This document shows positions 1 to 29,777 of a stretch of DNA of 29,777 nucleotides, in pieces. This DNA is from a virus. How positions within the stretch are numbered: position 1 is the first letter of the stretch; each line of letters begins with the position of its first letter. A model generated the notes under the pieces. That model saw nothing but the letters and a program-made list of their open reading frames with translations. It made no database searches and was not told the DNA's origin. The DNA lies in the IMG/VR virus record IMGVR_UViG_3300048918_000037, positions 1-29,777 of that record. One strand, given 5' to 3'. A program made the position numbers and the translations under genes.

Positions 1-1
1 A

Positions 2-157
2 AAATGGTTCATACCTGGCACGCTCGACGGCAAGCTCGCGTTACTTTATGAAGAAAAACAGAATGAGCCTGAGCGCAATACTCTCTTTGGAGTATTTCGC
101 AGGCGAGAAGTGAACAAAGACGGTTCACATCACGCTAGTTCACACATACCCTCTTAA
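2..157 (+). CDS. 3' end of an unknown gene (5' truncated by the window edge)
   Basis: A reading frame is open from base 2 to a TAA at 155-157, giving the last 51 residues of a protein (it begins KWFIPGTLDGKL and ends SSHIPS). Its first half uses G/C-ending codons like the real genes of this window. No family is recognised. The frame runs over the -35 box of the promoter at 139-167, so the gene sits directly upstream of the late leader. In lambda that place is held by the antiterminator gene Q, but nothing in these 51 residues identifies Q. The frame could also be a chance opening, because the true start is not visible. Confidence 0.4.
   Translation, partial: KWFIPGTLDGKLALLYEEKQNEPERNTLFGVFRRREVNKDGSHHASSHIPS
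123..144 (+). repeat. Direct repeat GTTCACA overlapping the late promoter
   Basis: Two exact copies of GTTCACA lie at 123-129 and 138-144, 15 bp apart. The second copy contains the -35 box TTCACA. Direct repeats just upstream of and over a -35 element are typical activator or antiterminator-loading sites. Function is inferred only from position. Confidence 0.4.
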
Positions 158-167
158 AACGTACAAT
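139..167 (+). promoter_or_regulatory. Sigma70-like promoter, candidate late promoter (pR'-like)
   Basis: TTCACA (139-144) and TACAAT (162-167) are separated by 17 bp. Each hexamer matches five of six bases of the sigma70 consensus. Transcription would start near 174. The next recognisable gene begins only at 431, after a terminator at 392-415, so this promoter makes a leader RNA first. It is the best promoter seen upstream of the late operon. Confidence 0.6.
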
Positions 168-173
168 TTTGCT

Positions 174-415
174 AGATTGAGTTTTTGCCTCTCACGCTGT
201 GCCACCGCTATCCCCGTAGCTGACTGATGGAAAGACATCACTTTCACGCATGGTAATTGGGAAGCCAGCGCTCCGACTCCTAGGGGAGTATGCCGCGACC
301 AGAGCCGAGACGGGTAGCTCCCGTAGAGCGAAAACAATTACCAGCCGTCAAAGCCTCCTCAACTGCGGGTTTCCCCTTCGCCCGCAGCTTTAACCCGCCT
401 AGAGCGGGTTTTTTT
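174..415 (+). ncRNA. Putative untranslated late leader RNA (6S-like, about 240 nt)
   Basis: The stretch from the predicted transcription start (about 174) to the end of the T-run at 415 has no convincing gene. It contains hairpin arms ACGGG/CCCGT (310-314/320-324) and CTGCGGG/CCCGCAG (363-369/381-387), then the terminator. A promoter, a short non-coding transcript, a terminator and then late genes is the layout of lambda pR'-6S RNA-tR', where Q lets polymerase read through. That this RNA is made is inference. Confidence 0.35.
363..415 (+). terminator. Tandem hairpins ending in an intrinsic terminator
   Basis: Hairpin one pairs CTGCGGG (363-369) with CCCGCAG (381-387) across an 11-nt loop. 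Hairpin two pairs AACCCGC (392-398) with GCGGGTT (404-410) across the loop CTAGA and runs into T residues at 409-415, a classic Rho-independent terminator. The GCGGG and CCCGC blocks are interchangeable: block one (365-369) could pair with block three (394-398), and block two (381-385) with block four (404-408), which would break the terminator. Confidence 0.75.
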
Positions 416-430
416 ACATCTGGAGCCGGA

Positions 431-511
431 ATGCGCTGTTTCTGGTGTGCTCGCAAGTTGCGGACACCGGATGAGCGCTGCTGCGATCCTATTGAGAAAG
501 CGAATCTGTAA
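431..511 (+). CDS. Cys-rich 26-residue micropeptide
   Basis: ATG at 431 has a good ribosome site, GGAG at 422-425 with a 5-nt spacer, and the frame ends at TAA 509-511, directly followed by the ATG of the next gene (TAA|ATG). The 26 residues contain four cysteines: one CxxC pair near the N-terminus and a CC pair farther on. The peptide could bind zinc, as small phage translational activators such as Mu Com do, but it is too short to assign. It is the first gene after the leader terminator. A longer in-frame start at 290 is unlikely because the reading frame then crosses the terminator hairpins. Confidence 0.45.
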   Translation: MRCFWCARKLRTPDERCCDPIEKANL

Positions 512-826
512 ATGATCGAAGCCATCACGAAGAAGCAAGTAGCCATCGTCTCATTCGACCGCGAGCTGAAGAACGCGAAGATTCTGGACGATCTTGGCCA
601 CCCTGCGCCGCGCGTGGTGACGTATCAGGTCACGCTTGATCCGACCCGCCTGTCGCCTGAAGGCAATTTTGTGCGCTTCGGACAGTGGAGCGACGGTCTC
701 GGACAAGGCGATGAGATTACCGGCTGGGTACTGCTGGACGATTTAACCGTAGAGGAGATCCTGGCTGAACACGACGGCAAGGAATTTCGACCTTATGTAG
801 TTGAAAGCGCCGTGCGCGCAGCTTAG
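512..826 (+). CDS. Hypothetical phage protein, 104 aa
   Basis: It starts immediately after the stop of the 431-511 micro-ORF and has no Shine-Dalgarno of its own, so it is probably translationally coupled. It is followed nine bases later by the 836 gene. The protein is soluble and acidic, has no signal or membrane segment, and reads as a small alpha/beta domain (VAIVSFDREL near the N-terminus, LLDDLTVEEILAEHDGKEF near the C-terminus). No family is recognised. Its place at the head of the packaging operon suggests a role in late expression or DNA packaging, but that rests only on position. Confidence 0.75.
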   Translation: MIEAITKKQVAIVSFDRELKNAKILDDLGHPAPRVVTYQVTLDPTRLSPEGNFVRFGQWSDGLGQGDEITGWVLLDDLTVEEILAEHDGKEFRPYVVESAVRAA

Positions 827-835
827 GAGAATCAC

Positions 836-1219
836 ATGACCACTGTGGCAAAACTGATGGGTTCCGGAGTTCCGGCAGCCCAAGCACAGGCCACGACGGC
901 CGGCGTCCCTTCGTCTGGATTGACTGCCGCAGGCTCGACTCAAGGCACCGCAACGCTTATCACTAGCGATTTCAGCGTCTTCTCGACCGTTCCCGCCTCG
1001 TCTGGCGCGCGCCTTCCTGTGGCGAACGCATCGTCGATGTGCGGGCTTGCCGGTGACATCTATGTCGTCGTCAACGCTTCCGCAACAGCAATGCTCGTGT
1101 ATCCCCCGACCGGTGGCAGCTTTGTCAACGCCGCAGCGTCAGCTTCGCTCGCTGGCGGTAAAACAGGCGATTTCTACTGCCTGGGCGGCAACGTATGGGC
1201 GCCGAGCGTTGGTGGCTGA
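836..1219 (+). CDS. Free-standing head-fibre-like domain protein, 127 aa
   Basis: It has a strong ribosome site (AGGAGAA before ATG). The protein starts MTTVAKLMGSGVPAAQAQA, a pattern seen at the N-terminus of many phage surface proteins, followed by a Ser/Ala/Gly/Val-rich beta region with GDIYVVVNAS and YPPTGGSF. It is a close paralogue of the first 127 residues of the 662-residue protein at 4092-6080: hand alignment without gaps gives about 100 of 127 identical positions, and both end in WAPSVGG, where this one stops. It is probably a virion surface or decoration domain. The copy may compete with, or co-assemble with, the fused version. Confidence 0.8.
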   Translation: MTTVAKLMGSGVPAAQAQATTAGVPSSGLTAAGSTQGTATLITSDFSVFSTVPASSGARLPVANASSMCGLAGDIYVVVNASATAMLVYPPTGGSFVNAAASASLAGGKTGDFYCLGGNVWAPSVGG

Positions 1220-1220
1220 T

Positions 1221-1364
1221 ATGACGCCAATCTCAGCAGAAGCCCGCGAATGGGCTATCGAGCAGATCAAAGCGCACGGGGAATACTCGTCGCTCGACGA
1301 TCTGCTGCAACAGGCTGAGACGCTGGCGCATAAGTACGTTAACGACAAAAGTAGCAAAGAGTAG
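1221..1364 (+). CDS. Small helical protein, 47 aa
   Basis: ATG at 1221 follows the previous stop by one base, and the stop TAG ends two bases before the next ATG at 1367. The 47 residues are predicted to be helical. The pattern AREWAIEQIKAHGEYSSLDDLLQQA resembles the strand-helix-helix spacing of ParD/CopG-type ribbon-helix-helix proteins, but this is resemblance of pattern only. Its place directly before the putative small terminase gene suggests a DNA-binding or packaging accessory role. A much longer reading frame from 1047 is rejected because it overlaps the well-supported 836-1219 gene. Confidence 0.6.
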   Translation: MTPISAEAREWAIEQIKAHGEYSSLDDLLQQAETLAHKYVNDKSSKE

Positions 1365-1366
1365 CA

Positions 1367-1648
1367 ATGCCGAAAGGATCAGCACCCGGAGAAAGGCGCG
1401 GAGGGCGCCAGAAAGGCACTCCCAACCGGATCACAGCCGACATCAAGGCGTTGGCACAGGAATACGGTGCCGACGCCATCAAGACGATCGTAGGCATCAT
1501 GCGTACGTCTGAGAACGATACGGCTCGGCTGTCTGCGGCAAAAGAGTTGATCGACCGTGGCTACGGCAAGGCATCGCAAGCGGTAGAAGTGAACGGCGAA
1601 GTTGGCCTTGTGGTGCAAGTCGTCAAGTTTGCTGGCGATTCTGAGTAA
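1367..1648 (+). CDS. Putative terminase small subunit (DUF5681-like N-terminus), 93 aa
   Basis: The basic N-terminus contains GERRGGRQKGTPNR, the hallmark of a family of short phage DNA-binding proteins often found just before a large terminase gene. A helical segment follows (ADIKALAQEYGADAIKTIV and ARLSAAKELIDRGYGK), then an acidic tail. The spacing and order (this gene, then a methyltransferase, then TerL) fit a small terminase subunit that recognises the packaging site. The protein is short for the role (classical TerS is about 130-180 residues), so it may instead be a regulator. There is no strong ribosome site; translation is probably coupled to the upstream gene. Confidence 0.55.
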   Translation: MPKGSAPGERRGGRQKGTPNRITADIKALAQEYGADAIKTIVGIMRTSENDTARLSAAKELIDRGYGKASQAVEVNGEVGLVVQVVKFAGDSE

Positions 1649-1657
1649 ATTCCTCTG

Positions 1658-2359
1658 ATGCCATCCGAGCGGCAAGCAAGGATTAACTCTAGACGGGCCG
1701 ATCTGCGCCTCGGCGACTGCTTGGAAGTCATGGAGACGCTGGCTGATGGCAGCGTGGATCTTGTGCTGACCGACATTCCATACGGGGAAGTCAACCGGAA
1801 AGATAGCGGACTGCGAAAGTTGGATAAAGGCGCCGCCGATATTCTGACATTCGAGCTTGCGCCGTTTCTGTCGGAACTCGACAGGGTTTGCTCCGGTACG
1901 GCATACGTGTTCTGTGGAACCGAGCAGGTAAGCGAGATTCGCGCGCAGTTTGTTCTCATGGGTTGGACTACGCGCCTCGGCATATGGGAAAAAACGAATC
2001 CATCGCCGATGAACGGACAGCATCTGTGGTTGTCCGGCGTCGAGTGTTGCGTATTCGGTCGGAAGAAGGGCGCAACGTTCAACGCTCACTGTAAGAATAG
2101 CGTTTGGCGGTTCCCGAATGGATCGAGCAAGGTTCATCCCACGCAGAAGCCGCTCCCGCTTTTCCAGTATTTGCTTGAAACTTCGAGCGCGCAAGGACAG
2201 ACCGTACTCGATCCTTGCATGGGTTCCGGTACGACGGGCGTAGCAGCCGCACGCGCCGGCCGTGCATTCATCGGCATCGAGCGCGATCCCGGCTATTTCG
2301 CTATCGCAACGCAGCGCATCGAGGATGCATTGCCGATTGATCTGTTCTCGGCGGCGTAA
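1658..2359 (+). CDS. DNA methyltransferase (N6-adenine or N4-cytosine), beta-class order
   Basis: The 233-residue protein has the catalytic motif D39-I-P-Y42 (a DPPY variant) near the N-terminus, HPTQKP at 160-165, and the S-adenosylmethionine-binding motif DPCMGSGTTG from 185, followed by AFIGIERD. The catalytic motif before the SAM-binding motif is the beta-class order of amino-methyltransferases. No restriction endonuclease partner is visible nearby, so it is a solitary methylase, probably protecting phage DNA from host restriction or marking DNA for packaging. It sits between the putative TerS and TerL genes and its stop overlaps the TerL start (TAATG). The ribosome site is weak. Confidence 0.9.
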   Translation: MPSERQARINSRRADLRLGDCLEVMETLADGSVDLVLTDIPYGEVNRKDSGLRKLDKGAADILTFELAPFLSELDRVCSGTAYVFCGTEQVSEIRAQFVLMGWTTRLGIWEKTNPSPMNGQHLWLSGVECCVFGRKKGATFNAHCKNSVWRFPNGSSKVHPTQKPLPLFQYLLETSSAQGQTVLDPCMGSGTTGVAAARAGRAFIGIERDPGYFAIATQRIEDALPIDLFSAA

Positions 2360-3822
2360 TGGCTGTAATCAGACTGCCTAATGGCTGGGTGCCGCGTGCA
2401 TACCAGCGTCCGGCATGGGATTACATGGAACGCGGCGGCAAGCATGCTGAGCTAATTTGGCATCGCCGGGCCGGCAAGGACGAGATTGCACTGCACACGA
2501 CCGCCTGCAAGAGCTTTGAGCGCGTCGGGACGTATTGGCACATGTTGCCGCTGGCGTCGCAGGCACGTAAGGCCATCTGGAACGCGGTCAACGGCCATAG
2601 CGGCAAGCGCAGGATTGACGAGGCATTCCCACATGAGCTACGCAAGCGAACGAACGATCAGGAAATGTTCATTGAGTTCGTGAACGGCTCGACGTGGCAG
2701 GTGCTCGGATCGGACAACTATAACGCGATGGTCGGTGCGCCGCCTGTCGGGTTGGTCTATTCGGAATGGGCGCTGGCGAATCCAGCAGCGCGAGCTTACC
2801 TCCGTCCGATCATCGCGGAGAATAAGGGCTGGGAATTCTTCATCACGACGCCCCGGGGCAAGAATCACGCATATCGCACGCTGAACGCTGCGCGCAATGA
2901 GCCTGGCGCGTTCGCACAGGTCTTGTCGGCGCGGGATACGGGAATCTTCAACGATGAGCAGCTTGAGAAGCTGCGCCGCGCATACATCGCGGACTTCGGC
3001 GAAGACATGGGCTTGGCGATGTTCGATCAGGAATATCTCTGCTCGTTCGATGCGGCGATCATGGGCGCGTATTACGCGGCTGAGTTTCGCAAGATCGATC
3101 AGGAAGGCAGGATTTGCAAGGTTGCGCACGATCCTAACTACCCAGTCTTCACTGCGTGGGACTTGGGCCGCACAGACGATACGTCGATCTGGTGGTTTCA
3201 GGTCATTGCTGGCGAGATTCGGGTGATCGACTTTCACTCGTCATCCGGCAAGAAGCCGGATTACTACGCCGGCCAGCTCATCGGGCGTGAGATTCAGATA
3301 GACCTGATTGGCGATGACGTGGTGGCGACAAAGGGTGATCTCATCCTCGAATGCGCGCATCGGCTGGCGTATCGCTATGAGAAGCACTTTCTCCCGCATG
3401 ACGCCCGCGCCAAGACGCTGGCGGCCAAGGGAAAGTCGGTCATCGAGCAGCTTGCCGCAGTGCTGGGCTGGGACAAGATGGATATCGTTCCGAGCCTAAG
3501 CGTGCAGGACGGCATCCAGGCAGCACGAAATATGTTTCCGCGCGTGTATTTCGACGAAGAACTCTGCGGCGAGGGTACTGACGCGCTGCGTGAGTACCGA
3601 CGCGAGTGGGACGACGAGAAGAAAGTCTTTCGCGAGAAGCCGCTTCACAACTGGTCATCAAATCCGGCCGATGCATTCCGGATGATGGCCGTTGCATGGC
3701 GGCATGAACAGGCTGCACCAATCCCTAAAGACCCCGACTGGGCGAACCTGCAAGTGCAGGAGACGCTAAACGACGTTTGGGAAGATCACATGCGGCACGT
3801 ATCGAATCATCGGAGGCTGTAA
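2359..3822 (+). CDS. Terminase large subunit (packaging ATPase/nuclease)
   Basis: This 487-residue motor protein cuts and pumps DNA into the prohead. The ATPase half shows a Walker A-like HRRAGKD at 35-41, a Walker B-like LVYSEWA at 132-138 with catalytic E136, and the coupling motif FITTPRGKN at 161-169. The nuclease half has an acidic residue after a strand (FTAWDLG, D268) and a late acidic site (NPADAF, D438), as in Terminase_6-type proteins. The size is normal for the family. Its start overlaps the methyltransferase stop, and the following gene has its own GGAGG site. The HRRAGKD Walker variant is seen in podovirus terminases. Confidence 0.95.
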   Translation: MAVIRLPNGWVPRAYQRPAWDYMERGGKHAELIWHRRAGKDEIALHTTACKSFERVGTYWHMLPLASQARKAIWNAVNGHSGKRRIDEAFPHELRKRTNDQEMFIEFVNGSTWQVLGSDNYNAMVGAPPVGLVYSEWALANPAARAYLRPIIAENKGWEFFITTPRGKNHAYRTLNAARNEPGAFAQVLSARDTGIFNDEQLEKLRRAYIADFGEDMGLAMFDQEYLCSFDAAIMGAYYAAEFRKIDQEGRICKVAHDPNYPVFTAWDLGRTDDTSIWWFQVIAGEIRVIDFHSSSGKKPDYYAGQLIGREIQIDLIGDDVVATKGDLILECAHRLAYRYEKHFLPHDARAKTLAAKGKSVIEQLAAVLGWDKMDIVPSLSVQDGIQAARNMFPRVYFDEELCGEGTDALREYRREWDDEKKVFREKPLHNWSSNPADAFRMMAVAWRHEQAAPIPKDPDWANLQVQETLNDVWEDHMRHVSNHRRL

Positions 3823-4092
3823 ATGGCATCGAGCATTAGCGGCGGCGGCATTCAGTTCGCCGCGAGCAGGAACGTCAACGCGATCCCCGGCCAGACGCTT
3901 ATCGGCATTTTCGTGTCGAGCACCACATCAGGCACGGTGGCTGTCTATGATAGCAATGCCACGTCGACGGCCACGAAGCTGATTGATACGGTGCTCTTGC
4001 CAGTTGGCTTTACGCCGATGCATCTCGCCGCGGCACAAGGCCATTACATCGTGGTCGGCGGCACGATCAGCGCAACAGCGATCATCGGCTGA
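3823..4092 (+). CDS. Small beta-rich protein, possible surface or decoration protein, 89 aa
   Basis: It starts right after TerL with a GGAGG site, and its TGA overlaps the next ATG (ATGA). The sequence is rich in Ser, Thr, Ala, Gly and Ile, with alternating hydrophobic residues (LIGIFVSSTTSGTVAVYDS, HYIVVGGTISATAIIG), which reads as a small beta-sandwich. There are no charged clusters, membrane segments or signal peptide. Its tight coupling to the 662-residue fibre-like gene suggests a partner of that protein, perhaps a base or cap on the capsid surface. No family is recognised. Confidence 0.75.
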   Translation: MASSISGGGIQFAASRNVNAIPGQTLIGIFVSSTTSGTVAVYDSNATSTATKLIDTVLLPVGFTPMHLAAAQGHYIVVGGTISATAIIG

Positions 4093-6080
4093 TGACTACC
4101 CTCGCGAAGCTGATGGGGTCGGGCGTACCGGGCGCCCAGGCACAGGCCACCACTGCTGGCATTCCCGCGCTCAATCTCACGGCTGCCGGCACGACCCAAG
4201 CTAACGCAACGGCGATTACCAGCGATTTCAGCGTGTTTTCGACCGTCCCTGCATCATCGGGTGCTCGTCTGCCGGCGCAAAACCTGATCAGTATGACCGC
4301 GACGGCCGGTGACATCTACGTTGTCATCAACGCCTCCGCAACGACGATGCTGGTATATCCGCCGCTCGGTGGCAGCTTCGCAAATGCGGCCGCATCTGCA
4401 TCCCTCTCAGCAGGACAAACTGCCGATTTCTACTGCCTCGGCAACAACGCGTGGGCGCCAAGCGTCGGGGGCACATCGTCAATTTTTGCTGAAGACGATT
4501 TCATCGGAACGAACGGAACATTTGTTGAATCGCGCCCGACGAATATCGGCAACAAGACATGGACCACGAACGCGGCTGGCGCATTCACCTTAAACGGAAG
4601 CGGTAAGGTCAACGCGACGATTCAGGCAAATGCGAACACCAACGTGTTTGATGCCGGCGTTTCTGACTTCACCATTACCTGCTCCATGTCGTCCTTCACG
4701 CCAGACAATAACCATTGCGTGCTGGCGGACCTTATTTTCCGTTACGTTGACGCCGGGAATTTCTGGGGTGTGGAGATTGACCCTCGGTTCAACAAGGTAG
4801 TGTTCTACAACAAGACCGGTGGTTCGCAGTTTGTGCGAATGTTCATCATTGATGCGACAGTGGTTTCGAATGCTATAACCGCCGTCCGCGTGGATTGCAT
4901 GGGCGCAAACATCACCGTATGGGTGAATGGTGTGCAGATTGCCTCGGTAGTTGACACGTTCAATCAGACCGCTACAAAGTGCGGAATCTATATGGGTGTC
5001 AACGGGCCGTCTGGAGGCAATGCAACTTGGGGTCCGATAGCGGTAGTGCCGGCAGCCGGATTGAAATACAACTGGCCAGCGTTCGTCAAAAACACTGCTA
5101 ATGCCGGTGCTCCGGTTATTCCAAAAGGTACAGCTGGGACATGGAACGCGACGGACCTTAACAACCCAACGCCGTTCTATGACGCCGTTAATTCTCGGTG
5201 GGCGATGCTGCTATCTGGCTATACGGCGGCCGCGCACTCGACAAACGGGAATGCTCCGAACTCAAGCATCCAGAACCTCGGGCTGTGGACTTCGACAACC
5301 ATTGATGGACCGTGGACTGCCTATGTCTCGAACCCGGTGATGCTCGCAAATGGGACTGACGGCGTTGGCGCATTCAACGGCGGCGCTGTGCAGATTGGCG
5401 GCACGACGTATCAAGCCTATGTCTCCGATAACGGTACGACGATCCGTTGGGCTACAAGCACTGATCTTATCAATTGGACGCGGGTTGGGTTGATTGCGAG
5501 TTCAACCGTGCCGACTTCCCTCTCGTGGAAGTCCAACGGGGTATTTGACCCGATGCTGCGTGTCCGCCAAGGAAGCAACATCATCGAAATGTGGTGTGCC
5601 GGTGTTGATGGGGCAGGGACGAAACGCTTCGGCTTGCTTACGTCAAATGACCTCGGCACGACATGGGTCGACCAGACAGGCACCATCCCTGCCGTTCTCC
5701 CGCCCACGAACGTGTTTGTGAATTCTTCCGCTGGCGAACCTTCAGTCTACGTGCCGCCTGGGAAAGAAGGTCAACAGTATTTGATCGCGTTCGATTATGT
5801 GCCGACGATCCAATCTGGCAATCCACCAGTTGGCCGATATATTGGACAGGGGATTTCTCTTGATGGCGGCCAGACATGGGCATGGCGTATTGAAGCCAGC
5901 AAGCCGGGCACATACGCCTGGGAAAACCTGCAAGATTTCGACTCGTTCATGATCGACGTTGGCGATGGAAATCTGCGCTTGTTCAATAGCGGCGCCGATA
6001 CTTATGGCCCGGCCCTCGGCCTGAACATCCAGATCGGCGAGCAATCGGCGCCCTGGGGCAAAACTAGCCTGGTGAACTAA
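4092..6080 (+). CDS. Head-fibre or spike-like protein with LamG-like and beta-propeller glycosidase-like domains
   Basis: The protein has 662 residues in three parts. Residues 1-127 are a paralogue of the 836-1219 protein. Residues from about 130 to 315 form a jelly-roll/LamG-like segment (FWGVEIDPRFNKVVFYN, ITVWVNGVQIASVVD). Residues from about 319 to 662 look like a five-bladed propeller of the GH43/GH32 type, with DLNNPTPFYD, NGVFDPMLR and AGEPSVYVPPG as successive blade motifs. Such proteins bind or cut polysaccharide. The gene lies between the large terminase and portal genes, where tail spikes are not usual, so a capsid-bound fibre is possible. Enzyme activity is inferred. Starts and stops overlap both neighbours. 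Confidence 0.8.
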   Translation: MTTLAKLMGSGVPGAQAQATTAGIPALNLTAAGTTQANATAITSDFSVFSTVPASSGARLPAQNLISMTATAGDIYVVINASATTMLVYPPLGGSFANAAASASLSAGQTADFYCLGNNAWAPSVGGTSSIFAEDDFIGTNGTFVESRPTNIGNKTWTTNAAGAFTLNGSGKVNATIQANANTNVFDAGVSDFTITCSMSSFTPDNNHCVLADLIFRYVDAGNFWGVEIDPRFNKVVFYNKTGGSQFVRMFIIDATVVSNAITAVRVDCMGANITVWVNGVQIASVVDTFNQTATKCGIYMGVNGPSGGNATWGPIAVVPAAGLKYNWPAFVKNTANAGAPVIPKGTAGTWNATDLNNPTPFYDAVNSRWAMLLSGYTAAAHSTNGNAPNSSIQNLGLWTSTTIDGPWTAYVSNPVMLANGTDGVGAFNGGAVQIGGTTYQAYVSDNGTTIRWATSTDLINWTRVGLIASSTVPTSLSWKSNGVFDPMLRVRQGSNIIEMWCAGVDGAGTKRFGLLTSNDLGTTWVDQTGTIPAVLPPTNVFVNSSAGEPSVYVPPGKEGQQYLIAFDYVPTIQSGNPPVGRYIGQGISLDGGQTWAWRIEASKPGTYAWENLQDFDSFMIDVGDGNLRLFNSGADTYGPALGLNIQIGEQSAPWGKTSLVN

Positions 6081-8290
6081 TGGCACAACCCACGCGTTCG
6101 CCCGAGGTAGAGCGCTACCTAGGCTATATCACGGCCTACGACAAGACGTTCAACAAGTGGACGGATCGGTCGACGAAGATCACCAAGCGTTACCGTGACG
6201 ACGCGAAGGAATACACCTATGGCAGCGAGTCAGCACGTTTCAACATCCTATGGGCCAACGTCCAGACACTGGTTCCGGCAACCTTCAGTCGTCTACCACA
6301 GCCCGACGTGTCTCGCCGTTTCCGTGATTCAGATCCGATCGGACGTGTTGCTTCGCTTCTGCTCGAACGGGCATTGGAGTTCGAAGTACGCCATTACCCT
6401 GATTACCGGGAGGCGATGAAGAACAGCGTCCAGGATCGCTTTCTTTGCGGTCGTGGCGTGGCATGGGTGCGGTATGCACCGGTCACGAGCGTTCAGGAGC
6501 CGTTGTCAGAGGATGAGACGGGGGATGACGAGGCGGTCATTGAGGGAGCCGGCGCAGAGCAGATCACCGACGACCAGCCGCTTGAGCAGATCGATGATGA
6601 GACTTCGCCGGTTGACTATGTTCATTGGAAGGACTTCGGCCATTCGGTCGCGCGTACATGGGAAGAAGTAACGTGCGTATGGCGTCGCGTCTACCTATCC
6701 TACTCGAAGCTATGCGAGCGATTCGGCGAAGAAACGGCGATGCGCGTTCCTTTGGATGCGACGCCGGGCGCGGAAGGCTATGGCGAGTCGAAGATGGCGA
6801 CCGGCCAGGAGCAGATGAACAAGCAGGCGTGCGTCTACGAGATTTGGGACAAGGAGACGCAGAAGGCTGTTTGGCTATCGAAATCGGGCGGCCAGTTGCT
6901 GGACGAGAAGCATGATCCGCTCGGGCTTGAGGGATTCTTCCCATGCCCGAAGCCACTGCTCGGCACGACGACCAGCGACACGCTCGTCCCGGTTCCTGAC
7001 TTCATCCAATATCAGGACCAGGCGAACGAGCTCGACGTTATCAGCGATCGCATCGACGGGCTTATCAAGGCGCTCAAGGTGCGCGGCGTCTACAACGCTG
7101 AGTTCAAGGAATTGCAGCGGCTGTTCACAGAAACGGGCAACAATGACCTGATCCCGGTAAAGAGTTTCGCAGCGTTCGCCGAGAAGGGCGGCTTGAAGGG
7201 CGCGCTCGACATCGTAGACCTCGGCCCGATTGCTCAGGCATTGCAGATTGCATTCGAGGCGCGCGAGAACGTCGTGCAGCAGATTTATGCGCTGACCGGC
7301 ATTGCCGACATCATGCGCGGTGAGACGGATGCGGCGGAGACGGCTACAGCGCAGGGCATCAAGGCGCGGTTCGGCGCAGTCCGGCTTCGTACCACGCAGG
7401 AAGACGTTGCGATCTACGCGACGGAATTGCTTCGTCTGAAAGCACAGGTTATTTGCGGCAAGTTCAGCGATCAGACCATCTTGCAAATGGCTTCCGCAGG
7501 TCAATTACTGCCCGAAGATCAGCAGCTTGTGCCGCAAGCGCTCCAAATGCTGCGCAACAAGGTTCTGCGCTCGTTCCGGATCGAGGTTGACGCCGATTCG
7601 CTCGTTCAGATCGACGAGGACGCGCAGAAGCAGGACCGTATCGAGTTCGTCGAGATGGTCAGCAAGTTTATTCAGCAAGTCATCCCTGCTGCGCAATCTA
7701 CTCCAGAGATCGCTCCTGTGCTGGTCGAAATCCTCAAGTTCGGCGTGTCGGCGTTTAAGGCAGGCAAGACGCTTGAGGGCATGATCGACAACGCAGCGGA
7801 GACGCTGACGAAGCAGATTCAGGCGCAAGCCGGACAGCCCAAGCCTCCGCCGATCGAAATCCAGAAGGTGCAGGCCGAGTCTCAAGCGCGTATCCAAGAG
7901 AAGCAGGCTGGCGCGCAGATCGACATGCAGATGGAATCGCAGCGTAACCAGATCGAGGCGGCAAAGATTCAGCAGCAGGGGCAACTTGAGACGCTGAAAG
8001 CGCATCTCGCGCAGCAGACGGCCGAATTCGAGCAGCGCGCGCAGGCACAACAAGCAGCACAAGAGACGGCGCTTGAAATGCACCGTGACGAGATGGACCG
8101 CCAGGCAGCAGAGCGCACAGAGCAGATGAAAGCCATGCTCGAAGCGGACAAGGCTGAGCGCGACCGTCAATTCCAGATGCTGATTGCTGCGATGAACAAT
8201 CAGGTCAAGCTCGAAGTTGCCGAAATCGGCGCTCAAACCACGCTGGACGCAGCGCAGATCAGCGCGGCGAAGTCAGCATCCGACGAATAA
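6080..8290 (+). CDS. Portal protein (P22 gp1-like)
   Basis: At 736 residues this matches the size of P22-type portal proteins (about 725). It forms the dodecameric channel through which DNA enters the head. The N-terminus (KWTDRSTKITKRYRDD) and the region RIDGLIKALKVRGVYNAEFKEL are portal-like. An acidic insert rich in E and D lies at about 140-177. The C-terminal part, about 590-720, is a long Gln/Glu/Ala/Arg-rich coiled coil, like the barrel of P22 portals that projects into the capsid. The order TerL, portal, scaffold, coat supports the call. The start overlaps the preceding stop (TAATG). Confidence 0.9.
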   Translation: MAQPTRSPEVERYLGYITAYDKTFNKWTDRSTKITKRYRDDAKEYTYGSESARFNILWANVQTLVPATFSRLPQPDVSRRFRDSDPIGRVASLLLERALEFEVRHYPDYREAMKNSVQDRFLCGRGVAWVRYAPVTSVQEPLSEDETGDDEAVIEGAGAEQITDDQPLEQIDDETSPVDYVHWKDFGHSVARTWEEVTCVWRRVYLSYSKLCERFGEETAMRVPLDATPGAEGYGESKMATGQEQMNKQACVYEIWDKETQKAVWLSKSGGQLLDEKHDPLGLEGFFPCPKPLLGTTTSDTLVPVPDFIQYQDQANELDVISDRIDGLIKALKVRGVYNAEFKELQRLFTETGNNDLIPVKSFAAFAEKGGLKGALDIVDLGPIAQALQIAFEARENVVQQIYALTGIADIMRGETDAAETATAQGIKARFGAVRLRTTQEDVAIYATELLRLKAQVICGKFSDQTILQMASAGQLLPEDQQLVPQALQMLRNKVLRSFRIEVDADSLVQIDEDAQKQDRIEFVEMVSKFIQQVIPAAQSTPEIAPVLVEILKFGVSAFKAGKTLEGMIDNAAETLTKQIQAQAGQPKPPPIEIQKVQAESQARIQEKQAGAQIDMQMESQRNQIEAAKIQQQGQLETLKAHLAQQTAEFEQRAQAQQAAQETALEMHRDEMDRQAAERTEQMKAMLEADKAERDRQFQMLIAAMNNQVKLEVAEIGAQTTLDAAQISAAKSASDE

Positions 8291-8294
8291 ACCC

Positions 8295-8660
8295 ATGCCT
8301 CTGTATACATTCGAGTGCCAATTGTGCAGGCACACTGACCAATTATTCAGAAAAATCAAAGATCGCGACGAACTCGCGCGATGCGTTAGGTGCAGCCCCG
8401 TCGTGGTCCGCGACAACTCCATGAAACGTATCGTCGAAGCGCCCTTTGTCGCTGCCGACATGTCGCCCTATAAGTCGATGATTACCGGCGAAATGATAAC
8501 GTCGCGATCGCATCACCGAGCGCACCTGAAGGCGCATGGCTGCGTCGAGATCGGCAATGAAACGAAGTACCTGAAGCCCAAAGAAAAGATCGACCTTACG
8601 CCCGAGTCGAAGAAGGCGCGTAAGCAAAAGATCATTGATCAAGTCAACGCGCTTAAATAA
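8295..8660 (+). CDS. FmdB-type zinc-ribbon protein, 121 aa
   Basis: The preferred start is ATG 8295, four bases after the portal stop. The N-terminus MPLYTFECQLC with C8/C11 and a second pair C30/C33 matches the FmdB/CxxC zinc-ribbon family, whose members begin MPLYEY. The rest is basic and helical (SKKARKQKIIDQVNALK at the C-terminus). In phages, zinc ribbons of this kind are found between portal and scaffold genes without a proven role; a structural or assembly function is inferred. A longer start at 8217 lies inside the portal gene and is rejected because FmdB proteins start with this MPLY. Confidence 0.8.
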   Translation: MPLYTFECQLCRHTDQLFRKIKDRDELARCVRCSPVVVRDNSMKRIVEAPFVAADMSPYKSMITGEMITSRSHHRAHLKAHGCVEIGNETKYLKPKEKIDLTPESKKARKQKIIDQVNALK

Positions 8661-8677
8661 GCCACGGAGAAACCATC

Positions 8678-9736
8678 ATGGGAACACGCAGAGAAGATTT
8701 GGCGGAAGCGCTTGACGCGATCGACCAATCGGTAACGGACACGCCGGCAGATGTTGTGCATGAGATTGTAGTCGATGCCCCGAGCGTCGAGAACATCACC
8801 GCTGAGCCGGTCGAGAACGAAGGCCGCATTCGCGACGAGTCGGGCCGGTTCGCTCCGAAAGCACCCGCTGCTCCATCTGCTGAAGCTGTGGCGGGCGTTG
8901 AGGCGCAGCCGGTAGCAACAGAGCGTCCCGAGCCGCCGAAGTCATGGAAGGCCGATCAGCGCGCCCATTGGGACAAGCTTGATCCGGAAGTCGCGAAGTA
9001 CATCCATCAGCGCGAACAGGAAAGCCAGCGCGGATTCGATGATTACCGTGCGAAGGTTGAGCCGATCGTCCAATCGATCCAGCCGCACATGGACGAATTG
9101 CGGCAGCAGGGCGTTCAACCTGAAGTAGTCGTTCGTGATCTGCTGTACACGCGCAAGCTCCTTGCGACTGGTGACGAGGCGACGAAGCTTCAAACGCTGG
9201 TGAACGTGGCGCATGCGGTCGGTATTCCGCTCCAGCAGATGTTGCAGCAGAGCGCGGCACTCCCGCAGCACATGCAGCAGCATATCGACCCTAGCGTAAT
9301 GGCAGCGCAGCAACGCGCGCGTGATCTGGAAAACCAGATGGCGCAGCACCAGCAGCAACAGAACGCACAGATTCAAGCGGCTGCGATGGCCGAAGTCGAG
9401 AACTTCAGGTCATCGCATCCGCATGTAGATATTCTAGGTCCCGAAATGCAACGCCTTTTACAAGCGGGCGAAGCGGTGGACTTAGACAGCGCCTATTCGA
9501 AGGCGCTCGACCAGCTTACCCAGAAAGCCAAAGCAATATTGCCACCACAACGGCAAGAAGCGGACAGGCAGGCTAGGTTAGCGGCCGATAAGGCAGCGAA
9601 AGCAGCCAAAGCGAACGCAGTCAGCACGCGAACGGCCACACCCGGCGCAGTCGCGGCAACGACAGGCGGGGCACCGAAAGGACGGCGCGCGGCATTGGAA
9701 GAATCCTTCGACCAGGCAACCGCAAGCCGTATTTGA
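8678..9736 (+). CDS. Capsid scaffolding protein
   Basis: The 352-residue protein is acidic at the N-terminus, then strongly helical and Gln-rich (QQMLQQSAALPQHMQQHI, MAQHQQQQNAQIQAAAMAEV), and ends in a basic tail after an Ala/Lys-rich stretch. This is the composition of phage scaffolds, which guide coat assembly and leave the prohead before DNA fills it. The WKADQRAHWDKLDPEVAKYI segment recurs in scaffolds of podoviruses. It lies directly before the coat gene. The ribosome site GGAGAA supports ATG 8678. Confidence 0.85.
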   Translation: MGTRREDLAEALDAIDQSVTDTPADVVHEIVVDAPSVENITAEPVENEGRIRDESGRFAPKAPAAPSAEAVAGVEAQPVATERPEPPKSWKADQRAHWDKLDPEVAKYIHQREQESQRGFDDYRAKVEPIVQSIQPHMDELRQQGVQPEVVVRDLLYTRKLLATGDEATKLQTLVNVAHAVGIPLQQMLQQSAALPQHMQQHIDPSVMAAQQRARDLENQMAQHQQQQNAQIQAAAMAEVENFRSSHPHVDILGPEMQRLLQAGEAVDLDSAYSKALDQLTQKAKAILPPQRQEADRQARLAADKAAKAAKANAVSTRTATPGAVAATTGGAPKGRRAALEESFDQATASRI

Positions 9737-9757
9737 TATCCCTGATAGGAGCTACAC

Positions 9758-10762
9758 ATGGCATTCGCCAATGGAGCAATCAGCGACATCATCGCCACGA
9801 CCATCCAATCTCGTAGCGGCGAACTCGCTGACAACGTAACAAACAACAACGCCCTCCTCATGGTTCTCCGTGAGCGCGGGAATGTCCGTCCGTTCGGCGG
9901 TGGTAACGTGATTTTGGAAGAAATCATGTACACCGACGCGACGACGACCAACGTCAACTCGTACTCGGGCTATGAAGTCCTGAACATCGCGCCGAACAGC
10001 CCGATCTCGGCGGCTCAGTTCTCGATCCAGCAGTACGCGGCGGCTGTCACGATCTCGGGTCTGGAAATGCTTCAGAACTCGTCGAAAGAAGCCATCATCG
10101 ATCTGCTCGACTCGCGCATGGACATCGCCGAGTCGCAACTGATCAACCGCATTGCGGCCGACATCTATCTCGATGGCACGGGCAACAGCGGCAAGAACAT
10201 CACTGGTTTGGCTGCGGCTATCCCGGATGCGCCGACCTCGGGCACGTATGGCGGTATCAACCGCGCATCGTTCGCCTTCTGGCAATCGCAGGTGTTCTCG
10301 GGCACGACCAACGGCGGTGCGGCTGTCTCGGCTGCGAACATCCAGAACTACATGACGCAGCTCGCCCTGAAGGCGGTTCGCGGTCGTGACCGTATGGACC
10401 TGTTTGTCGCGGACAACAACTACTACTCGATGTACATCGCATCGATGCAGGCACAGCAGCGCGTGATGAGCGACGGCAACACGAAGCTCGCCGGCGCTGG
10501 TTTCCCTGCCGTGAAGTTCTACGGTGGCGGCATGGCTTCCGACGTGGTGCTCGACGGCGGTATCGGCGCCAACGCGACGGCGAATCACATGTGGGGCCTC
10601 AACACGAAGTACATCTCGTTCCGGCCGCACCGTGACCGTAACTTCGTGCCGATCGGCGGCGAGCGTCAGGCAGTCAACCAAGACGCTGTTACGAAATTAA
10701 TTGGATGGGCCGGCAATATGACCTCCCGCGGCCCGCAGTTCAGCGGCGTCCTCATCGCTTAA
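9758..10762 (+). CDS. Major capsid (coat) protein
   Basis: The 334-residue protein builds the icosahedral shell. It starts MAFANGAISDIIATTIQSRS and contains a glycine-rich loop (RPFGGGNVILEEIMY), then QFSIQQYAAAVTISGLEML and a long helix (IIDLLDSRMDIAESQLINRI), as in HK97-fold coats of podoviruses. It lacks the extra Ig-like domain of the 430-residue P22 coat. It has the strongest ribosome site of the region (TAGGAGCTACACATG) and highly biased codons, as expected for the most abundant virion protein. It sits between the scaffold and a small head protein. Confidence 0.92.
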   Translation: MAFANGAISDIIATTIQSRSGELADNVTNNNALLMVLRERGNVRPFGGGNVILEEIMYTDATTTNVNSYSGYEVLNIAPNSPISAAQFSIQQYAAAVTISGLEMLQNSSKEAIIDLLDSRMDIAESQLINRIAADIYLDGTGNSGKNITGLAAAIPDAPTSGTYGGINRASFAFWQSQVFSGTTNGGAAVSAANIQNYMTQLALKAVRGRDRMDLFVADNNYYSMYIASMQAQQRVMSDGNTKLAGAGFPAVKFYGGGMASDVVLDGGIGANATANHMWGLNTKYISFRPHRDRNFVPIGGERQAVNQDAVTKLIGWAGNMTSRGPQFSGVLIA

Positions 10763-10771
10763 GGAGCAATC

Positions 10772-11068
10772 ATGCCTGTCTTTTCAGTCACTCCCCAGAT
10801 CGGCTTCGATCTGATCAACACGATTCTGGCTACCGACATCGCGTCGGGCGCCCGGACCGTGCCCCTCAATATTGGTGAGCAGGTCTTCGGCAGCGACGGC
10901 AAGCGTTACGTCTTTGCCAAGGCCAATGGCTCTATCACCGCTTCGACGACTGCCTGCACGGTTGCTCCGGGGACGTTCCTCGCGACCAACTCGGGTGGTG
11001 CGTACACGTCGCCGGCTACCAATATGGTGATCGGCGATTACGGCTGGTTCGGCAGCGCGTCGGTCTAA
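10772..11068 (+). CDS. Small head protein, putative decoration protein, 98 aa
   Basis: It starts nine bases after the coat stop, with AAGGAGCAATC before ATG. The 98 residues are beta-rich and uncharged in long stretches (GARTVPLNIGEQVFGSDGKRYVFAKANGSITASTTACTVAP and so on), typical of capsid decoration or cement proteins. A strong terminator follows at 11092-11119, so coat and this gene end one transcript. That position, right after the coat gene, supports a role on the capsid surface. No named family is recognised. Confidence 0.75.
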   Translation: MPVFSVTPQIGFDLINTILATDIASGARTVPLNIGEQVFGSDGKRYVFAKANGSITASTTACTVAPGTFLATNSGGAYTSPATNMVIGDYGWFGSASV

Positions 11069-11091
11069 CAGGTTTCTCCCGTGGCACCTTT

Positions 11092-11119
11092 GGGGCGTCT
11101 ATATGGCGCCCCTTTTTTT
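11092..11119 (+). terminator. Intrinsic terminator after the capsid genes
   Basis: GGGGCGTC (11092-11099) pairs with GGCGCCCC (11105-11112, one G-U pair) over a TATAT loop, followed by seven T residues (11113-11119). It lies between the capsid and head-completion genes. It would reduce downstream transcription relative to coat and decoration proteins unless polymerase is antiterminated. Confidence 0.85.
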
Positions 11120-11129
11120 GGAGTTTGAA

Positions 11130-11303
11130 ATGAATCTGACCCAAGAGATGAAGGATTTCGTGCATCTGATGGCTCGTGCGATGGCGAAGGTGCGCGGCGT
11201 GGAAGACCCCGTTCCGTTCGCTGACACCGTGCTCGAACACGCCATCGCCGAAGCTCCGAAAGTTGGTGCGACTGCGCCGGCAACCGTTGCTGCACCCGAA
11301 TAA
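11130..11303 (+). CDS. Small helical protein, 57 aa
   Basis: ATG 11130 has GGAG at 11120-11123, six bases away, which starts within the last base of the terminator region. The protein is one amphipathic helical stretch (LTQEMKDFVHLMARAMAK) followed by an Ala/Pro/Val tail. No family is recognised. It is the first gene after the terminator, ahead of the 198-residue AT-hook protein. The upstream start at 11103 is rejected because it would read through the terminator hairpin and lacks a ribosome site. Confidence 0.65.
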   Translation: MNLTQEMKDFVHLMARAMAKVRGVEDPVPFADTVLEHAIAEAPKVGATAPATVAAPE

Positions 11304-11327
11304 CAAGACATAACCACGGAGAAAAGC

Positions 11328-11924
11328 ATGTACCAAGCACTGGAAAGTGATTCGCAGAACCCGAAGGCAGGCCTGTGGGTGGAGTTCTACCCTGGCAAAC
11401 GCTTCAATGAATTCCGCAGCAAAGAGAGCGGCAAGCCCGAATTCGATCTCGTGCCGATGATCAAGAAGTGCAATCCGGGCGATCCGACGAACGTTATCGA
11501 ACGCCCGATGCGCGATGAAGACAGGGACGAATGGCCGCAACAGTGGGCGGCCTATGAGCGTCGCACGACATATCGCCCCGAGTCTGGCACGCCGATTGAA
11601 GATTGGCCGCGCCTGGATGTTGCAACGGTGGCCAAGCTGAAGGCGCTTGAGTTCCACACGGTGGAGCAGTTGGCCGAATGCTCGGATCAGCAATGCCAGC
11701 GTATCGGCATGGGCTGCTACGAGATGCGCACGAAAGCTGCGGCTTATATCGCTGCGGCCAAGGATTCGTCGCTCGCGCAGAAGCAAGCCGAAGACCTCAT
11801 GCTCCGCAATCAGGAAATCGAAGACCTGAAGGCGACGGTTCTTCGACTCGGCGCGCAGCTCGAAGCAATGCAATCTCTCGATCCCGAAAAACGTGGTCCC
11901 GGTCGACCGCGCAAAGAGGCGTAA
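11328..11924 (+). CDS. Virion-region protein with helix-hairpin-helix-like and AT-hook-like segments
   Basis: The protein has 198 residues, with a good ribosome site (CGGAGAAAAGC). Residues 1-85 are a compact alpha/beta region (GLWVEFYPGKRFNEF). Residues about 94-140 (VAKLKALEFHTVEQLAECS and QRIGMGCYEMRTKAAAYI) read as a helix-hairpin-helix or SAP-like DNA-binding unit. A coiled coil follows to about 185. The last residues, KRGPGRPRKEA, contain GRPRK (192-196), an AT-hook core. The set predicts a DNA-contacting head-completion or DNA-organising protein. Family members in phages are mostly uncharacterised; function is inferred. Confidence 0.75.
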   Translation: MYQALESDSQNPKAGLWVEFYPGKRFNEFRSKESGKPEFDLVPMIKKCNPGDPTNVIERPMRDEDRDEWPQQWAAYERRTTYRPESGTPIEDWPRLDVATVAKLKALEFHTVEQLAECSDQQCQRIGMGCYEMRTKAAAYIAAAKDSSLAQKQAEDLMLRNQEIEDLKATVLRLGAQLEAMQSLDPEKRGPGRPRKEA

Positions 11925-11927
11925 AAC

Positions 11928-12848
11928 ATGGCGACGATGCTCCAGCTTGTCCAGCAAGCTACCGGCGAGTTGGGGCTTGCCGTCCCGTTTTCGGTGGCAG
12001 GAAACACGGCGCAGGATACGACTCAGCAGCTTGCATTACTGAACGCGGTCGGATACGGACTTCTGCGCGAGCCGGCGTTCAACTGGCAGGCGCTGACGAC
12101 CGAATACCGATTCACAAGCCAGTGGACGATTCAGACCGGCAACGTGACCGCCGGTTCGGCCGTTATCACTGGCATCCCGACGACTGCGGCGATCTCCGCT
12201 GGCACCTATATGGTGACCGGCAACGGCATCAACCAAGACACATATGTGCAGTCGGTCGACTCGTCGACGCAGGTCACGATGAGTCAGGCAGCCGCAGCGA
12301 GCGGAACGGGCGTTACGCTGACTTTCGCGCAGACCAAGTACGCATTCCCGTCCGACTACCAGCGGATCATCGACCGCACACAGTGGGATAAGTCGAAGCA
12401 CTGGGAAATGCTCGGCCCGGAAAGCCCGCAGCAATGGCAATGGCTGAAGTCCGGCTACATAGCCACAGGCCCGCGCATTCGATGGCGCATCCTCGGCAAT
12501 ACGTTCCAGATTTGGCCGGGCGTCAGCACGTCTGAATACCTGGGCTTCGAGTATGTCTCGAATTACTGGGTTATCGACGGTAATACCGGCGCGCGCAAGG
12601 CGTCGTTCACAAGCGACGGCGATACATGCCTGTTTGACGATAGGCTGATGGTCGCAGGTCTGAAGCTCAAGTACTTCGGTATTAAGGGCTTTGAGACACA
12701 AATCCTACAGGACGAGTATGACTCGATCCTCGATTCAGTGAAGGGCGAGGAACAAGGCGCGCCGATGCTTTCATTCGCTCCGAGGCTGTCGAGCTACCTG
12801 CTCGGGCCGGAGAACATTCCTGATAGTTTCCCGACGACCGGTCCGTAA
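11928..12848 (+). CDS. Head-to-tail adaptor protein (P22 gp4-like)
   Basis: The 306-residue protein begins MATMLQLVQQATGELGLAVP and has the helical head-completion look of gp4-type adaptors that bind beneath the portal. It is longer than P22 gp4 (166 residues) because of a beta-rich insert at about 63-137 (VTAGSAVITGIPTTAAISAG), which resembles a small immunoglobulin-like domain. C-terminal residues (ILQDEYDSILDSVKGEEQGAPMLSF) are family-like. It precedes the gp10-like gene, as in P22. Spacing to that gene is zero (TAA|ATG). Confidence 0.75.
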   Translation: MATMLQLVQQATGELGLAVPFSVAGNTAQDTTQQLALLNAVGYGLLREPAFNWQALTTEYRFTSQWTIQTGNVTAGSAVITGIPTTAAISAGTYMVTGNGINQDTYVQSVDSSTQVTMSQAAAASGTGVTLTFAQTKYAFPSDYQRIIDRTQWDKSKHWEMLGPESPQQWQWLKSGYIATGPRIRWRILGNTFQIWPGVSTSEYLGFEYVSNYWVIDGNTGARKASFTSDGDTCLFDDRLMVAGLKLKYFGIKGFETQILQDEYDSILDSVKGEEQGAPMLSFAPRLSSYLLGPENIPDSFPTTGP

Positions 12849-14429
12849 ATGACCAACATTACCGGTATTGCAGCAGCGGCCCAGCGCGCGCGCAGGCAGG
12901 CCCAAGGGCAGCGCTCGGCCACGGTCAACGTTCCCGCTCCGATTGGCGGATGGAATGCGCGTGATTCTCTGGCAGAAATGCCGATTCAGGACGCCGTTTC
13001 GCTGACCAATTGGTTCCCGACGACATCTGATGTGATGGGCCGTCAGGGGTTCACAAAGTGGGCTACGGGGCTGCCAACGCAGGTCAATACGATCATGACG
13101 TATAACCCGGCGAGCGGCACTGCGAAGATGTTTGCCGCTTCCGGGACCGGTATCTATGACGTGACGGGCGGCGGCACTGTTGGTGCGCCTGCCGTATCGA
13201 GTCTGAGCAACGACAAATGGGCGTATACGAACTTCGCTACGAGTGCCGGTCCATTCCTCGGCATTGTGAACGGTCAGGACGGATATTACGTCTACAACGG
13301 CACGACCTGGCAGAGCGTGACAGCAGTATCGGCGCCGATCTCGATTACCGGCGTCGACCCGACCACGCTTAGTTTTATCACGTCGTTCGCTCAGCGCGTC
13401 TGGTTCATCCAGAAGAATTCGCTGAATGCCTACTACCTGCCGGTGAGCAGCGTAGGCGGAGCTGCACAGGCCTTTCCTCTGCAAGCGATCTTTCGCCGAG
13501 GCGGTTCCCTCGTCTCGATGGGCGTTTGGACTGTCGACGGTGGTTACGGGATGCAGGACAACCTGTGTTTCGTCACGTCAGAGGGCGAAGTTGCTGTCTA
13601 TCAGGGCACCGATCCTTCCCAGGCTACTACATTCTCGCTGGTCGGCGTGTACCAACTCGGAACGCCGATGGGCTTCCGATCGTTCCTGAAGTATGGCGGC
13701 GATCTTCTCTATATCGGCAAAGATGGCCTCGGTCCGATCTCCGCTCTGTTGGCATCCACGCGGATTAACACTCAGGTCAATCTGACGGGCAAGATTCAAG
13801 GCGCCATTTCATCGGCGACTAGCCTCTACGCGAACAATTACGGCTGGTGCATGGTCCTGTTCCCGCTCCAGAACATGATCATCCTGAATGTCCCGGTTGG
13901 CACCGGCCAGCAACAGCAATACGTGATGAACACGATCACCGGTGCGTGGTGCAACTTCACCGGGTGGAATGCTAACCATTGGGAACGCTTCAACGACCAG
14001 ATTTATTTCGGCAGCAACGGATATGTCGGTCTGGCGTGGAACGGGTTCAGCGATAACAGTCAGAACATCAATACTCTCGCGCAACAGGCGTTCAGCGAGT
14101 TCGGCACGCCGTTGCAGAAGCGCTTCACGATGATGCGCCCGATCCTCTGGACGAACGGCGCGCCGGCTCTCGCAGCCGGAATCAATGTCGACTATGACCA
14201 GAACATTCCCAACGCAACGCTCAATTTCCTCCCGACGAACTTCGGGATATGGGATTCAGCGATTTGGGATTCCGACATATGGGGCGGCTCGCTTCAGATA
14301 GCCAAGGCATGGCAAGGGGTCGTTGGGATTGGCATGACAGGTTCGCCGACACTGAAGGCAGCCATAAACGGCACAGAGACGCATTGGGCCGCCTCAGACA
14401 TCGTGTTCGAGACTGGCTGGACCGTATGA
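12849..14429 (+). CDS. Packaged-DNA stabilisation / tail hub protein (P22 gp10-like)
   Basis: The 526-residue protein has the phage signature PAPIGGWNARDSLAEMP near residue 35, then a string of beta-propeller-like repeats (ANNYGWCMVLFPLQNMIILNV and similar), as in gp10 that plugs the portal-adaptor channel. P22 gp10 has 472 residues. The order adaptor, plug, needle-position protein matches P22. The stop overlaps the start of the acetyltransferase gene (ATGA, 14426-14429). The start follows the adaptor stop directly. Confidence 0.85.
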   Translation: MTNITGIAAAAQRARRQAQGQRSATVNVPAPIGGWNARDSLAEMPIQDAVSLTNWFPTTSDVMGRQGFTKWATGLPTQVNTIMTYNPASGTAKMFAASGTGIYDVTGGGTVGAPAVSSLSNDKWAYTNFATSAGPFLGIVNGQDGYYVYNGTTWQSVTAVSAPISITGVDPTTLSFITSFAQRVWFIQKNSLNAYYLPVSSVGGAAQAFPLQAIFRRGGSLVSMGVWTVDGGYGMQDNLCFVTSEGEVAVYQGTDPSQATTFSLVGVYQLGTPMGFRSFLKYGGDLLYIGKDGLGPISALLASTRINTQVNLTGKIQGAISSATSLYANNYGWCMVLFPLQNMIILNVPVGTGQQQQYVMNTITGAWCNFTGWNANHWERFNDQIYFGSNGYVGLAWNGFSDNSQNINTLAQQAFSEFGTPLQKRFTMMRPILWTNGAPALAAGINVDYDQNIPNATLNFLPTNFGIWDSAIWDSDIWGGSLQIAKAWQGVVGIGMTGSPTLKAAINGTETHWAASDIVFETGWTV

Positions 14430-14875
14430 AGCGAATTGTGTGGGATCAACCGGAGCGCGTTATGCGCTTCGTGGCTAGTCGCGTCGGTGAAACCGAGTTG
14501 TTTGGCTATAGCGCGATTGGTTTGGAACGCGACGGCGAACTGGTAGCGGGCGTTCTCTATGAGCAACACAACGGCCCGAACGTGATGATGCATGTCGCAT
14601 CGGATGGCTCGCGGCATTGGATGACACCGGCCTATATGGCTGCGTGCTTCCGTTATCCATTCCTGCAACTCGGCGTCAATCGGGTTAGCGGCCTCGTGCG
14701 CGCGGACAACAAAGACGCGCAGCGATTCGATGAAGCACTGGGGTTCAAACCTGAAGGCGTATTACGGGAAGCCGCAGCAGACGGCGCCGATCTGATCCTG
14801 TACGGGATGCTCAAACGGGAGTGCAGGTATCTGGATGGCAAATATTTCGACGCGCTGCGCAAGGAAATGAAATGA
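14426..14875 (+). CDS. GNAT-family acetyltransferase-like protein
   Basis: ATG 14426 overlaps the gp10-like stop; a longer frame from 14249 lies inside that gene and is rejected. The 149-residue protein shows the GNAT acetyl-CoA region: VNRVSGLVRADNKDAQRFDEALGFKPEGVLRE is the V-loop/helix pattern of N-acetyltransferases, preceded by a beta hairpin (LVAGVLYEQHNGPNVMMHV). The substrate is unknown; it might modify a host or virion protein or the phage tail. Such genes recur between gp10-like and tail genes of podoviruses. Its stop overlaps the next ATG (ATGA). Confidence 0.85.
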   Translation: MKRIVWDQPERVMRFVASRVGETELFGYSAIGLERDGELVAGVLYEQHNGPNVMMHVASDGSRHWMTPAYMAACFRYPFLQLGVNRVSGLVRADNKDAQRFDEALGFKPEGVLREAAADGADLILYGMLKRECRYLDGKYFDALRKEMK

Positions 14876-16569
14876 ACGTCTTCAAGCTTCTCAAATACCT
14901 GCTCGTCGATGCATTCACACTTTACGGCGGCGGCAAGGGCGGGGGTTCGGCTCCGTCGTATCCTGATCCGACGAAGGTTGCACAAGCAACGACGCAGACG
15001 AACACGGATACGGCAGCCTATAACAAGGCCCTCAACCTCAACAACTTCTCGAATCCGTTTGGCTCGCAGCAAACTACGCAGGTCGGCACAGACCCGAAGA
15101 CCGGGGCGCCGATCTACAACACGAACACGCAAGCTACATCGACCGTCAGTGATCTGCTTGGCCACAATTTGGCGCAGGCGGATAACAGCACCGGCGTCCA
15201 GCAGAACGCGCTTAATGGATTAGGTGGTCTCGGAAGTTACCTAAGTTCGCTCGGGCAGCAAGCCCAAGGCGTTGGCAACAATTTCGGCAGCTATCAACAG
15301 GGCGCGCTCGGCCTTTCTCCGCAATATCAGGGGATTTCCAATAATATCGGTAACGTCGCCGGGAACTATAGCGGCATCTCGAATAACGTCGGGAATGCAG
15401 CGGCAGGTTATAACGGCCTGATGGGCAATGTTGGGAACGCTGCATCTGGCTATAACAACTTGATCGGAAACACCGGAGCGCTTGCCGGTCAATACAACAA
15501 TCTGAATAGCCAATATGCGGCCCTAGGCTCGCAACTCGATCAGGGTGCAGCGAAAGCGGCTCAGCAGCAAGGACAAGACGCGGCATACAAAGCGCAAACG
15601 CAATATCTCGATCCTCAGTTCTCGCAGCAAAACGAGTCGCTTGGTGCTCAATTGGCCAACCAAGGCTTGGCTCCCGGTTCGCAGGCATACAACAATGCCA
15701 TGACGAACTTCAATAACACGAAGCAGCAGGCATACAGCAATGCGCAGAACCAAGCGATCATGACCGGTTCGCAGCTCGGCGCGCAGAACCTACAGAACCA
15801 AATCTCCGGCATCAACACGCAATCTGGATTGCTCGGCGCACAAGGTCAGAACCTCGGTGCTCAAGCTGGATTGTATGGGCAACAAGCAGGGATGCTCGGC
15901 AACCAGATCAACGCATACGGCCAGCAAGCCGGGATGCTTGGGAATCAGATTGGCGCATATGGGCAGCAGGCGGGCGTCTTGGGGAACCAAGCCAATGCAT
16001 ACGGCCAGCAGATGAACGCGCTCGGCGGCCAAGCAGGTCTTTACGGACTTGCCGGCCAACTCGGCCAAGGCCAGTTGGGCGCGCTGGGTACGGGCATGAC
16101 TTCTGCCGGCCAGCAGGCGGGTTTGTATGGTCAGCAGGTCGGCATCGGACAGTTGCCATATCAAAACGCGCAATCTGTCGCCGGGTTCATCCCTGGTTAT
16201 ACGGGAACGGGACAATCCTCGTCGGCTCCTGCTGACATCGCCGGTCTGTACAACAACCAATATCAGTCTCAGCTTGCCGGATACAACGCCGGACAGTCTA
16301 GTTCTAACAACATGATGAGTGGTTTATTCGGACTTGGATCGGCCGGCATCATGGGAATGATGATGTCCGACCGTCGAGCAAAACGCTCCATCAAGCGCGT
16401 GGCGACATGGGCCAACGGATTGGGCGTCTACACCTATCGCTATATGTGGGAACCCAAGGGAGTGCGCCATCTCGGCTTCATGGCGGACGAAGTGCGAAAA
16501 GTCGCCCCTCATGCTGTGCGTCGTGGCGACGATGGATTCGATCGCGTCAATTACCAATTGGCGGCGTAA
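14872..16569 (+). CDS. Repeat fibre protein with C-terminal S74 self-cleaving chaperone, in the needle position
   Basis: The protein has 565 residues from ATG 14872. The body is rich in Gly, Gln, Asn, Ala and Tyr, and has two blocks of 14-residue repeats. The last 67 residues, from S499 (SDRRAKRSIKRV), are a peptidase S74/intramolecular chaperone domain: S and the nearby lysine form the self-cleavage dyad, and LGFMADEV and APHAV are family motifs. S74 domains trimerise fibres and are then cut off. The gene lies after the gp10-like gene, where P22 has its needle gene 26, so this may be a trimeric needle or fibre substitute. An upstream start at 14821 is inside the acetyltransferase gene. Confidence 0.85.
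   Translation: MNVFKLLKYLLVDAFTLYGGGKGGGSAPSYPDPTKVAQATTQTNTDTAAYNKALNLNNFSNPFGSQQTTQVGTDPKTGAPIYNTNTQATSTVSDLLGHNLAQADNSTGVQQNALNGLGGLGSYLSSLGQQAQGVGNNFGSYQQGALGLSPQYQGISNNIGNVAGNYSGISNNVGNAAAGYNGLMGNVGNAASGYNNLIGNTGALAGQYNNLNSQYAALGSQLDQGAAKAAQQQGQDAAYKAQTQYLDPQFSQQNESLGAQLANQGLAPGSQAYNNAMTNFNNTKQQAYSNAQNQAIMTGSQLGAQNLQNQISGINTQSGLLGAQGQNLGAQAGLYGQQAGMLGNQINAYGQQAGMLGNQIGAYGQQAGVLGNQANAYGQQMNALGGQAGLYGLAGQLGQGQLGALGTGMTSAGQQAGLYGQQVGIGQLPYQNAQSVAGFIPGYTGTGQSSSAPADIAGLYNNQYQSQLAGYNAGQSSSNNMMSGLFGLGSAGIMGMMMSDRRAKRSIKRVATWANGLGVYTYRYMWEPKGVRHLGFMADEVRKVAPHAVRRGDDGFDRVNYQLAA
15331..15540 (+). repeat. Five 42-bp units coding 14-residue repeats (block 1)
   Basis: Units at 15331-15372, 15373-15414, 15415-15456, 15457-15498 and, more diverged, 15499-15540. 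The first two encode GISNNIGNVAGNYS and GISNNVGNAAAGYN. The unit is two heptads, which fits a long helical or coiled-coil rod. Confidence 0.85.
15859..16026 (+). repeat. Four 42-bp units coding 14-residue repeats (block 2)
   Basis: Units at 15859-15900, 15901-15942, 15943-15984 and 15985-16026. The second unit encodes NQINAYGQQAGMLG. Block 2 differs in sequence from block 1 but has the same 14-residue period, so both may form one continuous rod. Confidence 0.85.
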
Positions 16570-17592
16570 ATGGGCGTCTTCGGAAATACGCTGAGCGCTG
16601 GAAACCAAGACTCTCCGATCGGTGCTATCGGCGGGAAGATTCAAAAGTGGACTGATCCTATCGCATGGATTCCAGGTGGGATCGGTGACAAATGGGTCAA
16701 TCTCACGTCGCACCAGATTCCGAAGATGACGAATCAGGTGTTGCAGCCGATCGCGCAGCCTATAAATAAGATGGATTCGGCGGTGAATCCTCTGCGCAAG
16801 ATCGGAATCGTCAACAACCTCGCGAATACCGCGTATGCGAAGCCCGGCGATGCGATCGGGATCGGCATAGGTTCGGCCTTCACTGGCGGCGCATTAGGCG
16901 GTGCGTTGGGAGCAGCCGGTGGCAGCGGAGCGGGTGCTGCGGCAGGAGCGGGCGCAGCGGGTGCTGCTGACGCAGGTATCGGCGGTGCAGCTGCGGCAGG
17001 CGGCGGCGGATTGATGAGCAGCTTAGGCGGCCTGTTCGGAGGCGGTGCGGCAGAAGGCGCGGGCGGTGCTGGTGGCTTAACGGGCTTATTTAGTGGTCCG
17101 GCCGCATTCGGCGACGCTGGACTGACGGGGACCGTCTCCGCTGGCGGCTCTGGACTTGGCGGCGCAATGGCCGGCGACATGGGCGGCGCTCTCGGATCTT
17201 CTCCTACTGGACTATTTAGCGGCTTGCTTCCCGGCGGCGGCATGACAGGCACGGCGAGCGGAGCGCTCGGCGGTGGACTGTCTGGCGCGACTGCGGGCGG
17301 CTCGTCAATCGGTGGCGCTTCGATGGGCGGCCTATTGAATAACGGCACGCTCATGAACATGGCTCAGCAGATGCTAAGCCAGCAGAGCAAAAACAATCAG
17401 CAGCAGTCGCAACAGAATCAGCAGGCGGCGAACAGCAATAATTTCAGTCCGAGTAACGCTGCGCTGATGAATTATGCGATGAATCAGCAAAACGTCGCGA
17501 ACACGCAGGCGCTTCAACAGAATCTAGCACGAGAACAGCAACGTCGACAGGCACTCGCATACGCATTGAATCAGGGGAACATCTATGGCTAG
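16570..17592 (+). CDS. Gly/Ala-rich putative ejection (internal virion) protein, 340 aa
   Basis: The first 110 residues are mixed (GKIQKWTDPIAWIPGGIGDKW). Residues about 115-275 are an extreme Gly/Ala/Ser low-complexity tract, and the C-terminal 60 are Gln/Asn/Ala-rich helical sequence (QQNVANTQALQQNLAREQQRRQ region). Small Ala/Gly-rich proteins between tail and lysozyme-bearing proteins are usual for P22-type ejection proteins (gp7/gp14/gp20 group), which leave the capsid with the DNA. The gene starts after the S74 gene stop and its end overlaps the next start by eight bases. Family assignment is by context. Confidence 0.65.
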   Translation: MGVFGNTLSAGNQDSPIGAIGGKIQKWTDPIAWIPGGIGDKWVNLTSHQIPKMTNQVLQPIAQPINKMDSAVNPLRKIGIVNNLANTAYAKPGDAIGIGIGSAFTGGALGGALGAAGGSGAGAAAGAGAAGAADAGIGGAAAAGGGGLMSSLGGLFGGGAAEGAGGAGGLTGLFSGPAAFGDAGLTGTVSAGGSGLGGAMAGDMGGALGSSPTGLFSGLLPGGGMTGTASGALGGGLSGATAGGSSIGGASMGGLLNNGTLMNMAQQMLSQQSKNNQQQSQQNQQAANSNNFSPSNAALMNYAMNQQNVANTQALQQNLAREQQRRQALAYALNQGNIYG

Positions 17593-19498
17593 CGCAGCAG
17601 CACCGATGACGATCCTCCCGCAGTTTCAGGGGGACTACTATCACCTTCAGAACCAGCAAGCGCTCGCGCAAGCTTTGATGCAGCAATCGTTCCAGCCGCA
17701 GAATACGCAGGCGGTCGGATCGGGCCAATATTCGATCGTGCCGAAGTACAGCGCGGTTGGCGGTCTTGCTCAACTCGGACAAGCGCTGATTGCGGCGAAG
17801 ATGCAGAACCAAGTTGCTCAAGGTTATCAGACGCTCGGCCAGAATCAGTGGTCAGCGCTTACTGGTTCGCCGCCGGCTCAGCAAAGCGCGCCACAGCAAA
17901 CAACCGACGCCGGAGGAATGACTGATAACCAGTCCGGCCCAGGTGTAACGAGTACGCCTGTTCCGACGCCCGGGCAGCCTACGCCTCAAGCCTATGCAAG
18001 TGCTCTAGGGGCGACTGGCGGTGCGGCGCCTCAGCAGGGCGGCGGCTTACTTTCGCCGGGTGGCCCTCTGAATCCGAATGGCATGCCAACGACTGCTGCG
18101 GCGATGATGTACATGTCACCGGAAGGTCAAAAGGAGTTGTTCAAATCGACAGCGGCTGCCTATGCGCCTACGCCGGCGACGCTTGCGGCACGTCAAGCGG
18201 GCGCCAATGTTGCTCTGTGGAATACGGAACAGCATGCACGTGACGTATATAACCCGCCGGTTACTGGAACTGGTATCTTGCGCGATCCTTATTCAAAGAT
18301 GCCTGTCGCGTTCAATCCAGAAATACCCGCTGGAGGAACGCCGCTTTTCGATGCAAGCGGAAACGTCGGCGCTATCAACTCTATCCCGAATGCGCAAAAT
18401 GTGATGCAAGGCAACGCCGCAGCAACGGCGGCTGGTAGCGCTCAGTTCAAGCCGGTTCAGGTGTACAACCCGAATACGCAACAGATGGAGTATTCAAACG
18501 AGGCTCAGGTGACTAACCCGAGTGCTCCGGCGCCAGTCCGAAACAATAATCCGGGCGCGATGATGCCGGGCGGCAAGCTTGCGCAATATCCGGATATGCA
18601 AACCGGCCTTGCCGCACTTGATAATAACCTGCAAAGCTACGGAAAGCAGGGCGTCAATACCGTCTCAGGAGTGATCTCGAAATGGGCGCCCCCGAACGAG
18701 AACGATACGCAGGCATACATCAAGGATGTTTCGCAACGTCTTGGCATCCCGCCTAACCAGAAGATCGACCTAACGAATCCGCTCCAGCGGCAAGCGTTGT
18801 CGACGGCGATCGCGCTGCATGAGAACGGCCCTAGCGGAGTTTTCGGCAGTGGCACGGCGACTGCGCCTCAATCTGGTCGACCGGCCGCGAGTGCTCCGAT
18901 GGGGGCACAGGCGAATGCAGAGGCGACGGTAAAAGGACAAATCGATACGATGCAGAAGTCGTATCAGAACCTGCAAACGGTTCGCTCTGGTGCGCCCGCC
19001 GCGCTTCAAGACGTTGACAATATGTCCAAGCTTGCGCAAGGGGCTTCGATGGCGACGATCGGTCCTGCGGGGGCCAAGTTTGCCGGTCTATTCAGCAACA
19101 ATGCGGCGGAGTATGAGAAATCACGCGATAATCTCGTGACGAATCTTGGTTCGCAACTCGGCATCAATTCTGATGCAGCTCGCGATCTGGTTTATGGTTC
19201 GATTCCTTCATATGGAGCACCGAAAACGGCGCTTCAGAATGGCCTCGCAACGCTTCGCGGCCAAATTCAAACGCGCCTTCTCAAATCTGATTACTTGTCT
19301 GATGCGTATGCCAACGGAGATGCAAAGTCATATAACCAGCGGGAAAACCAGTTCGACCAACATATAACGCCGGCAGCAGCCAACCAGATTTCAGTTATCA
19401 ACTCAATGCCTTCTGGAAAGCTAAAAGCCGATGCATTGAAAGCGCTGAAAGGGAATTCGGCCTTCGAGTGGGCAGCTTCGACTGGAATTTTGAAATGA
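17585..19498 (+). CDS. Ejection protein with internal lysozyme-like (transglycosylase) domain
   Basis: This 637-residue protein is Gln/Ala/Pro-rich at the N-terminus. Residues about 318-415 form a peptidoglycan-hydrolase-like unit: RNNNPGAM, then DMQTGLAALDNNLQSYGKQ, WAPPNENDTQAYIKDVSQRLGI and HENG, with E413 a candidate catalytic acid. Similar domains occur in virion proteins of Burkholderia and other podophages that make a local hole in the cell wall during DNA entry. The rest (about 440-637) is helical. The gene overlaps both neighbours, so the three ejection genes are co-translated. Catalytic residue assignment is tentative. Confidence 0.8.
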   Translation: MASAAAPMTILPQFQGDYYHLQNQQALAQALMQQSFQPQNTQAVGSGQYSIVPKYSAVGGLAQLGQALIAAKMQNQVAQGYQTLGQNQWSALTGSPPAQQSAPQQTTDAGGMTDNQSGPGVTSTPVPTPGQPTPQAYASALGATGGAAPQQGGGLLSPGGPLNPNGMPTTAAAMMYMSPEGQKELFKSTAAAYAPTPATLAARQAGANVALWNTEQHARDVYNPPVTGTGILRDPYSKMPVAFNPEIPAGGTPLFDASGNVGAINSIPNAQNVMQGNAAATAAGSAQFKPVQVYNPNTQQMEYSNEAQVTNPSAPAPVRNNNPGAMMPGGKLAQYPDMQTGLAALDNNLQSYGKQGVNTVSGVISKWAPPNENDTQAYIKDVSQRLGIPPNQKIDLTNPLQRQALSTAIALHENGPSGVFGSGTATAPQSGRPAASAPMGAQANAEATVKGQIDTMQKSYQNLQTVRSGAPAALQDVDNMSKLAQGASMATIGPAGAKFAGLFSNNAAEYEKSRDNLVTNLGSQLGINSDAARDLVYGSIPSYGAPKTALQNGLATLRGQIQTRLLKSDYLSDAYANGDAKSYNQRENQFDQHITPAAANQISVINSMPSGKLKADALKALKGNSAFEWAASTGILK

Positions 19499-21222
19499 GT
19501 GCTCTTGACGATCTGATCGCGACCAATTCCGCGCCTCAGCAGCCATCATCGCTTGATGCGCTTATCGCGAGCAATGCGCAAAGCGCATCCGGTCCTCAAC
19601 CGGCCTCTGCTCCGCCTGCTGCTCAGATTCCTCAACCACCTCAGCCGCCGCAACAGGGTGCGCCAGGATACCTAGCGTCGCTCGGCGCAGGGTTGGGTCA
19701 TGGGTTCGGAAATACAGTTCTCGGCGCGCAGGAATTGCTCGGCAAAGGGCTTAGCGCGGTCGGATCGGATAACGTTGGCCCATGGCTCATCAACGATGCT
19801 CAGCAAGGCGTCAAGAATTTGGACGTTCAGAACCAGCCTTATGCTGCGGCGAACCCGATCACGAATACTGCCGGCAAGATCGGCGGCAATATCGTCGCGA
19901 CCGCTCCGTTGGCATCGCTTGCGCCGGCCGCAGCGACGGCAACCGCGCTCGGTAGAATCGGCACAGGCGCAGCGGTCGGCGCAGCTAGTGGCGCAATGAC
20001 GCCCTCCGATCCGAATAGTTCGGAAAGCTATTGGCAGCAGAAAGGTACGCAAGCCGGAACCGGCGCGGCATTCGGCGCAGGCGGCGCAACGCTGGCAAAC
20101 GCTCTAGGAAAGGTCATCGGGGGAGCATCCGGCACTGCGCAAAAGACATTGGCTGATGCCGGCGTGACTATGACGCCAGGACAAACGCTTGGTGGGGGAT
20201 TTGCACGCACCGAAGACAAGCTTACGAGTTTTCCGATCCTTGGCGACATGATCAAGAACGCTCAGCAGCGCTCGGTTCAGAGCTTCAATAAGGCTGCCTA
20301 TAACGATGTCCTGGCACCTCTCGGCCAAACATACGATGGACCGGTGGGACATGCTGGACTAGAGGCGGTCAGCCAGAAAATAAGCGATGCATACGACAAT
20401 GCTTTGTCTGGAATGACATTCAAGGCAAGCGATCCAAATTTCCAGGCTGACGTAACTAACCTTACAAGTCTCGCCCAGAATTTGCCAGCGCAGCAGCAGC
20501 AAACATTCATGAACACTTTGAAGACTCAGGTTTTTGGGAAGATCAGTCCGCAAGGTGTTATGGATGGAGATACCTTGAAAGGCGCCCAAAGCGAACTCGG
20601 CCGTTTGTCTCGTGGCTATTCGAAAGATCAATCTTTCGATAATCAACAACTTGGTGATGCGATCGGAGAGATAAAAAATGCGATTGATTCGTCAATCTCT
20701 AGATACAACTCTCCCGACGCCGTTAAGCAACTTCAAAATGCAAATACTGCCTTCGCGAAATTCGTTCGTGTTCAGGGAGCAGGGGCATCGACAGGAGCAA
20801 TGGGCAACGAAGGCATTTTCACTGCTGCCCAACTACAAAGTGCTGTTCGTAATGCTGACAGTTCAGTTAGAAAGGGAAATGTTGCGTATGGTAATGCGCT
20901 CATGCAAGAGCTTTCTGGGGCAGGCCAAAAGGTTCTAGGATCGAAATACCCTGACAGCGGCACGCCAGGGCGCGCGGCTCTGATGGGCATCCTCGGTGCA
21001 TTGGGTGGCGGCGGAGCGACGGCAGCCGGGTTCGGTGGCCCGACACTAGCAGCAGGCGCCGCAGCCGGATTAGCCGCGCTTCCTTATACCGGGATCGGCC
21101 AGCGAGCCACGCAAGCCGCGCTTATGGCTCGACCAGCGTTTGCCCAACCGGTAGGCCAATTCGTACAGAAAGGGGTCTCTCCCTTCGCGGCTGCGCTTGG
21201 CGCGGCGCTCGCTAACCACTGA
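19495..21222 (+). CDS. Putative ejection (internal virion) protein, 575 aa
   Basis: ATG 19495 overlaps the stop of the preceding gene (ATGA). The N-terminus has two similar short motifs, LDDLIATNSA and LDALIASNAQ, then a Pro/Gln linker. An Ala/Gly-rich region with possible membrane-inserting helices follows (GAAVGAASGAMTP; LGALGGGGATAAGFGG near the C-terminus). Helix-rich mid-segments (KISDAYDNALSG, ELGRLSRGYSKDQSF) resemble P22 gp20/gp16-type ejection proteins. It is the last gene of the ejection block. The 3' 153 bases are covered on the other strand by the small 21070-21291 ORF. Confidence 0.7.
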   Translation: MSALDDLIATNSAPQQPSSLDALIASNAQSASGPQPASAPPAAQIPQPPQPPQQGAPGYLASLGAGLGHGFGNTVLGAQELLGKGLSAVGSDNVGPWLINDAQQGVKNLDVQNQPYAAANPITNTAGKIGGNIVATAPLASLAPAAATATALGRIGTGAAVGAASGAMTPSDPNSSESYWQQKGTQAGTGAAFGAGGATLANALGKVIGGASGTAQKTLADAGVTMTPGQTLGGGFARTEDKLTSFPILGDMIKNAQQRSVQSFNKAAYNDVLAPLGQTYDGPVGHAGLEAVSQKISDAYDNALSGMTFKASDPNFQADVTNLTSLAQNLPAQQQQTFMNTLKTQVFGKISPQGVMDGDTLKGAQSELGRLSRGYSKDQSFDNQQLGDAIGEIKNAIDSSISRYNSPDAVKQLQNANTAFAKFVRVQGAGASTGAMGNEGIFTAAQLQSAVRNADSSVRKGNVAYGNALMQELSGAGQKVLGSKYPDSGTPGRAALMGILGALGGGGATAAGFGGPTLAAGAAAGLAALPYTGIGQRATQAALMARPAFAQPVGQFVQKGVSPFAAALGAALANH

Positions 21223-21291
21223 TTTGATAGTCGGTATCGCTCCGACAACGGCAGACGAGATAGCGATCTGCCAGAACTGACTGTTGTTCAT
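21070..21291 (-). CDS. Small membrane-anchored ORF coupled to the HNH gene, 73 aa
   Basis: Its ATG (21291-21289) lies two bases after the HNH stop, and a GAGGGG ribosome site sits in the last HNH codons. The first residues, MNNSQFWQIAISSAVVGAI, form one likely membrane segment, followed by a highly basic tail (SERRAKRSREG). Only the first 23 or so codons lie outside the antisense ejection gene. The basic tail is read from DNA whose coding pressure is on the other strand, so the true protein could be a truncated remnant. The coupling argues that it is translated. Function is unknown. Confidence 0.4.
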   Translation of the reverse strand: MNNSQFWQIAISSAVVGAIPTIKSVVSERRAKRSREGRDPFLYELAYRLGKRWSSHKRGLRGSLADPGIRKRG

Positions 21292-21293
21292 AT

Positions 21294-21899
21294 TTACCCC
21301 TCAAGTGAAGCTTGGCGCTTCGCTGCTGTTCTACGTAGTTGGCGGTCAGCATGGCATCTGCGGCATTTTCTTCCGTTCTTTCCGTTTGGTGCGGTGTTTG
21401 CTGGCGTGTATTCGTGACCGAACTTGCAATGTGTTTTTGCTTTGTTTCGTTCTCCGTTTGCGATTCCTCCGAGACGAAGGCCTTCTGTATAGACCTTTCT
21501 CGCGGGGGAAAGAACCTCTTGGAGTGTTAGGCCGTTCTTTGCTCGCGCGAGAACGGTATCGGGCTTTAATCCGCACTGCTGTGCTAGATCCCACACTCGG
21601 TGCCTAACGCCTTCGATTTCTACGAATGACGTATTACTGCGGTTAAGTTGCTGCTCCTTCCTACTGGCCCATTTGCAGTTAGATGGTTCGTAGTTGCCGT
21701 TGTTGTTTTCCCTTTCTAGGGTAAATCCGTCGGGACGCTCTCCCATGTCTTCTACAAAGGCATGGAAGTCTTTCCACCGATCACACATTGAGATTCCGCG
21801 CCCTCCGTATCTGTGGAATGCGGGGTTATTTTTATTTTTGCATCTGTCGATCATCGACCTCCAGACGAAGTACAGCGGATGCTTCATTTTTCCAGTCAT
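21294..21899 (-). CDS. HNH-type homing endonuclease-like protein
   Basis: The 201-residue protein has the conserved core of freestanding phage HNH/AP2-type endonucleases at residues 7-88 (FVWRSMIDRCKN, YGGRGISMCDRW, DMGERPDGFTLER, GNYEPSNCKWAS), a helix-turn-helix-like middle (VWDLAQQCGLKPDTVLARAK) and a zinc finger C158-x3-H162...C179-x2-C182. It lies on the minus strand inside a plus-strand late operon, between the ejection and tail-fibre genes, as mobile endonuclease genes often do. AAGGAG before ATG is a strong ribosome site, but it lies in a hairpin (21898-21926). Local base composition looks more A+T-rich than its neighbours by eye. Confidence 0.85.
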   Translation of the reverse strand: MTGKMKHPLYFVWRSMIDRCKNKNNPAFHRYGGRGISMCDRWKDFHAFVEDMGERPDGFTLERENNNGNYEPSNCKWASRKEQQLNRSNTSFVEIEGVRHRVWDLAQQCGLKPDTVLARAKNGLTLQEVLSPARKVYTEGLRLGGIANGERNKAKTHCKFGHEYTPANTAPNGKNGRKCRRCHADRQLRRTAAKRQASLEG

Positions 21900-21926
21900 A
21901 TTTAGCTCCTTAGAATAGCTAAATAT
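21898..21926 (-). promoter_or_regulatory. 10-bp perfect inverted repeat over the HNH ribosome site and start
   Basis: ATATTTAGCT (21898-21907) and AGCTAAATAT (21917-21926) are exact inverted repeats with a 9-nt spacer. In the HNH mRNA the A and U of AUG and the end of AAGGAG fall inside the stem, and the rest of AAGGAG is in the loop. This resembles T4 I-TevI, whose early mRNA hairpin hides the ribosome site. It could also be a DNA-binding operator for either strand. Confidence 0.7.
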
Positions 21927-21958
21927 AACATGCCCTTTAGCGAATTGGGAGAACGAAA

Positions 21959-23512
21959 TTGCCTTATAACGGAAGCGGAGTGTTCAGCCTCCCAAGCGGT
22001 AATCCGGTCGTAACCGGCACTACCATCAGCTCGACTTGGGCCAATAATACGCTTTCTGACATCGCAAACAATGGCCTCACTAATTGTTTGACGAAGGACG
22101 GCCAACAGACTCCGACCGCGAATATCCCGCTTGGTGGTTTCAGAATCACCAGCCTTGGGAACGGCACTGCGCTAACCGATGCTGCGAATCTAAGCCAAAT
22201 CCAGAACAACGGCGCGACGGTCCTCGGATCCATCAGCGGAACCGGTGATGCGATCGTCGCTGCATCGGCTCCCTCGATTACTGCCTATACGACCGGTCAG
22301 ACGTTCATCTACACGCCTACGTCGACAAACACGGTAACGAATCCGACGATCAACATTTCGGCTGTCGGCGCCAAGACGATTACACAATCGAATGGCCTCG
22401 GTCTGTGGTCTGGCGCACTAGCTGTCGGGACTCCGTATCAGTTGTATTACGACGGCACGAATTTCCGCGTTCAGACGGGTCAACTCGCTCAGGGTATCCC
22501 GTATTATCAGAGCCGGACAAGCCATCGCAATTACCTCTCTGATGGCAATTTCGACTTCTGGCGCTCCGGAACCTCTTTCACGCTTTCGCCGAGTGTTTTC
22601 CAGTATACGGCGGATATGTGGATTGTGACATCAGGAGGAGGGTCATCCTCGATCACGGTCGCGCGGAATGCTTTTACCGCAGGTACGCCACCTTCTGGCA
22701 TGACAACGCCTGCTACGTTTTTTGCAAAATTGTCTCAGACGGTCGCCGCGACAAGCACTGGAAGCAGTATTACACAGCACATTGAGAAGGTGCGCACGCT
22801 TGAAGGGCATACTGCAACGTTATCAATGTGGTTGTGGGTGGATTCAGGGACGATCACGATTCCCACGCTTTCAATCGTTCAAAGCTTCGGGTCGGGCGGA
22901 AGCGGATCGGTGACCTTAACTCCTACCGTGAATTGGGTCATTACAACTACGCCTACGCTGTTCTCGGCATCCATAGCAATTCCGTCTATCTCGGGTAAGA
23001 CAATCGGAAGCGATGGCAGCGATTTCCTTTCCGTTGGCATTCGGATGCCGGTGAGTGCTACATTTGCTCTCAATACGAGCCAATGGCAACTAGAGGAAAG
23101 CCCGGCGAATGCTCCTGCGAATGGACTTCCGACGCCATTCGAATTCCGTGGATATGATGCTGAGTTGGTTCGAGTCAATAGGTATGTTCAACTGCTCGGC
23201 GATACGAGTGCATTCTCTCAGTATGTTCTAGGCACAGGCGTCTTTTCATCGGCCACGCAATTCTTGGCGATGATTCCTCTTGCATCGCCGATGCGAAATC
23301 AGCCGATCATTACATTCGTTTCCGGGTCAGCGGCGGCATTATCAGTTTTTTCTGCTTCTACATTTGCTCTTTCGGCCATATCTTTGCTTACCCTTTCGTC
23401 ATCTTCAACAGAAATACTAGCAAATTGCACTGTGGCTGGAGCTACTGGCGGTCAATCTGGGATATTACGATTCAATGCTGCTGGACTGCTGATCGCCGAT
23501 GCGCGTTTATAA
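21959..23512 (+). CDS. Tail fibre / receptor-binding protein, 517 aa
   Basis: The start is TTG at 21959 with GGGAG at 21947-21951 a few bases upstream. The N-terminus MPYNGSGVFSLPSGNPV is the common virion-attachment segment of podophage tail fibres, followed by LGGFRITSLGNGTALTDAANL. Residues from about 185 on are beta-rich and Ser/Thr/Gly-rich (GNFDFWRSGTSFTLSPSVFQYTADMW), as in carbohydrate-binding fibre ends. It should decide host receptor range. It follows the HNH insertion and precedes a small 56-residue gene. No other in-frame start with a good ribosome site was seen. Confidence 0.85.
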   Translation: MPYNGSGVFSLPSGNPVVTGTTISSTWANNTLSDIANNGLTNCLTKDGQQTPTANIPLGGFRITSLGNGTALTDAANLSQIQNNGATVLGSISGTGDAIVAASAPSITAYTTGQTFIYTPTSTNTVTNPTINISAVGAKTITQSNGLGLWSGALAVGTPYQLYYDGTNFRVQTGQLAQGIPYYQSRTSHRNYLSDGNFDFWRSGTSFTLSPSVFQYTADMWIVTSGGGSSSITVARNAFTAGTPPSGMTTPATFFAKLSQTVAATSTGSSITQHIEKVRTLEGHTATLSMWLWVDSGTITIPTLSIVQSFGSGGSGSVTLTPTVNWVITTTPTLFSASIAIPSISGKTIGSDGSDFLSVGIRMPVSATFALNTSQWQLEESPANAPANGLPTPFEFRGYDAELVRVNRYVQLLGDTSAFSQYVLGTGVFSSATQFLAMIPLASPMRNQPIITFVSGSAAALSVFSASTFALSAISLLTLSSSSTEILANCTVAGATGGQSGILRFNAAGLLIADARL

Positions 23513-23520
23513 GGATAGGT

Positions 23521-23691
23521 ATGAATTTCCAATATGTATCAGATGAGACTAATCCAGCGAACATCGATCAAACAACCGTCATTTTTTATCAGGACGACGG
23601 GTCTATCAGTTATCTCAACATCTGGTCAAGATATTGGCCAATTTATCAAGAATGGATTGCGCAAGGTAACACGCCTTTGCCGCCTGCCTAA
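23521..23691 (+). CDS. Small tail-fibre-linked protein, 56 aa
   Basis: ATG 23521 follows the fibre stop by eight bases with an AAGGA site. The C-terminal pattern YQEWIAQGNTPLPPA matches the tails of short phage proteins encoded beside tail fibres (the YLAWLAEGNTPxP type), some of which act in fibre assembly. The first part is FQYVSDETNPANIDQT with a short DDGSIS strand. It ends just before the terminator at 23699-23722, closing the tail-fibre unit. The 23425 start lies inside the fibre gene and is rejected. Confidence 0.7.
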   Translation: MNFQYVSDETNPANIDQTTVIFYQDDGSISYLNIWSRYWPIYQEWIAQGNTPLPPA

Positions 23692-23698
23692 AGACATC

Positions 23699-23722
23699 AG
23701 CCGCCATTAGAGCGGCTTTTTT
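23699..23722 (+). terminator. Intrinsic terminator between tail-fibre and lysis genes
   Basis: AGCCGC (23699-23704) pairs with GCGGCT (23712-23717) over a 7-nt loop, followed by T residues 23718-23722. It separates structural genes from the lysis cassette. Confidence 0.85.
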
Positions 23723-23734
23723 ACGGGGCTTCGC

Positions 23735-24064
23735 ATGCCGATACACGAAGACATTGCAGCGGCGATAAACGCCCTTTCCGCCGACATGGACCAGCGGCAC
23801 TCCGAGAACGTCACACAACAACTTGTGACGGACCGCAAAGTTGACGAGGTTATACGCAGAGTGGACGACTTACACAAGGCATTCCCCGGCGGCGACTGGG
23901 ACGGGCATCGCAGGTATCACGAAGCGATGATTGAACGCTATCTAGCGAAGACGAGGTTCTATGAGGAACTACGCGTCGACCTTGCGCAGAAAGGCGTATG
24001 GGCGCTGATTGTCGGACTGGCAACAGCCGTCTGGTATTACTTTCGAGCGAAGGTGAACACGTGA
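23735..24064 (+). CDS. One-TM membrane protein, holin-like or lysis accessory, 109 aa
   Basis: The first gene of the lysis cassette. Residues 1-75 are helical and charged (coiled-coil-like), with the phage-typical FPGGDWDGHRRYHEAMIE at about 50-67. A single membrane segment lies at about 86-103 (QKGVWALIVGLATAVWYYF), followed by a short basic tail. Proteins with this layout commonly precede endolysin genes and are called holins or antiholins, with little direct evidence. A cytoplasmic N-terminal coil and a C-terminal anchor are inferred. The stop overlaps the endolysin GTG start. Confidence 0.7.
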   Translation: MPIHEDIAAAINALSADMDQRHSENVTQQLVTDRKVDEVIRRVDDLHKAFPGGDWDGHRRYHEAMIERYLAKTRFYEELRVDLAQKGVWALIVGLATAVWYYFRAKVNT

Positions 24065-24579
24065 GCGCATTCGACGATTGCTTTTCTCAGTTGATCGGCA
24101 ACGAAGGTGCTTTTACTGCCGATTCTGCCGATAGCGGAAACTGGACTGGCGGAGCGGTCGGACAGGGCCAACTGAAGGGAACGAAGTACGGAATCTCTGC
24201 GGCGAGCTATCCGACCGTCGACATTGCCAATCTTACACTTGACCAGGCGAAGGCCATTTACCTGCGCGACTTTTGGAACAAGTTTGGCGGCGACAGTCTG
24301 AATCCCGCGCTCGCATTCCAAGTCTTCGATGGCGCTGTCAACAGCGGCGTCTCTCGGTCTGTGAAGTGGCTTCAGCAAGCGGCAGGAGTGACGCAAGACG
24401 GCGTCATTGGGCCGCAGACGCTTGCTGCTGTGAACGCTCTACAGGCTGCCTGCGCGATCTGCGCGTACAACGGCTATCGGCTCGACTTCATGACAGATAC
24501 GAAAGTATGGCCGACCTACTCGCGAGGGTGGGCCAAGCGAGTCGCGAACAATCTCAAGCTTCTAGGAGCGCAATCGTGA
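24061..24579 (+). CDS. Endolysin, GH108-like lysozyme with C-terminal peptidoglycan-binding region
   Basis: GTG 24061 overlaps the preceding stop (GTGA) and gives 172 residues. The start LIGNEGAF has E15 in the family position of GH108 lysozymes, followed by KGTKYGISAASYPTVDI. The C-terminal part from about 90 (VKWLQQAAGVTQDGVIGPQTLAAVN) is a PG_binding_3-like repeat. It cleaves the peptidoglycan glycan backbone to release progeny. No signal peptide is seen, so it needs a holin. A longer frame from 23998 starts inside the upstream gene and is rejected. It overlaps the holin start by four bases. Confidence 0.88.
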   Translation: MSAFDDCFSQLIGNEGAFTADSADSGNWTGGAVGQGQLKGTKYGISAASYPTVDIANLTLDQAKAIYLRDFWNKFGGDSLNPALAFQVFDGAVNSGVSRSVKWLQQAAGVTQDGVIGPQTLAAVNALQAACAICAYNGYRLDFMTDTKVWPTYSRGWAKRVANNLKLLGAQS

Positions 24580-25187
24580 ACTGGTCAGACATAGCCGGCG
24601 CAGTCGGCAAAGCAGCGCCTATCCTCGGTACGGCTCTCGGCGGTCCGCTTGGTGGCGTGGCTGGCGCATTGATCGCAAGCGCGCTCGGTACATCCAATGA
24701 TGCCGATGCAGTCAATACAGCACTTGCTGCCGATCCTGCCGCGCTCGAAAAGCTGAAAGAAGCCGAAATGGCGAACAAGGTGCAGATGCAGCAGCTTGTC
24801 ATCACAGCGGAGCAAAACCGCCTAGCTGACGTGCAGAACGCCCGCGCTCGCCAATCCGCAAATCCGAAAGATTACACGCCGCAACTTCTCGCCGGTGGCG
24901 TCACGTTGGGCTTCTTCGGTGCTCTGACTGCGGTTATGCTGGCGCCGCTGTCGAACAGCGTCCACGATCTCCTGCTCGTCATGATCGGCGCGCTTCAGAC
25001 TGCCTGGATTTCGGTCATCTCTTACTATTTCGGGTCGAGCAAGGAAAGCGCCGGACAGACGAAGATGATCGCGGACGTTGGATATGCCGCAGCGAATGCT
25101 CCTATCAACATTCACACGCAAGCGCAACAGCCCGAGTCAATCGGGCCGTCGACGCTGCCTGAGCCGAGCATGTTCAGGGGACATTAG
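24576..25187 (+). CDS. Three-TM holin (GTA_holin_3TM-like), 203 aa
   Basis: GTG 24576 with AGGAG ten bases upstream; the stop TAG at 25185-25187 overlaps the end of the opposite-strand OMP gene. TM segments lie at about 14-37 (GGPLGGVAGALIASALG), 105-123 (LLAGGVTLGFFGALTAVML) and 131-151 (DLLLVMIGALQTAWISVISYYF). A helical linker (residues 45-95) separates the first from the others, as in the GTA_holin_3TM family used by phages and gene transfer agents. It should form the holes that release the endolysin. No Rz/Rz1 spanin pair is seen in or after this gene. The 24273 start lies inside the endolysin gene. Confidence 0.85.
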   Translation: MNWSDIAGAVGKAAPILGTALGGPLGGVAGALIASALGTSNDADAVNTALAADPAALEKLKEAEMANKVQMQQLVITAEQNRLADVQNARARQSANPKDYTPQLLAGGVTLGFFGALTAVMLAPLSNSVHDLLLVMIGALQTAWISVISYYFGSSKESAGQTKMIADVGYAAANAPINIHTQAQQPESIGPSTLPEPSMFRGH

Positions 25188-25891
25188 AAGCGGTATTTCC
25201 CTTCCACGACCCAGGCGCCTTTCCAGATCGCAGGATAGTGGCTGTTGTCGAACTTGGTCGGCAGCCAGTAGTGCTTCAGCCCAAGCGTGAAGTTACCGCG
25301 GCCCACATTCACGCCGGCGACTTCGCCGAGCTGTAGCGCGTGCGGGGTGTTGGCGTGGATGGTTTGTGGAGGCGTATTCGGGTCGACCTGCCATCCGTAA
25401 ATCGTTTCATCCCACGCCGGCCGATACGGGAAAAGTCCAGCTTCCAGCCCGAATCGCCAACCTCGGTACTTCATCCACGGTTCCAACGTGAACGCGACGC
25501 CCTGAACGTTTCCGTTTCCGACGAAGTTCGCGAGAGGCGCGTTATACCCCTGCCGAACAATCAGAGCATGGGATTGGAAGTCGTAATTTGAATCTTGCGG
25601 CGTGCACTCGCATGTCGACGACACATGGCCGAGATTCACATAGTCGACGTGCCAGTCGACGCCCCATGTTCCCCGATCGTAAAGCGGACCTGTAAATCCC
25701 GCACTGAATCCGTAGGTATGGATATTCAGCACGTGCGGAAGCCCCTGCTGATACCACGTGCCATCCCCTTGCGTAGCGTAGTTGGATGACGAAATTCCGG
25801 CCTCAATTTGGAAGAAGCTTTCAGCATTCGCAGAACTACAGGCGAGCGCCAGCGCGACAGCGACCGCTGCCGAATTTACGGACGTGCTCAT
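25184..25891 (-). CDS. Outer-membrane beta-barrel protein (moron), 235 aa
   Basis: A signal peptide runs from 1 to about 23 (VAVALALACSSANA, cleavage before ESFF). Aromatic, alternating strands follow (WGVDWHVDYVNLGHV, FTLGLKHYWLPTKF), and the protein ends VVEGKYRF, a C-terminal phenylalanine typical of BAM-inserted barrels. The ribosome site is GAGG with a 6-nt spacer. The gene is transcribed against the late operon and meets the holin gene tail to tail with a 4-bp overlap, so it can be expressed from the lysogen. Superinfection exclusion or surface modification is likely for such a gene but unproven; no PagL-type catalytic pattern is seen. Confidence 0.85.
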   Translation of the reverse strand: MSTSVNSAAVAVALALACSSANAESFFQIEAGISSSNYATQGDGTWYQQGLPHVLNIHTYGFSAGFTGPLYDRGTWGVDWHVDYVNLGHVSSTCECTPQDSNYDFQSHALIVRQGYNAPLANFVGNGNVQGVAFTLEPWMKYRGWRFGLEAGLFPYRPAWDETIYGWQVDPNTPPQTIHANTPHALQLGEVAGVNVGRGNFTLGLKHYWLPTKFDNSHYPAIWKGAWVVEGKYRF

Positions 25892-25936
25892 GGGAAACCT
25901 CGTGTGGGCCGGATTGTTTTCTATGTGTTTGAAACC

Positions 25937-25972
25937 ATCAGGTAACTGATTGATTTCATTAGGACGTAACTG
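25937..25972. promoter_or_regulatory. Operator-like repeats upstream of the OMP gene
   Basis: GTAACTG occurs at 25942-25948 and again at 25966-25972, and the first copy is inside the inverted repeat ATCAG-GTAA-CTGAT (25937-25950). They lie 46-81 bp upstream of the OMP start, where a promoter and repressor site would be. No clean -10/-35 pair was found. Confidence 0.3.
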
Positions 25973-26068
25973 CTCATTTCGACATGTGTTTTTCGACGCC
26001 GAAATTACTGCAACTTCTTGAAACTAAAGCGGAAACTGACGTTTTCAGGCGCCAACATCTCCGAATAT

Positions 26069-26089
26069 GGGCCGAACTATCTCCGGCCC
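26069..26089. other. Hairpin GGGCCG/CGGCCC downstream of int
   Basis: GGGCCG (26069-26074) and CGGCCC (26084-26089) form a 6-bp stem over a 9-nt loop, 50 bp past the int stop. Neither strand has a real T-run after it, so it is at best a weak terminator. It could be part of an attachment region. Confidence 0.35.
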
Positions 26090-26106
26090 TTTCTGGATAT
26101 AGGAGC

Positions 26107-26137
26107 GTTCAAAACCTGTTCAATACTTGTTCAAAAC
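26107..26137. repeat. Three 11-bp-phased GTTCAAAAC repeats next to int (candidate attP arm or core)
   Basis: GTTCAAAAC at 26107-26115, GTTCAATAC at 26118-26126 and GTTCAAAAC at 26129-26137 have an exact 11-bp period, so all three face the same side of the helix. They end one base before the int stop codon (26139-26141). Lambda-type phages place attP right beside int, with repeated integrase arm sites, so this is the best attP candidate in the window. Confidence 0.55.
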
Positions 26138-26138
26138 G

Positions 26139-27221
26139 CTATCCGCCAATCGTGACCTTTATCGGCGCAATTCCGCGAGAATCCGCGTACATTTCCGCCA
26201 TCGCATCGGTCATGTGCCCGAGCAATTGCTTTGTGTTCACGTTGCCCTGATCATCGTATAGGCGCTTCGCCAAGCTCCGGATTTCGTGGAACGTGGGCGG
26301 ATCGTCGCCCGCGATTCCCGCCAGTTCGCGCGCCGCGGCGAACGCCATCGAAATGCTTCCGAGCTTCACATGCGATCCGCGAACAGCGCGCCCCTGATTC
26401 TTGATATGGTGGATCAGGTACTTGCTGACGACGCCGGTCGACTTACACCGTGCGATGACATCGGCCAGCGAAAGTCCGATCGCATCCAACCTCAACGCGA
26501 CAGGAATCTCGATCTTCACGGATGTCTTCGAGCGCTGAAGCAGAACGACGCTTCCCGACGAGAATGAGCGCTCCCAGCGCGCGATGGTCGCCCGGTCCTG
26601 TCCCGAGACGAGCGCCAGAAGCATTGCGTTCTGCAACCATTCGTTCACTTCCGGCGCCTTCTCGAAGATCGCCTGAAACTCTTCCAACTTCAGCCGGCGC
26701 CGCTTCGTCTTCGGCTTCGGGCGCTCGGTATCGGTGACTGGATTTTCCGACATCCAGCCGAGTTGCTTTCCTTTCCGGCAGATCGACATCAGGCGGTTGC
26801 GGATCGACTGCGCCCAGCGCTTCTTATCCTGCTCGATCAGCGGTTCAATCAACTCAGCGACGTGCTTCGTCGTCAGCTCGCTGCATGGGATAGTTCCGAT
26901 TCCGTTGACGATCGCCGCATCGATATACCCGCGCGTCTTCAATGTCGAAGCCTTCTGACCTTCGGTTGGCATCCGCTTTATCAGATCGGCGACTGTGTTA
27001 GACGGAGCCGATAGACGCTCTGCAAGCGTCCGGTTCAGCTTCCCGTTCTCCACGATCACGTTCGCCTCTTGGGCCTCGTGGATCGCCTGTGCGAGCGGAA
27101 TCCGGCCAAGGATGTGCGTCTTCTTATCGCGAGGGTCGAGCCACGTATAGTACCCAGGACGCGGCTCGTGCATGTTTGCCGGCCAGTTGGCGCGGCGTCT
27201 TATCCGTGGTCGTGCGGCCAT
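26139..27221 (-). CDS. int: Tyrosine-recombinase integrase, lambda type
   Basis: The preferred start, ATG 27221, gives 360 residues, one base after the Xis stop. The N-terminal arm domain (ARPRIRRRANWPANMHEPRPGYYTWLDP) parallels lambda Int. Catalytic set: K232 (RSKTSVK), H312-x-x-R315 (FHEIRS), H336 (LLGHMTD) and nucleophile Y345 (EMYADSRG). Box I reads SGQDRATIARW (206-216): without a gap, D209 falls where lambda has R212 in TGQR, and R210 is one step later. It integrates and excises the phage at att. A 384-residue version from 27293 would overlap xis by about 70 bp and aligns no better. Confidence 0.92.
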   Translation of the reverse strand: MAARPRIRRRANWPANMHEPRPGYYTWLDPRDKKTHILGRIPLAQAIHEAQEANVIVENGKLNRTLAERLSAPSNTVADLIKRMPTEGQKASTLKTRGYIDAAIVNGIGTIPCSELTTKHVAELIEPLIEQDKKRWAQSIRNRLMSICRKGKQLGWMSENPVTDTERPKPKTKRRRLKLEEFQAIFEKAPEVNEWLQNAMLLALVSGQDRATIARWERSFSSGSVVLLQRSKTSVKIEIPVALRLDAIGLSLADVIARCKSTGVVSKYLIHHIKNQGRAVRGSHVKLGSISMAFAAARELAGIAGDDPPTFHEIRSLAKRLYDDQGNVNTKQLLGHMTDAMAEMYADSRGIAPIKVTIGG

Positions 27222-27222
27222 G

Positions 27223-27420
27223 TCATTTTTGTATACGGCTGGCCAGTGACGGCCGGGTTGATCGGTCCTGAAACGTGGCGTTCTGATCGACATAGTACGC
27301 TCGCCCGACCTTCACGGGCGGCGGGTATATCTTGCCGTCACGAATCCACAGGCGGGCGGTGCGGATGGCGGGCGCCGGCTCGAATTCCCGGCGCAACCAT
27401 TCGTCGAGTCTGAGCTTCAT
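27223..27420 (-). CDS. xis: Excisionase (Xis-like), 65 aa
   Basis: The protein begins MKLRLDEWLRREFEPAPAIR and contains TARLWIRDGKIYPPPVKVG-RAYYV, the winged-helix layout of lambda-type excisionases (Exc family). Xis bends attachment-site DNA and steers Int to excision. Its stop lies one base before the int start, and its ATG directly follows the stop of the 27421-27768 gene (TAG|ATG), so all three are co-translated. The C-terminal tail (FQDRSTRPSLASRIQK) is variable. Confidence 0.85.
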   Translation of the reverse strand: MKLRLDEWLRREFEPAPAIRTARLWIRDGKIYPPPVKVGRAYYVDQNATFQDRSTRPSLASRIQK

Positions 27421-27768
27421 CTACGCTCCCTCCTTCTTCGCCAGAGCAGCGTCGATGGCGTCATCCAAATCCTCCTCCTTGAGAACCATGTCGCCTTCAT
27501 CCGAGAAAGGCAGGTGTTCCATGACGACGTAAATCTCACATTCACCTTCGATGTCATCGCTGCGAAGCCATCTGTAACGCTCGGCGTCGAGCAGGGCTTC
27601 GTCGAGGCTTTTGCGGAGGGTGTCGATCTCGTCTAGAAGAGCAATCACTCTTGCTGGATTCGCGGCTCCAGCGAATTCGGCAGCGAACCAGACAATTCCG
27701 TCGCTTGCGGTCCATTCTTCACCGTCGGCTTTCTCCGCCAGTTCCCGCAGCTTTGCATGATCGGTCAC
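27421..27768 (-). CDS. Acidic early protein, Ea22/Ead-like, 115 aa
   Basis: The sequence is acidic and helical: KLRELAEKADGEEW, RVIALLDEIDTLRKSLDEALLDAERYRWLRSDD, then an acidic C-terminus (EGDMVLKEEDLDDAIDAALAKKEGA). The 'aLxEaadRYRWLR' pattern is common in small early phage proteins near xis and in Ea22/Ead types. Function is unknown. Its start overlaps the stop of the zinc-site protein (ATGA), and its stop abuts xis. Confidence 0.75.
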   Translation of the reverse strand: MTDHAKLRELAEKADGEEWTASDGIVWFAAEFAGAANPARVIALLDEIDTLRKSLDEALLDAERYRWLRSDDIEGECEIYVVMEHLPFSDEGDMVLKEEDLDDAIDAALAKKEGA

Positions 27769-28022
27769 GGTTGCGGCTCCTTATGTTTCGACGGACGTTC
27801 ATTGTCGTATGGGAAGAACTCGAAATTTCCGCCTTCGTAGCGAGCTTCTTCTAGGCATGCATCGTTGCACTCGTCGTGAAACTTGCTCGTTTGAAACTCC
27901 CCGTCAAATATGGCGCTGATTCGCACATAACGTTCTCCGCTCAGGATTTGCTCTCCACACCATGTGCACTTGTGCGGCGAGCGAGCTTTCGGCGTTTCGC
28001 GCGTTAGTTCCGTATAGCTCAC
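27765..28022 (-). CDS. Small zinc-site protein, 85 aa
   Basis: Residues 13-57 contain C-W-C-G (the first CxxC), then FHDECNDAC, which supplies His and Cys ligands. This gives a treble-clef-like layout (KARSPHKCTWCGEQILSGERY...KFHDEC), common in short phage early proteins. A DNA- or protein-binding role is plausible. It overlaps its neighbours by four bases on each side, as expected in one operon. The metal-site count is by eye; no catalytic residues are seen. Confidence 0.75.
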   Translation of the reverse strand: MSYTELTRETPKARSPHKCTWCGEQILSGERYVRISAIFDGEFQTSKFHDECNDACLEEARYEGGNFEFFPYDNERPSKHKEPQP

Positions 28023-28231
28023 GGTTGCTGCTCCTTGTTGGCGGCGAGAATAATGTCGGCGACTTTCTTAAAATCGCGAAATGAGTCGGCATTCCGCGCA
28101 GTGTGGTAAAGCTCGCCGAGTTGCGATTCGCTCAGTTGCACGGTACGTGCGGCTGCTTGCCAGATAGCCCATTCGTATTGATGCGCTTCCACAAGTCCAA
28201 ACATGTTTTCGAATCGTTCTTGGCTATCCAT
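28019..28231 (-). CDS. Small helical early protein, 70 aa
   Basis: The sequence is predicted to be helical throughout (QERFENMFGLVEAHQYEWAIWQAAARTVQLSESQLGELYHTAR), with no metal site, signal or membrane segment. Its ATG directly follows the stop of the 28232-29152 gene (TAA|ATG), and its own stop overlaps the next start. No family is recognised. Confidence 0.65.
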   Translation of the reverse strand: MDSQERFENMFGLVEAHQYEWAIWQAAARTVQLSESQLGELYHTARNADSFRDFKKVADIILAANKEQQP

Positions 28232-29152
28232 TTACTTCCCCTTGGTCGCGGCTAGGATTGCGCGGCCAGCAGCTATCACTTCGTCAGCGTGGTTTTCCAG
28301 CATGTTTTCGTCTGCTACCTGTGAGAGCAGTTCAAGGATTTGAGCATCCGTCAGCGCCGCATCCTTTTCGGCGTCCGCATGCGGCAAATCTGGAGTAGGT
28401 CTGATGAGATGCTTTCCAGAAAACGACGATTGCCAACCATCCGCACGCGGAGTGCGCTCGGCTTGCGGCGCGGGATACAGAACATTACGATAATCAGCTT
28501 GCCAGTTGACCCAAACTGAATGGCTAACGATCTGCCAAAATCGACCTTCGCTGCTCACCAGATACACCGCCTCACCCTTGCCGCCGTAAGCACACTCAGG
28601 ACAGGGCTCAAACTCCGGCGCGTTCCCGTCAGAATCTGAACCGCTAGTACCTACACATACGTGTCCGCTGCCGTGGCACGTGTCGCATACCGCCTCACCC
28701 TTGCCGCCATCGGCGCAGACCGACAGCGCGGCGCGGACATGGCTAATAGCTTCCTCAGACCCGTACACGTACAGGCTGTTATCGTGACTTTTCCGAGGGT
28801 CTGTGCCTTTCTTTACTTGGAGAGAGACAGTCGGGCGTGCTCCGTTCGAAGTCGTCGCGCAGATGCAAGGATTTCGGATTTCCGCTTGATCCTTGTCGTG
28901 GCAGCGCTGCGCCCAATAGCCTGCCGTCTCTCGCAACGCCGGCCCGCAATTCATCTGGCATCTGCCGTCTTCAGAGCAATCGCTGCATCGTTTTTCCGCG
29001 CTATTTCCGTTGGTCATGTCTTCAATCCTCGTAGGTGCGGATCGTTCGTCGATGTACCGCATGATTCTCTGTGCGTCGTCGTAAGTCACATAAAGGCCGC
29101 CGCATATGAATTCGATTGCGTCGCGCAGGTATTGAACTCGTGCGTCCTTCAT
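28232..29152 (-). CDS. Cys-rich composite early protein, 306 aa
   Basis: ATG 29152 has AGGGA close upstream. The protein is modular: an N-terminal helical part (KDARVQYLRDAIEFICGGLY), a Cys-rich middle (CSDCSEDGRCQMNCG), a DnaJ-like CDTCHGSGHVC...CPEC zinc segment, and a C-terminal helical domain (AEKDAALTDAQILELLSQVADENMLEN). CADGGKGEAV and CAYGGKGEAV repeat, flanking the DnaJ-like segment, and 20 bp of DNA there are exactly repeated. Such patchworks are typical of recombining early (Ea22-type) proteins. A start at 29224 has no ribosome site; an internal start at 29017 (AGGATTGAAGAC before ATG) is possible. Confidence 0.65.
   Translation of the reverse strand: MKDARVQYLRDAIEFICGGLYVTYDDAQRIMRYIDERSAPTRIEDMTNGNSAEKRCSDCSEDGRCQMNCGPALRETAGYWAQRCHDKDQAEIRNPCICATTSNGARPTVSLQVKKGTDPRKSHDNSLYVYGSEEAISHVRAALSVCADGGKGEAVCDTCHGSGHVCVGTSGSDSDGNAPEFEPCPECAYGGKGEAVYLVSSEGRFWQIVSHSVWVNWQADYRNVLYPAPQAERTPRADGWQSSFSGKHLIRPTPDLPHADAEKDAALTDAQILELLSQVADENMLENHADEVIAAGRAILAATKGK
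28566..28708. repeat. Pair of exact 20-bp direct repeats inside the composite gene
   Basis: The same 20-bp word (starting ACCGCCTCACCC) occurs at 28566-28585 and 28689-28708 and codes the GGKGEAV motif twice. Recombination between the copies would delete the DnaJ-like zinc segment in frame or out of frame. Confidence 0.9.
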
Positions 29153-29198
29153 TCTTCCCTCATATCGTTTATCGCTCGTAGGTGCGTGAGAGCGCGGC

Positions 29199-29270
29199 TC
29201 AAAGTAAAATCCAATGCAAGACATACATCGCAGCGATTACAGCAAGCACGATGTCGGAGCCGGTCTTCAT
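29199..29270 (-). CDS. 23-residue membrane micropeptide coupled to the exonuclease
   Basis: ATG 29270-29268 overlaps the exonuclease stop (ATGA) and the frame ends at TGA 29201-29199. The peptide has MKTGSDIV followed by LAVIAAMYVLHWILL, one short membrane helix. It is too short for usual gene calling. Translation is inferred from the stop-start overlap; no separate ribosome site is needed. Small early membrane peptides of phages (for example lambda Kil-like or host-takeover peptides) are usual in this operon position, but no family is assigned. Confidence 0.45.
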   Translation of the reverse strand: MKTGSDIVLAVIAAMYVLHWILL

Positions 29271-29777
29271 GCGTGCTCGGTTGCGATCAGCTCGACTACC
29301 TCATCGAAGTACGCACGAGCCGCTTCGACCTTCGCCTTGATCTTTTCTTCGAGCGCCTTATCGCGCTGATACGGAACGCGAGTAACGCGCAGAGCCGGGT
29401 CGATGTGATCGACGTAATGAATCTCTGTCGGCTCGAAGCGGATCAGTTCATCGGGCGTCGTCACCATGCAGTACGCGATCTCCGCTTCGTCCCGATCCCA
29501 CAGCATCATGTAACCGCGCAACTGCCATTCGTAATCCTTGTCTCGGCCGGCGCGAACCGTGGCGGGGAAGGTCGGAAGCGACCAAGACGACTTTATGTCG
29601 ATGATCTTCGAGCCGGTGTCGATATCGCACTCGCCGGTCAGCCAATCGTTCGTCTTGCGCTCCGTGTTCTTCGCGTAGCTGGTGAACATGACGTCATTCA
29701 GGAGGGCAATCGAGGCATTCTCGACGATGATCCCCTTGTCCATTTCCTTGCTGCTGATAAGTTTCGTGTAGCCGTAG
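29267..29777 (-). CDS. YqaJ-type exonuclease / recombination nuclease (5' end beyond window)
   Basis: The frame is open to the window edge, upstream of the first ATG at 29743 (residues YGYTKLISSKE precede it), so the gene continues outside. Nuclease core: NDWLTGECDIDTGS, then KIIDIKSSW (D-x-K catalytic motif), then DYEWQLRGYMMLW, the Q..Y segment of YqaJ/PD-(D/E)xK exonucleases. These pair with a single-strand annealing protein for phage recombination, which would lie upstream outside the window. The stop overlaps the start of the membrane micropeptide. Confidence 0.85.
   Translation of the reverse strand, partial: YGYTKLISSKEMDKGIIVENASIALLNDVMFTSYAKNTERKTNDWLTGECDIDTGSKIIDIKSSWSLPTFPATVRAGRDKDYEWQLRGYMMLWDRDEAEIAYCMVTTPDELIRFEPTEIHYVDHIDPALRVTRVPYQRDKALEEKIKAKVEAARAYFDEVVELIATEHA

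Follow-up and report, generated by a model that had tools for sequence, protein, structure and literature searches.

Some phages build bare and extended forms of one structural protein. In SPP1 (gp17.1 and gp17.1*) and in the 936 phages (the major tail protein and TpeX), the two forms arise by programmed frameshift (PMC6669499). The virions of these phages carry both forms, and the extension is an adhesin or a carbohydrate-binding module. T4 Hoc, T5 pb10, SPP1 gp12, and phi29 gp8.5 are carbohydrate-binding capsid decorations, accessory surface proteins thought to help in reaching the host (PMC7602432). Each of these is the product of a single gene with no bare twin beside it. In two-gene laboratory phage display of the 'type 88'-like kind, wild-type and cargo-fused copies of a coat gene together yield mixed particles. 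Here we describe, from genes alone, a phage locus that resembles the SPP1 and 936 systems in pairing a bare with an extended protein: a 127-aa unit, which we call domain A, is encoded once as a free protein and once fused to a large cargo. Unlike gp17.1* and TpeX, which come from one gene and a frameshift, the forms are specified by two separate genes, the extended one being an accessory insertion. The same end as in the frameshift pairs seems to have been reached by duplicated genes. In contrast to the laboratory system, the pair is natural and its large cargo has been exchanged between phage families. We found no description of a bare gene paired with a fused duplicate in the open-licence literature, in which the frameshift pairs and the single-gene decorations come nearest.

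The window, by which we mean the whole stretch of 29,777 nt analysed, comprises positions 1-29,777 of IMG/VR record IMGVR_UViG_3300048918_000037 and was studied computationally, from its sequence. Its gene content identifies it as an Mx8-like podovirus: the terminase large subunit (TerL), portal, major capsid protein (MCP), and tail genes have collinear homologues in Myxococcus Mx8 and Mx9 and Stenotrophomonas BUCT555, a podovirus lineage treated in PMC10386132, and the window MCP is 49-53% identical to theirs. All have in common the order TerL, portal, scaffold-like gene, MCP, whereas domain A was not found in the fetched regions of Mx8, Mx9, and BUCT555. The domain A family is absent from Pfam and PHROGs, and tblastn among 50,697 phage records gave no match for domain A. 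Nor did its alignment match genome contigs, in a scan with two short patterns that distant prophage copies could escape. The locus contains the following features.

512-826, + strand: 104-aa gene, the conserved upstream neighbour of the free copy in relatives' loci
825-829, + strand: Shine-Dalgarno (SD) sequence AGGAG of the free copy, 6 nt 5' of its ATG, kept in nearly all relatives
836-1219, + strand: free domain A, 127 aa, core gene (BLASTP, relatives, selection)
1221-1364, + strand: small gene (~47 aa) after the free copy, with homologues in relatives
1367-1648, + strand: TerS-like gene, part of an exchangeable cassette (PHROG 15261, E 6e-20; terminase small subunit phrog_2538, E 8.5e-4)
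1658-2359, + strand: DNA methyltransferase (PF01555, E 2.8e-23; phrog_67, E 7.8e-60)
2359-3822, + strand: terminase large subunit; several relatives have a 34%-identical version in its place
3823-4092, + strand: 89-aa gene, upstream edge of the accessory slot, with a strong SD (GGAGG at 3812-3816)
4092-6080, + strand: fused gene, domain A plus cargo, 662 aa; its start overlaps the stop of 3823-4092 (TGATG) and it has no SD of its own
4092-4472, + strand: fused domain A copy, residues 1-127
4473-6077, + strand: cargo, 535 aa; N-terminal part weakly 3-keto-disaccharide-hydrolase/lectin-like, C-terminal part GH43 beta-propeller-like, both below Pfam cut-offs
6080-8290, + strand: portal protein, downstream edge of the slot (phrog_12082, E 5.4e-176)
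9758-10762, + strand: major capsid protein (homology to Mx8/Mx9/BUCT555); domain A genes lie near the MCP gene in aquatic relatives
21959-23512: another candidate receptor-binding gene, in the window and in relatives (tail fibre PHROGs)

A preliminary description of this DNA had counted by hand about 100 of 127 matching positions, without gaps, between the free protein and the start of the fused one, and BLASTP returns exactly that figure (100/127 identical, 107/127 similar, 0 gaps, 173 bits, E 4e-56). It had also placed the end of the free protein exactly at the end of the domain; the free ORF does have TGA directly after ...APSVGG, the point at which the fused protein runs on as TSSIFAEDDF. 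Compared without gaps, the DNA of the two copies is identical at 271 of 381 positions (~71%), and 70 of the 110 differences fall at third codon positions (dN 0.17, dS >1); the 60 nt flanks of the copies are dissimilar (18/60 and 10/60 identical). The copies lie 2.9 kb apart as separate genes, with the TerS-like, methyltransferase, TerL, and 89-aa genes among those between them. An HMM scan of all window ORFs of at least 50 aa, and of the loci fetched by then, revealed no third domain A copy in the window.

The possibility that this pair is the scar of a gene duplication does not fit the free copy. All ten close relatives first found via domain A have it, between the 104-aa gene and the terminase genes, and further relatives have it likewise. 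Loci were fetched again with the MCP to remove the bias of having fetched them with domain A, and the free gene is in place in 8/8 close relatives recovered in this way with the upstream region covered (L097, L102, L105, L109, L110, L112, L114, and L115, several of which are contigs already found with domain A). Purifying selection on the free copy, which the preliminary description had named beforehand as a test, was found: close pairs of free copies have dN/dS values of 0.02-0.06, and the median over the free copies is 0.18 (NG86). In the tree, the fused domains form one clade (99/95) that falls within the free copies (grouping with that of L005 at 96/85). This nesting identifies the free copy as the ancestral core gene and the fused copy as derived, and it argues for a single capture of a free domain followed by inheritance.

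The fused gene is present in six loci (the window, L003, L004, L006, L035, and L036) and absent from 11 relatives (L007, L008, L009, L011, L037, L044, L045, L048, L049, L050, and L054), where the portal gene lies directly 3' of the 89-aa gene or its homologue. The empty site in L007 and L054 reads ...GGCTGATATGGCACAA; at the occupied site, the fused gene sits between TGATG and TAATGGCACAA. Judged by these junctions, the fused gene is a clean accessory insertion. Other relatives have ~600-aa TIM-barrel-like proteins or small beta-rich proteins in the same place, contents that mark the slot as an interchangeable cargo bay. The TIM-barrel-like proteins are probably GH5-like; one of them matches PF00150 (E 2.9e-4, below the cut-off), the others gave no match, and a profile search of this cargo against PDB sequences found nothing.

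Other enzymes also use the slot, since in the spring-water relative L059 (MW202489, 2326-5289) the space between TerL and portal has a PhoD-like phosphatase and two unknown genes. Several slot proteins that are otherwise unrelated (L012 6304, L046 2779/4735, L053 9990/11802, and L087 4600) begin with M(F/L)RG or similar, perhaps a common attachment or leader peptide. Comparison by hhalign gave no support for domain A being homologous to the small beta-rich proteins of the slot (3823-4092; L012 6304-6609 and 6612-6938), and a similarity of the 3823-4092 product to a 122-aa L069 protein was also unsupported. The neighbouring TerS-TerL cassette (window 1367-3822; L003, L006, L007, L011, and L054) exists in two swapped versions, with TerL ~34% identical and the outer genes unchanged, and the methyltransferase between TerS and TerL is present in only some loci. 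The two domain A copies had been described as flanking the packaging genes. This is correct for the window, where domain A is encoded in the head module beside the terminase and portal genes, but it looks incidental, the cassette being swapped in relatives with or without the fused copy.

The cargo probably binds or cleaves polysaccharide. Motifs such as WATSTDLINW resemble, by eye, a GH43/GH32-type propeller. The GH43 family PF04616 matches with E 1.3e-4 at 21.9 bits, below the gathering cut-off of 32.2; 5/6 cargo relatives match GH43 weakly, and there are other weak matches, to BNR repeats and to 3-keto-disaccharide hydrolase (in relatives, E 9.7e-4 at best). We rejected filing the cargo as GH43, given the Pfam score below the gathering cut-off, and the earlier label 'glycan-active' is weakly supported by the same match. 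Profile searches with the cargo and with its propeller part gave no match to PDB sequences, and an AlphaFold model of the whole fused protein, from 6 similar rows, reached a pLDDT of 31.

The layout of a bare and a fused copy recurs with other domains and other cargo. L060 and L061 are podovirus contigs with different connector genes (Ad3, Hc3) that encode the window's cargo, 81% identical over 534 aa, joined at ..SIFAEDDF to a 72-aa domain C that is unrelated to domain A. In these contigs the fused gene is closely preceded by a gene for bare domain C (77 aa, 75% identical), and 12 other phages have the bare domain C gene only (75-96 aa as called). The cargo DNAs of the window, L006, and L060 are about equally distant from one another (identity of 74.8% for window-L060, 73.4% for window-L006, and 77.5% for L006-L060), so the cargo has moved between the families. 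L060 and L003 come from one metagenome (IMG 3300046543) and L061 and L006 from another (IMG 3300046462); one cargo is common to two unrelated phage families from the same metagenomes.

Aquatic relatives, with MCPs 74-75% identical to that of the window, encode domain A within a few genes after the MCP. Domain A was found there in 33 of the 37 MCP-fetched aquatic loci with at least 4 kb past the MCP, and 13 have two or more. In L116, L123, L124, L167, and L171, one domain A paralogue is extended by ~155 residues and another copy is bare (its ORF was called from an upstream start in L124, L167, and L171; the domain begins MPIPSRV). The extension is weakly similar to the C-terminal domain of BclA (E 0.0026 at best). 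This BclA-like extended paralogue stands apart from the GH43-like fusion in the tree (100/100 branch), and the extended and bare members of the second paralogue group together. By these comparisons, the layout seems to have been reached independently at least two or three times. L096 (the same contig as L108) has a second domain-A-like 121-aa gene at 8604-8969, immediately after the 98-aa gene behind the MCP, which is where the aquatic relatives have theirs.

At their C-terminus the GH5-like slot proteins have a domain B, and the next gene downstream encodes a free protein of 153-155 aa that is 42-56% identical to it. Domain B was considered as a further, weaker anchor case but set apart from the others, as it travels with the cargo and L087 and L089 have the fused form alone; it may belong with the cargo and not be an anchor. 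Since domain B is C-terminal and can lack a free copy, 'free plus fused' is no rule for every cargo. GH5-like slot proteins (L052, L053, L051, L039, L087, and L093) span at least two phage families, probably three; in the Mx8-like group, domain B is also encoded by a free gene just downstream of the GH5-like gene.

An AlphaFold model of domain A from 27 sequences has a pLDDT of 76 overall; most of its sandwich scores above 80, except residues 65-71, and the first 21 residues are poorly predicted. The model matches the Solidus tailspike depolymerase (Z 10.9), residues 78-179 (XD1) of CBA120 TSP4 (Z 9.3), a Klebsiella phage baseplate protein (Z 9.2), T4 gp9 (Z 7.9), T4 gp10 (Z 7.7), and the Pa223 capsid spike (Z 7.7). 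Domain A is predicted to have the XD1 beta-sandwich fold of T4 gp9, gp10, and CBA120 TSP4, in which XD1 domains are trimeric (PMC8825819). The predicted likeness to these three extends over ~90 residues, and so does the placing of the domain close to the N-terminus in a protein that binds receptors or is an enzyme. Domain A differs in being also a complete stand-alone gene, and its profile matched no solved XD1 chain, or any other PDB sequence, up to E 1. The N-terminal 21 residues, which lie outside the sandwich, are the best conserved (0.86 majority identity versus 0.78 elsewhere), as would be expected if both copies dock to one partner.

Translation signals favour the free copy. Nearly all relatives have AGGAG at the usual spacing before the free gene, with hybrid energies of -6.5 to -8.2 kcal/mol and one of -4.2; the window free gene has -7.3 kcal/mol, and the window MCP gene also has AGGAG (-6.5). 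The ribosome site of the fused gene reaches -1.5 to -1.7 kcal/mol, and the 89-aa gene before it has a very strong SD (-9.5 kcal/mol). For domain C in L060, the energies are -6.5 for the bare gene, which has AGGAG, and -3.7 for the fused gene; in the tandem aquatic pairs the second bare domain A copy is also without an SD. Bare copies are probably in excess of fused ones, since the free gene has its own strong site and the fused gene depends on coupling to the preceding small gene. Given coupling to a gene with so strong an SD, fused expression may not be low. The suggestion in the preliminary description that such a pair could set the ratio of bare to decorated sites gains indirect support from the independent recurrence, the predicted virion-protein fold, and these translation signals.

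The best reading of the locus, which we hold with somewhat better than even confidence, is a two-gene display in which the cargo sits at an attachment site common to both proteins, with bare copies probably in excess. In Mx8-like podoviruses, domain A would be a small protein of the virion surface, probably a trimer, of which the phage keeps a bare gene and an accessory second copy whose C-terminus bears a large, probably polysaccharide-binding or -cleaving cargo. Since the N-terminal segment and the fold are common to both copies, both would occupy the same kind of virion site, assembling as separate homotrimers or as mixed trimers. The structural role would fall to the bare copies; the decorated ones, fewer in number, would hold the cargo out from the particle and leave it uncrowded. 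The whole would amount to a natural two-gene form of phage display. The sequences themselves establish the duplication, its ancestry, the selection, the slot, the exchange of cargo, and the recurrence; the fold is a prediction, and virion location, trimerisation, a common site, the ratio, and cargo activity are inferences. The XD1 fold alone is no proof of anchoring, because in T4 gp9, gp10, and TSP4 the XD1 domain is said to space interacting modules apart, and the XD1-fold domains of StcE and CpaA are called glycan-binding (PMC8825819).

The model of domain A does match CpaA (Z 7.8) and StcE (Z 5.7), and the cargo looks carbohydrate-related. It is conceivable, although unlikely, that domain A is a glycan-binding module, the free protein being a lectin-like decoration and the fused domain targeting the cargo to its substrate rather than serving as a virion anchor. 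The best and most numerous fold matches are, however, trimeric phage tail and baseplate proteins, and the most conserved stretch of the domain is not in the sandwich. Moreover, L060 and L061 join the same cargo to an unrelated N-terminal domain that is their own lineage's conserved small protein, a pattern more in keeping with an anchor than with a lectin specific for the substrate. Less probable again is a tailspike-like or neck-attached enzyme in which domain A is only a trimerising spacer and the free copy has a separate structural job, so that the two never have sites in common. The spacer role described for XD1 and the presence of the other candidate receptor-binding gene (21959-23512) in the window and relatives would suit it; against it, domain A forms the very N-terminal end of the fused protein, the place to look for an anchor, and the two window copies agree at 19 of their first 21 residues. 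That the duplication is neutral, or that the repeats are maintained as recombination sites for exchanging the terminase cassette between them, is very improbable and largely refuted. The cassette between the free copy and 3823-4092 is indeed exchanged in relatives for the 34%-identical version, but this exchange is also seen in L007, L011, and L054, which are without the fused copy. In addition, the DNA identity of the repeats is only 71%, purifying selection acts on both copies, and unrelated domains show the same layout.

Beyond this locus, two-gene display might represent a podovirus-wide strategy, a generalization that we advance tentatively and at somewhat less than even confidence. Each lineage would keep a bare small surface protein and load a duplicate of it with interchangeable polysaccharide-active cargo, and the cargo would move between unrelated phages by recombination at the domain boundary onto the recipient's own anchor. 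If two-gene display holds, a free partner gene would reveal the attachment domain of unknown enzymes, the bare proteins would be natural, ready-made anchors for the display of large proteins on particles, and the system would offer a testable case for cargo and anchor evolving as separate units.

The window phage is probably temperate, since a tyrosine-recombinase-like ORF (26139-27293, - strand) and an excisionase-like ORF (27223-27420, - strand) are present. At 25184-25891 (- strand, with the structural genes on the other strand), a 235-aa protein begins like a signal peptide and has the look of an outer-membrane beta-barrel; it is possibly the product of a lysogeny gene that alters the host surface.
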